NCBI RefSeq assembly: GCF_009690625.1
Contig: NZ_CP033878.1
Location: forward strand, 62,001-126,000
Source of the DNA: Halorhabdus sp. CBA1104
GTDB taxonomy: Archaea; Halobacteriota; Halobacteria; Halobacteriales; Haloarculaceae
DNA: 64,000 nucleotides
Reading direction: 5' to 3'
Each line of letters opens with the position of its first letter. Positions within the stretch are counted from its first letter, which is position 1. The notes under the pieces are model-generated. The model made no database searches. It saw only the letters and a list, made by a program, of their open reading frames with translations, and was not told where the DNA came from. This document shows positions 1 through 64,000 of this stretch, in pieces. Both the position numbers and the translations under genes were made by a program.

Positions 1-1004
1 ATCGGCCATCAGCGCCACGTCGTAGCCCATGTCCCGATAGTACTCGGCGATCGTGATGCCGGTGTAGACCGACGATTCACGCGCCGCGACGGGCATGTTC
101 GACGTGTTGGCGATGAGACTCGTCCGTGACATGAGGGGTTTTCCCGTTTTGGGGTCTTCCAGCTCGGGGAAGTCCTCGATGACCTCGGTCATCTCGTTGC
201 CACGCTCGCCACAGCCGACGTAGACGACGATGTCTGCGTCGGCCCACTTGGCGAGTTGATGCTGGGTGACCGTCTTCCCGGACCCGAACGGGCCCGGAAT
301 CGCGGCTGTCCCACCTTTCGCGACGGGAAACAGGCCATCGAGGATGCGCTGACCGGTCACCAGCGGGTCGGTCGGGGTCTCCTTGTCACCGGCCGGCCGA
401 GCCTGGCGGACCGGCCACTCCTGGTGCATGGTGATCTCCTCGCCGTTGTCGAGTTCGACGACCGTCTCGTCGACGGTGAAGTTCCCCTTCTTGGCGTCGA
501 TGACCTCGCCGCCGTCGTAATCGGGCGGCACCATCACTTTGTGCTCGATACTCTCCGTTTCGGGAACGGTCCCGACGATGTCACCGGCGGTGACCTCGTC
601 GCCTTCCTCGACGGTGGGGGTAAACTCCCAGGTCTTCTCGATGTCGATGCCGGGGGCGTCGACCCCACGGTCGAGAAACGCCGAGTCCATCTTCTCTTCG
701 AGCCCTTCGAGGGGCGCTGGACACCGTCATAGATGTTGTCCAGAATCCCCGGCCCGAGGTCGACCGACAGCGGCGCACCCGTACTCTCGACGGGTTCGCC
801 GGGGGCGACGTCGGAGGTCTCCTCGTAGACCTGAATCGTCGTCAGGTCGCCCTCGATCTCGATGATCTCGCCCATCAGCCCTTCTGAACCGACGTAGACC
901 ACGTCGTTCATCCGGGCGGAAAGGCCCGTCGCCGTGACGACGGGACCGCTCACGCTCTCGATGACGCCGTCTTCACGGACGTCGGATTGTGTAGCTTGAC
1001 TCAT
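1..1004 (-). CDS. atpA: A-type ATP synthase catalytic subunit A, C-terminus outside window, apparent frameshift
   Basis: Catalytic A subunit of the archaeal A1Ao ATP synthase. The N-terminus (MSQATQSDV...) starts at 1004 and overlaps the atpF stop. The reading is typical up to [13 protein letters not shown]. It then shifts frame at the GGGG run at 711-714 (plus strand); adding one G restores [12 protein letters not shown] and the rest of the subunit, including the P-loop GPFGSGKT near 267-300. The other reading is a nonsense, Arg-rich tail that soon stops. An intact A subunit is normally indispensable for this enzyme, so I read this as a probable base-calling error rather than a real pseudogene. 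About 335 of the usual ~585 residues are in the window. It is the most downstream gene of the operon visible here. Confidence 0.93.
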
Positions 1005-1333
1005 GTTTGCTCCTCTTCGTCCATCAGGTCGATACCGATGGCGCGTTTGATCTGGTCGCGCAACCCGCCACTGCCGGCGCCGCCGCCCAGCGTCACCAAG
1101 ACGGGATCGACGCTCGTCTCGACGCGGTCGCGTACTTCACGCGACAGGTGTTCGAGGTCCGGCTCGTGCATGACGATGATCCCGACTTCCTCGTCCTCAA
1201 GTAGTTCCGTGACGGCCGCGTCCATCTCCTCGCGGTCCGGCTCGGCTGGCACGTTCGCGAACTTGCGGACGCCGGCCAACCGGAAGCCGGTCGTGAAATC
1301 GGCACTCCCGATGACGGCGATCTCCTTGCTCAT
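1001..1333 (-). CDS. atpF: A-type ATP synthase subunit F
   Basis: Subunit F of the central stalk of the A1Ao ATP synthase, 110 residues, the usual family length. It has the Rossmann-like start [18 protein letters not shown] and the segment [14 protein letters not shown], followed by the conserved [13 protein letters not shown] region. It overlaps atpC upstream and atpA downstream by a few bases, which indicates translational coupling in the atp operon. The start at 1333 is supported by the overlap and by the family N-terminus MSKEIAVIG. Confidence 0.95.
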
Positions 1334-2406
1334 AGCATCACCAGATCTCGTTCGATCTCGTCCGGTTCGAGGCCGCTTTCACGGCCGCGGGCGATCGCGC
1401 GAATGTTGTCGATCTCCCGTTCCTTCGCGAGGATGTACGATAGCACCGCGGTGATCGACACCGGATACCGATAGGACAGCGTATCGGCGTACTCTAACAG
1501 TGCAGCGTCCAGGGCGTGTTCGAACCCGATTAGATCCACCGCGGATTCGAGATCGTCCAGTGCGGTCGAGAGGTCCTCACCGTACGTACTCTCCCGGACG
1601 TGTTCGACCAGGCGCTCGACGTCTCCGACGAGTGTCCGGACTTCGCCGGCGTCAAAGAGCTGCCCGCCGTCGATGTAGTATTCGGCTGGGTCCATGTCCG
1701 CCCCGCTCCGGGCCAGCCGCAGCGCGTTTCGAAGGTTCCGGAAGTCGATCTCCGCCTGGAGGAATTCGAGGTACAGCTGGGTCGCGCGGTCGGCTCGATT
1801 CTCGTCTGGCAACCCTTCGATCAGTTGCTCGTAGAACGACCGATCGACCGCGTTCTCTAAGGGGACGAGCAACTCTTGGGCTTCGAAGTCATCGAAGGCC
1901 GACACCAACGGCTCCTGAAAGATCGTCCCCTCGAGGCCCTCGATCGCCGCCTCGATCGTGTCCGCGTTTTCGAGCCGGTCGAGCGTCTCAGCGTCGAGTT
2001 CCCCGGCCCGGATGAGGTCCGAATCGATCGCGTCGGCGTCGGCCCCCGAGTAGATTCCACGGAGCACCGTCTTGACGTTCCAGGCGTCGAACCGCCGGAG
2101 GTACCGTGCGACGTAGTTATACACTTCGCCGTCGGCCCACCGGAGCAGGTCTTCGAAGTGCCTGGCCATGTTCTCGGTGAGCGCGTATTCGATGAGGTCG
2201 ACCCCGGAGTAACGCGCCCCCAGGGCGTTCATCTCGCGCTCGTACTCGGATTCTTCCATGAACCGGGCGATCTCACCGGCCCCCATCCGTACCAGTTTCC
2301 GGTAGTCGTTCTCGTCGAACAGCGCGGCTCGCCGGGAACGAACCCGGGCGACGACGTATTCGTAGTTGGTCTGTCCGTCGGCTGAAAAGGACCTTCGCCC
2401 GCTCAT
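1330..2406 (-). CDS. atpC: A-type ATP synthase subunit C
   Basis: Subunit C (V-type d-like) links the central stalk to the membrane rotor. The protein has 358 residues, is mostly helical, and carries the family pattern of repeated helical pairs (YEYVVARVRSRRAALF near the N-terminus, YLRRFDAWNVKTVLRG near residue 105, RYPVSITAVLSYILAKE near residue 315). The C-terminal EIDNIRAIARG segment is conserved in AtpC/NtpC proteins. It overlaps atpE upstream and atpF downstream by 4 bases each. Confidence 0.95.
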   Translation of the reverse strand: MSGRRSFSADGQTNYEYVVARVRSRRAALFDENDYRKLVRMGAGEIARFMEESEYEREMNALGARYSGVDLIEYALTENMARHFEDLLRWADGEVYNYVARYLRRFDAWNVKTVLRGIYSGADADAIDSDLIRAGELDAETLDRLENADTIEAAIEGLEGTIFQEPLVSAFDDFEAQELLVPLENAVDRSFYEQLIEGLPDENRADRATQLYLEFLQAEIDFRNLRNALRLARSGADMDPAEYYIDGGQLFDAGEVRTLVGDVERLVEHVRESTYGEDLSTALDDLESAVDLIGFEHALDAALLEYADTLSYRYPVSITAVLSYILAKEREIDNIRAIARGRESGLEPDEIERDLVML

Positions 2407-3026
2407 TGGTCCGAATCGGCGTTGCTCGTGACGTCCTCGAGATCGTCGTCGATGTCTCCGAAGAGCCGATCGCTGATCGAGCGGATCTCCGATTCCCAGA
2501 CGTCATTGAGGACCGAATCGAACGTGTTTTTGACGCGGACGCGGGAGGCACTGCTCTCGATGACGACGCCGCCCAGGCAGTCCTGCTCGCCCGCAAGCGT
2601 TGCGTCGTAACTCTCGAGGATCGACTCGAGCATCGCGGCGTCCTCCGATCTGCCGTAGACCTCGATCTCGCCGTCCTCGAACTCTTCGAGCCCGCTTTCG
2701 AGCAGTGTCCGGGTCAGCTCCTCGCGCCGATCGCCCTCCAGGGACGCAAGCGCCGATTCGACGCGTTCTCGAACCGTCCCGAGAACCTCGCGTCGGGCGG
2801 CGAGTCGCTCCTGTTTGGCTTCGAGGGTCGCACTCGAGAGTCGCCGCTCACGCTCCTGGTCGATCTGGCGTTCGATCTCGCGTTCTCGCTCGGCGACGAT
2901 CTGTTCGGCGTCGGATTCGGCCTCGCTGATGATCTCCTCGGCCCGCTGGTCAGCGTCGGACGTGATCTCCTCGGCACGCGTGCGGGCTTCCTCTCGGATG
3001 TCTTCGACGACCGTTTCGAGGCTCAT
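2403..3026 (-). CDS. atpE: A-type ATP synthase subunit E
   Basis: Peripheral-stalk subunit E, 207 residues. The first ~100 residues are a highly charged coiled coil rich in Glu, Arg and Ala (RAEEITSDADQRAEEI...). A globular C-terminal domain follows, with the conserved GGVVIESSASRVRVKNTFDS segment typical of vATP-synt_E. It starts 18 bases after the atpK stop and overlaps atpC by 4 bases. Together with AtpH it should form the peripheral stalk heterodimer. Confidence 0.95.
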   Translation of the reverse strand: MSLETVVEDIREEARTRAEEITSDADQRAEEIISEAESDAEQIVAEREREIERQIDQERERRLSSATLEAKQERLAARREVLGTVRERVESALASLEGDRREELTRTLLESGLEEFEDGEIEVYGRSEDAAMLESILESYDATLAGEQDCLGGVVIESSASRVRVKNTFDSVLNDVWESEIRSISDRLFGDIDDDLEDVTSNADSDQ

Positions 3027-3044
3027 GAATCTCGAGACCCTCGG

Positions 3045-3251
3045 TTACAGCGTCAGGAAGACGACGACCAGTGCTAGAATGACGAGCGTCTCCGGGAGGA
3101 CGGTCAGGATGAGTACCTGTCCGAACAGGCTGTCGTCCTCGGCGAGCGCGCCGACGGCGGCCGATCCGATGCCTCGCTCGGCATACCCAGCAGCCAGGGA
3201 GGCAAGACCGACGCCCAGTGCCGCGGCCGCAAGCGGTTCGAGAAGGGGCAT
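3045..3251 (-). CDS. atpK: A-type ATP synthase proteolipid subunit K (c ring)
   Basis: Membrane rotor proteolipid of 68 residues with two hydrophobic helices joined by a polar loop (YAERGIGSAAVGALAEDDS). The ion-binding carboxylate is the Glu of LTVLPETLVI in helix 2. The start at 3251 is preceded by a GGAGGGG Shine-Dalgarno-like sequence about 10 bases upstream. From memory, several haloarchaeal K subunits carry a longer N-terminal leader, and this one is near the minimum for two helices. It is separated from atpI by about 270 bases, unlike the tightly packed remainder of the operon. Confidence 0.92.
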   Translation of the reverse strand: MPLLEPLAAAALGVGLASLAAGYAERGIGSAAVGALAEDDSLFGQVLILTVLPETLVILALVVVFLTL

Positions 3252-3521
3252 GTTCAGTACCCCTCCGAGAACTGGCCAGCTCGTTCGGTACGCGATACGC
3301 CGTTATCGTCGGTCGAAAGTAGTGTCATAGTCATAGGTTTGCGACTGGCTCCTGTTCGGTTCAGGAACATTGGTTTCGAGCATCCTGATTTCGGATCACA
3401 ACCATCATAAAGCTTCTCAAAGCGGTCGGGGCGAGAGGCACCCGTCTGGTCGAATTCGGCCGGCTGATGGGGGTCAAGCGCAAACGAACGCTCCCGGCAA
3501 CGTACTACTTTCCCCGGCGGC
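3252..3521 (-). promoter_or_regulatory. atpI-atpK spacer with possible internal promoter
   Basis: This 270-base non-coding gap is the only large one inside the atp operon. It holds an AT-rich CTTTATGAT motif (minus strand, about 3403-3412) that resembles a haloarchaeal TATA element. It may give the proteolipid gene extra transcription, which would fit the high copy number of K subunits per enzyme. An open frame spans the gap on the minus strand, but its Ser/Arg-rich translation has no coding character. Confidence 0.35.
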
Positions 3522-5726
3522 TCAATCTCCAGCCGTGTACTCGCGTTCGTGTCCGAACGGCCGGTAGGCCGTCCCGCCGCCCTCGTAGAACTTCCCGAAG
3601 AACTCGACGTACTCCAGGCGAACGCCCTGGAGACCGGCTGAGGACACGCCAAGCAGGAGAACCACGAGGTGCCCGAGTACCAGGACGATGATGCCGGCGA
3701 GCCAGCCAAGGACGAGCATCACGGGTCCGCTCCCGTTGACCAGTCCCGAGAAAACCACGTACTCGGGATTTGGCGCACTTTCCATGAAGAAGATGAAGTG
3801 GAACTCCCCTCCATGCAGCGTCGCGCCGAAGACCAGCAGATTGACGACCAGTGCCATGCCAGCCTTCGCCAGCAACACCGCCGCGAGCCGGGTATAGGAC
3901 ACCACGTGACCGAACGCTTGTGTGATGCTCTCGACCAGGGCGATCCCACCTTCGGCGTAGATCGCCAGGGCGAGGCCGACTCCCGTCATCACCAGTCCGG
4001 CTGTCCCGACCGTCGGCGAGAAGCCGGTAAAGCCAAGCGGCAGCGCCGCCGCCTCACCGCTGGAGAAGACCGTGAACATAAAGTCCGGCTTGGGGCCACG
4101 GGCTTCGGTACTGAATACCCACAGCCAGATCCCGGCGGTGAGCATGATCCACGAACCACTCTCGATGAACGCCTCGCCGACGCCGTGATGTACGTTGTTG
4201 ATAAAGTCAAGCACCCGGCCGCCGATCAGGTGCACGATGCCGGCGACGATGCTAGCCAACAGCCACGCCTGGGCGAAGACGATGTAGTGTGGCTGGAGCC
4301 CTTTGTGGATCGGCGGGTGGCCGTTCCAGACGATCTCACCGAGCTGGTGGAGTCCGAAGAATTCGCCATAGAGGACGCCAAAGAGCGCGGTGAAACCGCC
4401 GGCCCACATGCCGACGCCTCCGAGACTCCGAAGCACGTCGCTTTCCATACGAGAGTAGATCACATATCCGAGCAGGAAGTACAGGATCCCGTACCCGAGA
4501 TCGCCGATCATGAACCCGAAGAACAGCGGGAACGTCAGGAACAGCGCGACCGTGGGGTCGATCTCCGTGTACTTCGGCCGGTTGATGACTTCGACCAGCG
4601 ATTCGAACGGGCGGACCGAGCCGGGGTTCTCTTGGACGACCGGTGGCATACCGGTACTCATCGGCAGGATCCCGCTCGTCCCCCCGTCGGTGGCTGCGGT
4701 CGATTCGCCACCGTCGGCGGCTACCTCGGCGGCTTCATCGTCGTCCGCGTCGGGCGTTGCCTCTGGGACTGGTTCACTCTCGGTCGGATGACCGTCGCCG
4801 TCGTAGTCGGCCCGTTCGAGCTCGTCGATGTCGACGTGCTCGCCGACGGTGTCCCGGAGCGCGGCCTCGAAGTCCGCAACTTCGTCGGTCGGGATCCACC
4901 CCTCCGCGACGAAGGCGTTGTCGGTCGTCGCGAAGGTCAGCGGTGCCTCGCGTTTTTGGACCTCGATCGTGAGCTTCTCTTCGGCTGCCAGTAGGAACCC
5001 TGCGACGTCGAGTTTCAGTTCTTCGAGTTCGTTCTCGACGGTCGATAGCTGGGACTCCAACTGCTGGCGGCGGTGGTGGATCTCTTCGAGGTAGGTTTCG
5101 GGATCGCCCTCTCCGTCTGGGAGTTCGACAGCCGTGAATTCGGCCCCGACGAGGGCATCATCCAGCGCCTGCTCGTCGGCTGGGTAGGCGAAGGCCGCCA
5201 GTGTCGACCCTTCGGCGAACACCTCGAAGGCCTCGATCGCGTCGGCATCTGCAAGCGCTTTTCGTAGTCCGTCCGGGTCTCCCTCGCCGACCGCAACGGA
5301 CAGTGACTCGTATCCCTTCAGGAGGTCGAGGTCGATCCCGAGCCGGACGAAAAATTCCATACGATCGATCCCGTCTTCGACCTCTCGCAGATCGTGCTCG
5401 AGTTCCTCGCGTCTGTCGTCGAGTTCGTTGACCTCCTGGCGGATCTCTTCGAGTTCCTCTTCTAGGGCCTCGTCGGTGACGAGCCGGGTTGGCCCGGCAT
5501 CCCCGGGTTCGATTCCGAGCGTCGACTCCAGGGCACGGACGGTGACCAGCTTATCCGACGCTTGGTCGGCCCCTTCTGTCGGGTTTCCCGGTTCGAACCC
5601 GTCGAACGAGCCGTCGTACTCGGTGATGTGGAGCAAGTCGAGTTCGTGGACAGTCTCGATTACGTCGGCCATGACGGCCTTGGAGCCGGTCACCGAGACC
5701 CGGCTCATCCGCTCAGGTCTGAGCAT
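3522..5726 (-). CDS. atpI: A-type ATP synthase subunit I (membrane stator, a subunit)
   Basis: Stator subunit that forms the ion half-channels, 734 residues. Residues 1-300 are the cytosolic arm with coiled coils (EEELEEIRQEVNELDDRREEL). An acidic Ala/Asp-rich linker follows (about 310-355), then seven or eight membrane helices beginning with VALFLTFPLFFGFMIGDLGYG. The conserved helix FGHVVSYTRLAAVLLAKAGM contains the essential Arg. It overlaps atpH by 14 bases. A second Met six codons in (5708) would remove the overlap, but the MLRPER start looks like the family N-terminus. Confidence 0.95.
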   Translation of the reverse strand: MLRPERMSRVSVTGSKAVMADVIETVHELDLLHITEYDGSFDGFEPGNPTEGADQASDKLVTVRALESTLGIEPGDAGPTRLVTDEALEEELEEIRQEVNELDDRREELEHDLREVEDGIDRMEFFVRLGIDLDLLKGYESLSVAVGEGDPDGLRKALADADAIEAFEVFAEGSTLAAFAYPADEQALDDALVGAEFTAVELPDGEGDPETYLEEIHHRRQQLESQLSTVENELEELKLDVAGFLLAAEEKLTIEVQKREAPLTFATTDNAFVAEGWIPTDEVADFEAALRDTVGEHVDIDELERADYDGDGHPTESEPVPEATPDADDDEAAEVAADGGESTAATDGGTSGILPMSTGMPPVVQENPGSVRPFESLVEVINRPKYTEIDPTVALFLTFPLFFGFMIGDLGYGILYFLLGYVIYSRMESDVLRSLGGVGMWAGGFTALFGVLYGEFFGLHQLGEIVWNGHPPIHKGLQPHYIVFAQAWLLASIVAGIVHLIGGRVLDFINNVHHGVGEAFIESGSWIMLTAGIWLWVFSTEARGPKPDFMFTVFSSGEAAALPLGFTGFSPTVGTAGLVMTGVGLALAIYAEGGIALVESITQAFGHVVSYTRLAAVLLAKAGMALVVNLLVFGATLHGGEFHFIFFMESAPNPEYVVFSGLVNGSGPVMLVLGWLAGIIVLVLGHLVVLLLGVSSAGLQGVRLEYVEFFGKFYEGGGTAYRPFGHEREYTAGD

Positions 5727-6045
5727 GTACCGCCTCCTCGAAGGATTCGATGACGTGTTCTACCACCTCGTCGACGCGTTCATCGGCCTGGGCTTCTAGC
5801 CGCTCGCGAGCTTTCTGCCCCTCTTCGAGCCGTGCTTCGCGCTCGGCATCGATCTCTTCACGGGCCGCTTCGAGGCGCTCGTCGGCCATCTGTTCGGCCT
5901 CCTCGTGGGCCCGCTCGCGGATCTGCTCGCCTTCGTTCCGTGCTTCTTCGAGGCGCTGGTCGCGTTCGTCTTCGGCGTCAGCGACGATCTCCTTTGCCTC
6001 CCGCTCGGCCTCCTTGATACGGTCGAGAACCTCGGGCCTGGGCAT
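5713..6045 (-). CDS. atpH: A-type ATP synthase subunit H
   Basis: Peripheral stalk subunit H (AhaH), 110 residues, almost entirely a charged coiled coil (EAEREAKEIVADAEDERDQR...). It is the first gene of the atp operon, and its start at 6045 faces the methyltransferase gene across a 132-base divergent promoter region. Low-complexity composition makes it hard to recognise alone; position upstream of atpI settles the call. Confidence 0.9.
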   Translation of the reverse strand: MPRPEVLDRIKEAEREAKEIVADAEDERDQRLEEARNEGEQIRERAHEEAEQMADERLEAAREEIDAEREARLEEGQKARERLEAQADERVDEVVEHVIESFEEAVHAQT

Positions 6046-6177
6046 CTATCAGTCGTCGTTTGCCAGAGCGCCCATATGGGTGTTGCGAAGTGTCTGTCCC
6101 GATCACTGGAAATTGGCGGCAAGGGTTGCTCGGTTCGATCCGGGGAATTAACCCGATGTGGCCCCAAGCGAGCCCTA

Positions 6178-6798
6178 ATGGGGCTGCTCGAAGACAAGGA
6201 CCGCGCGCGGCTGTTCTACAAGTACCTCTCGACGGTGTACGACCGAATCAATCCGTTCATCTGGAACGAGGCGATGCGTACCGAGGCGCTGGATCTCCTC
6301 GAGATCGAGGCCGACGATCGTGTCCTCGATGTCGGTTGTGGGACTGGCTTCGCTACAGAGGGCCTCCTCGAACACACTGAGAACGTCTACGGACTCGATC
6401 AGAGTCCACACCAGCTCGCGGAAGCCTTCGAGAAGTTCGGGACTCGCGGCCCAGTCCAGTTCTCTCTCGGTGACGCCGAGCGCCTGCCCTTCGCCGAGGA
6501 TACCTTCGACGTCGTTTGGTCGTCGGGTTCGATCGAATACTGGCCCAATCCCGTCGATGCGCTCGAAGAGTGTCGTCGCGTCGCCCGCCCGGGCGGGCAG
6601 GTACTCATCGTTGGCCCGAACTACCCTGGCTCGACGATCTTCCAGAAGCTCGCCGACGCGATCATGCTGTTTTACGACGCCCAAGAGGCAGACCGAATGT
6701 TCGAGGCAGCCGGCTTCCAGTCGGTCGATCACGTGACGATGGGACCCTCGTACAACCCCGAAATCGCGATCACGACCGTCGCCCGCGTTCCCGAGTGA
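6178..6798 (+). CDS. SAM-dependent methyltransferase, UbiE/MenG-like class
   Basis: Class I methyltransferase, 206 residues. Motif I is VLDVGCGTGFATEGLL (about residues 44-59), followed by the acidic NVYGLDQS loop and the post-motif region FDVVWSSGSIEYWPN. The N-terminus YLSTVYDRINPFIW resembles quinone-ring methyltransferases (MPBQ/MSBQ, UbiE), so a step in menaquinone or another prenyl-lipid pathway is plausible but not proven. The ATG at 6178 was chosen over upstream in-frame starts because the upstream extension lies in the atp promoter region and reads as non-coding. It is divergent from atpH. Confidence 0.85.
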   Translation: MGLLEDKDRARLFYKYLSTVYDRINPFIWNEAMRTEALDLLEIEADDRVLDVGCGTGFATEGLLEHTENVYGLDQSPHQLAEAFEKFGTRGPVQFSLGDAERLPFAEDTFDVVWSSGSIEYWPNPVDALEECRRVARPGGQVLIVGPNYPGSTIFQKLADAIMLFYDAQEADRMFEAAGFQSVDHVTMGPSYNPEIAITTVARVPE

Positions 6799-6838
6799 CC
6801 GGTCCCTGCGGTCTGAGCCGACTGTGCCCCACCGCCAG

Positions 6839-7303
6839 TCACTCGGCGATGACTTCGAGCTCTGTGAGGACACGCCCGTCTCGACGAACCGTTATCTCGA
6901 CGCTTGCACCATCACTTACCAGCGGTGCGTTCGAAGTCGCGAGTTCGAGGACCCCGGTTTCGCCTGCGGTCCAGTTCCCGCGCGTTGCGCTGTTGAACGG
7001 CCCGGTCGGCCCGCTCTCGAATCCCGTAGCGGCAAAGAACGGGATCGGCGGCTGGTGATCGAGCGATCGACCGTCGACTGTGATTCGGACGTCCAAGGTG
7101 TCCGGATCTAGCGCTTGTCCGCCCTCGTGTGTGAGCGTGATACTGTCAGCACTCGCGTCCGCCGTGGCGCTGAACCGAGTCGCCGGTATCGAAGGCTCGA
7201 CGTCTGGCGTAAAGACGACTGCGCCGACCGTCCCCGCCAGCACGATCGTTATCGCCACCAAGAGAACTGTCCCGACAACCGGCGATATGGCGCGCTGGGC
7301 CAT
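6839..7303 (-). CDS. Haloarchaeal type IV pilin-like protein
   Basis: Secreted pilin/archaellin-like subunit, 154 residues. The N-terminus MAQRAISPVVGTVLLVAITI is the typical haloarchaeal prepilin signal: a short basic segment, a cleavage site before the ISPVVG hydrophobic helix, then a beta-rich extracellular domain (PF07790 type). Cleavage by an archaeal prepilin peptidase would be expected. An alternative Met six codons upstream (7321) would lengthen the leader and is less likely. It lies just downstream of, and co-directional with, the secreted protein ending at 7369. Confidence 0.85.
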   Translation of the reverse strand: MAQRAISPVVGTVLLVAITIVLAGTVGAVVFTPDVEPSIPATRFSATADASADSITLTHEGGQALDPDTLDVRITVDGRSLDHQPPIPFFAATGFESGPTGPFNSATRGNWTAGETGVLELATSNAPLVSDGASVEITVRRDGRVLTELEVIAE

Positions 7304-7368
7304 TAGCAGGGGTGGCCCCACTCTGGTACTTCAACGGTAGCTTCGAGTGGCTGTAAGTCGCCGGTCAG

Positions 7369-8589
7369 TCACCCCATCGTGACCGAGATGCTGTTGCCCC
7401 GTGCCGTCGACGCCGTGACTGTCTGGCCGTCGAGTCGAGCGAGCCACAATTGTCCGTCAGCCCCAGTCGTCCCGACGGTTGTGTCCTCTACCGAGAGGGT
7501 CGCCGCCACTGGTTCGGTTCTCTCGGGAGTACTGACTACGATCTTTGCGGGCCCCTCAGCCGTCGTTCGGTTGATCTCGATCGCCAGTGTCTCGGTTTCG
7601 TTTGCGGCGACGGTGGTCGTCGGCAACCGGGATAACTGGAGGCGATGGACTTCGTGGAAGACAGCCGTCGTTCGTCCATCGAAGTAGGCATCCAGAGTAC
7701 CGTGGGCGTGGCTGAGTCTGACCGGATAGATCGCCGAGTCACCGAATCCGCTGATACTCGGGTTCGACACCAGGTTGTCGAACGCCCACGGATAGACCGC
7801 TTGGGCGCGTTGATGGGCGCTGACCAACGGTGACGAACCGTTCGTCGCGAACTCGTTCGTCCCACTGTCGGCACGCGCTGTCCACCGTGTCGCTTCCCGG
7901 ACGTACGTGCCGCCGTCGATCCCTGCCAGGACGATACCACCATCAGCCGTGCTGGTCACGACGCGGGCCGGATCCCGGTTACCCCGTGTCGCGCCGGCGA
8001 CGGTTTCCATCAGCGGCCCGGTCAACGAGACGATCTCGGCATCAATACGGGCGAGACTGACGGCCAGTGCCGGGGGTAACGAGACATCGTGTCGTTGCGT
8101 GACGCGATCGATGGTATCTGCGCGCATTCTGACGGTGTGGGCCGCCGCTTCGATCCGGGTGAGGGTACCGAACAGTTTGGTTGCAGTCATCTCGCCCCGG
8201 TTGTAGGCCCGAACCGCGTCGATGCGTGCAGTTCGTAACCCTTGGCCCCGGGTTCGCAACTGCTCGATGGCTCTCCGAACTGTGTCGATCTGAGCAGATC
8301 GACTCTCGGCGGTTGCAAACTGTCGCTGGAACGTTCCGCTAGCTACACGACTCTGGAGCTGCTCACGATCGCTCGCCAGCGTGCTGGAGAGATCGGCATC
8401 GACAGTGTGTTGGCTGCCAGTCGCGCCGTTTTGGAGCTGCAGCCGGTTGATCGTCTCGTTTTCGGCGCTGACTGTCTGGAAATCGGCCGTCCCGGTGCTC
8501 GTGGGGGATGGGACGGCAGCGACAGTGCCGACCAGCAGGAGGGCAACCAGGCCGCACGTCGCGAGGACCGAGCGTCGTCGCATCAGCAT
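7369..8589 (-). CDS. Secreted haloarchaeal conserved protein of unknown function
   Basis: Exported protein of 406 residues. It has an N-terminal Sec-type signal (RRRSVLATCGLVALLLVGTVAAV), a helical, Arg/Ala-rich middle (about 75-200) with repeated TVRRAIEQLRTRG-like helices, and a beta-rich C-terminal part rich in Thr. I recall similar proteins in haloarchaea as uncharacterised families beside pilin genes and membrane HTH regulators, but no function is known to me. The start may be the second Met (8583). It is divergent from the membrane-anchored regulator at 8772 and probably co-transcribed with the downstream pilin. Confidence 0.7.
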   Translation of the reverse strand: MLMRRRSVLATCGLVALLLVGTVAAVPSPTSTGTADFQTVSAENETINRLQLQNGATGSQHTVDADLSSTLASDREQLQSRVASGTFQRQFATAESRSAQIDTVRRAIEQLRTRGQGLRTARIDAVRAYNRGEMTATKLFGTLTRIEAAAHTVRMRADTIDRVTQRHDVSLPPALAVSLARIDAEIVSLTGPLMETVAGATRGNRDPARVVTSTADGGIVLAGIDGGTYVREATRWTARADSGTNEFATNGSSPLVSAHQRAQAVYPWAFDNLVSNPSISGFGDSAIYPVRLSHAHGTLDAYFDGRTTAVFHEVHRLQLSRLPTTTVAANETETLAIEINRTTAEGPAKIVVSTPERTEPVAATLSVEDTTVGTTGADGQLWLARLDGQTVTASTARGNSISVTMG

Positions 8590-8771
8590 TCGATTATGCG
8601 GCGGGATACAAAAACCCAGCTACACTGACGTCACCGTCCGTTCAGTCGCCGCTTTGGCATTCCAAGGCCGCCTTTGGGACGCAGTTTAACGCCGCGAGAC
8701 GATTTATCCCGCCCGCTAACGTTTCACAGATGGAAAGGGTTTTTCCACCAGGCAGGATAGGTGGGCAGTAC
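8590..8771. promoter_or_regulatory. Divergent promoter region
   Basis: A 182-base non-coding interval separates the secreted protein gene (minus) from the membrane-anchored regulator gene (plus). It contains AT-richer patches, including GTTTAAC near 8684 and GATTTATCC near 8700, either of which could be a TATA element for the plus gene. Control of the flanking genes by the adjacent regulator is a reasonable guess only. Confidence 0.35.
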
Positions 8772-9926
8772 ATGGCCCCGCTGTTCCGCGTGGCGGCCCT
8801 GGCGCTGGGTGTCGTCATCGTCCTTCAGGTCGGGATCGCCGCGGGTGCGCCTGTATCTAGCACTAATGGCTATGCTGTCGCTGATGGTGCTGTTGACGGT
8901 AATACGACGATGACGATCGCCCTCCAGGCCGACGGCGATGCGCGTTGGAACGTGACAATGTCTGTCTCTCTGGAGGACCCGATGGCAATCGAGTCGTTCA
9001 GACAGACGGGCAAAGCGTTCGAAGCCGGTGACAGTGACGTCCTCTCGATCGAGACGTTCCGGCAATTTGGGGCGCTGGCCAGCCAGGCGACCGATCGAGA
9101 GATGGCTCTCGATAACGTTACTCGTACGGCGAGCGTCGACAACGGGACCGGACAGCTTGCGCTGTCGTTCACCTGGCGGAACTTCGGACGCGCCGAAGGG
9201 ACGTACCTCTATGTCGACGATGTTTTCGAATCGCCGACCGGGACGTGGCTCGACGGATTGGCTGCCAACCAGCAACTCCTGATCGAGGCGCCAGATAGCT
9301 TCGAGATTACCAGCGCTCCCAAGGGCTTTACCAACAAGACGATCCGCTGGGCCGGGCCGACTGCATTCGAGCCGTCGTACCTGTCGATCACGTATCGTTT
9401 CGATGCGACGACGAACACACCGACCGTGACCGAAACGACAGCTGGATCGGTAGACAGCGATGGGAGCATCGGTCCAGTGCCCATTGTCCTCTTCCTGTTG
9501 ATCGTGGGGGGCGGCTCAATCTACGTGTTCCGTCGTGGCGAGTTCCCGGCGTCCGATGGATCCGACACGGCTGCTGACTCGTCGTCGGCCACCAACGACG
9601 AGCAGGCGCTCGAAGCACCCGCCCAGGAACCCACAGATGCGCCGGCCGATGGCCCCGACGAGCAACCAGCTGACGACACTGACGACGGCACCGACGCCGG
9701 CTCACCTCCGGACCGTGAGTTGTTGAGCGACGAAGAGTACGTCGAGGCGTTACTCGAGCACAACGGCGGCCGGATGAAACAAGCGGCTATCGTCTCAGAG
9801 ACCGACTGGTCGAACGCAAAGGTCTCTCAGTTGCTCTCCTCGATGGCCGACGATGATCGCGTCGAGAAACTCCGGATCGGCCGCGAAAACCTCATCTCAC
9901 TGCCGGAGTTTGAAAACGAAGAGTAA
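8772..9926 (+). CDS. Membrane-anchored winged-helix transcriptional regulator
   Basis: One-component regulator of 384 residues. An N-terminal signal helix (residues 5-25) is followed by an extracellular beta-rich domain to about 230, one membrane helix (PVPIVLFLLIVGGGSIYVF, about 235-254), an acidic Asp/Ala/Pro-rich linker (about 260-315) and a C-terminal winged helix (EEYVEALLEHNGGRMKQAAI... VSQLLSSMADDDRVEK). This layout would let an outside signal control a DNA-binding domain at the inner membrane face. An upstream ATG at 8730 would add 14 residues. The ligand and targets are unknown. Confidence 0.75.
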   Translation: MAPLFRVAALALGVVIVLQVGIAAGAPVSSTNGYAVADGAVDGNTTMTIALQADGDARWNVTMSVSLEDPMAIESFRQTGKAFEAGDSDVLSIETFRQFGALASQATDREMALDNVTRTASVDNGTGQLALSFTWRNFGRAEGTYLYVDDVFESPTGTWLDGLAANQQLLIEAPDSFEITSAPKGFTNKTIRWAGPTAFEPSYLSITYRFDATTNTPTVTETTAGSVDSDGSIGPVPIVLFLLIVGGGSIYVFRRGEFPASDGSDTAADSSSATNDEQALEAPAQEPTDAPADGPDEQPADDTDDGTDAGSPPDRELLSDEEYVEALLEHNGGRMKQAAIVSETDWSNAKVSQLLSSMADDDRVEKLRIGRENLISLPEFENEE

Positions 9927-10008
9927 CTGACCTGGGGTCGTGCGTCTCGGTGCCGGAAGATAGACGCCTTCGTCACGTACTTGGTCAACCAGCCCGTTAC
10001 AGCCCCCA

Positions 10009-10851
10009 ATGGAGTATTTGGAGCGACGACGGGGTCTCATCGAGGACCGACTCGAAGCAGTGCTGTCACGGGTCGATCCCGAGACGCTTTCGACGGAACT
10101 CGAACACGTCGTGCTTTCAGGCGGCAAACGAGTCCGACCGACGGTGACCCTGTTGGTCTGTGAGGCCGCGGGTGGCAAACCGGAAGAGGCGGTCGATTAT
10201 GCTGTCGGCGTCGAGCTCGTCCACAACGCCTCGCTGGTCGTCGACGACATCATCGACGACTCCGAGCTGCGACGCGACGCCCCCAGCGCGTGGTCGGCGT
10301 TCGGTCACGGGCCAGCGATCGTCGCCAGCGACGGCTTACTCGGTGAGGCCTTTGCACTGTTTTCGACCGACGAACGCGCGATGCGAGCGGTCTCGGAAGC
10401 GATGGTCGATCTCGGCGAAGGCGAAGCGACTGAGCTCGTCGCCAGGCCTGACTCGGAGGCGGGCTATCGCCAACTCGCCCAGCGCAAGACGGGAGCGTTG
10501 TTCCGGGCCGCGGCCGAACTGGGCGCGATCGCTGCCGACGCGGATGCTCATACGGTCGAAGCTTTCGGCCAGTACGCTGAACGCGTCGGCGTCGCCTTTC
10601 AGATGCGTGATGATGTCCTCGATGCGACGGCCGATGCAGACCAGTTGGGCAAGCCCACCGGTCACGACGCCGCGATGGAACGGCCCTCGATCGTGCAGGT
10701 GACCGACCTGTCACCTGCCGAAGCCGACGAACGCGCTCGCGAGGAATCACAGGCAGCCCTCGATCAACTCGATGCGCTCGCGGCCGAAAACCAGCAGGCA
10801 CTACAGTACTTACAAGACCTGGCGACGTTCGTCGTCGCCCGGGAACGCTGA
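10009..10851 (+). CDS. Polyprenyl diphosphate synthase (trans-isoprenyl type)
   Basis: Head-to-tail prenyltransferase, 280 residues, which would condense allylic diphosphates with isopentenyl diphosphate for archaeal lipids or quinone side chains. The first Asp-rich motif is DDIIDD (79-84) and the second is DDVLD (201-205). The substrate-binding LSGGKRVRPTVTLL segment is at 36-50. Product length cannot be read from the sequence with confidence. It is shorter than the ~350-residue haloarchaeal GGPP synthases I know of. Gene order after the membrane regulator is compact, but no overlap suggests a shared operon. Confidence 0.88.
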   Translation: MEYLERRRGLIEDRLEAVLSRVDPETLSTELEHVVLSGGKRVRPTVTLLVCEAAGGKPEEAVDYAVGVELVHNASLVVDDIIDDSELRRDAPSAWSAFGHGPAIVASDGLLGEAFALFSTDERAMRAVSEAMVDLGEGEATELVARPDSEAGYRQLAQRKTGALFRAAAELGAIAADADAHTVEAFGQYAERVGVAFQMRDDVLDATADADQLGKPTGHDAAMERPSIVQVTDLSPAEADERAREESQAALDQLDALAAENQQALQYLQDLATFVVARER

Positions 10852-10865
10852 GTCGCCGGCCGTGT

Positions 10866-12221
10866 TCACTTGCCCAGGTCGCTTCCAAGCACTTTCGCTG
10901 CCGTGAGGATGGGGTCCCACGTCGGCCCGAACGGCGGCGCGTAGGAGAGATCTACGTATTCGAGTTCGGTGACCGTCATTTCGTTCTGGATCGCTGTGGC
11001 GACCGTATCGATCCGCTTGGCGACGCCCTCCTCGCCGACCATACTCGCACCCAGGACCCGACCAGAGTCGGCATCGCCGACGAGTGTTATCTCGATATCG
11101 GCTCCCCCCGGGTAGTAGTGGGCACGGGACGGTGCGGTAATCGAGGTCGACACCGGGTCGAAGCCGGCAGCGCGTAGCCGTTCGCCATCGAGCAAGCCGG
11201 TCCGGGCGACTTCCAGGTCGAAGGCTTTGAGCGTGGCTGTGCCAGCGATCTCTCCGACTGGTGTCGGCTCACCGGCGACCGTCGCCCCGACCGCGCGGCC
11301 GGCCCGGTTTGCCGTCAGTGCCAGCGGAACGTGGGCTGGCTGGCCGGTAACCGCGTGCGTCATCTCGGCGCAATCGCCCGCAGCATAGACGTCTTCCGCG
11401 CTCGTTCGCCCATAGTCGTCGGTCGCGATCGCGCCCGTCGCACCCAGCTCGATACCTGCTGTCTCAGCGACCGTCACCCTCGGTGCAACACCGGCTGCGA
11501 CGAGCGCCGCGTCGATCGCCTGTTCGCCCTTGTCGGTGACGATAGCCTCGACCCCGTTCCTGCCGTCGATTCGGTTGACCTGTGTGCCGGTGTGGACACC
11601 GATGCCGTTGCGCTCGAGTGTTTCGGCGACGGTTTCGCCGACCGTGCTGCCGAACGGGGAAAGTACGTGCTCGCGCATCTCGAACATTTCGACGTCGAGA
11701 CCGCGGCCGCGGAAGGCTTCGGCCATCTCGATACCGACGTAGCCACCGCCGACGATGGCGACGGTCTCTTGGCCGGTCGCCTCGTCGGCGTAGGCTTTGA
11801 GCGCACGACCGGACTCCATCGTGTGTAACGTGAAGACGTCATCACGATCGAGTCCCTCGATGGGCGGCTCGATCGCTTTCGCACCTGTCGATACCAGAAG
11901 GTCGTCGTAGGACTGCTGGTACGTTTCATCTCCGGTCGTCACCGTCACTTCCCGCTGGTCGGGGTCGATCGCTGTCGCTTCTGTACCGGTCCGCAGGTCG
12001 ACGTCTCGTTCGTCTCTGAATCGGTCGGCCGGGATCGCCACGAGATCTTCGAGCCGCTCGATCTCGTCTTTGACGTAGTACGGGAGGCCACAGGCACCGT
12101 AAGAAACCCACTCGCCACGTTCGAGGACCACAACCTCCTGCCCAGGGTCGTCCCGCTTTGCCTTGCTCGCCGCGCTCATCCCGGCCGCGTCGCCGCCGAT
12201 CACCACGAGTGTCTCGCCCAT
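10866..12221 (-). CDS. FAD-dependent pyridine nucleotide-disulfide oxidoreductase (CoA-disulfide reductase/NADH oxidase-like)
   Basis: Cytoplasmic flavoprotein of 451 residues. The N-terminal FAD-binding fold is TLVVIGGDAAGMSAAS, the redox cysteine lies in WVSYGACGLPYYV (about 40), a second dinucleotide fold is TVAIVGGGYVGIEMAEAF (about 150), and the FAD-binding DVYAAGDCAEM follows. The single Cys before GLPYY matches CoA-disulfide reductases and related NADH oxidases or persulfide reductases. The start at 12221 (MGETLVVIGG) is preferred to a Met 16 codons upstream. Confidence 0.85.
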   Translation of the reverse strand: MGETLVVIGGDAAGMSAASKAKRDDPGQEVVVLERGEWVSYGACGLPYYVKDEIERLEDLVAIPADRFRDERDVDLRTGTEATAIDPDQREVTVTTGDETYQQSYDDLLVSTGAKAIEPPIEGLDRDDVFTLHTMESGRALKAYADEATGQETVAIVGGGYVGIEMAEAFRGRGLDVEMFEMREHVLSPFGSTVGETVAETLERNGIGVHTGTQVNRIDGRNGVEAIVTDKGEQAIDAALVAAGVAPRVTVAETAGIELGATGAIATDDYGRTSAEDVYAAGDCAEMTHAVTGQPAHVPLALTANRAGRAVGATVAGEPTPVGEIAGTATLKAFDLEVARTGLLDGERLRAAGFDPVSTSITAPSRAHYYPGGADIEITLVGDADSGRVLGASMVGEEGVAKRIDTVATAIQNEMTVTELEYVDLSYAPPFGPTWDPILTAAKVLGSDLGK

Positions 12222-12410
12222 ATCGGCCGTTCGACCTGGCAGCGCTAAAGTATTGTCACGAGTGGACAACTCTCGTGGACGGCAAACGGGATGGGCGCAC
12301 CATCCCGAGGTAGTCTCGCTAGTCCAAGCGTGCCTACCGAGCCGATTGGTTGGTCGTCGGCCAGTCCTGCCGCTCGATGTGATTTCTGGACGGCAAAATA
12401 CCGAGTGCCG

Positions 12411-12578
12411 TTACAGCGAGATCGCGTCGACCGGACACTGCTGTTCGGCCTGTTCGGCCTCCGGCGTCACTTCGTCGCTGACGGCTTTGGCTAGCCCGCC
12501 GTCCATCTCGAACGTTTCCGGCGCGACGCTCGCGCAGATCTCACAGCCCGTACAGAGGTTTTGATCAACTTCTACCAT
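12411..12578 (-). CDS. Small [4Fe-4S] ferredoxin
   Basis: A 55-residue ferredoxin, short enough to be missed by gene finders. It begins MVEVDQNLCTGCEICASVAP and carries cysteines at 9, 12, 15 and 48, in a CxxCxxC...CPVDAI pattern that fits one [4Fe-4S] cluster. The last residues are EQQCPVDAISL. It lies between the CoA-disulfide-reductase-like flavoprotein and a small membrane protein on the same strand. It could serve as a low-potential electron carrier, but the partner is not evident. Confidence 0.9.
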   Translation of the reverse strand: MVEVDQNLCTGCEICASVAPETFEMDGGLAKAVSDEVTPEAEQAEQQCPVDAISL

Positions 12579-12762
12579 CGTATCACTTCCAACTGTGACT
12601 TGTTGCTCGGCCTGTTTAGTTCAGGCGCGCGTTCCCACGTGCTGGAAACAGCAGTGAACATCCCGGCAGAATCCTGTCTCCTTGTGGCTGGAGACGCGAT
12701 ATCGACCCGATCACAGCTGGCACTCGTGGTTGCCACACGAGGTGGTGACACGCTGCCGGCCA

Positions 12763-13059
12763 CTAGGCCTCCCACGGTGCCTGTGCTCCTTCGTGATCTT
12801 CGTCTTCGTCCGGCCCGTCACCGTCGTCCTCGTCGAGGAACTCCTCGTCTTCGGGAATGAACACGCCCTGTCGCATCGCTTCGAGCCGCGGCATCATACT
12901 GAAATGGTAGTAGACACTCCAGACGAGGCCGACCACGGCGGCCATTCCACCCATCGCCAGCGGATCCTCGATCCCGAGTTCCGCGACGAGGAACCCACCG
13001 GACATGACGAGTGCGACGTTGTAGACGTATATCGCAAGTTCTGAACGGTCGATGTCCAT
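12763..13059 (-). CDS. Small haloarchaeal membrane protein, unknown function
   Basis: A 98-residue protein with two hydrophobic helices (LAIYVYNVALVMSGGFLVAELG and LAMGGMAAVVGLVWSVYYHF) and a very acidic tail (EDEEFLDEDDGDGPDEDEDH). The start at 13059 (MDIDRSEL) is favoured over a Met nine codons upstream. I do not recognise a function. It is a plausible member of the many short conserved membrane proteins of Halobacteria. Confidence 0.65.
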   Translation of the reverse strand: MDIDRSELAIYVYNVALVMSGGFLVAELGIEDPLAMGGMAAVVGLVWSVYYHFSMMPRLEAMRQGVFIPEDEEFLDEDDGDGPDEDEDHEGAQAPWEA

Positions 13060-13136
13060 GGTGTATCGTCGCGGGACCTGGCTCAAAGGAACTGTCGGTC
13101 CCGATCGCCCGCGAGTTGCCTGTCACGGCTGGCTGC

Positions 13137-13697
13137 TCAGTCGTCGTGACCGACCGTTTCGCCTGGATAGTCTTTCTCGCCAGCCTCGATACGGATATCG
13201 AGCCAGTTTGCCGTGGGAACGAGTGGACACTCGTAGGCCCCATTGTACGCACAGGTTGGGTTATACGCCTGGTTGAAGTCAAGGATCCATTCGCCGTCGT
13301 CCGTCTGCTGGCTTTCGGGTTCGAGGTCGAGATACCGGCCAGCGCCGTACGTTTCGCCGTCGTTCGTCGCGTCGCGGAACGGCACCCAGAAGCGATCCTC
13401 GCCCGATGCGGGCCGGTAGGCCTGTAACGTGACGGATTCGTCGTCGATCTCGACAGTGAATGTGCCGTACCGGACGTACCGTTGCTTGCCGTCTGCGGTC
13501 GTTTCGACCGTGAGCTCCGCTTTCTCGTCGTGTTCTTCCAGCGGGACTTCGAAGCGATAGGCCGGGTCTACCTCGTAGTACTCGAGTCCGGGGAACGCGG
13601 CGTGATTCGGGATCGGGGATCGCGGATGATCGGCGAAATACGTCTCCTTTTCCCCACGCTGTTCGCGAATTCGCTGGCTGTAATCTTCGGTGCTCAT
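13137..13697 (-). CDS. DUF1684 family protein
   Basis: A soluble, beta-rich protein of 186 residues (MSTEDYSQRIREQRGEKETYF...). It shows the DUF1684 pattern: an N-terminal R..K..YF segment, a central YVRYGTFTVEIDDESVTLQAYR strand pair, RFWVPFRDATNDGETYGAGRYLDLEP, and a C-terminal LDFNQAYNPTCAYNGAYECPL with conserved Asn, Pro and Cys. The biochemical function of the family is unknown to me. The start at 13697 avoids an upstream, poorly conserved extension. Confidence 0.8.
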   Translation of the reverse strand: MSTEDYSQRIREQRGEKETYFADHPRSPIPNHAAFPGLEYYEVDPAYRFEVPLEEHDEKAELTVETTADGKQRYVRYGTFTVEIDDESVTLQAYRPASGEDRFWVPFRDATNDGETYGAGRYLDLEPESQQTDDGEWILDFNQAYNPTCAYNGAYECPLVPTANWLDIRIEAGEKDYPGETVGHDD

Positions 13698-13785
13698 CAC
13701 GCGTCGATACGGCCCCCGGACAGTTAACGGTATTGCGCGTCTCACTCAACACCATAGGATGCCCGCGGCATCCTGCCGCCCTCGC

Positions 13786-15033
13786 TTACTGTTGGAGGCG
13801 ACTCAACCACTGACCGACGCGGCCGGAACTACCCGTCACGAGCCGATCGGAGTTGAAGACCCGGATCGCGAGCCAGATCATCCCGATCGCGAAGATCGCT
13901 TCGTAGACGATCCCGCCGATAACCATCGTGGTGTCGTTCAACAGCAGTCGTTTGGGGGCGATCGCCGGGTGGGTGAACGGAATCGCGAGCAGGATCGCCC
14001 GGAGCGGCAGCGACAATTTGGCGACGTCGGTGAACATCGTCGCGAACATGGGCACGATCGCCAGAATGGAGATGGGAAACAGCAGCATCTGTGCACCCTG
14101 GCGGTCGCCGGCGAAAATGCCCAACACGAGTGCTAGCGCGAGGACGCCGACCAGCGAGAGGAACAGCGAGATCCCGACGATCGCGTAGTCGACAATTCCC
14201 AGCGAGAGGGCTGCACTCGCTGTGCCGTCGGTGAACGACGACTGATAGTAGTAAATCGAGACTGTATAGAGGGCCGCCCCGAGCAGTCCGATCGAGGCGC
14301 TGCCGACGAGTTTCGCCGCGACAATCGTCGATCGTTTGACGGGCATCGTCAACAGGGTTTCGAGCGTTTTGTTCTCTTTTTCGGCCCCCATCGAGTTGAT
14401 CACCATCTGGCCGGAGAAGATGATCACGAACATGATGACAACGGGGATGAAGATGAACTGCGTGGCGAACGACCCCGAGAGTGTCCCGGGCGAGGTATTT
14501 TCGAGCGTCGTGCCTTCCAGATACGTCGTGTACGCCGGCCGGATCGGATCGAGCATCGCTGGTGTCGTTCCGGTGACGTTCAGTGTCAGGACGCGACCGG
14601 TCGCTTGGAGGCGCTGATCGACCTGTGCCGACGACGAGATGCCCGAGAGGCTGAGCGACCTGACGACCGAGTGAACGCCGACGGTGCCAGCCTTCCGCTG
14701 GTGGATGCGTTCGGTGAACCCGTCGGGGATGACGATCAATGCTTCACCACCCCGTTCGTCGACCATCTCGACAGCAGCGGCTGGGTCGCCCGATTCGGCG
14801 TAGTAGACGACCGAGGCGTTCTGACCGATGGTCGCGTTGACGAGTTCGCCGTACTGGCCGTCGTCTTCGTTGAGGATGCCGATCTCGGGTTGACCAGCTG
14901 TGGTATCGTCGATGCCTCCGATTCCTTGACCCAGCCCGACGAATATCACGGGAATCAGTAGGATCGGGAGGAGGTACCGTGGCCGGAGGAGTTCGCGAGT
15001 CTCCTTCCAGAGTAGTCGCCAGAAGTGATTCAT
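13786..15033 (-). CDS. ABC-2 type transporter permease (NatB/YhaP-like)
   Basis: Membrane component of an ABC exporter, 415 residues. One helix near the N-terminus (ELLRPRYLLPILLIPVIFVGLG) is followed by a ~150-residue extracytoplasmic domain, then five or six helices from about residue 185. The cytoplasmic segment GAEKENKTLETLLTMPVKR is characteristic of NatB-like ABC-2 permeases. Its start overlaps the ATPase stop by 4 bases, so both are translated from one message. The substrate is unknown; family members export sodium, drugs or peptides. Confidence 0.88.
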   Translation of the reverse strand: MNHFWRLLWKETRELLRPRYLLPILLIPVIFVGLGQGIGGIDDTTAGQPEIGILNEDDGQYGELVNATIGQNASVVYYAESGDPAAAVEMVDERGGEALIVIPDGFTERIHQRKAGTVGVHSVVRSLSLSGISSSAQVDQRLQATGRVLTLNVTGTTPAMLDPIRPAYTTYLEGTTLENTSPGTLSGSFATQFIFIPVVIMFVIIFSGQMVINSMGAEKENKTLETLLTMPVKRSTIVAAKLVGSASIGLLGAALYTVSIYYYQSSFTDGTASAALSLGIVDYAIVGISLFLSLVGVLALALVLGIFAGDRQGAQMLLFPISILAIVPMFATMFTDVAKLSLPLRAILLAIPFTHPAIAPKRLLLNDTTMVIGGIVYEAIFAIGMIWLAIRVFNSDRLVTGSSGRVGQWLSRLQQ

Positions 15034-15746
15034 GCCACCGCCTCCAGAAAGGCCTCTTCGAGATTTTCGGCGTCGTACGTTTCGATCACGTCCTGTGGGG
15101 CACCGTCGGCGACGATCTGGCCGTCGTTGAGTAGCCCGATCCGGTCACACAAGTATTCGACTTCGAGCATGTTGTGACTCGACAGCAGGACGCTGCGATC
15201 CTGGCCGGGAAATTCCTTGACAGTTTTCCGGATCGTCCGGGCGTTTTCGACGTCTAACCCCGACGTCGGCTCGTCTAAGATCGCCAGGTCCGGTTCGGTC
15301 ATGATCGTACTCGCAAGCAGGAGCTTCCGGGTCATTCCCTTCGAATACTCGCTGGTCTTGCTCTCGATGCGTTCGTCCAGGTCGGCGATTTCGATGCCAC
15401 GCTCGACGAGTTCCTCGGGCCTGTCGCTGTAGAAGTCCGCGACGAACTCCAGATACTGCCGGCCGGTGAGGTTGTCGTAGGACCCGGCGTCTTCGGGCAG
15501 GTACCGGATACGCTTACGTACCGCGTTGGGATCGCTCTGGACGTCAGTGCCGAACACGGACACGGTTCCGCTGTCGACGTTCAACAGTGTCGAGAGTGTC
15601 CGTAACGTCGTGGTCTTGCCAGCGCCGTTGGGGCCGACCAGTCCGAATATCTCGCCGGGCTCGACGCTGAAGGAGACGCCCTGGAGGGCCTGTACGTCGT
15701 CGTATCGTTTTTCCAGGCCGGCTACCTGGACTGCTGTGGGACCCAT
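15030..15746 (-). CDS. ABC transporter ATP-binding protein (NatA-like)
   Basis: ATPase of the ABC-2 exporter, 238 residues from the chosen Met (MGPTAVQVAGLEKRY). The Walker A motif is GPNGAGKTTT, the signature is YSKGMTRKL, the Walker B is LAILDEPTSGLD, and the switch His lies in SVLLSSHNM. A Met eight codons upstream (15770) is possible but lacks similarity to the family. It precedes and overlaps the permease gene. Confidence 0.9.
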   Translation of the reverse strand: MGPTAVQVAGLEKRYDDVQALQGVSFSVEPGEIFGLVGPNGAGKTTTLRTLSTLLNVDSGTVSVFGTDVQSDPNAVRKRIRYLPEDAGSYDNLTGRQYLEFVADFYSDRPEELVERGIEIADLDERIESKTSEYSKGMTRKLLLASTIMTEPDLAILDEPTSGLDVENARTIRKTVKEFPGQDRSVLLSSHNMLEVEYLCDRIGLLNDGQIVADGAPQDVIETYDAENLEEAFLEAVA

Positions 15747-15836
15747 CGGTTCTCGTCGTGATTGTCTCACAGGGCCTCAATTACACTTTTGGTCCTGACA
15801 GTATCGGCCGCTGAGAAACACACGGCGTTTGCGAGT

Positions 15837-16160
15837 TCAGACCACGTCGGGACGAACCCGAAAGCGCTGATAGGCTCCGTGAGACAGTTCCAATGCCCCG
15901 AGCCACCAGTTCCAGCGCTCGGCGAGTGTCGATCCGTCGGGCGCGTCGGCCAGATTCGTGATGACGATCTCGACACCCAGTGACTCGTCGAAATCAGCCT
16001 CGTACACCCCTCGGTCCGCCAGGTCGGTTGCTTCTCGGGCCACGATCCGAGCAACGTCTCGGTCGGCCTCGAACCGCTCGACAAGCCGGGCGTGCAGGCG
16101 CTGTCGATCCACGTCTGAGCGTTCGTCGGTGCCCTCTTGAACCCTCCGAGTTGCTCTCAC
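15837..16160 (-). CDS. Small haloarchaeal protein of unknown function, GTG start
   Basis: A 107-residue soluble protein (VRATRRVQEGTDERSDVDRQ...) rich in Asp, Glu and Arg, ending GAYQRFRVRPDVV. The GTG at 16160 overlaps the stop of the upstream aldo/keto reductase gene (GTGA), which supports the start and translational coupling. The same frame runs on upstream through the reductase gene, but that part is antisense-quality Arg-rich sequence. No motif is recognised. Confidence 0.6.
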   Translation of the reverse strand: MRATRRVQEGTDERSDVDRQRLHARLVERFEADRDVARIVAREATDLADRGVYEADFDESLGVEIVITNLADAPDGSTLAERWNWWLGALELSHGAYQRFRVRPDVV

Positions 16161-17131
16161 TCGTGACCGATGATCGGTTGGGGCTCGTACGGTTCTTCTA
16201 GATACTCGACGTCCGACTCGGTGAGATCGATCTCCATGGCCTCGACGGCGTCCTCTAAGTGTTCGACGCTGGTCGTCCCGACGATCGGGGCCGTAACGTA
16301 CTCGTTTTGATACTGCCAGGCCAGGGCGATCTGGGCCATCGTCACGCCGTATTCGTCGGCCAGTTCCTGAACACGCTCGTTGATCTCTCTGCCTCCGCCA
16401 CGGGTGTACTGGTCGGTCGGATTGTGGAAGTTCTCGGGGTCGCCGCGGTCGGTCGCCTCTAGCTCTTCGAACGGGCGCGTCAGGAAGCCCTGGCCGAGCG
16501 GCCCCCACGGGATCACACCCATGTCTTCCTCGTCGGTCAGGGGCAACATTTCTCGCTCTTCTTCGCGGTAAGCCAGGTGGTAGTGGTTTTGCATCGTCTC
16601 GTAGCTCACGAGATCTTCGCGCTCGCTCACCTGCAGGCGCTCGGCCAGTTGATAGGCCCACATCGAGGAGGTCCCGACGTGCCGGACTTTTCCCTGCCGG
16701 ACGGCGTCGTCCAGCGCCCGCAACGTCGTCTCTGGTGGCGTGTTCGGATCGACTCGGTGAGTCTGGTAGAGATCGATCGTGTCCATGCCCAACCGATCGA
16801 GACTGTTCGCTAGTTCCTGTTGGATCGTCTTGCGTGAGAGCCCGGCGGCGTTGGGCGTCTCCTCGCCGACGGGAAAGCGAACCTTCGTCGCGACAACTTG
16901 CTCGTCACGGTCGTATTCGTCGAGAATATCGCCCAGAATCGCCTCGCTTTTGCCGTCGGAATACGCGTTCGCGGTATCGAAGAAGTTGACGCCAAGATCG
17001 ATTGCACGTTCGATGATCTCCCGACTTGCTTGCTCGTCGAGCATCCAGGGCTCCTCGTCGCCAAAGCTCATGGCCCCGAGGCACAGCTCACTGACTTCCA
17101 TTCCGGTCGAACCGAGTGTCGTGTACTCCAT
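16157..17131 (-). CDS. Aldo/keto reductase
   Basis: NADPH-dependent oxidoreductase of the aldo/keto reductase superfamily, 324 residues, TIM barrel. The catalytic tetrad is visible: Asp52 and Tyr57 (FFDTANAYSDG), Lys83 (ATKVRF) and His125 (LYQTHRVD). The C-terminal cofactor segment is APIVGTTSVEHLEDAV. The closest subgroup is the YajO/AKR11-like set of plain cytosolic reductases; the substrate cannot be inferred. It precedes and overlaps the small gene ending at 15837. Confidence 0.92.
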   Translation of the reverse strand: MEYTTLGSTGMEVSELCLGAMSFGDEEPWMLDEQASREIIERAIDLGVNFFDTANAYSDGKSEAILGDILDEYDRDEQVVATKVRFPVGEETPNAAGLSRKTIQQELANSLDRLGMDTIDLYQTHRVDPNTPPETTLRALDDAVRQGKVRHVGTSSMWAYQLAERLQVSEREDLVSYETMQNHYHLAYREEEREMLPLTDEEDMGVIPWGPLGQGFLTRPFEELEATDRGDPENFHNPTDQYTRGGGREINERVQELADEYGVTMAQIALAWQYQNEYVTAPIVGTTSVEHLEDAVEAMEIDLTESDVEYLEEPYEPQPIIGHE

Positions 17132-17206
17132 ACAGTGGCTGTTCGCTACCCAGCGCCAAATCTGTTACGTGTGAATGACTATATCATCACCTGTAATTGG
17201 AGTGGA

Positions 17207-17752
17207 CTACATCTCGAAGGCGTAGAACTGCTCGGGATCGGGGAAAAACTGCTCGGGATCGTCGTGCTCGATTGTTCCCACCGGCGTGCCATCGAGCTGT
17301 TTGACGTGTGTGAACATCTTTTCGCGTTCGAGGGCCGCCCGGACCAGTGGCGGGGCGTGTTGCATCCGGTAGGTCCCGGCAACGAACAGCGCCAGCTGTT
17401 CGTCGAGGTCGAGACATTCTGTGACGACGAAGGCGTGACCGCTACTCGTCGCCTGGTAGACGACCGTTTCCTCGAAGGTTGCTCGATCAGCGAACGACTC
17501 CAACTCTCCAGCCTGGTTGCTCGGGACGATGTAGACTAGTCCCCACTCTTCGTCCTCGCCCGAGTCGGGGGGTTTGGGCGTCGTATCGTCGGATGTGAGT
17601 ACGAGCGTCTCGAAGCCGTTGGCGGCCCGGTCTCTCGCCATCGCCTCGGCGTCCTGTAGTGTCTGTTCCCACCCACTGTGGGCCTGTTCGCTGGTCGCGA
17701 GCAATCGTTCGCCGTCGTCTAAGGACACGTCGTCGGGGCCGAGTCTGACCAT
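17207..17752 (-). CDS. Conserved haloarchaeal protein of unknown function
   Basis: A soluble protein of 181 residues (MVRLGPDDVSLDDGERLL...). The first half resembles an alpha/beta sensor-like fold (GFETLVLTSDDTTPKPP, EWGLVYIVP), and the C-terminal half holds YQATSSGHAFVVTECLDLD and the hydrophobic QLALFVAGTYRM. I recall related uncharacterised haloarchaeal proteins but no function. It stands alone between two gene pairs. Confidence 0.65.
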   Translation of the reverse strand: MVRLGPDDVSLDDGERLLATSEQAHSGWEQTLQDAEAMARDRAANGFETLVLTSDDTTPKPPDSGEDEEWGLVYIVPSNQAGELESFADRATFEETVVYQATSSGHAFVVTECLDLDEQLALFVAGTYRMQHAPPLVRAALEREKMFTHVKQLDGTPVGTIEHDDPEQFFPDPEQFYAFEM

Positions 17753-17802
17753 GGGTACTGATACAGCCCCACACCATTAAGGAGTGCCCATCGCCGTGGC
17801 CC

Positions 17803-18210
17803 TTACCCGGCGGTAACGCCGAGTCCGACTTCGAGCAGGATCGAAACACCCAGCAAGACGAGGCTGGTGACGAACACCTTCACGTCGCGGCTCACACAAG
17901 CCTCGCGTGGGAGGTGCGTGCCCGCAAGCGGCGGCAACGTGTGGATCCGTTGTTCGAACCCGAAGGCTTGGTCCCCTTCGACGCTCATCCCGAACAGCCG
18001 GGAGACCGGCCCACGTCCGTGTGGCGTCGGCTGGATGCCGAACGTGCCAACGCCGAACAACAGAAATCCGACCACGAACAGCGCGTACTTGAGTGTTATC
18101 AGCCCATCGCCAAACACTAGCGATAGCATGGCCAGCACAAGCACCACGACTGCCGAGACGTACCCGACCCACAGCGCGAACTCGGCGTACCGCAACCTGC
18201 TAAGAGTCAC
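17803..18210 (-). CDS. Haloarchaeal membrane protein of unknown function
   Basis: A 135-residue protein with about three membrane helices (WVGYVSAVVVLVLAMLSLVFG, LKYALFVVGFLLFGVGTFGI, VKVFVTSLVLLGVSILLEVGLG). The GTG start at 18210 lies inside the last codons of the ABC ATPase gene, giving an 11-base overlap and implying co-translation with the peptide-importer operon. No catalytic motif is seen. Whether it assists the transporter is unknown. Confidence 0.65.
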   Translation of the reverse strand: MTLSRLRYAEFALWVGYVSAVVVLVLAMLSLVFGDGLITLKYALFVVGFLLFGVGTFGIQPTPHGRGPVSRLFGMSVEGDQAFGFEQRIHTLPPLAGTHLPREACVSRDVKVFVTSLVLLGVSILLEVGLGVTAG

Positions 18211-19537
18211 TGGTACGACGCTCGATGACCGGCTTTACGTCCTCGTAGTCAGATTCGTGACGGTGGCAGTAGCTCATGTGCTCGGCTTCCCCGACAGGGT
18301 GAAAGTCCGGCCGCTTGAGGTCACAGACGCCGTTGAACGCGTCGTTCAGATGGTCGCGTGCATCTGTCGGCCGTCCCTCTTTTACCAGTTGGGCAGCCGT
18401 TTCGATGTGTTCGTCGACGTCTGCCGGGACATCGAGGTCGCCAAAGAAGTCTGCGACTGTCTCGTCGATGTCGTCGTACGCCGAGAAGCGTCCGAGCTGA
18501 CGTTTGAGGCGATTGACGGCACTGAGATTCATTCGTGACCGCTCACGGACGACTTCCCGGAAGCGTTCGATCGCGTCCCAGACCGCCTCGTCGACGTCTT
18601 CGTATCCCTCTGGCCGGATCTTGGCCGGACACCGCGTCGAGAACTGACAGCCTGTCGGCGGATCGCGGGGACTTGGTGGAGTCCCCGGTAGCGTGATGCG
18701 ACGGGAAGATGCCGACGGATCCGGATGTGGGATCGCCGAGAGGAGTGACCGCGTGTAGGGATTGTGCGCGTCCGCATAGACTGCCTCGGTGTCGCTTATC
18801 TCCATTATTTTCCCGAGGTACATGACTGCGACCCGATCACAGATGTGCCTCACGACCGCCAAGTCGTGGGCGATAAACAGGTACGTGAGATCGAACTCTT
18901 CTTGGAGATCCTCGAGCAGCGTGATGATCTTCGCTTGCACGGAGACGTCGAGTGCACTGACTGGTTCGTCGAGGACCAGAAACTCCGGCTCGAGGGCTAA
19001 CGCTCGTGCGATGCCGACTCGCTGGCGCTGGCCGCCCGAGAACTGGTGGGGATACCGATAGTAGTGTTCCTCCCGGAGCCCGACCGACGTCAGCAGGTCC
19101 AACACTCGCTCTTGGCGCTCCGTTTTGGTCTTCCAGTCGTGGGCGTCGAGCGGTTCGCGAATGATCTCTCCGACTGTCATCCGGTCGTTCAGGCTAGACT
19201 GGGGGTCCTGAAAGACCATCTGGGCGTTCCGACGCCAGTCTTTCAGCTCCTCGCCCGATAGTGTCGTAATGTCAGTCCCGTCGAAGGAAATGGTCCCCTC
19301 GGTCGCCTCTTCGAGGCGAACGAGCGTTCGCCCGAGCGTGCTTTTCCCACAGCCAGACTCACCGACCAGTCCCAGTGTCTCCCCGCGTTTGATCGAGAAG
19401 CTCACGCCGTCGACGGCTTTGACGGAGGAACTGGCGAACATACCGCCGTCACCGTAGTGTTTTTTCAGATTCTCGACCTCGATCAGCGTCTCACCCAACT
19501 GTGCCGCCTGTTCGGGCTGTTCGATCCCGCTACTCAT
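18200..19537 (-). CDS. Oligopeptide/dipeptide ABC transporter ATP-binding protein (F type)
   Basis: Second ATPase of the importer, 445 residues. Walker A is GESGCGKST, the signature is [15 protein letters not shown], and Walker B is [14 protein letters not shown]. The usual oligopeptide C-terminal Cys motif begins with [11 protein letters not shown] but is then interrupted by about 120 helical residues ([18 protein letters not shown]...) before the final MSYCHRHE. This makes the protein about 100 residues longer than bacterial OppF. It overlaps the D-type ATPase gene upstream by 8 bases. Confidence 0.9.
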
Positions 19538-20626
19538 CTGTAGTCACCTCTGTTTCGACATCTTCCCGGTCTGCTAGTGCTCTGTGGTGCTTGAGCCGTT
19601 CGTCTTCTGTCTTGTCTTCGGGATAGAGCAGACATGCTGCGGTGTGTTCGACTGTCTCGCCGACGTCGATGTGTTGGGGTGCCATCTCGTCGCAGGCGCC
19701 AAACGCCTGTGGACACCGAGGCGCAAACCGACAGTGGTCGGCCGGGGCGTTCGGGGTCGGCACTTCGCCTTCGATGGTGTTGAGCCCTCTCCACGGGAGT
19801 GTTCGCCCGGTATCGACTCGATGAGGGCACGCGTGTATGGGTGCTCTGGTCGATCGAAGAGGTTCTCGACTGACGCCTTCTCGACGATCTGTCCAGCGTA
19901 CATCACGTTCACGCGATCGGAGATATCGGCGATGACTCCCATGTCGTGCGTGATGAACAGGATTGCAAGGTCACGCTCCGCCTGGAGGTCCTTTAGCAGA
20001 TCCAGTATCTGTGCTTGAATCGTCACGTCGAGTGCGGTCGTCGGCTCGTCGGCGATCAGCAGGTCTGGTTCACAGGCCAGCATCATCGCGATGACTGCCC
20101 GTTGGCGCATCCCTCCGGAAAACTCGTGTGGGTGCTCGTCGAGACGGCGTTTCGCGTCGGGGATACCCACTGATTCCAGTAGTTTTGTCGCCTCTTTGGT
20201 TGCTTGTGCGCCTGTGATCCCGCGATTGATCTCCAAGGCTTCCCGGATCTGATTGCCGATCGTATAGACGGGATTGAGCGACTGCTGGGGGTCCTGAAAG
20301 ACCATACCGATCCCGCTTCCACGGATTTGCCGATACTCGGCATCGGAGAATGCCGTCAACTCTTGGCCCTTGAATCGGATCGACGATTCCGGAAGTACCT
20401 CTCCCGGGGAGTCGACCAGGCCCATGATCGAGCGGGCGGTGACGCTCTTGCCCGAGCCCGATTCACCGACGATACCGACCGTTTCGCCGGGATAGACATC
20501 GAAGTTCACGCTGTCGACGGCCCGGATCGTCTCCCGGTCGGTATGGAAGACTGTCTGGAGATCTCGGACCGAAAGCAGCGGCTCACCTTCCCCGCGTGCG
20601 CTCTCGGCAGCTTCCTCACGGGACAT
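19530..20626 (-). CDS. Oligopeptide/dipeptide ABC transporter ATP-binding protein (D type), apparent frameshift near the C-terminus
   Basis: First ATPase of the importer, about 365 residues once corrected. Walker A is GESGSGKSV, the signature is FSGGMRQRAVIAMM, and Walker B is LLIADEPTTALDVT. After IPGEHSRGEG the frame is lost at the CCC run at 19785-19787 (plus strand). Adding one base restores LNTIEGEVPTPNAPADHC and the Cys-containing C-terminus (CRFAPRCPQAFGACDEM), which ends at 19530 and overlaps the F-type gene. Without correction the protein ends in a nonsense tail at 19574. The ATG at 20626 overlaps the C permease stop (TGATG). Confidence 0.88.
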
Positions 20627-22170
20627 CAGGCACCACCCCCTGCAGCCGCCTCTTCGGCTTCGGCGCTTTCGGTCTCGGGATCGATCGCATCCCGAATGCC
20701 GTCGCCGAAGGCGTTGAGGCCGGTCACCAGCACGACGATGATCAGCCCAGAGAGCAGCGAGATGTGCCACGATGACGTCGCGACGTAGCTCTGGCCGAGC
20801 GAGACAGCCCGTCCCCAGGCCGGCGTCGGCGCACTGATCCCGAGCCCGTTACCGAGGAACGACAGCGCCGAGAGGCTGATGATGATACCACCGGTCGTCA
20901 TCGAGGCGTACACGAGCAGGTAGCCCACGATGTACGGGAGCATGTGTTTGCGCATGATCGTGCGCGGGCGCTGCCCGAAGCTTCGTGCGGCATCGACCCA
21001 CTCCTCTTGGGCCACCTGGAGGGCCGGCCCACGTACAGCCCGCCAGAGAAGCGGCCAGGTCGTAAACGCGAACACGAGCGCGAGGATGAACCCGCCGTCT
21101 AAGATGTTCCCGAGCCAGTGGTTCGCGAAGACCGCACTCACCATGATCAACAGGATCAACCGTGGGACTGAGACGATCCCGTCGGCAGTGGTGAGGATGC
21201 CCAGATCGATCGAACCGCCGTAGTACGCCGAGACCATCGACAGTACGGCCGCGATGAGTGTCGCAATCCCGATTGCCATCCCAGCGACGATCATCGTGAT
21301 CCGGGCGCCACCCATGAGGAACGTGAACAGATCGCGCCCGTTACTCAGTGTCCCGAATGGATGGAACCGGTCGAAGTTGTCGTAGGTCATCGGCCCCACG
21401 TTCTCACCGCTCCCCTTGGATTTCGAGTTGAAGTTGGCGTCGCCGACGAAGACTGTTTCGACTGATTCGGCTTCTGCGTCGTAGTACTTGATCTCGTGGC
21501 TGTAGGAACTCTGGATGTTCTGTTCGACGGTCGTCGGCCCGAGTGCCGGCCCGAAAATCGCCATCGTCAGGTACAACAAGAGGACGAGAATGCCGAACTG
21601 TCCCCAGCGGTGGCCCCGGAGCCGTCTGACCATGTCGTCGGTCGGTGTCCAGTCGGCCTGCCGGTAGTGATCGCGATAGACCTTCCAGCCACGGTACAGC
21701 CAGTAGCTCACGAGCAGTGCGTAGACGACGATCAGCGTGAGTCGCAGTGCCCACGCGAGTGCAGGCTCCAGTCCCAGGAACGTCCCTTTCCACGGGCCGT
21801 TCGGGCCGGCCATATACCCCTGATTGGGGATCGTTTCCCGGCCCAACAGCGTCGGGAGCGAGCCGGCCCACTCCGCCAGACCCGTCAAAAACGTCGAGCC
21901 GGCTGCTTGAACGTCGAGGACTGTACTCGTTGCACCCCCGGCGACGGCCCCGACGAGCAACTCGACGAGAGCCGTCACGCCGACGAACGTCCGTTCGAGT
22001 GTGGCGAACAGGAGTGCCGCGTACGTGCCGAACTCGACGGCGATCAAGGCGAGTAGCACGGCGAGCCACCGGAGGAACGGCCGTGGCGATTCGGCGATTC
22101 GCGTTCGGAGCCGCACGCGTTCGAACCCGGTCAACTCCTCGCGCGTCGTGGTAGCTGTAGTATCCGACAT
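20626..22170 (-). CDS. Oligopeptide/dipeptide ABC transporter permease (C type) with long N-terminal extension
   Basis: Permease of 514 residues, well above the ~300 of bacterial DppC. The N-terminal ~230 residues carry extra helices (FLRWLAVLLALIAVEFGTYAA, LRLTLIVVYALLVSYWLYRG). The core follows, with a periplasmic HPFGTLSNGRDLF segment in place of the usual HPLGTDxLGRD, and an EAA-like loop (ARSFGQRPRTIMRKHMLPYI). The ATG at 22170 has a GAGGTG ribosome-binding sequence. A GTG at 22179 would overlap the B permease stop. Confidence 0.88.
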   Translation of the reverse strand: MSDTTATTTREELTGFERVRLRTRIAESPRPFLRWLAVLLALIAVEFGTYAALLFATLERTFVGVTALVELLVGAVAGGATSTVLDVQAAGSTFLTGLAEWAGSLPTLLGRETIPNQGYMAGPNGPWKGTFLGLEPALAWALRLTLIVVYALLVSYWLYRGWKVYRDHYRQADWTPTDDMVRRLRGHRWGQFGILVLLLYLTMAIFGPALGPTTVEQNIQSSYSHEIKYYDAEAESVETVFVGDANFNSKSKGSGENVGPMTYDNFDRFHPFGTLSNGRDLFTFLMGGARITMIVAGMAIGIATLIAAVLSMVSAYYGGSIDLGILTTADGIVSVPRLILLIMVSAVFANHWLGNILDGGFILALVFAFTTWPLLWRAVRGPALQVAQEEWVDAARSFGQRPRTIMRKHMLPYIVGYLLVYASMTTGGIIISLSALSFLGNGLGISAPTPAWGRAVSLGQSYVATSSWHISLLSGLIIVVLVTGLNAFGDGIRDAIDPETESAEAEEAAAGGGA

Positions 22171-22175
22171 CGATG

Positions 22176-23267
22176 TCACCTCTCTGTGTCCTCCAACGTG
22201 ATCCGCGGATCGATGAACGTATACAGGATGTCTTGGGCAATGTTCACGGTCACCTGTACGATGATGAACAAGAAGACAAGCGCCATCACGAGCGGGATGT
22301 CAGGCCCCAGGACGCCCCGGAAGAACATGTTGCCAAGTCCCCGGATCGAGAAGACCTTCTCGACGAGGACGGAACCTCCGATCAGCAGATAGAACTCGCC
22401 CATGATGATCGGGAGGAGTGGGATCAAGGCGTTGCGGCCGACGTGTTTGGTCACGATTCGCCGCCCGGAGACGCCCTTTGCCTTTGCGGTCTCGACGTAC
22501 TTCGAGTTGATACTCTCGAGGACGGCTGTGCGACCGATTCGGATCTCGTTACCCATCGAGGACGATCCCAAGACGAGTGCCGCCGGAAGGATCCACTTGA
22601 TTGCAGTGGCGATGTTTGTCCACTTCGGGACGGGGATCCAGATCGCTTCTAGCAGTGGAATGCCAGCAAATAGATGTATGCTGCCGAACATATTCGACAC
22701 TGCGTCGGACGTCCCGATCACGTCGGTCGAAATCCAGAGATCGGGGTAAAACGACAGGAGACCGCCGGCAGAGAGTAATCCGACTACCATCACCGCGAGC
22801 CAGAAGTTCGGCATCGCCCGCCAGATGATGCCTCCGCCCGAGGCGATGTAGTCTCGCCAGGTGTTGGCCCGGAGACCGGCGTACAGCCCGCCGGGAATAC
22901 CGACCACCAATGCGACGGCGACTGACCAGAACCCGAGCCACAGCGTCACAGGCATTCGGTTCAGGATGAGGTCACCGACTGGCGTGCCACGCTGGATGAT
23001 CCACGACTGGCCGAAATCGAACGTGAGGAGGTCGGTGAGGACCTTCAGATACTGCGACCAGAGTGGGACTGTCGAGCCGTCTTGGTAGATGAGTCCGAGT
23101 GCAACTTTCAGTTGACGGATGTCTTCCGGTGTGGCGTCCTGTCCGAGGATGTTCAATACGGGGTCGATCGGCCCCAGATAGAGGACCATGAAACTCATCG
23201 TGATCCCGAACAGGAACACGGGGACAGCGAGCAACAGCCGTTTGAACAGGTACAGTAAACGGTTCAT
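22176..23267 (-). CDS. Oligopeptide/dipeptide ABC transporter permease (B type)
   Basis: Inner permease of the importer, 363 residues, with about six membrane helices beginning LLLAVPVFLFGITMSFMVLYL. The EAA loop (YVETAKAKGVSGRRIVTKHVG) contacts the ATPases. A segment near 185-235 (LISFYPDLW-like, with IGTSDAVSNMFGSIHLFAG) is longer than in bacterial DppB. It lies 262 bases downstream of the binding-protein gene and directly upstream of the C permease. Confidence 0.9.
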   Translation of the reverse strand: MNRLLYLFKRLLLAVPVFLFGITMSFMVLYLGPIDPVLNILGQDATPEDIRQLKVALGLIYQDGSTVPLWSQYLKVLTDLLTFDFGQSWIIQRGTPVGDLILNRMPVTLWLGFWSVAVALVVGIPGGLYAGLRANTWRDYIASGGGIIWRAMPNFWLAVMVVGLLSAGGLLSFYPDLWISTDVIGTSDAVSNMFGSIHLFAGIPLLEAIWIPVPKWTNIATAIKWILPAALVLGSSSMGNEIRIGRTAVLESINSKYVETAKAKGVSGRRIVTKHVGRNALIPLLPIIMGEFYLLIGGSVLVEKVFSIRGLGNMFFRGVLGPDIPLVMALVFLFIIVQVTVNIAQDILYTFIDPRITLEDTER

Positions 23268-23375
23268 TTCGTCCCTCCACGCAGCGTCTGTCTGAGACGG
23301 TCGTGTGTCCTGCCACTCTGGAGAGCGTCGTTATCTGTGTCTTTCCGGTGGTCCGGTGACGATCGAGACGACAGT

Positions 23376-23407
23376 ACGATACCTTGTCGTTCAGGGGACG
23401 GTATCGT
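23376..23407. repeat. Perfect 8-bp inverted repeat in the binding protein/permease spacer
   Basis: ACGATACC (23376-23383) and GGTATCGT (23400-23407) are exact reverse complements separated by 16 bases. They sit in the 262-base non-coding gap between the binding-protein gene and the B permease gene. In the transcript this could fold and stabilise the upstream message or reduce read-through, as seen after many binding-protein genes. It could equally be an operator of a dimeric regulator. The rest of the gap shows no open frame with coding character. Confidence 0.5.
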
Positions 23408-23529
23408 CAGCCACGACGATGGCTCCATCGAGGGCATGACTAAGTTATCCGATCGTGGTATCGGCTATATCGGTTTAACAATATCGATTGGAGTCCAGCA
23501 GCGGGTTCGTATCGCGGCTGTGTCCGTGC

Positions 23530-25407
23530 CTATTCCTGGTAATTCGAGTCGTACCCTTCGGCTCCACCGGGGAAGACCTGTTTGGGAACCAAGTGGTAGG
23601 CCGCTTCACCGCGGCCCTTGAAGACGCTCTCGACGAAGTCCTCACGGGTGAGCACGTAGGCCATTGCCTCGCGGACGGGCTTTGGCACCTTCTCCATGTT
23701 GAAGCCGATGTAGTACGTGTTGATCGAGGGTGTCGAGACCATGTTCACTTCCGTCCCATCGCTCATCGGCCCGTACGTCCCCAGCGTCTGGCCCTGCTCG
23801 TTGGTCGACTCTTCGGTAGCCAGCTCGGGATTGTACTGGGCCGTCGGGATCCCAGCGACGTCGGCGTTCCCGTTCTGGAAGTAGCTGTAAAGGGCGGTGG
23901 TATCGGTGATGATCGCGTCGTGGAGGTCGAAGTCAGGGACTTTGCCGTGGTAGTCCTCGAAGGCTGTCGCGCGGAACTCGCCACCGTTGCCCTCTTGCCA
24001 CTGCTCGAAGACGAACGGTCCACAACCGACCGGACTCGTCGAGAACTCTTCCCAGGCCATATCGCCATCGTAGCCCTCGATGTCACCGACGATTCCTTCG
24101 GGGACGACCGAGAACGCCGAGTAGGCGAGCACTTCGAGCGCGTAGCCGAACGGCGCGGCGAGCGAAATCGTGAACGTGTACTCGCCCGTCGCTTCGACGG
24201 CGGCCGTCTCGGGGACGACGTTACCGTCGTCGTCGGTCTCGTGTTCGATCTGGAGCACCGACAGCGGGAAGTACGTGTTCGTGGAATTGTCCGACTCGAT
24301 GAGTCGCCGCATCGAGTAGACGACGTCGTCAGCGGTCACCTCGCCGTAGTCGCCGTGGAACTGAACCCCCTCTTTGAGCGTAAACTCGTACTCGGTGAGA
24401 TCGTCGCTGACGGTGTAGTCCTCGACGATGAGGGATTCGACTTCCGTCGTCCCGTTGACGTAGTTCATCGGCGCGTCGAACATGTTCATCACCTTGTCCC
24501 CGCTCTGGGTGTTCCCAGAGGCGGCCGGGTCCAGGGAGCTGAACGTGCTCGAGGTCCCATTGAGGACGTCATCGCCTTCTAAGCTGTTGACAGAGATGCT
24601 GTCTTTCGCTCGCGAGGGACCCATCCCGCCCGGCGGGTTGTAGTCGACGCGATCGTACCAGAACAGCTGGTCGACGGTGTGATAGACCGGGAGTAGTGCC
24701 GCCGAGTCCCACAGCGCTCGCTCGATGTTGATGGTGGCCTCGTCACGGATGCTCTGGGCCTCGTCACCCAGACCGGGGTTGTTCTGGACCCGATCGAACT
24801 GCTCGGTGACGTACTGGCGAATTTCCTCATCGCCCTTCGTGTCTTCGGACCAGAACAACGTCTCGCCGTTCGGTGTGTAGCTTTCGGCGTCGTAGATCGT
24901 GTTCTCCGGGTCGACGAGCTGGAGGAAGTTCTGGGCGCCAGGGTAGTCGGCGACCCACCCGAGCGTGTAGGCCTCGTGGTTCCCGCTCTGGGTGGTTTCG
25001 AGCAGCGACCCGAAGTCCGAGTCGCTGATGTTCATGTTGATGTGAGCGGCTTCCAGGCGTGCACGGATCGTGTTCGCCATCTCCTTCCACGCCGGGCTCT
25101 GGTACTGCAGCCAGTCGAGATCGTAGTTGTTGTCTGGCCCGTAGCCTGCCTCTTCCATCACCCGCTTGGCTTCACCGATTTTCGCCTCGTTGAGGCCATA
25201 GGGGTAGGAACTTGGAGGCTCGTATCCGTCATTCTCGGCCTCGGTTCCGGTGTCTCCACCGTCGCTTTCGGTCTCGGTCTCGGTTGCCGTCTCGCCGCTC
25301 TCGGTTTCGGTGTCTCCGCCACCACAGCCGGCCAGTCCGATACTCACCGTTGCAGCGCCGGTCGCTTTGAGGAACCGCCGTCGGTTCATTTCACTGTCGT
25401 CAGACAT
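23530..25407 (-). CDS. Tat-exported lipoprotein substrate-binding protein of a peptide-type ABC importer, circularly permuted
   Basis: Extracellular solute receptor (SBP_bac_5 class), 625 residues. A Tat motif (NRRRFLKATG, 8-17) and lipobox LAGC (Cys28) are followed by a Thr/Glu-rich linker. The domain order is reversed. Residues ~68-270 are the part normally found at the C-terminus (KRVMEEAGYG, ANTIRARLEAAHINMNIS, YTLGWVADYPGAQNFL). Residues ~285-625 are the part normally at the N-terminus (FTLKEGVQFHGDYGEVTADD, SPVGCGPFVFEQW, PVREAMAYVLTREDF). The protein ends at PGGAEGYDSNYQE, just where the normal order would continue into the first block. Both joins are in frame with plausible linkers. 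The start at 25407 is set by the Tat signal. Confidence 0.9.
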   Translation of the reverse strand: MSDDSEMNRRRFLKATGAATVSIGLAGCGGGDTETESGETATETETESDGGDTGTEAENDGYEPPSSYPYGLNEAKIGEAKRVMEEAGYGPDNNYDLDWLQYQSPAWKEMANTIRARLEAAHINMNISDSDFGSLLETTQSGNHEAYTLGWVADYPGAQNFLQLVDPENTIYDAESYTPNGETLFWSEDTKGDEEIRQYVTEQFDRVQNNPGLGDEAQSIRDEATINIERALWDSAALLPVYHTVDQLFWYDRVDYNPPGGMGPSRAKDSISVNSLEGDDVLNGTSSTFSSLDPAASGNTQSGDKVMNMFDAPMNYVNGTTEVESLIVEDYTVSDDLTEYEFTLKEGVQFHGDYGEVTADDVVYSMRRLIESDNSTNTYFPLSVLQIEHETDDDGNVVPETAAVEATGEYTFTISLAAPFGYALEVLAYSAFSVVPEGIVGDIEGYDGDMAWEEFSTSPVGCGPFVFEQWQEGNGGEFRATAFEDYHGKVPDFDLHDAIITDTTALYSYFQNGNADVAGIPTAQYNPELATEESTNEQGQTLGTYGPMSDGTEVNMVSTPSINTYYIGFNMEKVPKPVREAMAYVLTREDFVESVFKGRGEAAYHLVPKQVFPGGAEGYDSNYQE

Positions 25408-25429
25408 GATGTGACCACGTAACAAAGAC

Positions 25430-25445
25430 GAACGTTTATATTTAC
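25430..25445 (-). promoter_or_regulatory. TATA element of the peptide importer operon
   Basis: The minus strand reads CAGTAAATATAAACG here, centred about 30 bases upstream of the binding-protein start at 25407. This is the position expected for the TATA box of a leaderless haloarchaeal transcript. The flank up to about 25540 is also unusually AT-rich for this genome. Confidence 0.55.
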
Positions 25446-25900
25446 TGGTACTGGCTACATTTATATCTGATTTCGAGTTGATGAGACGGCGTGCCGGGCA
25501 TTTGGCCATATTTATTCTATAGTATAATTATAATTCCTCCTCTTTTGGCGGCTCCCGGCCACGCTTTAATCTGACTTCCTAACGTGTCTCTATTTAGCAT
25601 GCTATCGGGCCGCGTGGCTCGGTACTGCTGGTAGTGACGAATCTCTGGCTTCTGTCGGGGCTGGCTTCACTTACGACTCACCCTCTGTGTCTGTCCTCTT
25701 TGGATCATATCTGCTTGCCACGCTGCCGGTTTCGTCTTCCATCGCTGCCGTCAGCCTGAACAGAACGACGGGCGTGGATTTGAACCGCTTGAACGTCACT
25801 CGCTACCGCTCGCTCACGTTCCACTCCCTGCTTCAAATCCGCTTGCGCCAACAGCCGGCGCTGATCATTCGCTTTGCTGGTGACGTAGCGCCCGTAGAAG
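25446..25900. other. Non-coding interval upstream of the peptide importer
   Basis: About 450 bases without a convincing gene. The first ~100 bases are AT-rich (TATTCTATAGTATAATTATA near 25511-25530). The part nearest the tRNA holds two short copies of the tRNA T-arm sequence. Open frames here either run through the tRNA gene or have no coding character. Confidence 0.5.
25776..25842. repeat. Short direct and inverted copies of the tRNA-Val T-arm sequence
   Basis: GGATTTGAACCGC at 25776-25788 repeats, in the same orientation, the 13 bases at 25912-25924 inside the tRNA gene. GCTTCAAATCCGC at 25830-25842 is a near-inverted copy. Between them lies a further dyad (GAACGT...ACGTTC). The copies flank the 3' end of the tRNA, where haloarchaeal integrative elements commonly insert, so a scar of an att site is possible. 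The match is short and could be chance. Confidence 0.35.
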
Positions 25901-25975
25901 TGGGTTGGGGCGGATTTGAACCGCCGACCTCCTCCATGTCAAGGAGGTGTCATAACCAACCTAGACCACCAACCC
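25901..25975 (-). tRNA. tRNA-Val (anticodon GAC)
   Basis: Cloverleaf read on the minus strand. The acceptor stem GGGTTGG pairs with CCAACCC, with discriminator A at 25901. The anticodon stem CCTCC/GGAGG encloses the loop TTGACAT, giving anticodon GAC. The T arm is GGCGG-TTCAAAT-CCGCC. No intron is present and CCA is not encoded. Length is 75 bases. Confidence 0.95.
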
Positions 25976-26113
25976 GTTCGGTTCGATGCATTTCTGTCTC
26001 TCTCGCAGATGCAATTGAAGGTTTCGAAACGGAATCGCCCGACTCCACGACCGAGCCAGGCCGCTCGGCACCGCTGTTTCTCCCGGGAGAGCAACTGGCA
26101 GGCTGGAATGGCA

Positions 26114-27258
26114 TCACTGGGTGGCCCGAATGCCTCGATGGAAGAACCCGACGGTCAACAGGGCGGCCAGTCCTGTTCCGAGTACGACGAAGATGTACAT
26201 GTCTTGGACGCCGACCAGGTTGGCGATCCAGCCACCCACGACCTGGCCGAACACCCGCCCCGTTCCGAGGCCGAGTGCTGCAAGCAGCGCTTGGGCCGAG
26301 GCGCTCATCGCGTCGGGCGCGTACTCGTGGGCGAGTGATACTGACGCGAGCGTGAAGAGGGCAAACCCTGCCCCTGTGGAACTTGGGCCAGGAAGACGGC
26401 GGGAAGCGTTCCCGGGACGACGTACAGGACGAAACTGAGAGCAAGGACGATCGCTCCCACGAGCAACTGCGTCCGGTGGCGCCAGCCCAGGCGCACGATC
26501 CAGACGAACACGGCCGCCTCGGCCAGTGTGCGGACGAACCAGGCTGCACCCGTCATCGCGTCGCTGGCCTCGATCGCGCGGATGTACACCGAGAAGAACG
26601 AATTTGCCGTCGTGGTTGAGGCGCCGATGAGCAGGCCGACCGCCAACAGCAACACGAACGCAGGCTTGGTCAACAGCTGTAAACTGTCCTCGCGTAAGTC
26701 CGGCGACAACTCGCTCGCCGACGGCTTCGGGAGCCCGCGAAGCGAGATGACGAACACGACCATCCCGATCGCGTAGACCGCGAAGATCGTCGCCGTCCCG
26801 AAGGTTTCGACGAGCGGGCCAAGCGCGAGGATCCCGACACCGAAAGCGATGCTCCCAAAGGCCCGGACATTGCCGTAGTCGATGCCACTGGACAGGACCA
26901 TCGAGTTCGCCAGGGGGACGATCGGCGAGCGGAACGCCGAGTAGATCCCGGCGGCGACGACCATCAGGACGAACGGCGACTCGATAACCATCCCGAGAGG
27001 GAACAGGAGTCCCCCGAGTATCGACACCACTGCGCCGATGGCCATCGCGAGTTTCGTCCGACCATACGCGTCGGCCACCATCCCCCAGATCGGCTGGGCG
27101 ACGATGCCTGCACCGACCAGTACCGCACCGATGAGTCCCATCTGGGACTCCGAGAGCCCGATGTCCTCGAAGAATATATTTCGATACCCGGCGATGCCGT
27201 TTCCAGCGGCGTACAACACCAGATACAGCAACTGGTAGCGACGCTCGTCGCTCAGCAT
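26114..27258 (-). CDS. MFS transporter, apparent frameshift
   Basis: Major facilitator superfamily permease, about 381 residues when corrected, twelve helices. The start MLSDERRYQLLYLVLYAAG is followed by the loop 2-3 motif GMVADAYGRTK. The frame breaks near 26371-26374 (CCCC, plus strand). Adding one base joins FLAQVPQG to AGFALFTLASVSLAHEYAPD and the rest of the C-terminal half, down to HRGIRATQ. The uncorrected frame ends in a Ser/Arg-rich tail. The substrate is unknown. The gene is convergent with nothing and lies beside the tRNA. Confidence 0.85.
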
Positions 27259-27406
27259 GCTCGCCCACCAGCCGGACCGATTTCGTTCATCTATCCGCGC
27301 TTGCACTTGTGATGAAAAAGCCTTCACATTTCTCTCTAGCAGGAAACAACACGCAGCGGTCGTTGTTCCGATACAGTTAACCACAGATCGGTCGAACGAC
27401 GCCGAC

Positions 27407-27946
27407 ATGCCGGGACCAGTCTTTCTGGACGGAGAGACGGTGACGCTGCGGACGATCGAGGACGAAGACCTCGGGTTCATCCAACGCGAGCGCTCGGCCC
27501 CGGGCGTCTGGCGGACACTCGGGTGGCCGTTTCCTTCCAACAGCGAGCAACTCCAGGAGTTCTACGAGGAGACCATCTCCGACGAGGAGACGATTCACCT
27601 CCTGATCACGGTCGCCGAAGAGCCGGTCGGTATGGTGAGCTTCCACGAAGTCTCAGCGGACGCCTGGCGTGGAGAACTCGGCTATTGGGTGGCGACGGAG
27701 CATCACGGTAACGGGTACGCGACCGATGCCGTCGGCACGCTCGTCGAGTACGGCTTTCGCGACCTGGGCTTTCACCGCATCGAAGCGAAGGTATTCGACG
27801 GTAACGGCCCTTCACGAACCGTTCTCGAAAATCTCGGATTCACGCACGAAGGCGTTCACCGCGAGGCAGTCTTCTCCGATGGCGGGTTTCGGGACGTCCA
27901 CTGGTACGGCCTGCTCGCAGACGAGTGGGATCTCGACGTCGAGTGA
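27407..27946 (+). CDS. GNAT family N-acetyltransferase (RimJ/RimL-like)
   Basis: Acetyl-CoA-dependent transferase, 179 residues. It starts MPGPVFLDGETVTLRTIEDEDL, typical of the RimJ/RimL and spermidine acetyltransferase group. The acetyl-CoA motif is VATEHHGNGYATDAVGTLVEY (motif A; about 100-120), and the C-terminal NGPSRTVLENLGFTHEGVHR matches the family motif B. The substrate may be a protein N-terminus or a small amine. Confidence 0.85.
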   Translation: MPGPVFLDGETVTLRTIEDEDLGFIQRERSAPGVWRTLGWPFPSNSEQLQEFYEETISDEETIHLLITVAEEPVGMVSFHEVSADAWRGELGYWVATEHHGNGYATDAVGTLVEYGFRDLGFHRIEAKVFDGNGPSRTVLENLGFTHEGVHREAVFSDGGFRDVHWYGLLADEWDLDVE

Positions 27947-27963
27947 GGTGACTTCCGGCGTCG

Positions 27964-28314
27964 TTACCAGTCGACCGAGACGGTTCCGTCTCCGTGAGGA
28001 TCGGGGGCGATCTCCTCGTCAGTCCGGCGATCGATCACGTGGATCACGCCGTCGTCTTTCTTGGCCGGACAGACCGCCGCGGCGCGGACGTTCTCTTCGA
28101 GCTCCGTCTCGTCGATGAAGTAGCCCTTCGGCCGGGCGATGCCCGTCTCCAGATCGAGGTCCCAGTTGTCGGCCACCTGAGCGCACTTGCCCGCGCCGAT
28201 ACACTTGTTGGCCTCGAAGATGATCTTGTAGGGTTTTTCCGCGATCGGTGGCGCGTCGCGCTCACCGACCGAGGCGGGATCGATCGCCCCCTCGTTTGGC
28301 CCGTCGTCGCTCAT
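27964..28314 (-). CDS. Ferredoxin with three cluster cysteines
   Basis: A 116-residue soluble electron carrier. The cluster motif is NKCIGAGKCAQV with a later VCPAKKDDGVIHV, so only three of the four usual cysteines are present and the middle position is Ala. This pattern is typical of [3Fe-4S] or of readily converting clusters, as in ferredoxins serving cytochrome P450s. The N-terminal ~30 residues are a disordered acidic extension. The start at 28314 (MSDDGPNEGA) was chosen over a Met 15 codons upstream. Confidence 0.8.
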   Translation of the reverse strand: MSDDGPNEGAIDPASVGERDAPPIAEKPYKIIFEANKCIGAGKCAQVADNWDLDLETGIARPKGYFIDETELEENVRAAAVCPAKKDDGVIHVIDRRTDEEIAPDPHGDGTVSVDW

Positions 28315-28386
28315 ATCAACCCAATCAGTCGCCGGCGGTATGCCACTAGCGGTCGCCACAAATCACGCCCGAACTGCAGGGCCACT

Positions 28387-28932
28387 TCAGTCCTGAATCG
28401 TGACCGATTCGAGCCGGACGTCTTCGACCGGGTTGTCCTGGGGGCCGGTCTCGACGCTGCCGATCTCCCGCACCACGTCCATCCCGTCGATCACTTCGCC
28501 GAAGACGGGGTGGTCGCCGTCGAGGTGCGGTTGGGCATCGAGCGTGATGAAGAACTGCGAGCCGTTCGTGTCGGGGCCGCGGTTGGCCATCGAGAGGACG
28601 CCGGGGCCGTCGTGGCCCAATTCGTCGTGGAACTCGTCGTCGAAGGTGTAGCCCGGGCCGCCCCGGCCGGTGCCCGTGGGGTCGCCCATCTGGAGCATGA
28701 AGTCCTCGATGACGCGGTGGATCTCGATGTCTTCGTAGAAGGCGTCACCGCGGGTCTCGCCGGTTTCGGGATCTTCCCAGGTCGGCGTGTCGGGGGCGGG
28801 ATCGGCGTTTGCCGCCGGGTCGTGGGTCGCGAGGTTGACGAAGTTCTCGACGGTGCGGGGCGCACGCTCGTCGTACAGCTCGACTTCGATATCGCCGTGT
28901 GTCGTTTCGAGGGTCGCAGTCAGATCGCTCAT
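28387..28932 (-). CDS. Cyclophilin-type peptidyl-prolyl cis-trans isomerase
   Basis: Protein-folding enzyme of 181 residues with the single-domain bacterial/archaeal cyclophilin layout. It starts MSDLTATLETTHGDIEVELY. The catalytic and proline-binding pattern includes FHRVIEDFMLQMGDPTGTG (here IHRVIEDF), GVLSMANRGPDTNGSQFFIT and HLDGDHPVFGEVIDGMDVV. No signal peptide is present, so it is cytosolic. A haloarchaeal-type acidic insertion (DPAANADPAPDTPTWEDPE) follows the first helix. Confidence 0.93.
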   Translation of the reverse strand: MSDLTATLETTHGDIEVELYDERAPRTVENFVNLATHDPAANADPAPDTPTWEDPETGETRGDAFYEDIEIHRVIEDFMLQMGDPTGTGRGGPGYTFDDEFHDELGHDGPGVLSMANRGPDTNGSQFFITLDAQPHLDGDHPVFGEVIDGMDVVREIGSVETGPQDNPVEDVRLESVTIQD

Positions 28933-28988
28933 GGCTGTGTCGACGAGTGGGGGATGGATAACCGTGGTGGTCGGCGGCGGGCAGATGT

Positions 28989-29375
28989 TTACAGGCCCGC
29001 CAGTGTCACCGTATTGAGGGCGACTACCACCAGCGTCACGATACCGAACCCAAACAGGACGAGGCGTGCCGACCGGCCATCCAGATAGTGCCAGGTCAAC
29101 ACGAGCACCACGAGGGCCAGGAGTTTCAACGCCCCGATGCCCGGCGTCCCGTAGGTTTCCATGAACGCGCGCGCAACTGCGTTCCCTTCGGGCACGCCCG
29201 CAGCGACCCCAACCATCGTGGTCACGACGTCGATCGCCGCACCGACGAGGACGACCGCCCACAGGACGGCATCCGATTCCGGCAGCGGCCGCGGTTCGAG
29301 GAATGCTTCGAGGGCGACTAGGCCCGCCTGGAACCACGCCGGCACGACTCGTTCGGGCAGGGTTTTCGGATCCAT
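28989..29375 (-). CDS. Small haloarchaeal membrane protein of unknown function
   Basis: A 128-residue protein with about three membrane helices (AVLWAVVLVGAAIDVVTTMVG, ALKLLALVVLVLTWHYL, LVLFGFGIVTLVVVALNTVTL). The first helix carries an Asp-containing DVVTTMVG motif seen in DUF5658-like haloarchaeal membrane proteins. It follows the zinc-ribbon gene on the same strand with a short gap. No function is evident. Confidence 0.65.
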   Translation of the reverse strand: MDPKTLPERVVPAWFQAGLVALEAFLEPRPLPESDAVLWAVVLVGAAIDVVTTMVGVAAGVPEGNAVARAFMETYGTPGIGALKLLALVVLVLTWHYLDGRSARLVLFGFGIVTLVVVALNTVTLAGL

Positions 29376-29409
29376 GCTTTCATCAGGGTGGGGGCTGGGT
29401 CCTCGCCGC

Positions 29410-29730
29410 TTAGGACAGTCGATCGTCGTACGTCGGCGAGCGGTAGTAATTGAGATAGAACGTCCGGCCACAGCCGTCCTTGCCAGGGATGGGGCCGTCT
29501 GGCCGGCCGGTCGTCGACGTGGCAACGTCCTCGACGGCCCGTTCGGGCGCATCGACGTCCCCGAGGCAGACAAACTCGATGCCATCGGCGGCCGCGAGGT
29601 CGCCGGTCGTCGCCGCGTACTCCCGGTCGGTGTCCGGCTGTGGCCGGACCGACCCGTCCCGGAGTTCCGGGCTTCGCTCGATGCTCGTGACCGCCCCACA
29701 GTACGGGCAGTAATACGAAACTTCGACCAT
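29410..29730 (-). CDS. Small zinc-ribbon-like protein
   Basis: A 106-residue cytosolic protein beginning MVEVSYYCPYCGAVTSIERS. The CPYC pair and a later VCLGD and GCGRTFYLNYYRSP pair could bind one zinc. It looks like a haloarchaeal small zinc-finger family rather than a known enzyme. The start at 29730 follows the first recognisable zinc-ribbon residue set; an upstream Met would add eight residues. Confidence 0.65.
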   Translation of the reverse strand: MVEVSYYCPYCGAVTSIERSPELRDGSVRPQPDTDREYAATTGDLAAADGIEFVCLGDVDAPERAVEDVATSTTGRPDGPIPGKDGCGRTFYLNYYRSPTYDDRLS

Positions 29731-29782
29731 ACACGAGACAACGGTCCGGACCACTATAGATCCGCGGGCGTTGGCTGGGGAC

Positions 29783-30844
29783 TCAAAACGACCGCAATGC
29801 CGCTAGCTTCGCCGTCGCCTCACCACGGTCGAGAATATCGCGTGCAGTGTCGACGCCGGCTGCGATGTCGGGAACGTCCTCGCGGGCGTACATGCGAAGT
29901 GCCGCGTTGAGGGCAACGGCGTCGGCGAAGGCGTCGGTCCGATCGCCGGCCAGGACCGCCTCGGTGATCGCGGCCGAGTCCCCAATCACGTCCGCCACTT
30001 CGAGGGCGTCCTCGCTCGCGCCCAAGCCGTACTCGGCGGTCTCGATTGTCGCGTCCGCGACGCCATCGCCGCCGTCCCACTCGGCGATCGTCGTCGAACC
30101 TGGGCGAACGTCGTCGTAGCCTTCCAGTCCCTGGATGAACAGGGCACGCTCGAACGTCGATTCACGAGATCGGTCGAGCGTCCCGGCGAGTTTCTTCGCG
30201 AACGCGAGGTGGTAGAAACTCCCCAGGTGAACGGACGACCCGGCGGGATTGGAAAGCGTCTCGATGGTGTTCAGAAACGTTCTGACGCCCATCTCTTCGC
30301 GCCGGGTTGCCAACGCGGTCACCGCTGGTGCGAACCGGGGCTGGTAGTAGAACCCGAAGCCAACTTCCTCGACCATTCGGGCGCTCGCGTCCGGGTCGAG
30401 ATCGGTCCGGACTCCGAGCTCGTCGAGTACGTGTTTGTAGGCCGGCTGTTTTTGGGTCGGGATGCGATCGCCGCTGTGGACGACGACGGGCGTCCCGGCC
30501 GCGGCGGCGACCAGCCCCGCAGCGACCCCGAGCAGGGCCGTCGACCCTTTCCCGTCGTAGTTGGCCCCGCAGTCGACGGGATCGACGTCCGGGCGGACTC
30601 GCGTGACCGTTTCTGCCTCGAGCACGTCGAGAAAGGCCGCGAGTTCGGTCGGCGTATTGCGCTTCCAGCGGTTGGCCAGCCAGAAGGCACCGAGCGTCGT
30701 TTCGGCCGGGTCACGACGGAGGATGCGCGCCATCGCTTGCCGGGCCTGTTCCCGAGTCATGTCGTCGGCCGACTTGTGGCCGGAGCCGACGACCTCGGTC
30801 AGCAGCCGTTGGAGGGACCACTCTTCGGCGTCGTCGTCAGTCAT
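29783..30844 (-). CDS. Anthranilate phosphoribosyltransferase-like protein (TrpD2 class)
   Basis: A 353-residue member of the nucleoside phosphorylase/TrpD superfamily. The N-terminal helical domain (about 1-75) is followed by the phosphoribosyl diphosphate loop CGANYDGKGSTALLG (about 101-115). Later conserved segments are VVVHSGDRIPTQKQ and a VRTFLNTIETLSNPAG hinge. The GKGST loop and the lack of clear anthranilate-site residues fit the TrpD2/YbiB group better than true TrpD. Isolated, it is not next to other trp genes. Confidence 0.8.
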   Translation of the reverse strand: MTDDDAEEWSLQRLLTEVVGSGHKSADDMTREQARQAMARILRRDPAETTLGAFWLANRWKRNTPTELAAFLDVLEAETVTRVRPDVDPVDCGANYDGKGSTALLGVAAGLVAAAAGTPVVVHSGDRIPTQKQPAYKHVLDELGVRTDLDPDASARMVEEVGFGFYYQPRFAPAVTALATRREEMGVRTFLNTIETLSNPAGSSVHLGSFYHLAFAKKLAGTLDRSRESTFERALFIQGLEGYDDVRPGSTTIAEWDGGDGVADATIETAEYGLGASEDALEVADVIGDSAAITEAVLAGDRTDAFADAVALNAALRMYAREDVPDIAAGVDTARDILDRGEATAKLAALRSF

Positions 30845-30999
30845 GCTCGCACGTGGTGGCGAGTCGGGCTTAAGCCACGGGATACCGGCGAGCGTTCGCG
30901 GCCGTCGGTGACACGATGGGGGGTATCAGTCGAGCATCCGGCCCACGTCTTGTCGAGAACCCGTTCGACCCGGCGCTGTCCGGTGGCACGCCAGAAACC

Positions 31000-31006
31000 T
31001 TATCTG
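31000..31006 (+). promoter_or_regulatory. TATA-like element of the HalX regulator gene
   Basis: The sequence AACCTTATCTGG (core TTATC) lies about 30 bases upstream of the ATG at 31034, the spacing of a leaderless haloarchaeal promoter. Confidence 0.5.
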
Positions 31007-31033
31007 GTGGGCCATGCCAGTATTCATCGTTAG

Positions 31034-31612
31034 ATGTCAGCCAGTGTCGCACCGATTGTGCTGGTCGTCGACGACGAGAGCGACGTCGCAGACGCGTACG
31101 CGGCCCAACTCGAAGAGCGGTATACGGTGTTGACCGCCTACAGCGGCCAAGAGGCTTTAGAGACCGTCGACGAGACCGTCGACGTCGTCTTGCTCGACCG
31201 GCGCATGCCGGGAATCTCCGGAGACGAGGTGCTTTCGACGGTCCGCGACCGTGGCCTCGACTCCCGCGTGGCCATGGTCACTGCTGTCGACCCCGATTTC
31301 GACGTTATCGAGATGCCCTTCGACGACTACGTGACGAAGCCAGTCTCCCGTGAGGAACTGTTCGAGACCATCGAACGATTGCTCACCTTTCGCTCCTACG
31401 AGGCGCAGTTCCAGGAGTTCTATCGCATCACGACGAAGCTGGCGACGCTCCGGGCAAACAAGAGTGAGGCGGAACTGCGGCGCAGCGACGCCTTTCAGGA
31501 CCTCATCGACCACCGGGATACTCTCCGGGCACAACTCGACGAGACGCTGCACTCCGTCGATGACGCGGACTTCCCGGCTATGTTCACGGAACTCCAGGAT
31601 CACTCCGAGTGA
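31034..31612 (+). CDS. HalX-domain response regulator
   Basis: Response regulator of 192 residues. The receiver domain (about 6-120) carries Asp13/Asp14, the phosphoacceptor Asp55 (LLDRRMPG) and the Lys of DDYVTKP. The C-terminal HalX domain (about 125-190) is a helical module seen after haloarchaeal receivers (LLTFRSYEAQFQEFYRITTKLATL). No DNA-binding domain is visible, so output is by protein contact. No partner histidine kinase lies in the window. Confidence 0.92.
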   Translation: MSASVAPIVLVVDDESDVADAYAAQLEERYTVLTAYSGQEALETVDETVDVVLLDRRMPGISGDEVLSTVRDRGLDSRVAMVTAVDPDFDVIEMPFDDYVTKPVSREELFETIERLLTFRSYEAQFQEFYRITTKLATLRANKSEAELRRSDAFQDLIDHRDTLRAQLDETLHSVDDADFPAMFTELQDHSE

Positions 31613-31684
31613 ACTGTCTCTCGTGTCGACTTCGGCTTTGGCCTGAGGGCAACGCACAAGTACGATGACGACATAAGTTACCAC

Positions 31685-31966
31685 ATGCCATCCATCTGGG
31701 GCTGGCTCCTGGTGTCCCTCCTGGGATTCCTGTTTTTTCAGGCGCTCATCTACTGGTATCTTCGGGGGGACGGGGCGTCTCTGGATGGCCCGTCTTCGAG
31801 TCCGATCGATCGGGACTCACCCGTCCGGCCGGCGGCCGAGACTGGTGAGCGTGCGCCACCGGGTACCGATTCTGGGGAGACGATCCAGTGTCGCCACTGC
31901 GGGACGGACAACGAGCGCGAACCGCCCTACACTTACTGCCGGGAGTGTCTGGGGCAACTTCGTTGA
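31685..31966 (+). CDS. Membrane-anchored zinc-ribbon protein
   Basis: A 93-residue protein with one N-terminal membrane helix (WGWLLVSLLGFLFFQALIYWYL), a Pro/Ser/Asp-rich linker and a C-terminal zinc ribbon (IQCRHCGTDNE ... YTYCRECLGQL; two CxxC pairs). I recognise this as a haloarchaeal membrane zinc-ribbon family without known function. It sits between the HalX regulator and the KaiC-like ATPase, on the same strand. Confidence 0.75.
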   Translation: MPSIWGWLLVSLLGFLFFQALIYWYLRGDGASLDGPSSSPIDRDSPVRPAAETGERAPPGTDSGETIQCRHCGTDNEREPPYTYCRECLGQLR

Positions 31967-32000
31967 GAGATCGGTCTTTCAGCGCTGAGAATGCCGAAGA

Positions 32001-32010
32001 AAACACCTTA
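32001..32010 (+). promoter_or_regulatory. TATA-like element of the KaiC-like ATPase gene
   Basis: AAACACCTTA lies 26-35 bases upstream of the ATG at 32036, the usual place for a haloarchaeal leaderless promoter. It indicates that the ATPase gene starts its own transcript. Confidence 0.45.
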
Positions 32011-32035
32011 GTGGCGAGGTCCCGTCGGTACCGAT

Positions 32036-32722
32036 ATGCGTGTCGCCAGTGGCGTGCCTGGGTTCGACGAACTCGTCGATGGCGGATTGTTGGCCGATCG
32101 CCTCTACGTTGTCAGCGGGCCGCCGGGCAGTGGCAAGACGACGTTCTCTTCGATGTTCATCACGCAGGGCGCCAAGGCGGGCGAAAACTGCTTGTACGTG
32201 ACGATGCACGAGACGAAATCGGAACTACGCGAGGACATGGCTGGCTTCGAATTCGGCTTCGACCGGGCGATCCAGTCCAATGCCGTGCAGTTTCTGAACC
32301 TCGTGACCGAACCCGGCAAACGGGCCATCTCGCAGTTCGGCAAGGAAGGCGGACTGACCAATCGGCTGGTCGCGTATATCGAGTCAAACGCGATCGATCG
32401 GGTCGTTATCGATTCGACGATGCTACTCCAGCACTTTTTCAGTGACGTCGACGACGAGATCACGGGGTTTCTCTCGGCGCTGAAACAGACTGACGCGACG
32501 ATCATCCTCATCTCGGAGATGACCGACCCCAGTGCCTACTCCGACGAGCACTATCTGGCCCACGGTGTTATCTTCTTCCACAACTTCTTAGAGTCCGGTG
32601 GGATGCAACGGGGTATTCAGGTGATCAAGATGCGCGGGACCGCCATCGACTGTGACATTCGCGAGATCGAATTCTCGGACGGCGGGCTCCACGTCCACGC
32701 AGACCGGAAAGTCAAGACCTGA
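32036..32722 (+). CDS. Single-domain KaiC/RadA-like ATPase
   Basis: RecA-superfamily ATPase of 228 residues with a single KaiC-type domain. The Walker A motif is GPPGSGKTT (28-36) with an upstream KaiC-like GVPGFDELVDGG, and the Walker B strand is RVVIDSTMLLQHFF. These proteins in haloarchaea are often taken as signal-transduction ATPases, related to regulators of gas vesicles and archaella. It is followed after one base by a small acidic gene likely translated with it. Confidence 0.85.
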   Translation: MRVASGVPGFDELVDGGLLADRLYVVSGPPGSGKTTFSSMFITQGAKAGENCLYVTMHETKSELREDMAGFEFGFDRAIQSNAVQFLNLVTEPGKRAISQFGKEGGLTNRLVAYIESNAIDRVVIDSTMLLQHFFSDVDDEITGFLSALKQTDATIILISEMTDPSAYSDEHYLAHGVIFFHNFLESGGMQRGIQVIKMRGTAIDCDIREIEFSDGGLHVHADRKVKT

Positions 32723-32723
32723 C

Positions 32724-33131
32724 ATGTACGAACGCAGCTACGGTACCGACTGGGAGACACTCGAGAAGCCAGCAGCCACCGAACGGGCCTTTGCTCTCGG
32801 GGTCGCGGCCGTGCTGGGCGAGCCACGTCCTGACGAATACGAACGGATTCTGGAAACGGTCGCAAACTCCTACGACCGTAGTATCGTCGAACTCGCTTAC
32901 CAGGAGGGCAAGCGAAAGGCCTCCGGACAGCGTGACGACATCGATGACGAGGAGACCGTCTGGGAGTCACTCGTCGAGGACGACGGGCCGAAAACGACGG
33001 TCGACGAAGACGACGTGCCCACGGGTGGGCGGGATGGCCTCCCGTCCGTACTGGACGATCTGGACCTGCTGGACCGGCCGCTCGATGACGAACTCGAACG
33101 GGAACGACTACCCGAGTTCCTCAGAAAGTGA
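32724..33131 (+). CDS. Acidic partner protein of the KaiC-like ATPase, unknown function
   Basis: A 135-residue acidic protein (MYERSYGTDWETLEKPAATER...). Its first ~65 residues form helices (AFALGVAAVLGEPRPDEYERI), and the rest is disordered and Asp/Glu-rich, ending ERERLPEFLRK. The ATG follows the ATPase stop by one base, so the two are probably translated together. No known domain is recognised. Physical interaction with the ATPase is an inference from gene pairing. Confidence 0.7.
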   Translation: MYERSYGTDWETLEKPAATERAFALGVAAVLGEPRPDEYERILETVANSYDRSIVELAYQEGKRKASGQRDDIDDEETVWESLVEDDGPKTTVDEDDVPTGGRDGLPSVLDDLDLLDRPLDDELERERLPEFLRK

Positions 33132-33132
33132 G

Positions 33133-33420
33133 TTACAGCGAGGTCTGGTCGCGTCCGTCTGTCCCCGGACTGAACGGGTCCCTGTCGCTGTAGTACTTCC
33201 GCCCGATGGCCATGCTGCTGACCGCCGAGTACATCGCAGCTGTCGCTTCTTCGTGACTATCGTAGGTTTCGCTGTCGAGGCGACCGAGGATCTCGGCTAG
33301 GGTCTCTGACCCGTCGGAAAACTCGATTTCCATGTCACCGTGAGCGGCTAGGAGTTCGTCTCTCGTGGTTGGATACCGGTGCATGCCGAGTCGATCGCTC
33401 GCGTCTTGGATCGTTCGCAT
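33133..33420 (-). CDS. DUF5789-like small haloarchaeal protein
   Basis: A 95-residue protein (MRTIQDASDRLGMHRYPTTR) with the pattern YPTTRDELLAAHGDMEIEFSDGSETLAEILGRL (read as two parts), typical of a DUF5789-type haloarchaeal family. These proteins are short, helical and of unknown function. It ends one base after the convergent gene finishes. The start at 33420 follows an upstream Met four codons earlier. Confidence 0.7.
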   Translation of the reverse strand: MRTIQDASDRLGMHRYPTTRDELLAAHGDMEIEFSDGSETLAEILGRLDSETYDSHEEATAAMYSAVSSMAIGRKYYSDRDPFSPGTDGRDQTSL

Positions 33421-33548
33421 ACGACTGTGCACGTCACGGACGCTAATAAACTTTCACAATTAATCATACAATTATTGCGGGTGGGTGTCACTCACAGTTA
33501 GGTGGGACAACCGGAACCGGAAAATGCGCGCCCGCTCGAAGGCCACAC

Positions 33549-34325
33549 ATGGTCGTCGCCGACTTGCACGTCCATACGACGCGCTCGGACGGGCAGCTAT
33601 CGCCCACATCGGTCGCCGAGGCCGCACGGCGGGCGTCGCTGGATGCAGTAGCGATCACAGATCACGATCGCCTGCCCCCGGTTACGGAACGATGGGTCGA
33701 GCGCCAGGGTGTGACCGTCATCGCCGGGATCGAACTCCGGGTCCGGGCCGACGACCAGTTGCTCGATCTGCTCGGCTACGGCCTCACCCCGACGGTGGCG
33801 TTACGAACGGAACTCGAGCGCTTGCAGGCCAACCGGATCGAGCGCGCCCGAGAGATCGTCGCGCAGGTCGAGGCCTGTCTCGACGTCGAACTCGACGTCT
33901 CTTTCGAGCCGGGCGTGGGCCGGCCACACATCGCAGCGGCCATCGCCGACAGCGAGGCCCCCTACGACGTCGCGGGTGCCTTCGAACACTTGATCGGCGA
34001 GGACGGCCCGTGTTACGTTGCCCGCGAGATCCCGTCTTTCGAGCGAGGGCACGAATTGCTGACCGCGGCCTGTTCGCTCGTCAGCCTCGCCCATCCGTTG
34101 CGGTACGACGATCCGGACGCCGCGCTCGCACACGCTCGTGATCTCGATGCAATCGAACTGGCCTATCCGTACGACGGGCGCGTCGATCGGACGCCAGTCG
34201 AGCGCGCGATCGACGAAGACGACCTGCTTGCGACTGGCGGCAGCGACGCCCACGGGACGACGCTCGGGACGGCTGGACTCGATCGGCCGGCCCACGAGCG
34301 ATTTCGCGCTCGGCTGGCGTATTGA
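33549..34325 (+). CDS. PHP-domain metal-dependent phosphoesterase
   Basis: A 258-residue polymerase-and-histidinol-phosphatase domain protein. Metal-binding His residues are visible in ADLHVHTTRSDGQLSP at the N-terminus, ITDHDR near residue 37, and VSLAHPLRYDD near residue 180, with the C-terminal GGSDAHGTTLG. Such stand-alone PHP proteins (YciV/TrpH-like) hydrolyse phosphoesters such as 3',5'-nucleotide bisphosphates or RNA ends. The substrate here is not established. Confidence 0.88.
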   Translation: MVVADLHVHTTRSDGQLSPTSVAEAARRASLDAVAITDHDRLPPVTERWVERQGVTVIAGIELRVRADDQLLDLLGYGLTPTVALRTELERLQANRIERAREIVAQVEACLDVELDVSFEPGVGRPHIAAAIADSEAPYDVAGAFEHLIGEDGPCYVAREIPSFERGHELLTAACSLVSLAHPLRYDDPDAALAHARDLDAIELAYPYDGRVDRTPVERAIDEDDLLATGGSDAHGTTLGTAGLDRPAHERFRARLAY

Positions 34326-34406
34326 CTGTCTGTCTCCTGTCGAACCGTCTGCCTTCTGTCAGACAACAGCGGTGCCTTCAATGTGCTTGCCGTCCAGGTA
34401 TCAGGT

Positions 34407-34574
34407 ATGCAGTGTCACTATTGTGACCGCGGGGCCGAGGTCGCGGTCGAGAAAGATGCCCTGAAGGTGGGACTCTGTGAGGAGCACTTCCATCAGCGGA
34501 TGTCGGAACTCGCCGACGGCGACTGGATTGCGGGCGTCGAGGACGATCTCGACCTCGATATCGACCGCTCGTAA
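34407..34574 (+). CDS. Small CxxC protein (55 residues), DUF6757-like
   Basis: A 55-residue cytosolic protein (MQCHYCDRGAEVAVEKDALK...). It has a CHYC pair and a later GLCEEHFHQRMSEL, so Cys and His residues could hold one zinc. Its N-terminal start was placed at 34407 because the residues upstream of MQCHYC have no conserved character. Similar tiny proteins occur in many haloarchaea; no function is known. Confidence 0.75.
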   Translation: MQCHYCDRGAEVAVEKDALKVGLCEEHFHQRMSELADGDWIAGVEDDLDLDIDRS

Positions 34575-34619
34575 GCGTCAGCCAGCAACGGTTGTTCTCT
34601 CAGGTGTACTTTCGCCCGT

Positions 34620-35333
34620 TCAGTCGCCCGCGACCGTCCCGCTCCCAGCGCCGTGCTCGTTGTCTCCCAACTCCTGTGTGACGTTTTCGAAGACCTGTTT
34701 GGCTGTACAGGCAGCCAGATAGCTCGGTCGCGTGATGCCATCGAGGACGGCGGCTTTGCGCTCGTCTGTGAGTTCGTCTTTGCTCCGGGTAACGGCGCGT
34801 GCGGTCGCCTGGTCGTATTCGGGGTGGAACTGGACGCCGAAGACGGTCCCCGCCCGGAAGGCATGGATGCCGTACTCGTTTTCGGCCAAACGCGTCGCGC
34901 CCGGTGGCAGCGTGGCGACCCGATCGGAGTGGGTCGTAAACGCGGTGAACGTGCGGTCGATCCCCGACAGCAGCCTCGAGGGGCCGGTCCGTTCGATCTC
35001 CCGATAGCCGATCTCGTAGTCGTCCATCGCCTCGACGTCGCCACCGAGGACAGCAGCCACGAGCTGGTGGCCGAAACAGACGCCCAGGCCGCCAAGACCT
35101 GTCTCGATGGCTTCCTCGACCCACGCCTTCAGATCCGCGATCCACGGCTCCGCCCAGTAGACCGACGCCCGCGAACCCGTCACCACGAAGCCATCGAACG
35201 CGAACGTCTCCGGTAACTCACGCCCGGTGGCGTCGAACTCGACGAGATCGGCGTCGAGTTCGCGCCGGAAGTTTCGCCGGGTATCCGTGCCGTCGTGGGC
35301 AGCGTTGAGTAACGCGAGCCGTGGCCGTGCCAT
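34620..35333 (-). CDS. Class I glutamine amidotransferase-like protein
   Basis: A 237-residue GATase-1 protein. The nucleophile is Cys86 (GVCFGHQ), and the catalytic His170 and Glu172 are in FHPEYD. It is a stand-alone protein of the GuaA-like N-terminal group found as a generic GMP synthase homologue or gamma-glutamyl hydrolase-like enzyme; no synthase domain follows. The start (MARPRLALLNAAHDG) is in the usual family position. Confidence 0.88.
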   Translation of the reverse strand: MARPRLALLNAAHDGTDTRRNFRRELDADLVEFDATGRELPETFAFDGFVVTGSRASVYWAEPWIADLKAWVEEAIETGLGGLGVCFGHQLVAAVLGGDVEAMDDYEIGYREIERTGPSRLLSGIDRTFTAFTTHSDRVATLPPGATRLAENEYGIHAFRAGTVFGVQFHPEYDQATARAVTRSKDELTDERKAAVLDGITRPSYLAACTAKQVFENVTQELGDNEHGAGSGTVAGD

Positions 35334-35408
35334 TGCCCGTCGTCGGGGTCCAATGAGTAAAAACGTCTCAGTACTGGCAGCATTCGCCCCGCTCGCCGAC
35401 GGTCCGCT

Positions 35409-36197
35409 TTACTCCAGGCGGCTTTCGGTCTGTTCGTCCAGCCACGCACGCAGTTCGTCGCCAACGACCTGGCTCTCGCTGACGGGAAACAGATGGCCCC
35501 CTTCGATCCGGGTGTGTTCGCCACGGGGAAGATCGGCTGCCAGTCTCGCCGTCGCCGCCGGATCGACGATCCGGTCTGCAGCGCCACTGACGAGAAGCGT
35601 GGGCGTCGTGACCTCGTAGCGATCGGGCAGATCGGCCTCGCGCCACGCCGCCCGCTGGGCCGCGTGACCGTCCGGGTCGGCGTCGTCTGTCGCTCGCCAG
35701 TTGGCCATCCGCTCGATTTCGTCCGGATACTCGGCAGGGACGCTCCGTGTGAACCCGGCCGATAGCGATTCCCGCAAGGCGTCGGGGTCGTCCAATGGCG
35801 CTGCCAGCGACGCCAGCCTGTCGGCGTCGACGGCCGCTCCTTCGGCGACTCCCAGGAGAGCCAGCGACGCCACGTTGTCGTTGCCTCGCGCGTACTCCAG
35901 GGCGATGGCCCCGCCGAGTCCGGCCCCGACCACGTGGATTCGACGCGCTTCCAGGGCCGCGACCACCGTCGCCAGATCCTCGACGAGCGTTGTCATCGCG
36001 TATGGGCCATCGGGCGCGTCTGAGTCACCCGTCCCGCGCAGGTCCCAGACGATCGTCTCGTAGGGGCCGGCGATGGCTGGCTGTAGATAACTCCAGTACC
36101 ACGCCCCGAGCCCGACGTCGTTGACGAAGACGACGGTCGGTCCCTCCCCGGCCGTCGCATACCTGAGGGAGACCTCGCCGTTCCGTACTGTCGGCAT
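35409..36197 (-). CDS. Alpha/beta hydrolase-fold protein lacking the nucleophilic Ser
   Basis: A 262-residue alpha/beta hydrolase of the haloperoxidase/lipase-like class. The oxyanion region is VVFVNDVGLGAWYW; the acid and base look intact (Asp208 in SGAADRIVDP, His235 in EGGHLFP). The nucleophile elbow reads VVGAGLGGAIAL (89-100), so Gly93 stands where G-x-S-x-G should have Ser. The codon in the sequence is clearly Gly (GGA). The protein may therefore be a non-hydrolytic binder, or a different residue may act as the nucleophile. It is the only gene between the amidotransferase and the DICT protein. Confidence 0.85.
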   Translation of the reverse strand: MPTVRNGEVSLRYATAGEGPTVVFVNDVGLGAWYWSYLQPAIAGPYETIVWDLRGTGDSDAPDGPYAMTTLVEDLATVVAALEARRIHVVGAGLGGAIALEYARGNDNVASLALLGVAEGAAVDADRLASLAAPLDDPDALRESLSAGFTRSVPAEYPDEIERMANWRATDDADPDGHAAQRAAWREADLPDRYEVTTPTLLVSGAADRIVDPAATARLAADLPRGEHTRIEGGHLFPVSESQVVGDELRAWLDEQTESRLE

Positions 36198-36334
36198 ACG
36201 CTCTAGTTAGATCGGGGCTGATTTATGGTCGCCGGTCGCACATTGGGTCCGACTCTGTGCGGCGAGGCCGCTGACGGACGCCCGTGTTGTCCCGACCACT
36301 GAATCTTTAGGTACTGGGTCCCTATACGCTTCTA

Positions 36335-37087
36335 ATGGGGATTTCGGCATTTATCGATGCGTTCGACGACCGGGAAAAGACGGTGACCGTCCTCAACCGG
36401 GAGTCCGTCGATCCGCTCTATCGAATGCTGTCTGATATGTTCGACGCGGAGACAGTCACTGTCTCTGAGTCCGACGATCCCGATGCCCCGAGCGACGTCG
36501 TCCTGTTGCAGGACGAACAGACGGGGTCGCTTGCGGTTTCACGGATGAACGACGTCAGTGACACGCTGTTGTTGGTCAACTCGGACCTGTACGTGACCGG
36601 GACCGTTCCCGTCGAGGATGTCGAGACGCCGGAAGTCGTTGCCCATCTCTCTGACGTCACCTTCACCGTCGAGGACAAACAGAAATTCCTGTTGATCCAC
36701 ATCTCCAGACATATCGAATCGCTCGCCCTCGAAACTGACGACGGCACTCTCCACTCCTCGTTTCAGCAACTCTCCCGGATCCGGGACGAACGTGGGACCG
36801 AGGCCACTTACCGGACGCTGGCGGCGTCGGACGTGGATACGCACGTCTACGGTATCGGCGGCTGGGAGCCTCCGTCGTTTGCCGACGATTTGACTGTCCA
36901 CGCTGGGGACTCCAAGGAGTTGCAGACCTCGTGGTTCGTCGTCCACGACGGCGGCGGCAACGACGACCGCAAGGCTGCCTTGGTTGCCGAGGAGATCGAC
37001 TCCAACGAGTACCGGGGCTACTGGACGTTCGAGCCGCAGTTAGTCGACGAAATCCTGGGTCACCTCGAAACGACCTACGGGCAGTAA
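36335..37087 (+). CDS. DICT-domain sensory protein
   Basis: A 250-residue soluble protein (MGISAFIDAFDDREKTVTVL...) that resembles the DICT sensory domain found with diguanylate cyclases and two-component proteins, here without any linked output domain. Recognisable parts are the start FIDAFDDREKTVTVLNRE, the SRMNDVSDTLLLVNSDLYVT segment and the C-terminal YRGYWTFEPQLVDEIL. A TATA-like TTTAG lies about 30 bases before the ATG. The ligand is unknown. Confidence 0.75.
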   Translation: MGISAFIDAFDDREKTVTVLNRESVDPLYRMLSDMFDAETVTVSESDDPDAPSDVVLLQDEQTGSLAVSRMNDVSDTLLLVNSDLYVTGTVPVEDVETPEVVAHLSDVTFTVEDKQKFLLIHISRHIESLALETDDGTLHSSFQQLSRIRDERGTEATYRTLAASDVDTHVYGIGGWEPPSFADDLTVHAGDSKELQTSWFVVHDGGGNDDRKAALVAEEIDSNEYRGYWTFEPQLVDEILGHLETTYGQ

Positions 37088-37294
37088 CTGCTTTTCAGCC
37101 GAGCTGATCTCTGAACCGGACAGACCGTGACACCTCCCAGGCACGACCCCGACCCCGCGACGTGTCCTCGTCGGTGGCGGGCAAATCGGCCGCGCTCATC
37201 GAGGGATCCCCTCTCGTGGTCGTGACACGGGACGGCAAACCCTAGTTCTGTTACCCGAACAATAGACCGGCTACTGTCGACCTTGATCGGCCGC

Positions 37295-40081
37295 TCAGGC
37301 GTCCATCACTTGCCGAAGCACGTCCGGGGCGTCTGCGAGGGCATCTTCGAGAGTCGCCACATCGGGGCCACCGCCCTGTGCGAACTCAGACGGCCCGCCG
37401 CCGCCGCCACCGACCCGATCGGCGAGTTCACTCACGACTGCGCCGGCATCGACGCCGCTCCCTTCCGGGGCGGCGACGACGAACTGTGCACCGTCGGCCC
37501 CTGACCCGATGACGGCGACCGAACCGTCTTCGGCGATGGCGTTGGCCGTCGCCCGCAACTCGTCCATCTCGGCGTCGACTCGCTGGATGACCGCTTTCGT
37601 CCCGTCGAGCTCGACTTCTTTGCCGTCACTGGCACCGGAGGCACGGGCCGCTGCGAGTTGTTCCTGTAGCTCCTCGATCTCCTTGCCCCGGTCTTTCCAG
37701 GCCTCGAAGAACCGCTCGGCCGTCTCGGGGACGTCCATCGGGTCCACGTCGAGGGCGTCACCTGCTTCGTAGAGGGCGTCTTCGGTCTCCTGGGTCGCGT
37801 CGATGGCGGCCTCGCCCGCCGCGAAGCTCAATCTGACGACACCGTCTTGAATACGCTCCGTCGAGAGAAGCTTGATCGTCCCGATATCGCCGGTCCGGGA
37901 GACGTGGGTGCCACCGCAGGCCTGGACGTCTTCGCCGACCGTGATGAGCCGTATCTGCTCGCCTTCGGGGATCCCACCCTGGTAGAGATCAAAGCCGTGT
38001 TCGGCTTCGGCCGCGTGGCGGTCGGGCCACTCCTGGGTCACGTGGCTGTTGTCGGTGACGAGGTCGTTGGCGAGGCGTTCGATCTCTTTGACCTCTTTGC
38101 GGGTAACCGGCTCGTAGTGACGGATGTCCAGGCGTGCCGAGTCGACCCGCTTTTGGGCACCGGCCTGGCGGACGTGTTCGCCAAGCACTTGCCGGGCAGC
38201 GTGGCCGACGACGTGGGTCGCCGTGTGGTGTTGCATCAATCGGCGACGGCGCGACCACTCGACCTGTCCGGTCACGAAATCACCCGTCCCGGGATCTTCG
38301 TCCGCACGGTGGACGATCACGCCGTCGTAGACCTGGACGTCGGTCACGTCGGCGGTGACGTCGTCCGTCGAGAGCGTCCCGTGGTCTGCCGGTTGGCCCC
38401 CGCCTTCGGGGTAGAACATCGTCTGATCGAGCACGACGTCGTACTCGCCGTCATCACGCTCGAAGACATCCAGTACGACGGCCTCGAACTCGGCTCGATC
38501 CTGGTCCTCGTAGTAGAGTCGCTCGGTCTCGGGCAGGTCCGCGATCCGATCTTCGTAGCCGGCCGTCTCGGCCGCGGAGGCGGCGTCTTCTTGCCCGTGG
38601 CGCTGGGCTACCACCGAGTAGAAATCCTCCGGGACGTCGACGTCGACCCCGCGCTCGGCGGCGATCTCTTCGACCATGTCCGGCTGGATGCCGTGGCTAT
38701 CGTACAGCTCGACGAGTTCCTCGGTCGGAATCGGATCGCCCGTCTCGGCGTACTCGTCGGCGAGCGATTCGACGCGCCGGGACCCGCGTTCGAGGGTTTC
38801 GCGGTACTTCTGGACCTCCGTCCGGACGATATCGCGGATCGTATCGCGATTCGAATAGCCCAGGCGCTCGGCCTGCATGTCGACGAGCTCGTCCATCGGG
38901 GCATCGATGCCCACAGTGTCGACCAGTCGCTTTGTCCGCCGGAGAACCATCCGCGCGAGATAGCCCGTGCCGACGTTACTCGGGACGATTCCGTCCCCGA
39001 GCATGTACGCGAGCGTCCGCGAGTGATCGGCGATCGCGTAGATCGACTCCAGCGGTTCGACGAGTTCACGCAGCCGCTCGGTCTCGACACCGATTTCGGC
39101 GGCGATGTCGTCTCGGGCGGCCTCGACGTCCTCGGCCTCGTCGATGTCCATCCGGCCGGCGAGTTTCGCGGCCTTGTGGACGATCTCCTCTTCTTCGTCG
39201 GTGTGATCGATCCCTGCGTTGTCCGTGAGGAAGTCGATCGTGTCGGGGTAGACGGCCTCGTAGACCGTCGGGGTCCCCTGAGAGACCCAGGCCCACCGCT
39301 CTAGTCCGTAGCCCGTATCGACGATGTAGGTATCCATCGGGCTGTAGCGGTTGCCGTCTTTCATCTCGTAGTCCCCGTCAGGGTCCTGTTCGAACTGCAT
39401 GAACACCAGCGTCGCCAGTTCGGCCCCTTTGTAGATCACTTCGAAGGCCGGGCCGGCGTTGCCGCCACCGACCCAGGGGTCCTCGATCAGCGTGACCTCG
39501 GCGGGATCGGCACCCAGTTCCTCGAACAGTTCCAGGCAGTAGGCAACCGTCTCTTCTTTCCAGTAGACCTCGCCCTCGTAGGCGTACTGGTCCGGGTCGT
39601 CGATGTCTTCGCGCGCGTTGAACGCGTGGTGGGCCATCATCTCGAAGGCCATCGTGTGCCGGCCGGTCACGCCGACGTTGTCGATGTCCTGCATCCGGAT
39701 GCAGGGCTGGCTGACGGTGAGGGGATTGGCTGGCGGTGGGGTCGTCCCCGACGTGACCAGTGGCTGGAAGTCGTAGATCGACGCTTGCGTGAGCAATACG
39801 TCGTCACGCCAGCGATTGGCTGCGACTGGATACGGGTCGATACGCTCGTGGTCGTGGGCCTCGAAAAAGGAGAGAAACGCCTCGCGCATCTCTCCCAGTT
39901 CGAATGCCGCCTCGAAGCCGGCGTCGTCGATGAAGCTGTATTCCTCACAGGGCGGTTCACCGCAAGTTTCCCGGTCGGGGTCGAGCGTCCAGAAGTTGTC
40001 CCCACATTCTGAACACTCTGTGCGTCGGAATCCGTGCTCCTCGAAATACTCGAGCCGGTATTCCTCCTCGAGGTCGCTCAT
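37295..40081 (-). CDS. alaS: Alanyl-tRNA synthetase (archaeal type)
   Basis: Class II synthetase of 928 residues that charges tRNA-Ala. The archaeal N-terminal extension with a Cys cluster ([20 protein letters not shown]) precedes the catalytic core ([18 protein letters not shown]). The editing domain has [10 protein letters not shown] and QACGGTHV; these His and Cys residues bind zinc and clear mischarged Ser and Gly. A DHHA1-like C-terminal domain ends with a Gly-rich GGGGGGPS stretch. The start at 40081 (MSDLEEEYR) is favoured over 40144, since the region before it is not conserved. Confidence 0.96.
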
Positions 40082-40306
40082 TCGTTGGGTGTATTGTGGC
40101 CCATCCTGGCGTAAATCAGTTCCGAAGGGCTCGTTCTGGAACATTCACCCGATAACGCCCGTCTCGTCGGTGTTTTCCTTCCAACGGCTGGCACGGATCT
40201 CTCGGACGGCGTTTCCAGCACGACGCTCGTCGACGGGGATGGGCCGTCGAGGACTAGAGTAGCGTTTGAGACGCCATGACGCTGACAAATGCCGAAATCG
40301 ATTACG

Positions 40307-40316
40307 GGTATTTATC
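40307..40316 (+). promoter_or_regulatory. TATA-like element of the transducer gene
   Basis: GGTATTTATC lies about 30 bases upstream of the ATG at 40342, as expected for a leaderless transcript. It supports 40342 as the start rather than an ATG at 40276. Confidence 0.5.
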
Positions 40317-40341
40317 CGTCTCGATCGGCTTGCTCTCACAA

Positions 40342-41649
40342 ATGACGACCGACAACACACCCTCACTCGCTGGCGCAACCGACGATTCGACTGTTTGGCG
40401 GTCCATGTTCGAATCGCTGCTCGATGGACTCCCGGAAGCTGCGTTCGCCATCGACGCGGAGGGGACGATTACGTACTGGAACGACGCCGTCGCGTCACTC
40501 ATCGGTCTCCCGGCCTCGGAAGCGATCGGGATGGATGCCTACGACATCTTCGGGACCGAAGGCCACTCCGAGACACTCGCCGAGACAGTCGTTCGGACCG
40601 GTGAAGCGGTCAGAGAGTCAGAGTTTCGCTCGGCCGGGGATGCAGACGGGGAACAGGCCCATGCGCGTGCGATCGGGGTTCCGCTTCGAGCACCCGATGG
40701 GTCAGTCCACGGTGCCGTCGAGATCCTCTTGGACGTGAGTGAAGTCGTCGAACAACGTGAGACGCTACACGACTTACAGGTCGAGTTTTCGGAAAGTGTC
40801 CAGTCCTCGGTCGACGAACTCGGTGAGTCGACAAGTGACGTCGCCCAACAGTCACGCCAGATCAGCGACCTCGCTGCCGAGCAGGCGACGGATTTGACGG
40901 ACGTCCAGTCGGAAGTTTCGGGATTCAGTGCGACCATCGAGGAGATCGCCTCCAGTGCCGAGGAAGTCAGCAATCAAAGTTCCAAGGCTACCGAACTGGC
41001 TGCCGATTCCGTCCAGACTGCCACGGATGTGAGTGAGCAAGTCGGCGACGTCGCTACCGAAGCGGCGGACGTCGCGACCGAAACCGAGCGTCTCAGCCAA
41101 CGGATCGACGAGATTCAGGAATTCGTCGCCGTGATCGACGACATCGCCGATCAGACGAACATGCTCGCGCTGAACGCAAACATCGAGGCGGCCCGCAGCG
41201 AGGGCAACAACGACGGGTTCGCCGTCGTCGCCGACGAGATCAAAGAGCTAGCTGACGAGTCGAAACAACACGCCACCGAGATCGAAACGACCGTCGAGGA
41301 GATCCGGGGCATGGCGACCGAGACGGCCGAGCGCGTCAGGGAGACCAACGATTCCATCCAGGCTGTCGAGGCGGACATCGAGGCGATCATCGAGAATCAG
41401 GAGACGATTCGGGCCGCCATTCAGGAGACTGACGAGGGCGTCACCGAGATCGCAAGTGCGACGGACGACCAGGCAGCAAGCGCCGAACAGATCGCGAGCA
41501 TGATCGATACAGTTGCCGATCGAGCCGACGAGGTCGCCGAGGCTGTCGAAGCGATCGCAGCCGAAACCGACACCCAAACACACCAGATAGACACGCTCGA
41601 AGACAATCTCGAACGTGTCGAAACCCGGCTCGATACCGTTATGGATTGA
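40342..41649 (+). CDS. Soluble PAS-methyl-accepting taxis transducer
   Basis: A 435-residue transducer without membrane helices. An N-terminal PAS domain (about 25-135; [20 protein letters not shown]) precedes a linker and a methyl-accepting signalling domain. The receptor hairpin tip reads [19 protein letters not shown] and [19 protein letters not shown], the kinase-contact region. The cytosolic location and PAS domain suggest sensing of redox state or a small ligand. No che genes are in the window. Confidence 0.9.
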
Positions 41650-41666
41650 GTCGCCGGGACCACTAC

Positions 41667-42641
41667 TTACTCTTCGAGAGCCAGTGCTGCAAGCAACGCT
41701 TCGAGCTGGATCCGCTCGCTTGCACCCGCAGTAATGCGATAGTCGGCCTCGCCGACCCGATCGAGGATCCGCACCGCGGCGTCGTCGTCCAGCCCGAACT
41801 CCCAGACCGAGCGATGGAGTTGGTCGATGATGTCGCCGCCGGCGATGCCCTCCTCGGTCAGTAAGGTGTCCAGTTGCGATCGCGCGGCGGTGAAATCCCC
41901 ATCCAGTGCGCGCTCGACCATCTCGCGGATCTCCTCGGGGCGGGCCGTCGAGGTGATCTCGAAGACCCCCTCTTCGTCGACCCGATCCCCGGACATCGAG
42001 GCGGCCTGGAGGCCGTTGATCGCCTTGCGCATGTCGCCGTCGGCGACGTAGACTAAGGCGTCCATGCCATCCTCGGTGATCTCGATCGCTTCTTCCTCGG
42101 CGATCGTGTGGATCGTCTCCGCGACGGCCTCGTCGGCCAGTGGCGAGAAGCGGAAGACGGCACACCGGGACTGGATCGGGTCGATGATCTGGCTGGAGTA
42201 GTTACACGACATGATGAACCGGACGTTGTTCGAGAACTGCTCCATCGTCCGGCGAAGCGCTGACTGAGCATCGCCCGTGAGTGCGTCTGCCTCGTCAAGG
42301 AATATAATTCGGTAGTCGTGGCCGCCAAAAGAAGTGCGCGCGAAGGACTTCACGCGATCTCGCACCACGTCGATCCCGCGCTCGTCGGAGGCGTTGAGTT
42401 CGAGGAAGTTCTCTTCCCACTCCTCGCCGTACAGTTCCTTGGCGATGGCCATGGCGGCGGTGGTCTTGCCGGTGCCGGCCGGCCCGGCGAACAGCATGTG
42501 GCTGAGGTCGTTGCTGTCGACGTAGCTCTGGAGGCGTTCGGTGATCGCCTCGTGGCCCGCGATGTCCGCCAGAGTCTGTGGGCGGTATTTCTCGATCCAG
42601 ACTTCCTGGCGGCCCGCCCGGGCTGGCTCGGCCTCACTCAT
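41667..42641 (-). CDS. rfcS: Replication factor C small subunit, without intein
   Basis: Clamp-loader AAA+ ATPase that opens PCNA, 324 residues. Walker A is GPAGTGKT (53-60), Walker B is FLDEADAL, the arginine finger is in QSRCAVF, and the C-terminal collar is present. Many archaeal RfcS genes carry inteins at these motifs; here the P-loop and the rest are uninterrupted. The start at 42641 ([10 protein letters not shown]) excludes about 42 upstream residues that are antisense in quality. Confidence 0.95.
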
Positions 42642-42761
42642 GGTCCGGATGTGGAGGGGCGGGGGAAAAACCTCGCGAGTCGGTCCGGCAAAGCGGCTCC
42701 GCGATCGGACGATGGCGGCCGTCGCCGAAGGGCTCATGGTCGCGCGGGCGAACGTCCGCAC

Positions 42762-42962
42762 ATGCACGTCACGGTCGAAGTCGTCGGTGAGGAGACGCGC
42801 GAGCTTGACGTCGAGTCGGGAGCGACCTACGCCGACTTACTGGCGGCGTGTGACGTCAGCCCCCACGAGGCGTCCGTCCTGGTCGATGGCCGCCCGGTGC
42901 CCGAGGACGGCGAGGTCAGCGCCGATCGCGTCGAAGTCCTGCGGGTCGTCAAAGGTGGCTGA
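42762..42962 (+). CDS. samp2: Ubiquitin-like small archaeal modifier protein SAMP2
   Basis: A 66-residue MoaD-like beta-grasp protein ending with the diglycine tail VLRVVKGG. The sequence [12 protein letters not shown]...ATYADLL...[11 protein letters not shown] matches Haloferax SAMP2 closely in length and layout, as I recall it. SAMP2 is activated by the E1-like UbaA, is conjugated to proteins and also serves in tRNA thiolation. Its stop codon overlaps the next ATG by one base (TGATG). Confidence 0.9.
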
Positions 42963-43375
42963 TGGGCGTCTACGTCCGGGTGGCGACACCCGAGGAGTTG
43001 GTTGCGGTGCTGAACGTCCTCGATGGGGCTGCTCTGGAAACCGACCGTGAGCGGATTCTCGCCCGCCTTCGAGCGGACGACGTCCGCGTCGCCGTCGCAG
43101 GCACAGATAGCGAACGGGTGATCGGCGCGTGCGTCCTGGATGGGCCGGAAATCGTCTCGATCGCCGTCCGTCGACGCCGGCGCAGTCAGGGGATCGGGAC
43201 GGCACTGCTTCGAGACGCTGCCAGCGAGCGCGAGCGGCTGCTCGCCCGATTCGATCCTGGTGTGTGTCCCTTCTACGAAGCTCTCGGATTCGAGGTGACA
43301 CCGACCGACGACGGACGATGTGACGGTGTGTTGGACCCCGCGGTGATCGATAAACCGGATCTGCCGGCCGAATAG
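42962..43375 (+). CDS. GNAT-fold N-acetyltransferase overlapping SAMP2
   Basis: A 137-residue GNAT enzyme ([20 protein letters not shown]...). The acetyl-CoA loop is RRRRRSQGIGTALLRDAA (about 75-92), followed by PFYEALGFEVTP near residue 105. The start codon overlaps the SAMP2 stop, implying coupled translation. A link to SAMP2 conjugation (for example Lys acetylation) is only a guess from the pairing. Confidence 0.8.
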   Translation: MGVYVRVATPEELVAVLNVLDGAALETDRERILARLRADDVRVAVAGTDSERVIGACVLDGPEIVSIAVRRRRRSQGIGTALLRDAASERERLLARFDPGVCPFYEALGFEVTPTDDGRCDGVLDPAVIDKPDLPAE

Positions 43376-43466
43376 CGTTGTTCGTTGGGTTGCGTTCGAA
43401 TGGCTCTTGTGAACACACCTCACGAGACCGACATACTAAACTCGTTCGGCGCGCTACGGGAGGACG

Positions 43467-44123
43467 ATGATGCTTCCCACCCATGCCCTCTGGGGCATGG
43501 TTCTGGCGCTCCCGGTCGTCTGGACCGCCCCGGAGTACGCCGGCATTGGGCTGCTTGCGGGCTTTCTCGGCGGCGTGTTCCCTGATCTCGATATGTACGT
43601 GGGCCACCGGAAGACCCTCCACTACCCGGTCGTCTACACGGGTCTTGCTGTGCCCGCCGTGGCGGTCGGGATCTTCGTTCCGAGCACGCTGACGATCGCG
43701 CTCGCCGTGGGCCTGACTGGGGCGGCGCTGCACAGTCGCAGCGACGTCTACGGCGGTGGGCTAGAACTGCGTCCCTGGGAAGGAACCTCCGACCGGGCGG
43801 TGTACGACCACTACCGGGGACGCTGGATTGGGCCGCGTCGCTGGATCGGCTACGATGGGTCACCGAGCGACCTGGCGTTGTCAGCCGTTTCGGCGGTACC
43901 GTTGCTCGTCATCACCGATGGCTGGCTCGAAGTGCTCGTGATCGCCTCGCTGGGGATTGCCGTCGTCTATACTGCCGTCCGACGACACTTACCTTCGATT
44001 GGGCTGGTGGTGTTGACCGATCTCGCGGAGCGAGTGCCCGGCCCCGTCGTTGATCGACTGCCGGACCGCTACCGGGACGGCATCGACGGCGAACTACAGG
44101 CGACGACTGACGGAAACGCCTAG
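43467..44123 (+). CDS. Membrane-bound metal-dependent hydrolase-like protein (DUF457/YdjM type)
   Basis: A 218-residue protein with several membrane helices. The family motifs are THALWGMVLALP at the N-terminus, GVFPDLDMYVGHRKTLHYPV (His and Asp for metal; about 36-55) and ALHSRSDVYGGGLELRPWEG. The start may be the second Met (43470). Similar proteins are membrane-associated hydrolases of unknown substrate. It faces no operon partner. Confidence 0.8.
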   Translation: MMLPTHALWGMVLALPVVWTAPEYAGIGLLAGFLGGVFPDLDMYVGHRKTLHYPVVYTGLAVPAVAVGIFVPSTLTIALAVGLTGAALHSRSDVYGGGLELRPWEGTSDRAVYDHYRGRWIGPRRWIGYDGSPSDLALSAVSAVPLLVITDGWLEVLVIASLGIAVVYTAVRRHLPSIGLVVLTDLAERVPGPVVDRLPDRYRDGIDGELQATTDGNA

Positions 44124-44204
44124 CCGCTGCGTGCCGGTCCGGTGCTCGCTGACCCAAAGAATATTGTCAGCTTGCAGTGACGGATCTAGACAGGGGCCTC
44201 ACGT

Positions 44205-44810
44205 ATGGTCGATCCGCGCTGGATCCCAGCGCTGGGAATGGAAGCGGCGGTGGTCGCTATTCTCGTGTGGGCGATCCGCCGCCGGGATCTCGCGGTAGCG
44301 ACCAACGCATTCGCCGGCGCACTTCTGGTCGTGACGCCGTTCGTTGCTGCCCCGCTGCTCGATGCAATCGGCTCTCAGCGGCCTGCCATCGGGCCGTTGT
44401 TGCCCAGTTGGATCGCGCTCGCGAGTCTGCTACACGCCATCGGTATGCTCGGCGTCTACGAATCGACGTGGTGGTGGGACCATCTCACGCATACCGTCTC
44501 GGCGGCGCTCGTCGCGGCGCTCGTCTACGGCGGGGCCGTTGTCGCGCTCGGCGAGACGACTGGGGCTACGATGTCGCCGAGAGTGATTACAGTGACCACA
44601 ACGCTTCTGGTTGGCGTTCTCTGGGAGGGACTCGAACTCCTCGCCAGGGCCATCGGTGACCGGCTCGACGTCGAACCGGTGTTAGTCCACTACGGGTGGC
44701 TCGACACCGCCCTCGATCTCGTCTTCGACGTGGTCGGTGCCGTGCTGGTGGTCGCCTTCGACGTTCGCGTGTTCGTCCCCGTCGGTGAGGCTCTACTGGG
44801 TGTCGGGTAG
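44205..44810 (+). CDS. Multi-pass membrane protein, DUF2238/YjdF-like
   Basis: A 201-residue protein with about six membrane helices. Conserved polar positions typical of DUF2238 are visible: STWWWDHLTHTVSAAL near residue 86, VLWEGLELLARAIGD near residue 145, and DTALDLVFDVVGAVL near residue 166. The function is unknown. The start at 44205 has no alternative nearby with conserved sequence. Confidence 0.75.
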   Translation: MVDPRWIPALGMEAAVVAILVWAIRRRDLAVATNAFAGALLVVTPFVAAPLLDAIGSQRPAIGPLLPSWIALASLLHAIGMLGVYESTWWWDHLTHTVSAALVAALVYGGAVVALGETTGATMSPRVITVTTTLLVGVLWEGLELLARAIGDRLDVEPVLVHYGWLDTALDLVFDVVGAVLVVAFDVRVFVPVGEALLGVG

Positions 44811-44915
44811 CCTGCGATTCCCATGGCGGCCTGGCAGCGTGGTCCGGTCTCGCTTCAGCTCTGCCGACATTTAGTCACATTGATATAGGGGGGTAGTCAA
44901 CACCGTGGTGCATAG

Positions 44916-45218
44916 ATGGTCTCTAGTCTCGTGCAGTACGGCCAGGCGTTTCTGGTGTTGTTGCGGCTCATTTTGTTCGGGTTGACGTTGGGGATCACCG
45001 TCATCAGCTTCCAGGCCTACCAGCAACGCAAGAGCGATCGCCTCCAGTTTGCGTTCATCGGATTCGCCTTTATCAGCATGGGCGTGGCAGTGAGCAATAT
45101 CGTCTCTCAGATGTTCACTACCGATCCCGGCCCCGGGGCGCGATTGTTCTTCAACATCACCCAGGTCGTTCCGTTCATCATCGGATTCGCGATGCTGTAC
45201 CTCTCTTTGTATCGGTGA
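44916..45218 (+). CDS. Small haloarchaeal membrane protein of unknown function
   Basis: A 100-residue protein with three membrane helices (AFLVLLRLILFGLTLGITVI, FAFIGFAFISMGVAVSNIV, VVPFIIGFAMLYLSLY). The segment YQQRKSDRLQFAFIGFAFIS and overall layout suit a DUF7521-like haloarchaeal family often found with HTH regulators, but none is adjacent here. A TATA-like element is not obvious. Confidence 0.65.
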   Translation: MVSSLVQYGQAFLVLLRLILFGLTLGITVISFQAYQQRKSDRLQFAFIGFAFISMGVAVSNIVSQMFTTDPGPGARLFFNITQVVPFIIGFAMLYLSLYR

Positions 45219-45283
45219 GTCGCATTTCCGGGTCCTGGCAAAAGTCACGACCCTTATGAGGGAGTAGCTCTAGTAACTGTGCA

Positions 45284-47125
45284 ATGAACGACGATGAGCA
45301 GGTGACGCGGCTGTTTGGCGGGCCAGGGAGCGGGAAGACGACAGCCCTGCTGGATCGGGTCGAGCAGTTGCTTACGGAGGAAGACGTCGACGTCAGAGAC
45401 ATTCTGGTCGTCTCGTATACCCGGGCCGCGGCCTCAGAAGTCCGAGAACGACTCGCCGATCGCCTCGACATCTCGCCGCGGTCGCTGAAGGGTAACGTCT
45501 CGACGATGCACGCGAAAGCCTACGAGCTTTTGAATCTCTCGCGTGGTGATGTCGTCGGCGAGTCCGACAAGCAGGACTTCTGTGAACAGTTCGGCATCGA
45601 ATACGAGGACGAGTACGAAGGCTCACGTCGTCGATCGGCCCGGTCGACGACGATCGGGAACAAGATCATTGCCACGAGCCAGTGGCTCCAGCGAACTCGC
45701 CGTGACGTGGGCGACTGGTACGACGTGCCCTTCAAGTGGGACGACGAGACGGTCCGGCTCCCCCCTGAGATCGACGATGCGGCCCAGACGGGTAACAAGT
45801 ACACGCCGACCTGGCCCTCAGACGACGATCGCATCGATGTCCCCGAAGTCATCCGCGCTTGGCGATCCTACAAGGGCGAAGAGGGGATCGTCGGCTTCGC
45901 GGATATGCTCGAACGTGTCGCCCAGCGGTCGCTGCTACCCAATGTCGACTATCTGGCCATCGACGAGTTTCAGGACATCACGACCTTGCAGTACGACGTT
46001 TACGAGGAGTGGAAACCCCACATGGACGGCGTGTTGATCGGCGGTGACGACGATCAGGTCGTCTACGCCTGGCAAGGTGCCGATCCGCGACTCCTCCTCG
46101 AAGAAGAGGGTGAAGACGTCATCCTCGATACGTCCTATCGCTTGCCGTCGAAGATCCTGAAAGTGGTCCAACAGGAGGTCGGCCATATCGATCAGCGCCA
46201 GGAGAAGAACCTCTCGCCACGTAAAGAGGGCGGTCGAGTCGCCGCGGTAAAGCGTCCCTCGATGCTCGATCTGGTCCGCAACGTCCGGGACACTGTCGAG
46301 GAAGACGACGGGACGTTGATGATCCTCTTCCGGGCGCGCTATCAGATGTTCCAGTTTATCGATGAGTTCATCGGCGACGGGATTCCGTTCTCGGTGATGA
46401 CCGACCAGCGGATGTGGACCGACCGACTGACCGACTACATCAGCGGGATCGAATCGCTCTCGACCGACGAGCCACTGACCGCTCTGGAGGCTCGCCGGCT
46501 GGCAGATATGCTCGCCGATACCGCCTTCGGGACGGGCGAGCGCGACGATCTCTTCGACGCGATCGACGAGCGCTCCGAGGCCGCCGACACGGACGATCTC
46601 GCCGAGATCGACCTCGAACCCGACCTGGTGCGAGAACACGCCCCCTTCCTCCCTGAACCAGCCGCAGCGGCCGATATGGTCCGAAAAGTGACGAGCTTTC
46701 AGGAACGCACTATCGAGGCGTACTTCCGTGGCGATTACCAGGACGTCAGCCCGGATCGTGTTCGGGTCGGGACGATCCACAGCGCGAAGGGCCGCGAAGC
46801 CGACCACGTTTTCGTCGCGACGGATCTGACCGAGAAGGTCGTCGAGCAGATGGCCGCGACCGCAGAACAGGAAGGGATCGACATCCCCGGCGACGAGGAG
46901 TTCACCAAACACACTACCCCGGTGCCGACGCTGACCGACAACGAACGGCGGGTTTTCTACGTGGGTATGTCCCGGGCACGGGAACGACTGGTCGTCATGG
47001 AGAACCTCGTCGACGGCGCGCCGACGTTGCCGATCGACGTCTTGCTCAACGACGAACCGACCGACACCGACCCCGCCGAGATGCTGCGTGACATCCTCGG
47101 CGAGGAAGCCACGGTCGTCCACTGA
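45284..47125 (+). CDS. UvrD/Rep-family ATP-dependent DNA helicase
   Basis: Superfamily 1A helicase of 613 residues. Walker A is GGPGSGKTT (12-20); later motifs are Ia VVSYTRAAASEV, II LAIDEFQDIT, III IGGDDDQVVYAWQGADP, V VGTIHSAKGREADHV and VI FYVGMSRARERL. It is shorter than bacterial UvrD because the 1B and 2B subdomains are reduced, a common state in haloarchaeal relatives. A TATA-like element (ACCCTTATGAG) lies about 30 bases upstream. Confidence 0.92.
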   Translation: MNDDEQVTRLFGGPGSGKTTALLDRVEQLLTEEDVDVRDILVVSYTRAAASEVRERLADRLDISPRSLKGNVSTMHAKAYELLNLSRGDVVGESDKQDFCEQFGIEYEDEYEGSRRRSARSTTIGNKIIATSQWLQRTRRDVGDWYDVPFKWDDETVRLPPEIDDAAQTGNKYTPTWPSDDDRIDVPEVIRAWRSYKGEEGIVGFADMLERVAQRSLLPNVDYLAIDEFQDITTLQYDVYEEWKPHMDGVLIGGDDDQVVYAWQGADPRLLLEEEGEDVILDTSYRLPSKILKVVQQEVGHIDQRQEKNLSPRKEGGRVAAVKRPSMLDLVRNVRDTVEEDDGTLMILFRARYQMFQFIDEFIGDGIPFSVMTDQRMWTDRLTDYISGIESLSTDEPLTALEARRLADMLADTAFGTGERDDLFDAIDERSEAADTDDLAEIDLEPDLVREHAPFLPEPAAAADMVRKVTSFQERTIEAYFRGDYQDVSPDRVRVGTIHSAKGREADHVFVATDLTEKVVEQMAATAEQEGIDIPGDEEFTKHTTPVPTLTDNERRVFYVGMSRARERLVVMENLVDGAPTLPIDVLLNDEPTDTDPAEMLRDILGEEATVVH

Positions 47126-47190
47126 GACTGGCTTCTCACGCCGTGTAGGCGCCCGATCGTCTTGGACCGGGATGTCGCTGCCAGACGCCA

Positions 47191-48312
47191 CTATTCGTCG
47201 ATCAATTTTCCGTCGAGATAATCGCGGGTGTTGTCACGGGTCGCGGCCGCAACTTTGACGAACGTGACGACGCGTGTCCCGTCCTCGCGTGTATCCCGCT
47301 CGATTTCGAGGGGAAGGCCCTGATCGCGCAGATGTGAGAGCAGTGCCTCGATTACGGCCGGCTCGCCACGGACCGTGTGTCTCTCGCCGACGGCTTCGTC
47401 CCGTTCGACCGCCCGGACGGTCTCGATGGCGGGCAGGAGGATCGCTTCGCCAAGTTCCCGGGCTCGCTGGCGAGACTGGCCTTTCGAGTGATCGAGTTCT
47501 ACCGCCTGGAACACCTCCCGGATGAGCCGAGAAACCAGGAAGTCTCGCCCGTAATCGAACGGCAATGAGAACGCGTGTTCGAGGTCGGCCCGGTGGGTCG
47601 CCGAGGTCGTGTACTTCAGCTGTCGGGTCCCATCGAGAGATTGCATGACGACCCCTTCCCGGCCCTCTCGGTCGAGGTCGGCGATGATCTCCCGGACGGC
47701 ATCGGGTGCCGCTGTGGGCGCGAACTCACCGAAGTCGGGGACCTGTTTTAGCGCGAACGTCTCACAGAGATCTCGCCGTCTCTCGACCGCGAGTGGTGTC
47801 CCGGACTCCCGGTGGCGGACGTCGAAGATCTCGACGGTTGCCGAGTCCACTTCGGGGTAGTCGTGTGGGGTGTAGGGGTTCTCGGGGCCGATCAACTCAC
47901 CACACAGCATGCAGTCGGGATGGTCCTCGAAGAAGTCGCCGGGAGCGAGCAGGTCACGGACTTTGCTCGTGGTGTACGGACAGCAGTAGCCACTCCGGGT
48001 GAATCCGAGGATGTCGCCGTCGATCCGGGCGATCCGGACGTTGTAGCCGTTGCGTTTTTCCTCGACTGTGAGGCGACCGTCGAAGTGCCGTTCAATGCCC
48101 GGATCGAGGACCAGCGTTCGCGGGATCGAGGGGAAGCCGCGGACGACCACGCCGTCGACGATCGCCGTCCCGCGTTCGATGCCGTGGCGGGCGTCAGGGA
48201 GGTGGCGGTAGGGCCGCCCCTCGAACGTGTCCCGTTGGAATTGCTCCAGCAGCGCGTCGAGGTCGGCCTCGGGTACGCCGAGCGTCGCCGCGAGTTCGCG
48301 ATCGGCGTCCAT
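47191..48312 (-). CDS. ATP-dependent RNA ligase (Rnl3 type)
   Basis: Polynucleotide ligase of 373 residues. The nucleotidyl-accepting Lys86 is in EEKRNGYNVR (motif I, KxxG), motif III is near ATVEIFDVRHRE, motif IV is REGVVMQSL and motif V is RQLKYTT. The C-terminal domain ends KVAAATRDNTRDYLDGKL, as in thermophilic archaeal RNA ligases. The gene faces, across 95 bases, the RNA ligase partner gene. A TATA-like element (CCTATATCATC, minus strand) lies near 48333-48343. Confidence 0.88.
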   Translation of the reverse strand: MDADRELAATLGVPEADLDALLEQFQRDTFEGRPYRHLPDARHGIERGTAIVDGVVVRGFPSIPRTLVLDPGIERHFDGRLTVEEKRNGYNVRIARIDGDILGFTRSGYCCPYTTSKVRDLLAPGDFFEDHPDCMLCGELIGPENPYTPHDYPEVDSATVEIFDVRHRESGTPLAVERRRDLCETFALKQVPDFGEFAPTAAPDAVREIIADLDREGREGVVMQSLDGTRQLKYTTSATHRADLEHAFSLPFDYGRDFLVSRLIREVFQAVELDHSKGQSRQRARELGEAILLPAIETVRAVERDEAVGERHTVRGEPAVIEALLSHLRDQGLPLEIERDTREDGTRVVTFVKVAAATRDNTRDYLDGKLIDE

Positions 48313-48407
48313 ATGTCCCTATAGGTTGGCCGATGATATAGGTGTGGTGCCACACCACATGACGTTGCCGCCGGAGCACCTTTGTCCGAGGCCTGTCAAG
48401 TACCACT

Positions 48408-49064
48408 ATGGCCGAGCACCCGCTGAAACAGCGCTTCGTCCTCGACACGTCGGTGTTCATCACCCCGGAGATCCGTGACGGGAACGAAGATCTGGAGGCG
48501 GCCGTACAGCGGCTGTTGGATCTCGTCGCCGAAGTGAAACTCGAACACAACATCTCCTGTTACATGCCGCCCTCGATCAACGAGGAACTGACGACGATGC
48601 TCGAAGACCGCGACGTCAGCGAGGGAACGATCGAGAAACTCGACACCTGGGTCATCACCAAGAGCCCGGCCCAGTACGAGGTGATGATCCCTGCCGAGAT
48701 CGTCTACGGGTTCATCGACGAGATGAGCGATCGCGTCAACCGTGGATTGCGCGTCTCCGAGAAGGCCGTCCGGAAGGCCGAACAGTCCCGTGACGAGGAG
48801 CCAGATCACGAGCACATGAGCGAGGTGGATCAGGTCATCTCCGAGCTGCGCGACGAGTACCGTCGTGCGCTCCGGCAGGGCGTGTTAGACTCTCGGGAGG
48901 ACTTCGACCTGTTACTGTTGGCGCGGGAACTCGATGCCGGGGTCGTCACGGAAGATACTGGGATCATCAACTGGGCCGAGGATTTTGGCCTCCGCTATCT
49001 CCGTGGGCGGTCGTTCCCGCCGCTGCTCGAAGAGTATCTGGCCGCTGGCGAGCGCGTCGCGTGA
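48408..49064 (+). CDS. RNA ligase partner protein (PIN-like)
   Basis: A 218-residue protein of the family often encoded beside Rnl3 ligases. The N-terminus [19 protein letters not shown] carries the acidic PIN-like residue, and further acidic sites lie at the C-terminal [21 protein letters not shown]. This suggests a nuclease fold that prepares RNA ends for the ligase, but no activity has been shown to my knowledge. It is divergent from the ligase gene, which supports a paired role. Confidence 0.87.
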
Positions 49065-49258
49065 TCGTGGCTGGTGTGTTGTCGGTCGCTGGAGCACGTC
49101 GTCTTCTCGTTGTGGTTGGTGCAGTATTTACGAAAGGCATAATACTGCTAGGCTAGTGACTCCGCTACCTGACTGTCCATGTTGAACTACGTCATTACAT
49201 GTCGGACCGGACGGTCGAAGTCGCACGACAGCGACGGGATCGTATCGAGAGGTAAATC

Positions 49259-50464
49259 ATGATCGTCGGGGTCCCGTCAGCCCCGGACGACGAAACGCGC
49301 GTTGGGATGGTCCCTGCCGTCGCGGCTGACCTGATCGACGCCGGCCACGCGGTCCACGTCGAGAGTGGGGCCGGTGACGGCGCTGGCTGGGCCGACGACG
49401 CTTATCGGGACGTCGGCTGTGAGATCAGTGACGATCGCGGGCAAATTCTCGCCGACGCCGACGTGGTCTTCGAAGTCGCGGCACTCGGTGCCGTCGAGGA
49501 GGCAAACCCCGAGCAGTACCGTGCCGACCAGGCCGTGATCGGGTTGCTCGGACCGTTCGATGTCGCCGACCAGCAGGTCCAACAGATGGCCGAGACGGGC
49601 GTCGACGCGTTTGCGCTCGAACTCGTCCCCCGGACCAGTCGGGCCCAGAGCATGGACGCAAACTCCTCACAGGCCAACGTCGCCGGCTACAAGGCTGCTG
49701 TCCAGGCCGCCGGCGAACTCGATCGCATGGTTCCGATGCAGATGACTGCAGCCGGCACCGTCCAGCCCGCCGAGGTGTTCGTCATCGGGGCTGGCGTCGC
49801 CGGCTTGCAGGCCATTTCGACGGCCAACCGCCTCGGTGCCTCGGTGAAGGCCTACGATATCCGGCCCGAAGCCGCCGAGGAGATCACGAGTGTCGGTGCG
49901 GAGTTCGTCGAACTGGACGTCCATGCCGAGGACGCCTCCGACGAGGAGGGCCACGCCACCGAGCAAGACGAGGAATTCTACCGCAAACAGCGCACCCAAC
50001 TCGGCGAAGTCGTCGCCGAGTCCGATGCGCTGATCACGACCGCAGCGGTCGCGAGCGGCGATGCGCCGCGACTCGTCACCGACGAGGCGATCGCCGGGAT
50101 GGACGACGGCTCGGTCGTCGTCGACCTGGCCGCGGGCGGCGGCGGCAACTGCGACCCGACGGTGCCCGACGAGCGCGTCGACTACGAGGGCGTGACCGTC
50201 TTTGGCCCCACGAATCTGCCGGCGACGGTCCCGCAGACGGCGAGTCAACTGTACGCTAACAATCTGGTGAACTTCCTAGAGAACATGCTCGAAGACGACG
50301 AACTGGTGATCGACACCGACGACGAGATCGTCGACGCCACCTTACTCACCCACGACGGGACCGTCCGGAACCCACACAGAGACGACGGCTCTGACGACGA
50401 ACCGTCAGACGGCGAAGACGCGGCCCCAGCCCAAGCGGACGCCGACGGAGGTGATGGGACGTGA
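49259..50464 (+). CDS. pntAA: NAD(P) transhydrogenase alpha subunit, NAD-binding part
   Basis: Soluble domain I of proton-translocating transhydrogenase, 401 residues. It has the AlaDH/PNT N-terminal domain (GVPSAPDDETRVGMVPA) and a Rossmann domain (VFVIGAGVAGLQAISTANRLG, about 175). The C-terminal ~40 residues are a disordered Asp/Ala-rich tail. It moves hydride between NADH and NADP+ using the proton gradient, together with the two following genes. Its stop overlaps the next GTG start (GTGA). Confidence 0.92.
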   Translation: MIVGVPSAPDDETRVGMVPAVAADLIDAGHAVHVESGAGDGAGWADDAYRDVGCEISDDRGQILADADVVFEVAALGAVEEANPEQYRADQAVIGLLGPFDVADQQVQQMAETGVDAFALELVPRTSRAQSMDANSSQANVAGYKAAVQAAGELDRMVPMQMTAAGTVQPAEVFVIGAGVAGLQAISTANRLGASVKAYDIRPEAAEEITSVGAEFVELDVHAEDASDEEGHATEQDEEFYRKQRTQLGEVVAESDALITTAAVASGDAPRLVTDEAIAGMDDGSVVVDLAAGGGGNCDPTVPDERVDYEGVTVFGPTNLPATVPQTASQLYANNLVNFLENMLEDDELVIDTDDEIVDATLLTHDGTVRNPHRDDGSDDEPSDGEDAAPAQADADGGDGT

Positions 50465-50742
50465 GCCTCGTCACTAACCTCACGCTGTTCGTGCTTGCGG
50501 CGTTTCTGGGCTATGAGATCATCACGAAGATCCCGACGAACCTCCATACGCCGCTGATGTCCGGGGCGAACGCCATCTCGGGCATCACGCTCATCGGGTC
50601 GGTACTGGTGGCTGGCTCGGGCGATACGATGCTGGCGACGGCGCTTGGCGTACTTGCGGTCGTCATGGCGACGATCAACGTCGTCGGCGGGTACCTCGTG
50701 AGTCACTTTATGCTCTCGCAGTTCAACCGGGGTGGGCGCTGA
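50461..50742 (+). CDS. pntAB: NAD(P) transhydrogenase alpha subunit, small membrane part
   Basis: Small membrane component of transhydrogenase, 93 residues, GTG start. Three helices (NLTLFVLAAFLGYEIITK, GANAISGITLIGSVLVAG, ALGVLAVVMATINVVGGYL) carry the PNT alpha C-terminal pattern (NLHTPLMSGANAISGI). It abuts the beta gene; its TGA is followed directly by ATG. It corresponds to the membrane part fused to PntA in E. coli. Confidence 0.9.
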   Translation: MSLVTNLTLFVLAAFLGYEIITKIPTNLHTPLMSGANAISGITLIGSVLVAGSGDTMLATALGVLAVVMATINVVGGYLVSHFMLSQFNRGGR

Positions 50743-52179
50743 ATGGCCGACGGACTTTTGGGCCATCTGCCGGCCTCGGCCCTGGAACTCGCCTATCTGG
50801 TCGCGGCGATCTTCTTCATCCAGGGCCTGCGGGACATGACCCATCCACGGACGGCCACGCGCGGAAACCTCCTTTCCTCGGGCGGGATGTTCCTGGCTGT
50901 CCTCGCGACAGTTCTCTATTTCAAGATTCTCTCCCCGATCCTGCTTGCGGCCTCGCTGCTGGTCGGTGGCGTGATCGGCGCGTGGCTCGCGGTGAGCGTC
51001 GAGACGACGGAGATGCCCCAGCTCGTCGGGCTGTTCAACGGCTTCGGCGGGGGGGCCTCGACGCTTGTCGCGGGTGCTGAACTCGTCGACGCGACCGGTG
51101 GCGGGCTCGGGCTGGAGTTGACCACCACGGCGGCCATCGCGGGGATCGTCGGGACAGTCACGTTCTTTGGCAGTCTCGTCGCCGCGGGCAAACTCCACGG
51201 CCTGGTCGGGGATTCGCCGATCACGGGCCGGACCAACCAGGTCATGCAGGCGCTCTTTTTCGCCGGTGCTGTCCTGGCTGGACTCTTCTTGATCGTCCAG
51301 TCCGGACTGCTCGGTGAGGCGCCCCTGGCCGAGTGGCTGCCCGCCTACTGGGTCCTGGTCGCCGCCGCGGCGATCTTCGGCATCCTGCTGGTGTACCCGA
51401 TCGGCGGTGCAGACATGCCGGTCGTGATTGCCCTCCTGAACTCCATGTCCGGTCTGGCCGCCGCCACCACCGGGTTTGTCCTCGACAACACGGCCCTGAT
51501 CGTCGCCGGGACGCTCGTCGGCGCGGCCGGACTCATCTTGACGTTCATCATGTGTGATTCGATGAATCGGTCGCTGACGAACGTCCTCTTTGGCAGCATG
51601 GCCGAGGGCGGCGATGGCGAGGATATGGCCGACATCTACGAGGGCAACATCACCGAGACCTCGCCCGAAGAAGTCGAGATGATGCTCGACGCCGCCGAGC
51701 GTGTCGTGATCGTGCCTGGCTACGGGATGGCGGTCGCCCAGGCCCAGCACGCCGTTGCCGAACTGGCTGACCTGCTCGAAGAGACCGGCGTCGACGTCGA
51801 GTTCGGCATCCACCCGGTCGCTGGCCGGATGCCGGGCCACATGAACGCTCTGCTGGCCGAGGCGGACGTCGACTACGAGAAGATGCGGGAACTGGAGTCG
51901 GTCAACCCCACCTTCTCCCAGACGGACGTGGTGATCATCACCGGCGCCAACGACGTGGTCAACCCCTCGGCCAACGAGGACGAGGATAGCCCGATCGCCG
52001 GGATGCCGGTGCTCGAAGTGTGGGACGCTCGGTCGGTGATCGTCAACAAGCGTAGCCTCTCGCCCGGCTTCTCGGGGATCCCCAACCCCCTGTTCGCCAA
52101 GGACAACACGAGCATGCTCTTTGGCGACGCCAAGCAGTCGATGCAGGATCTGGTCGACGCCTACAACGAGAATCACTGA
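50743..52179 (+). CDS. pntB: NAD(P) transhydrogenase beta subunit
   Basis: Beta subunit of 478 residues with about eight membrane helices (to about residue 270) and a C-terminal NADP-binding domain III (VVIVPGYGMAVAQAQHAV, GIHPVAGRMPGHMNALLAEA, TGANDVVNPSANED). The channel and hinge residues of the PNTB family are present. It completes the transhydrogenase operon. Confidence 0.93.
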   Translation: MADGLLGHLPASALELAYLVAAIFFIQGLRDMTHPRTATRGNLLSSGGMFLAVLATVLYFKILSPILLAASLLVGGVIGAWLAVSVETTEMPQLVGLFNGFGGGASTLVAGAELVDATGGGLGLELTTTAAIAGIVGTVTFFGSLVAAGKLHGLVGDSPITGRTNQVMQALFFAGAVLAGLFLIVQSGLLGEAPLAEWLPAYWVLVAAAAIFGILLVYPIGGADMPVVIALLNSMSGLAAATTGFVLDNTALIVAGTLVGAAGLILTFIMCDSMNRSLTNVLFGSMAEGGDGEDMADIYEGNITETSPEEVEMMLDAAERVVIVPGYGMAVAQAQHAVAELADLLEETGVDVEFGIHPVAGRMPGHMNALLAEADVDYEKMRELESVNPTFSQTDVVIITGANDVVNPSANEDEDSPIAGMPVLEVWDARSVIVNKRSLSPGFSGIPNPLFAKDNTSMLFGDAKQSMQDLVDAYNENH

Positions 52180-52209
52180 TCACCGACTACGCGGAACGTC
52201 CGTTCGTCC

Positions 52210-52455
52210 TCACTCGTCGTCGGCCGATTCAGTTTTGACGATGGTTCCGGCCAGCCCGGAGAGGCCACGCTGTAGTAGATCTCCCGGCGTGACGACGTAC
52301 CGTTCGACAGCGATGATGAGGCCGATAATTCCAAGAAAGGTGAGTCCTCCGACGACCCGGCCGCTGGCGAGGAAATCGACCGCGATGACGGCGATCGGGG
52401 CGACGACTACCGCCGTTCCCACGCGCCCGATCGTCTCTAAGAGTCCGGCAGCCAT
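52210..52455 (-). CDS. Small membrane protein of unknown function (DUF7533-like)
   Basis: An 81-residue protein with two hydrophobic helices (VGTAVVVAPIAVIAVDFLAS, LTFLGIIGLIIAVERYVV) and a short polar tail (TIVKTESADDE). It has the look of a short haloarchaeal membrane family. It is convergent with the transhydrogenase operon and lies 46 bases from the PrsW-like gene upstream. Confidence 0.65.
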   Translation of the reverse strand: MAAGLLETIGRVGTAVVVAPIAVIAVDFLASGRVVGGLTFLGIIGLIIAVERYVVTPGDLLQRGLSGLAGTIVKTESADDE

Positions 52456-52501
52456 GGGGGTTGCTTTCGTCCCGGTCGGCAAAAGCATCTCGCCGTGGCC
52501 G

Positions 52502-53518
52502 TCACGGGTCGAATTCGGTCAGCTCGGAGTCGAGGGCCGGCTGCTGGTCGGCATTCGTCGCCTCGTAGGCCCGTCGGTAGGCTCGTAGCTTCCCCAGGAG
52601 GACGTACCCGAACAGCCCGTCGAAAGCGAGGACGAAGATCACGATCGCTGCCAGCGGTCCGATCGGGAGGGCCTCGGCCAGGGCGAAGGGCACGACCGAA
52701 ACCAGCGCGTTGTAGGTGGCATGCATCAGGGTGGCCACGACGAGTCCTTTGATGACGATTGGTCCCGCGTCGTCGGGATTGAACTTCGCCAGGCCGAGAT
52801 AATAGCCTGCGATCGCCGAGTAGATGACGTGGCCCGGCCCAGCCAGCGCTCGAACCGTGGCGGTCGAGCCACCGGTCGCGAGGACGGCCAGCCCGCCCTC
52901 GCCCATCGTCTGGCCGGTGATGTAGATCGCGTTCTCGATGGTCGCGAAACCGAGGCCTGCGACCGCGCCGTAGACGGCCCCGTCGACGACGGCGTCGAAG
53001 CGATCGTCCCGGAACGCGCCGAGTCGGACCGCCAGGAGTTTGACGCCTTCCTCGACCGGGCCGACCACGAGGTAGAACATCGCCACCAGGCCGAAGAACG
53101 GATCGCCTACCAACGCACCGACTGCGAGAAAGACCGGATCGAAGATCGAATTGACAATTCCCGCAAAGCCCGCGAACAGCACCCCGAGTAGGAACGTGCT
53201 GACGAGCAGGCTGATGGGCTCGTTGGTCGTCACGTCGGCCCGCCAGACGTAGACTGCCAACAGGAGTGCGGGCACGGCCGAGAGGGCGGTCAGCGTGCCG
53301 ACGACGGGATCGGTCACGGTCCCGAGGCCGCCAAGTAGCAGTTGCGTCGCGAGAATCACCACCGCCAGGACGATGACGATTGACCGAGCCAGGACGGCCA
53401 GGCGTCGATGGATGCCGATCGCGAGGTGGTCGAGCCACGAGCGGGGCTGCCACTCGACGATGTCGTAGCGGTCGATGGATCCGTCCTGGGACTGCTGGAT
53501 CGGATCGCGCTTGGGCAT
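52502..53518 (-). CDS. PrsW-like intramembrane metalloprotease
   Basis: A 338-residue, multi-pass CPBP/PrsW-type membrane protein. The family motif VVGPVEEGVKLLA (Glu156, Glu157) is present, with later FATIENAIYI, GHVIYSAIAGYYLG and ATLMHATYNAL holding the His ligands. Related proteins cleave anti-sigma or other membrane proteins. The haloarchaeal substrate is unknown. The N-terminus is Asp/Gln-rich and cytosolic. Confidence 0.88.
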   Translation of the reverse strand: MPKRDPIQQSQDGSIDRYDIVEWQPRSWLDHLAIGIHRRLAVLARSIVIVLAVVILATQLLLGGLGTVTDPVVGTLTALSAVPALLLAVYVWRADVTTNEPISLLVSTFLLGVLFAGFAGIVNSIFDPVFLAVGALVGDPFFGLVAMFYLVVGPVEEGVKLLAVRLGAFRDDRFDAVVDGAVYGAVAGLGFATIENAIYITGQTMGEGGLAVLATGGSTATVRALAGPGHVIYSAIAGYYLGLAKFNPDDAGPIVIKGLVVATLMHATYNALVSVVPFALAEALPIGPLAAIVIFVLAFDGLFGYVLLGKLRAYRRAYEATNADQQPALDSELTEFDP

Positions 53519-53668
53519 GCTGGTTGCTCGGCGTGGCGTCGGGAAGTGTCTGCCGGCGGTCGACCCCGCGACCGAGACACGTCTCCTCGCCGCTTATCCA
53601 GCCCCCAGTCGGTGGGGCGGACGGTCCCTCGCCCATCGATTTTAAACGCTGGCGGCCGAAGCCGACGT

Positions 53669-54703
53669 ATGGATCGGTCGGTCTGCGTGATCGGTGGCGG
53701 GATCGCCGGGGCAGGGGCAGCACTCGCGCTTCCCGATGCCCTGGACGTGACCGTCTTCGAATCGCGTGCAGTCGGTGGCCGTCTCGCCAGCCGTCGTCGT
53801 GAGGGCTGCATCTACGACGTGGGGACCGACCACGTGCTGCTGGCTGATGGGGACCTTCGGGAGCTGGTCGCTGACGCTGCCGGTGACTCCCTCGTCGAGA
53901 TCGATCGCCCCGTCAAGCAGTTCGACGCGGACGGGACGATCAGCGAACGACCGGCGGAGTTCCCGCGCTTTTCCGGCCGGGACGGCATCGACACCCTCGT
54001 TCAGTCGCTGTTCGAGACCAGCGGCGCACGCATCGAAGAAGGGGCGACAGTGACGGCCCTGGATCGCCGAGGCGGACAGTGGGTCGTGACCGCCGCGGGC
54101 CACCGACGCGCCTTCGACGCGGCGGTCCTCGCTGTCCCGGCTGCCGCCGCAGTCGTGCTGTTCGAGGGGGCCGACTGGGACGCGACTCTTCGGAGAGAAC
54201 TCGCCAGAGCGGCCGACGACAGTGCCCACCGGTCGATCGACGTCGTGGCCCTCCACTATCCGTTTGCCTTCGGGGCTGATTACTACGGGCTCGTCAGCAT
54301 CGAACGCGCAAGTGACGTCGTCTGGATGGGTCGCGAGCAGTGCAAACGCGGTCACGTCCCCGACGGCGAGTCCGTCCTGACGCTGCAACTCGGCTCGCTG
54401 TGGTCTGCAGCCAACGCGAACGCTTCGGCCCGGGAGACGGCGATCGAGTCGGCCCACTACGTCGCCAGACTCGTCGGTGACGATCGCCTCCGCGAACCCG
54501 ACTGGTGGGATCACCACCGATGGGGGCAGGGCGTCCCGACGGACGGCGTAGACGCCGCGCTCTACGAGCGGCCACTCGAATTTGGCCTCGCTATCGCCGG
54601 TGACTGGGTGGCCGGCGTCGGGCAGGCTCACGCTGCCCTGGCGAGTGGGCTCCGGGCCGGTCGCCAACTCGCCGAGCGGTTCGGTTCGGACCCCGGGGCG
54701 TAA
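53669..54703 (+). CDS. FAD-dependent oxidoreductase (renalase-like)
   Basis: A 344-residue NAD(P)/FAD flavoprotein. The N-terminal FAD motif is CVIGGGIAGAGAALALPD, the second conserved segment is VFESRAVGGRLASRR, and the C-terminal IAGDWVAGVGQAHAALAS binds the flavin. The layout resembles renalase and NAD(P)-binding oxidoreductases of the amine-oxidase group, but the substrate is open. It starts directly downstream of the divergent PrsW-like gene and 37 bases before pdxT. Confidence 0.82.
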   Translation: MDRSVCVIGGGIAGAGAALALPDALDVTVFESRAVGGRLASRRREGCIYDVGTDHVLLADGDLRELVADAAGDSLVEIDRPVKQFDADGTISERPAEFPRFSGRDGIDTLVQSLFETSGARIEEGATVTALDRRGGQWVVTAAGHRRAFDAAVLAVPAAAAVVLFEGADWDATLRRELARAADDSAHRSIDVVALHYPFAFGADYYGLVSIERASDVVWMGREQCKRGHVPDGESVLTLQLGSLWSAANANASARETAIESAHYVARLVGDDRLREPDWWDHHRWGQGVPTDGVDAALYERPLEFGLAIAGDWVAGVGQAHAALASGLRAGRQLAERFGSDPGA

Positions 54704-54740
54704 CGGGAGGGTTTTGTCGCTCGATCGGATAGCGATCGAT

Positions 54741-55319
54741 ATGACGCTTCACGCGGGTGTCGTCGCCGTCCAGGGTGACGTCAGCGAACACGCCGAGGCC
54801 GTCAGGTCGGCTGCTGAGACCCACGGTGAGGACGTCGAAGTCGTCGAGATCCGGGAGGCCGGCCTCGTGCCGACGTGTGACGTCCTTCTGCTACCTGGGG
54901 GTGAATCGACAACCATCTCTCGACTGCTCCATCGTGAAGGCATCGCGTCGGAGATCCGCACCCACGTCGACAGTGGCAAGCCCGTTTTGGCGACCTGTGC
55001 CGGGCTGATCGTCGCTGCCCGCGACGCCGGTGACGAGCGCGTCGACACTCTCGACGTACTCGATCTCACCGTCGAGCGCAACGCCTTTGGCCGCCAGAAA
55101 GACAGCTTCGAGGCACCGCTCTCCGTCGAAGGCCTAGACGACCCGTTTCATGCGGTGTTTATCCGCGCGCCGGTCATCAGCGCAGTCGGCGACGCGGAGG
55201 TCTTGGCTACCTGGGAAGGCCGACCCGTTGCAGTCCGGGATGGGCCGGTCGTCGGAACCTCCTTCCATCCAGAATTGACCGCCGATCACCGGATTCACGA
55301 TCTCGCGTTCTTCGCATAG
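54741..55319 (+). CDS. pdxT: Pyridoxal 5'-phosphate synthase glutaminase subunit PdxT
   Basis: Glutaminase of the PLP synthase (PdxS/PdxT), 192 residues. The start MTLHAGVVAVQGDVSEHAEA, the GGESTT loop, the nucleophile Cys86 (ATCAGLIV) and the C-terminal SFHPELT match the family. It supplies ammonia to PdxS; pdxS is not in the window. The ATG at 54741 follows a short spacer from the flavoprotein gene. Confidence 0.94.
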   Translation: MTLHAGVVAVQGDVSEHAEAVRSAAETHGEDVEVVEIREAGLVPTCDVLLLPGGESTTISRLLHREGIASEIRTHVDSGKPVLATCAGLIVAARDAGDERVDTLDVLDLTVERNAFGRQKDSFEAPLSVEGLDDPFHAVFIRAPVISAVGDAEVLATWEGRPVAVRDGPVVGTSFHPELTADHRIHDLAFFA

Positions 55320-55427
55320 CCCACAGGACGCCCCACTCGGTCGGTGTGGTGGGCTGTCTCCGATGGCAATCGAGTAGACCGGACTGCTCCCCTCATATTT
55401 TGCCGGTTATGGAAATACAGTTTACTC

Positions 55428-55445
55428 AAACATAAAAATATTTTC
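55428..55445 (+). promoter_or_regulatory. AT-rich promoter of cydAB
   Basis: ACATAAAAATATTTTCG at 55429-55445 is the strongest TATA-like stretch in this part of the window and lies about 70 bases before the cydA ATG. It would give a short leader rather than a leaderless transcript. The surrounding 190 bases otherwise hold no gene. Confidence 0.45.
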
Positions 55446-55513
55446 GCCAATTCTCATCGGGCGAGAGCATACCGCCAGCTTATCGGTTCGGTAGTTCGAA
55501 CGCGGCCCAACGG

Positions 55514-56983
55514 ATGGAATCAGCCACTAACGTACTCGATGTCGCGTTCGGGGCCGGGGCGGCACTCGACGGGACGGCGCTGTTCTTGCCGGCCGAGCTC
55601 GCCAGCCGCGTCCAGTTCGGCTGGACGATCAGCGTCCACATCCTCTTTGCCGCTCTCTCGATCGGACTTGCCCCGTTTATCGTCTATTTCACGTGGAAAG
55701 CAGTTCGGACCGACAGCGAGCGCTACGAACGGCTGCGCTCGTTCTGGCTGAAGGTCTTTGCCGTCGGGTTCGTCATGGGAACAGTCACCGGCATTCCGAT
55801 GAGTTTCCAGTTCGGGACGAACTTCCCGCAGTTCTCGGCGGTCGCCGGCGAGTTGATCGGCGGCCCCTTGGCCTTCGAGGCGAAGATGGCATTTTTCCTC
55901 GAAGCTGTCTTCCTCGGTGTGTTGCTGTTTGGCCGCGAGCGGGTCAGCGACCGGCTGTACGTGCTTTCCTCGGCGCTTGTCGGCTTCGGAGCCTGGCTGT
56001 CGGGCTTTTGGATCCTGGTCGTCAACGCCTGGATGCAGACGCCAAAGGGCTACGAGATGATCACACGCAACGGGATGGAGGTCGCCCAGTTGACCGATCC
56101 GATCGCCGCGTTCCTCACGCCGCGGATGACCTGGATGTACGTCCACATGATCAACGCCTCGGTGATCGCCGTCGCGTTGCTGGTCGCCGGTGTCGCCGCG
56201 TACATCCTCTGGAAGAAACGCGACGCGAAAGCCTGGCAGACGGCACTGAAAATCGCTATTTTGATCTTGATCGTTGCCGCACCGCTGCAGGCCGTCCACG
56301 GTGATGCCTACGCCCGCCACGTCGAGGACACTCAGCCACAGAAGTTCGCTGCGATGGAGGGCCACTACGAAACCGGGACTGCCGATCTCCACCTCTTTGC
56401 TGTCCCGACTGACCTCTCTGCGCTGACCGATCCGCGGGCGGAGAACCTCTTTACGATCAGTCTCCCGCGAGTCGGCTCGTTCCTCGCCAGCGGGGGTGAT
56501 TTCGATGCGGAGGTGATCGGGCTCAACGAGTACGAGGATAACCCGCCCGTGGCGCTGGTATTCTGGTCGTTCCGGCTCATGGTCGGGCTCGGCTTCCTGT
56601 TTATCGGGCTGGCCTTCTGGGGTGGCTATCTGATCTACCGCGACCGGCTTGCCGACAGCAGCCGGTACCTGAAGGCGATGATACTCGCCTCGCCACTGGG
56701 CTATGCCGCCTTGCTCACTGGCTGGTACGTCACCGAAATCGGCCGCCAACCCTGGGTCATTCAAGACGTCCTCAAAACGAGCGAGGCCGTCTCCTCGACC
56801 TTGACTTCGACGGAAGCCACCGCGAGCCTGACCGCGTTCGTGGTGATCTATATCGGCCTGGTCCTGGCCGCGCTGTACACCCTCCGGTGGCTGATCGAGG
56901 GCGAGCTCACCGAACTGGGTGTTACAGAGTCGGCCACCGATCACTGGTACGGGCCGATCCCGGGGGTGACCAGCGATGATTGA
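55514..56983 (+). CDS. cydA: Cytochrome bd ubiquinol oxidase subunit I
   Basis: Haem-carrying subunit of the terminal oxidase, 489 residues, nine helices. A haem ligand His42 is in TISVHILFAALS, acidic residues line the proton path in LAFEAKMAFFLEAVFLG, another haem His is in MYVHMINASV, and the conserved GRQPW is in TEIGRQPWVIQ. It reduces oxygen with quinol at low oxygen levels. It overlaps cydB by 8 bases. Confidence 0.95.
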   Translation: MESATNVLDVAFGAGAALDGTALFLPAELASRVQFGWTISVHILFAALSIGLAPFIVYFTWKAVRTDSERYERLRSFWLKVFAVGFVMGTVTGIPMSFQFGTNFPQFSAVAGELIGGPLAFEAKMAFFLEAVFLGVLLFGRERVSDRLYVLSSALVGFGAWLSGFWILVVNAWMQTPKGYEMITRNGMEVAQLTDPIAAFLTPRMTWMYVHMINASVIAVALLVAGVAAYILWKKRDAKAWQTALKIAILILIVAAPLQAVHGDAYARHVEDTQPQKFAAMEGHYETGTADLHLFAVPTDLSALTDPRAENLFTISLPRVGSFLASGGDFDAEVIGLNEYEDNPPVALVFWSFRLMVGLGFLFIGLAFWGGYLIYRDRLADSSRYLKAMILASPLGYAALLTGWYVTEIGRQPWVIQDVLKTSEAVSSTLTSTEATASLTAFVVIYIGLVLAALYTLRWLIEGELTELGVTESATDHWYGPIPGVTSDD

Positions 56984-57992
56984 GCCCCTGTTCATCCCGG
57001 TCGAGACGTATCTCGTCCCGTCCCTGCCGGACGTCTGGTTCGGGGTCGTGATGTTCGCCCTGGCGATGTACATCGTCTTAGACGGGTTCGACTTCGGGAT
57101 CGGGATGCTGTATGCGACCCGCGACAACGATCACGAGCGCGAGACCCTCCTGGCGGCGTTCGGGCCGATCTGGGACGCCAACGAGGTGTGGCTGATCGCG
57201 TTCGGCACGATGACACTCGCTGCCTTTCCGGACGTCTACTCGCGGCTACTGGCCGACAACTACCTGATCGCCCTCGGGTTCGTCCTGGCGTTGTTGTTCC
57301 GCGGTATCGGCCCGGAGCTTCGCGAACAGCGCGAAGACGAGCACTGGCAACGGGCCTGTGATTACTCCTTCGTCGGCGGGAGTGTCCTCGCGCCGTTCCT
57401 GTTTGGCGTCCTGGCCGGCTCGTGGGTGTTCAGCGTGGGTGCGCTCTCGCTGCCTGCGATTCTGACTGGCGTTGGTCTGGTCGCCGTCTCGGCGGTCACC
57501 GGCGCGGCGTTCCTGGCGGCAAAGACTGGGCCGGCCCTCGCCGGAGAGATGCGCGATCTCGGCGTCGTCGCCACGCTTGCGTACCTCGGTGGCGTGGTCG
57601 TCTTGCTCGCGGTCGTCGTCTGGACCGACGCCGGCGAGGCCGCCGGAACGATCCTCTCGGCTCCTGGGATCGCTATCGTCGGCCTCTCGGTGGTCGCAGG
57701 CCTCAGTGGGATCGTCCTCGCACTCCGCGATCGGTACCGGGCGTGGCTCGCGACCGCGCTCGCCTTGCCCACGCTGTTGAGCGCGCTCGTCGCTCTCCTG
57801 TTGTATCCGACGATCTATCCCGCAACGGCGACAGGGTTGGAGCTGACCGTGAGCGACGCGGTGGTCTCACCGCTCGCGCTGAACCTCACGACCGTCCTCG
57901 GGTTCCCGGTGCTGGTGGTCGTGTTGTGGTACTTCAAATTCCTCTATGGCGTCTTCAGTGGGCCGATCGAAACTGAGGGATACGGCGCCTAA
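56976..57992 (+). CDS. cydB: Cytochrome bd ubiquinol oxidase subunit II
   Basis: Second oxidase subunit of 338 residues, eight to nine helices. The family motifs LDGFDFGIGMLYATR and GPIWDANEVWLIAFG are present near residues 29 and 60. It is co-translated with cydA through the overlap. No cydCD assembly genes are in the window. Confidence 0.94.
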   Translation: MIEPLFIPVETYLVPSLPDVWFGVVMFALAMYIVLDGFDFGIGMLYATRDNDHERETLLAAFGPIWDANEVWLIAFGTMTLAAFPDVYSRLLADNYLIALGFVLALLFRGIGPELREQREDEHWQRACDYSFVGGSVLAPFLFGVLAGSWVFSVGALSLPAILTGVGLVAVSAVTGAAFLAAKTGPALAGEMRDLGVVATLAYLGGVVVLLAVVVWTDAGEAAGTILSAPGIAIVGLSVVAGLSGIVLALRDRYRAWLATALALPTLLSALVALLLYPTIYPATATGLELTVSDAVVSPLALNLTTVLGFPVLVVVLWYFKFLYGVFSGPIETEGYGA

Positions 57993-58063
57993 GTCGGCGT
58001 CTTCGGTCTCGGCCCCGTCATCGCTTCGACGCGCTTAGGGGCCAGTGGTGTGTTCTCCCGAGC

Positions 58064-58357
58064 ATGACTGACGAGAAAGCGATTCTCGACGAACTGTTCG
58101 CGGTAATCGAGGACCGCAAGGAGACGCTGCCCGAGGACTCCTACACGGCCGATCTGTTCTCCCACGAGAAAGGCGAGAACGCCGTTCTGGAGAAGCTGGG
58201 CGAGGAGTCGACCGAGTTGCTACTCGCGGCCAAAGACGACGACCGGGAAGAAATTGCCCACGAGAGTGCCGATATCGTCTATCACCTGCTCGTTTTGCTG
58301 GCGATGAAAGACATGGATCTGGCGGATCTGCGGGCGGAATTGCGGGAACGTCGCTAA
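58064..58357 (+). CDS. hisE: Phosphoribosyl-ATP diphosphatase (HisE)
   Basis: Second step of histidine biosynthesis, hydrolysis of phosphoribosyl-ATP, 97 residues. The MazG-like Glu-rich helices are LEKLGEESTELLLAAKDDD and EEIAHESADIVYHLLVLLAMK, which hold the metal. It ends MDLADLRAELRERR. No other his genes are nearby. Its 3' end is repeated in the following non-coding stretch. Confidence 0.92.
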   Translation: MTDEKAILDELFAVIEDRKETLPEDSYTADLFSHEKGENAVLEKLGEESTELLLAAKDDDREEIAHESADIVYHLLVLLAMKDMDLADLRAELRERR

Positions 58358-58521
58358 TCTCCAGCGTGGAGCCGGCGTTTCACTCGACCGAGTGAAGCGA
58401 GGTCGAAGGAGTTTTGGCCCAGCTTTTGCGACGAGCGGGTCGCTTGCGACCCCGAGGACTAAAAGGTGGAAGCGATATGGATTTGAGCGATTTGCGAGCG
58501 GAATTGCGCGAGCGGCGGTGA
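58358..58521 (+). repeat. Diverged copy of the hisE 3' end plus two hairpins
   Basis: Bases 58474-58521 encode DMDLSDLRAELRERR and a stop, nearly the last 15 residues of hisE (58310-58357), with many synonymous changes. Between the two copies lie two short hairpins (CACTCG-AC-CGAGTG at 58381-58394; GGGTCGC-TT-GCGACCC near 58437-58452). The pattern looks like a leftover tail from a recombined homologous hisE. No start or complete gene is present in the second copy. Confidence 0.7.
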
Positions 58522-58585
58522 CGCCCCAGATGACGCGCATAGCATCTTACCAACATTCTTTGAGCATCAGGTCTTCACTGCCCCC

Positions 58586-60088
58586 GTGAAGCAGAGTAGA
58601 CGGAACCTTTTACGAGCAATCGGGTTTGCGGTCGTCGGTGGAATCGCCGGGTGCAATACTGCGGGTTCGTCAGACGACACGCTGACTGGGACGCCCGACG
58701 AGACGGTGAGTAGCGACCGGGGCACGTCCACACCGTCGGCGACGCTTACCCCAACGCCGTCAGACACATCGACGCAGTCGGCGAATCCCTCCCCAGAGCC
58801 TACCGACAGGTCGACGAAGACCGAGACAACCGCCACACCCACTCCGACATCGACTCCCGTTCCTGAACCGTCGGGGAACACGAAACTGTTGCCCGACAGC
58901 ATCGGGGAGAACGACCGGATGGGCAACGACGTGGCCCTGTCCCGCGACGGGACGACGGCCATCGTCGGCGCGGTGGGGGACGTGACGACGAACGAAGACA
59001 ACGGTCAGGCCTTCATCTTCGAGTGGAACGGAAGCGGATGGACCCAAGCCAGGAGCGTCAGCCCGGACGAGCAGGACACGCCGGGACTGCTGGGCAACGC
59101 CGTGGCGCTGTCGGCCGATGGGTTGACGGCGCTGGTCGGCGTGCCGGCGGGTGCGAGAGGGGGGACCGCTCCCATCGGGACGGTATACGTTCTCTCCGCC
59201 GAGGGTGGCGAGTGGACCCGCGAGGCCAGACTGACCTCGGCCGAAGAACGGCCGGGCGAGCGATTCGGCCTCTCGGCGGCGCTGTCGGCCGACGGCACAA
59301 CAGCACTCGTCGGCGCAAATCAGTTTTCCCAGGAGAACCCGAACGAGTACCTCGACGGATCTGCTCACGTTCTCGAACGGGTCGACGGAACCTGGGAACA
59401 TCGGACGCGACTCACCGCCGAGGACAGCGAGGACGCCCACGGCTTCGGGCTGCGGGCGGCGCTGTCCGCGGACGGCACCACGGCTCTGCTGGGAGCCAGC
59501 AAGGAATCAAACGAGAACGGCGAGGAGGCCGGCGCTGCCTACGTCTTTTCCGGCGAGGGGAGCGACTGGGGCCAGCAGGACAAACTCGTTCCCGAGGGCG
59601 GCGAGGAGTACAACGAGTTTGGAAGTACGGTGTCGCTGTCCGGCGACGGCACGACAGCGATGGTCGGGGATCAGCTGGACAACACCGCCACCGGCGACTC
59701 CTCCGGGTCGGTGTCGGTCTTCGCGGCTGACGGCGGGGCGTGGACACAGCAGGCCACCGTCGTGCCCGACACCATCGAGGGCAACGAGCGGTTCGGCGAC
59801 GCCGTCGCCCTCACCGACGACGGGACACGGGCACTCGTGGGGAGCGGCGGCGGTGGGAGTCTCGGAGACATCGATGTCGGGTCCGTCCATCTGCTCGAAG
59901 CCGACGGGGACGCCTGGACACAGCGCGAACAGTATACGCAGTTTCCCAACCGAACGGTCAACGACAGCTTCGGGGCTCGCGTCGACATCTCGGCGGACGG
60001 AACTGTCGGTCTCGTCGGCGCGACGCGGGACGGCGAGCAAGGACTGACCTCCGGCGCAGCGTGGGTCTTAGACTTGCCCGACGACTGA
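58586..60088 (+). CDS. Secreted Tat lipoprotein with a seven-bladed beta-propeller
   Basis: A 500-residue exported protein, GTG start. A Tat motif (SRRNLLRAIG) and lipobox (GIAGC) precede a Thr/Pro/Ser-rich linker to about residue 95. The rest holds seven tandem FG-GAP-like blades of ~55 residues, each with a core such as FGLSAALSADGTTALVGA and a following YVF strand. This arrangement suggests a surface-bound propeller, for adhesion or ligand binding; no catalytic site is seen. It follows the hisE repeat region. Confidence 0.85.
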   Translation: MKQSRRNLLRAIGFAVVGGIAGCNTAGSSDDTLTGTPDETVSSDRGTSTPSATLTPTPSDTSTQSANPSPEPTDRSTKTETTATPTPTSTPVPEPSGNTKLLPDSIGENDRMGNDVALSRDGTTAIVGAVGDVTTNEDNGQAFIFEWNGSGWTQARSVSPDEQDTPGLLGNAVALSADGLTALVGVPAGARGGTAPIGTVYVLSAEGGEWTREARLTSAEERPGERFGLSAALSADGTTALVGANQFSQENPNEYLDGSAHVLERVDGTWEHRTRLTAEDSEDAHGFGLRAALSADGTTALLGASKESNENGEEAGAAYVFSGEGSDWGQQDKLVPEGGEEYNEFGSTVSLSGDGTTAMVGDQLDNTATGDSSGSVSVFAADGGAWTQQATVVPDTIEGNERFGDAVALTDDGTRALVGSGGGGSLGDIDVGSVHLLEADGDAWTQREQYTQFPNRTVNDSFGARVDISADGTVGLVGATRDGEQGLTSGAAWVLDLPDD

Positions 60089-60168
60089 CTCTCTGCCCGC
60101 TGGTCGGCGACTCGCTCCAGCGGTGACTCGGCGACTTCTTCAAGGACCCACTCGCCGTGGCCCGTCGC

Positions 60169-60486
60169 TCACTCTTCGGCTGGCTCGAAACGATGGCGGA
60201 CGACTTCGCTGTCGGGGTTCCACTCGAACTCGTCGTGGACCCGCGCGAGGCGTTGCTTGTAGGCCGCTAAGTTCTCAGATCCCTCGCGCTGTGCGTCCTC
60301 GTCGGTCAGATCCCCGAGCGTCCGCTCGGCCACGTCGGTGACTTCGAACGTGGTGCCGTCGATATCGAAGGTGTCGCCCTCCGCGGCGTAGGCCTGCCCG
60401 CGGTGGATCTGGGTCACGTCGCCGTCCAGTACCTGCGCGGTAAGATGCCCGCCTGGAAGGATCTCGGTGGCGTCTCTGTGTGCCAT
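60169..60486 (-). CDS. ASCH/PUA-like domain protein
   Basis: A 105-residue cytosolic protein (MAHRDATEILPGGHLTAQVL...). The ASCH-like pattern is visible: HRGQAYAAEGDTFDIDG, FEVTDVAERTLGDLTDEDA, an RLARVHDEFEW segment and VVRHRFE. Such domains resemble RNA-binding PUA folds and may bind RNA or nucleotides. The start at 60486 follows a stretch of non-coding upstream frame. It is divergent from the GTPase gene at 60643. Confidence 0.8.
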   Translation of the reverse strand: MAHRDATEILPGGHLTAQVLDGDVTQIHRGQAYAAEGDTFDIDGTTFEVTDVAERTLGDLTDEDAQREGSENLAAYKQRLARVHDEFEWNPDSEVVRHRFEPAEE

Positions 60487-60642
60487 GTCCCCAGTTTGGG
60501 CCACAGCGACAAAAACGGCTGTCCCGAGCCATCGATCCCGGCGGGCACTGTCAGCTCCAGTGATATCCCAGTACAGCAGGCTTCCGGCCTGGACGAGCCC
60601 GTTTCGCGGTCCTTTTCCCGTCGCACGGTCTATGCGTGGACA

Positions 60643-61611
60643 ATGAGCCATCCTTTCGAAGCCCTGCCGACGACGCCCACGTCGGAGGAACTCATCGACA
60701 AAGCCTTCTCACGGGCCGCCCGGGCGGGCCGGGCCAAGCAAGGCCACGAGGCCCAGGAGTCGATGCTCCAGACCGCCTCGAACATCCTCTCGGACAACTT
60801 GGAGAACGTCGTCACGGCCTGGCCGGACTTCGACGAACTCGACCCGTTCTATCGGGAGCTGGCCGACGCCGAGAGCGACGTCGACGAGTTGCGCCAGCAC
60901 CTCTCGGAGGTCACGTGGGCCAGCCGGAAGACCGACGATATCCGCGACGAGTACCAATCCCGACTGCGCAACGCTGACACCGACGGCGCCCGCAAACTCC
61001 GCAAGCAGGCCTTTGCCCGCCTGGCGGACGTCACTCGCGAGGTGAGTGATGACCTCGCGGCGCTTGGGGAGGCCCGGAACGCGCTTCGGGTGTTCCCGGA
61101 CATCCGTCCCGACGAACCGGCGATCGTCGTCGCGGGCTATCCCAACGTCGGGAAGTCGTCGTTCGTCAACCGCGTGACGCGGGCGGACAACGAGATCGCC
61201 GCCTACCCGTTCACGACGACGCAGATCCACGTCGGGCACATCGAACGCGACCATATCCGGTATCAACTGGTAGACACCCCCGGACTGCTCGATCGCCGCC
61301 CGGAGGAGCGCAACGATATCGAGAACCAGGCGATCAGTGCCTTAGAGCACCTCGCCGACGCTGTGCTTGTCATGGTCGATGCCAGTGGTGAGTGTGGCTT
61401 CCCGATCGAGGTCCAACTCGACCTCCGAGACGATGTTGTCCAACGTTTCGAGGACGCTCCCGTCCTGACGGTTTGCAACAAGAGCGACCGAGCCCGTGAC
61501 GTCGCGGCCGATCACTACATGAGCGTCACCGAAAACGACAACGTCGATGGCGTCCTCGATGCAGCGATCGAGGCCGTCGGGTACGAGCCGGAACTGCCCT
61601 TCGAAGAGTAA
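60643..61611 (+). CDS. NOG1-like GTP-binding protein
   Basis: A 322-residue translational-type GTPase of the Obg/NOG1 group. An N-terminal helical domain (about 1-150) precedes G1 GYPNVGKS (165-172), G3 DTPG near 208 and G4 NKSD near 270. The G domain is complete and the C-terminal tail is short, unlike eukaryotic NOG1. A role in large ribosomal subunit assembly is likely from the family. Confidence 0.9.
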   Translation: MSHPFEALPTTPTSEELIDKAFSRAARAGRAKQGHEAQESMLQTASNILSDNLENVVTAWPDFDELDPFYRELADAESDVDELRQHLSEVTWASRKTDDIRDEYQSRLRNADTDGARKLRKQAFARLADVTREVSDDLAALGEARNALRVFPDIRPDEPAIVVAGYPNVGKSSFVNRVTRADNEIAAYPFTTTQIHVGHIERDHIRYQLVDTPGLLDRRPEERNDIENQAISALEHLADAVLVMVDASGECGFPIEVQLDLRDDVVQRFEDAPVLTVCNKSDRARDVAADHYMSVTENDNVDGVLDAAIEAVGYEPELPFEE

Positions 61612-61823
61612 GCGGCGACCTGGCTCCTTTCTTTCTGCTGTCAACTCACAGGCCACGATCAGCAGCGTGTGTCCTCACTCACTGTGAGAACGGGTGCGTC
61701 TCGGTATCCGGCAGCGTCTTTTGACCGAGCGAGATGGTCCTTGCGTTTCCGATGATCTGCCCGAGAACAATTGTCCGGTGGACCAGTCATAGAGTATCAT
61801 ATTGAGACAATAAAGTGTGATAT

Positions 61824-61853
61824 AGTATTACTGGATCATAGTTCCGTAATACT
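61824..61853. promoter_or_regulatory. NikR-like dyad operator (or hairpin terminator)
   Basis: AGTATTAC (61824-61831) and GTAATACT (61846-61853) are perfect reverse complements 14 bases apart. The core GTATTA-N16-TAATAC has the 28-bp length and the GTAT...ATAC ends of E. coli NikR sites (GTATGA-N16-TCATAC). It lies 28 bases upstream of the GNAT gene that leads into NikBC-like permeases, at the usual TATA position. A T run follows (61853-61858), so a terminator for the upstream gene is the alternative. The flanking DNA is strongly AT-rich. Confidence 0.5.
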
Positions 61854-61881
61854 TTTTTCCGGTCTGTTACAGCAATCGCAC

Positions 61882-62385
61882 ATGAGCCAGTCCCCGGTTC
61901 CCGACGACGAAGTGACGCCACTCACCGTCCGCTGCTTTCGATCCGCCGACGCCGATCGAGTCTGGCACGTCCACAAACGGACGATCCAGTCCTCACCGCT
62001 CCCGTTCGTTTCGAAGCCCTCTTTCGACGAGGATCTCCGGAACGTTCCGGAGCACTACTTCGAGACTGGCGGGACGTTCCTCGTCGGCTGTCTCGATGAC
62101 ACGGTGATCGCGACCGGCGGGATGCGACCCGAAGACGAGAATGCGATCGAACTGCGACGGTTGCGGGTGATGCCCGACCACCAGCAGCAGGGCTACGGGA
62201 CTGCATTGCTTGAGGAGTTGGAAGCGTTCGCCCGCCGGGAAGCGTTCGATCGCATCACCCTCCACACTGACGACGTGTTGACCGTCGCCCAATCGTTGTA
62301 CGAGGCCCACGGCTACGAGGAGACACATCGAGAGCCCCATCCGGTACTCGATGGGGAGGTTATCTTCTACGAAAAGCCGCTGTGA
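61882..62385 (+). CDS. GNAT family N-acetyltransferase at the head of the permease operon
   Basis: A 167-residue GNAT enzyme (MSQSPVPDDEVTPLTVRCFR...). The acetyl-CoA motif is VMPDHQQQGYGTALLEELE (about 97-115), followed by SLYEAHGYEETHREPHP. It is the first gene behind the dyad and is 20 bases upstream of the B-type permease gene, so co-transcription is likely. The link between this enzyme and metal transport is not established. Confidence 0.85.
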   Translation: MSQSPVPDDEVTPLTVRCFRSADADRVWHVHKRTIQSSPLPFVSKPSFDEDLRNVPEHYFETGGTFLVGCLDDTVIATGGMRPEDENAIELRRLRVMPDHQQQGYGTALLEELEAFARREAFDRITLHTDDVLTVAQSLYEAHGYEETHREPHPVLDGEVIFYEKPL

Positions 62386-62405
62386 CGGGGTCGACTGCGA
62401 AGACA

Positions 62406-63374
62406 ATGGTCGACAACGTGGATCTATCGGGCACTCTCTACGGTGGTCTCTCCCGGCTGTGGTCCGTCACAGTCGTCGCGTTCGGCGCGTCGCTGCTCAC
62501 CTACGGCCTGATCTATCTGACACCCGGCGATCCGGCCCATACGATTCTCGCCCAGCAGCTACGGCGTGAACCGACCGCCGCGGAAATGGCTGCCTTTCGC
62601 GCCGAGCAAGGACTGGACGAGTCGTTCGTCCAGCAGTACCTCTCCTGGCTCGTGAACGTGGCCCACGGTGACTTCGGGTCGTCGTATTACAGCAGCCAGT
62701 CCGTCCGAGAACTGCTGGCGTTGCACCTGCCAAACACGGCCGAGTTGGCCATCGCGGCGATCGTCGTTGCGGTCGTGATCGCGATTCCGCTTGGCATTCT
62801 CAGCGCAGTGCATTACGATACGTGGATCGATCATACCGCTCAAGTCGGGGCACTGCTGGGCGTCTCGATCCCCAATTTCTGGCTGGGGTATCTCCTGATT
62901 CTCGTCTTTTCGTTGGGGTTGGGACTGACACCTGTCTCGGGGTCGGGAACGGTTGGGCATCTGGTCTTGCCGGCGATCACGCTCGGCACTGCGATGGCCG
63001 GGATCATCACCCGGATCGTCCGCACGTCGGTCCTCGACGAACTGGGCAAAGACTACGTGGTCGTTGCACGCTCGAAGGGCGTCAGCGAGCGCCTCGTCGT
63101 CTACAAACACGCGCTTCGCAACGCGTTCATCCCGGTCGTGACGATCATCGGACTGCAGTTTGGCTTCGTGTTGAACGGGGCCGTCGTCGTCGAAGTCGTC
63201 TTTCAGCGGCCGGGTCTGGGAACGCTACTGGTCGATGCGGTCTTTGCCCGGAACTATCCCGTCGTCCAGGGCGTTGTCCTCGTTACAGCGGTCCTGTTCG
63301 TCCTCATCAACCAGCTGGTCGATCTGGCATACGTCGCCATCGACCCACAGATCGAGCGGGGTGTCCGGTCGTGA
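62406..63374 (+). CDS. NikB/DppB-type ABC transporter permease
   Basis: Permease of 322 residues with six helices, starting MVDNVDLSGTLYGGLSRLW. The EAA loop reads YVVVARSKGVSERLVVYKHALR, and the final helix FINQLVDLAYVAIDPQI-like ends the protein. The family includes dipeptide and nickel importers. A GTG start at 62382 would overlap the GNAT stop (GTGA). It is followed by the C permease with a GTGA overlap. Confidence 0.87.
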   Translation: MVDNVDLSGTLYGGLSRLWSVTVVAFGASLLTYGLIYLTPGDPAHTILAQQLRREPTAAEMAAFRAEQGLDESFVQQYLSWLVNVAHGDFGSSYYSSQSVRELLALHLPNTAELAIAAIVVAVVIAIPLGILSAVHYDTWIDHTAQVGALLGVSIPNFWLGYLLILVFSLGLGLTPVSGSGTVGHLVLPAITLGTAMAGIITRIVRTSVLDELGKDYVVVARSKGVSERLVVYKHALRNAFIPVVTIIGLQFGFVLNGAVVVEVVFQRPGLGTLLVDAVFARNYPVVQGVVLVTAVLFVLINQLVDLAYVAIDPQIERGVRS

Positions 63375-64000
63375 TCGACCAGCTGCTCGCCCGGCAGCCG
63401 ACGATCCGGTCGGTCCGGACCGCGATCGACGCAGGGTTGCGTCGGATCCGGTCGGGCCCGCTGAAAGTCACGCTCGGGGGTGCGATCGTCGCCGTACTGG
63501 GCGTCGTTGCGATCGTGGGGCCGCTGGTGACGCCCTACGATCCGGCGGCCCAGGCCCTTCGTGACCGGCTGGCAGCGCCGTCGCTGGCACACCCGCTGGG
63601 GACCGACGAACTCGGGCGCGACGTCGCAACGCGGCTGGTTTACGGGGCTCGTATTTCGCTTGGAGTCGCCGTCCTCGTGACGGCGATCCGGCTGGTCGTC
63701 GGGACGGTCGTCGGGCTGGTTGCGGGCTTTGCCGGCGGCCTCGTCGACGCCGCCGTCATGCGGCTCGTCGACATCCAATTGGCCTTCCCGGGGCTCATTC
63801 TGGCGCTCGTCGTCGCCGGCATTCTCGGTCCCGGGCTGACAAGTATCGTCCTCGCGATCTCGGTCGTCGGCTGGGCCTCGTATGCCCGGGTCGTTCGGGG
63901 CAGTGTCCTCTCGGTGAAGCACAACGCCTACGTGCAGTCCTCGAAGCTGTATGGAACCCCTCGCTGGCGCATCGCCGGCCGACACCTGCTGCCGAACGTG
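63371..64000 (+). CDS. NikC/DppC-type ABC transporter permease, 3' end outside window
   Basis: Partial permease (210 residues in the window) with GTG start at 63371 overlapping the B gene stop. The N-terminal helix LGGAIVAVLGVVAIVGPLV is followed by HPLGTDELGRDVATRLVYG, typical of the C permeases, and several helices. The window ends inside the EAA loop (YGTPRWRIAGRHLLPN). The binding protein and ATPases, if linked, must lie beyond the window. Confidence 0.88.
   Translation, partial: MIDQLLARQPTIRSVRTAIDAGLRRIRSGPLKVTLGGAIVAVLGVVAIVGPLVTPYDPAAQALRDRLAAPSLAHPLGTDELGRDVATRLVYGARISLGVAVLVTAIRLVVGTVVGLVAGFAGGLVDAAVMRLVDIQLAFPGLILALVVAGILGPGLTSIVLAISVVGWASYARVVRGSVLSVKHNAYVQSSKLYGTPRWRIAGRHLLPNV

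Follow-up and report, generated by a model that had tools for sequence, protein, structure and literature searches.

The origin of natural circular permutations is debated (PMC3320104), and most of those known are old events inferred from structures. Swaposins and DNA methyltransferases are described as permuted by duplication (PMC3320104), and among substrate-binding proteins (SBPs) the closest described case is TpMglB-2 (Tp0684) of Treponema pallidum, a circularly permuted glucose-binding lipoprotein that keeps the SBP fold and whose authors suggested a link between the permutation and membrane tethering (PMC4990184). Here we analyze dppA in a 64,000-nucleotide stretch of Halorhabdus sp. CBA1104 (NZ_CP033878.1, positions 62,001 to 126,000; hereafter the window). 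Its product resembles TpMglB-2 in being a substrate-binding lipoprotein of an ABC system that was circularly permuted in nature; however, TpMglB-2 belongs to type I/cluster B, represents one permuted group, and is poorly similar in the moved part, whereas the window protein belongs to SBP_bac_5, is clearly similar in the moved part, and is one outcome of several independent events. With the swaposins and methyltransferases dppA shares the class of event and the proposed route, but it is one mostly operon-bound gene, permuted and unpermuted versions of which occur within one genus at 85-89% identity (joint region). The unpermuted reference is DppA/OppA (PF00496; 1dpp), to which the window protein is homologous along both parts and with which it shares DppBCDF partners and the role of SBP in a peptide-type importer. 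Relative to E. coli DppA, its parts are cyclically permuted, its new ends fall within the second lobe, and it would be lipid-anchored through a Tat lipoprotein leader. In the open-licence literature we found neither a permuted SBP_bac_5 protein nor comparable recurrence described. We consider it very likely that the window gene encodes the naturally circularly permuted SBP of a Dpp/Opp-type importer and that, in archaea, several independent permutations have affected this gene.

Swapped domain order in the window protein

The dppA frame is read on the minus strand from 25407 to 23530 and encodes 625 aa, beginning with a Tat/lipobox sequence (RRRFLKATGAATVSIGLAGC) that is followed by an acidic linker and then the SBP_bac_5 domain (Table 1). 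Against PF00496 the protein scores 190.8 bits (curated cut-off, 32.4) in two stretches, the better of which aligns residues 323-623 with profile positions 2-262, and the rest of the family's C-terminal half precedes it; no single collinear full-length match was obtained, in agreement with the initial annotation, which had proposed the permutation. Comparison with structures using phmmer gives the same exchange: residues 297-613 correspond to E. coli DppA 21-316 and residues 79-162 to DppA 330-416 (1dpp), the swap of halves is seen again with 3m8u, and in OppA structures, too, the N-terminal stretch maps onto the distal half, as with 4gl8, where residues 67-199 align with 341-476. An unpermuted haloarchaeal relative (locus L044) is collinear with DppA (123-572 to 30-448), indicating that the swap is not a general property of haloarchaeal sequence. 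Because the PF00496 match exceeds the cut-off but the domain order is swapped rather than collinear, the window protein is a family homologue in permuted form, with both parts homologous to one ancestor, in cyclic order, within an intact gene. We place the joint at about residues 275-287, near the residue 285 given in the initial annotation; there the normal C-terminal motif GPSRxKxN runs directly into the normal mature N-terminus, with practically no linker between them. The swapped Pfam and PDB matches, the equal order in about 30 distinct proteins of several haloarchaeal genera, and the unpermuted parent form in relatives support the reading of window dppA as a natural circular permutant of an SBP_bac_5 protein.

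In both the window and its relatives, dppB, dppC, dppD, and dppF lie downstream of dppA, providing the two permeases and two ATPases of a Dpp/Opp importer operon. Near position 19787, after GEHSRGEG in dppD, identity to Halorhabdus salina goes on in another frame; this shift in the C-terminal part reflects either an error in the sequence or a true frameshift. A search of the same genome returned, besides the window gene, one distant SBP match and lipoprotein leaders only. As a control, a joint fragment was searched against 72,556 plasmids; SBP matches appeared in 918 records, and no place covered at least 80% of the joint query.

Table 1. Coordinates of dppA, its parts, and the downstream operon genes within the window
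Feature	Position	Strand	Basis
dppA, circularly permuted SBP_bac_5 lipoprotein, 625 aa	23530..25407	(-)	Pfam and DppA alignment; order repeated in relatives
Tat signal and lipobox, residues 1-28, NRRRFLKATGAATVSIGLAGC	25324..25407	(-)	sequence; weak PF10518 TAT_signal match, below cut-off
Acidic low-complexity linker, residues 29-63	25219..25323	(-)	sequence
Family C-terminal part, now first, residues 64-274 (79-162 = DppA 330-416)	24586..25218	(-)	alignments
Joint, ancestral C-terminus to ancestral mature N-terminus, residues 275-287	24547..24585	(-)	comparison with relatives
Family N-terminal part, now last, residues 288-625 (297-613 = DppA 21-316)	23533..24546	(-)	Pfam and alignments
dppB permease	22176..23267	(-)	ORF; operon position conserved
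dppC permease	20626..22179	(-)	ORF; operon position conserved
dppD ATPase	19533..20629	(-)	ORF; frame shifts near 19787 vs Halorhabdus salina
dppF ATPase	18200..19537	(-)	ORF; operon position conserved

Cyclic orders in two archaeal groups and a proposed route of permutation

To describe the orders, the mature domain was split into five segments, S1-S5, the normal order being 12345. Among 103 distinct haloarchaeal DppA-like proteins, 38 have the normal order, 30 have the order 45123 of the window protein (type 1, T1), 33 have 51234 (T2), and two have 23451 (T3); each of the four orders occupies the dppA slot of dppABCDF operons. Normal-order proteins carry GPSRQKxN at the C-terminus and xLNLINSTxxTLDPI after the linker, and in the permutants these two ends are fused directly. 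The T1 cut lies in the loop before YPYG..AKxVMEEAGYG, the T2 cut between the YxxW motif and the helix that follows it, and the T3 cut in the HETDxDGxYxPxS hairpin. Pfam matches agree with these orders: the best stretch of T1 covers profile positions 2-262, and that of T3 begins at profile position 62; T2 permutants give one ordinary collinear Pfam match and are undetectable by Pfam because the cut lies beyond the modelled region. The two T3 proteins (L079 and L096) and a stray T2 protein (L024) come from a single assembly each. One 975-aa open frame (L051 864-3788, G027:C1) was considered as a partial duplication and rejected, since it combines a kinase-like domain (PF00069, E 2e-5, below cut-off) with a type-2 permutant and has no repeated segment; this fusion lies outside a dpp operon and is possibly a receptor kinase with a transporter-type sensor.

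A joint profile was also searched across the phylum, and joint-spanning matches outside the haloarchaea fell in one family (f21), which we take, judging by the character of its sequences, to be Thermococcales. Its members include a permuted lipoprotein (L181, genome G499), a close normal-order relative (L182, G450), and a distant permuted protein (L180, G558); the cuts of L180 and L181 nearly coincide, each falling after a helix (AKEYLKKAGYSE in L181) and ahead of the strand KIELWW. Within the order of G499, three species of one genus carry the L181 form. Four further species of this genus have the normal order and are 85-89% identical across the N-terminal side of the joint query; normal-order proteins from the order's remaining genera reach 63-85%. 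The Thermococcales hold at least one further permutation event, that of the L181 form, within one genus. L180 is probably another: it is counted separately because L181 has unpermuted proteins as its closest relatives and L180 is only 41% identical to L181 in the joint. The 588-aa L180 protein has a signal peptide and, in place of an N-terminal lipobox, a hydrophobic C-terminal anchor that ends in an arginine tail. Within one Thermococcales genus, permuted genes (L203-L205) are divergent to oppBCDF and normal-order genes (L206-L209) stand alone, away from oppBCDF; in two other genera the normal-order gene heads the opp operon.

A comparison of two loci from species of one Thermococcales genus aligns the exchanged parts at the DNA level, with L203 5713-6668 matching L206 5096-6051 and L203 5209-5684 matching L206 6062-6537 at about 79% identity; the promoter and leader regions appear similar in the permuted and normal-order genes. 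The linker tail of the normal order, EEVKA, apparently occurs twice in permuted genes, as EEAKK after the leader and at the joint within YLVYS-EEQKD-TITIGV. This doubling, of five residues, offers weak evidence of the kind that tandem duplication and trimming would predict.

The most plausible route would be a tandem duplication of the mature coding part, an in-frame fusion, and a trimming of the outer copies. In the window gene, the ancestral C- and N-termini would have been joined with no linker between them, and the chain would have been opened in the loop that precedes the RVMEEAGYG helix (DppA ~317-329), with the Tat/lipobox leader and the operon position unchanged throughout. We infer that tandem duplication with loss of the outer halves fits the recent Thermococcales event best. 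No tandem fused or half-trimmed dppA intermediate was found, only short repeated remnants, and three-frame translation downstream of the stop codons of L024, L079, and L096 revealed by eye no remnants of the missing segments. The failure to find a fused intermediate and the nearly linker-free joint speak for a different route, in which the gene was split and its halves then re-fused in reverse order, and for which transhydrogenases provide a precedent (PMC3320104). We nevertheless regard fission as unlikely, though worth keeping in view: an unsystematic look at the retrieved loci noticed no split half-genes, and two short signs, the Thermococcales linker tail apparently present at the joint as well as behind the leader and nine bases (GTCGAACAG) present at both new ends of L079, are as duplication with leftover overlap predicts.

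Independent origins and maintenance of the permuted genes

In a maximum-likelihood DppA tree, for which 78 proteins were first rotated into the normal order, the order changes five times. T1 forms one clade (100/95) and most T2 proteins another (100/100); the T2 protein L024 falls inside a group of normal-order proteins (100/99, 100/98), and the two T3 proteins are separate from each other, each with normal-order neighbours (99/90 and 98/88). Approximately unbiased (AU) tests reject one T2 clade (p 0.0008) and one T3 clade (p 3e-5). L024, L079, and L096 were checked as possible recombinants, and no recombinant segments were found; a normal-order protein is nearest for every segment of each, so a single transferred segment cannot account for them. 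A second tree, built from concatenated DppBCDF sequences at 31 loci and hence independent of the rotation, again contains five order changes, placing the L024 operon beside a normal-order operon (99/98), the L079 operon with two normal-order operons (100/100), and the L096 operon with two other normal-order operons (90/97). The DppA tree pairs T1 with the main T2 clade as sister groups (99/92), whereas in the partner tree they are separate and a clade uniting them is rejected (p 0.016), so the haloarchaeal events number four or five. The SBP gene has thus been permuted several independent times in haloarchaea.

These data leave very little room for a single permutation, from which the other orders, and the normal genes within the permuted range, would have arisen by reversal, horizontal transfer, or recombination. 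The sisterhood of T1 and main T2 in the DppA tree agrees with such a history, as does the C-to-N joint common to all permuted forms; the latter, however, is forced, because circular permutation always joins the natural termini. The AU tests reject a single clade for T2, for T3, and, on the partner genes, for T1 plus main T2; the segments of the isolated permutants are all nearest to normal-order proteins; and the DppBCDF partners place the permutants likewise. Under repeated permutation, a few loops would have been re-used as cut sites in independent archaeal events. A more tentative extension, to which we give somewhat less than even weight, is that archaeal SBP_bac_5 genes are a permutation hot spot, with about seven independent events, because the leader, low-complexity linker, and close termini ease the mutation and because a move of the anchor to another lobe is tolerated or even advantageous for permease docking.

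The window-type order is carried by about 30 distinct proteins of one clade (Halorhabdus, Halosimplex, Halolamina, Halonotius, Halobacterium, and others). It was found in every searched genome of the same genus except one (G006) and in other genera, including records of Halorhabdus salina, Halolamina salifodinae, Halonotius pteroides, Halobacterium salinarum, and Halosimplex carlsbadense; Halogranum, Haloferax, and Halospeciosus have the normal order. The search of haloarchaeal genomes suggested in the initial annotation thereby recovered both the equal permutation and its unpermuted parent, in several genera. Between Halorhabdus species dN/dS is ~0.10-0.24 in both halves of the gene, indicating that both are under purifying selection. 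The apparent frameshift of the downstream dppD in the Halorhabdus window genome could point to a nonfunctional relic, a reading that we find highly improbable given the low dN/dS of both halves, an operon that is intact across genera, and the dpp operon of H. salinarum, probably the permuted one and likely our locus L042, which is expressed and differentially regulated (PMC4299497; PMC1971269). Misassembly or a chimeric contig, which has the unusual order as its sole point in favor, is refuted for the window type by independent assemblies that carry the order uninterrupted in about 30 distinct proteins and by purifying selection on both halves.

Predicted fold, ligand site, and lipid anchor

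The AlphaFold model of a type-2 permutant (pLDDT 89.6, pTM 0.85, joint region >=90 in its blocks) has an SBP fold that matches peptide SBPs along nearly its whole length. For the window protein, another alignment, of 30 rows, gave a moderate model (pLDDT 69.7, pTM 0.62, joint <50), about half of which matches DppA; since Foldseek follows sequence order, a half-length match is expected where such a method meets the T1 cut. Asp408 of DppA, which we take to bind the peptide amino group, has an equivalent Asp that is invariant in the window type (D95), and the carboxylate-binding Arg355 of DppA falls in an alignment gap against the window protein. In the main type-2 clade, Ser occupies the Asp408 position (consensus GWIWSW); L024, L079, and L096 retain Asp. 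With Ser replacing Asp, the ligand of T2 could differ, and the main T2 proteins may bind other ligands.

Lobe II of DppA presumably spans about residues 261-478, a range that puts the new N-terminus on lobe II in T1 as well as T2. All examined permutants except L180 and the kinase fusion L051 have a lipoprotein or Tat-type leader at the N-terminus; with the leaders kept, the permutation would mainly alter, in physical terms, where on the protein the anchor sits. We propose that the permuted chain would fold into the usual two-lobed binding protein, with its lipid anchor on lobe II instead of at an N-terminus on lobe I, and would hand a peptide-like ligand to DppBC.

For annotation, these genes carry a warning, in that type-2 permutants escape domain scans. 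The presence of four cyclic orders of one operon gene in one archaeal order, and in another order of permuted and unpermuted genes that share a genus and about 79% of their DNA positions, provides replicate natural events that allow a test of the route (duplication or fission), of the loops that tolerate new ends, and of the place of the anchor in substrate hand-over to the ABC permease. Through the repeated permutation of an archaeal SBP, a rare protein rearrangement becomes traceable step by step.
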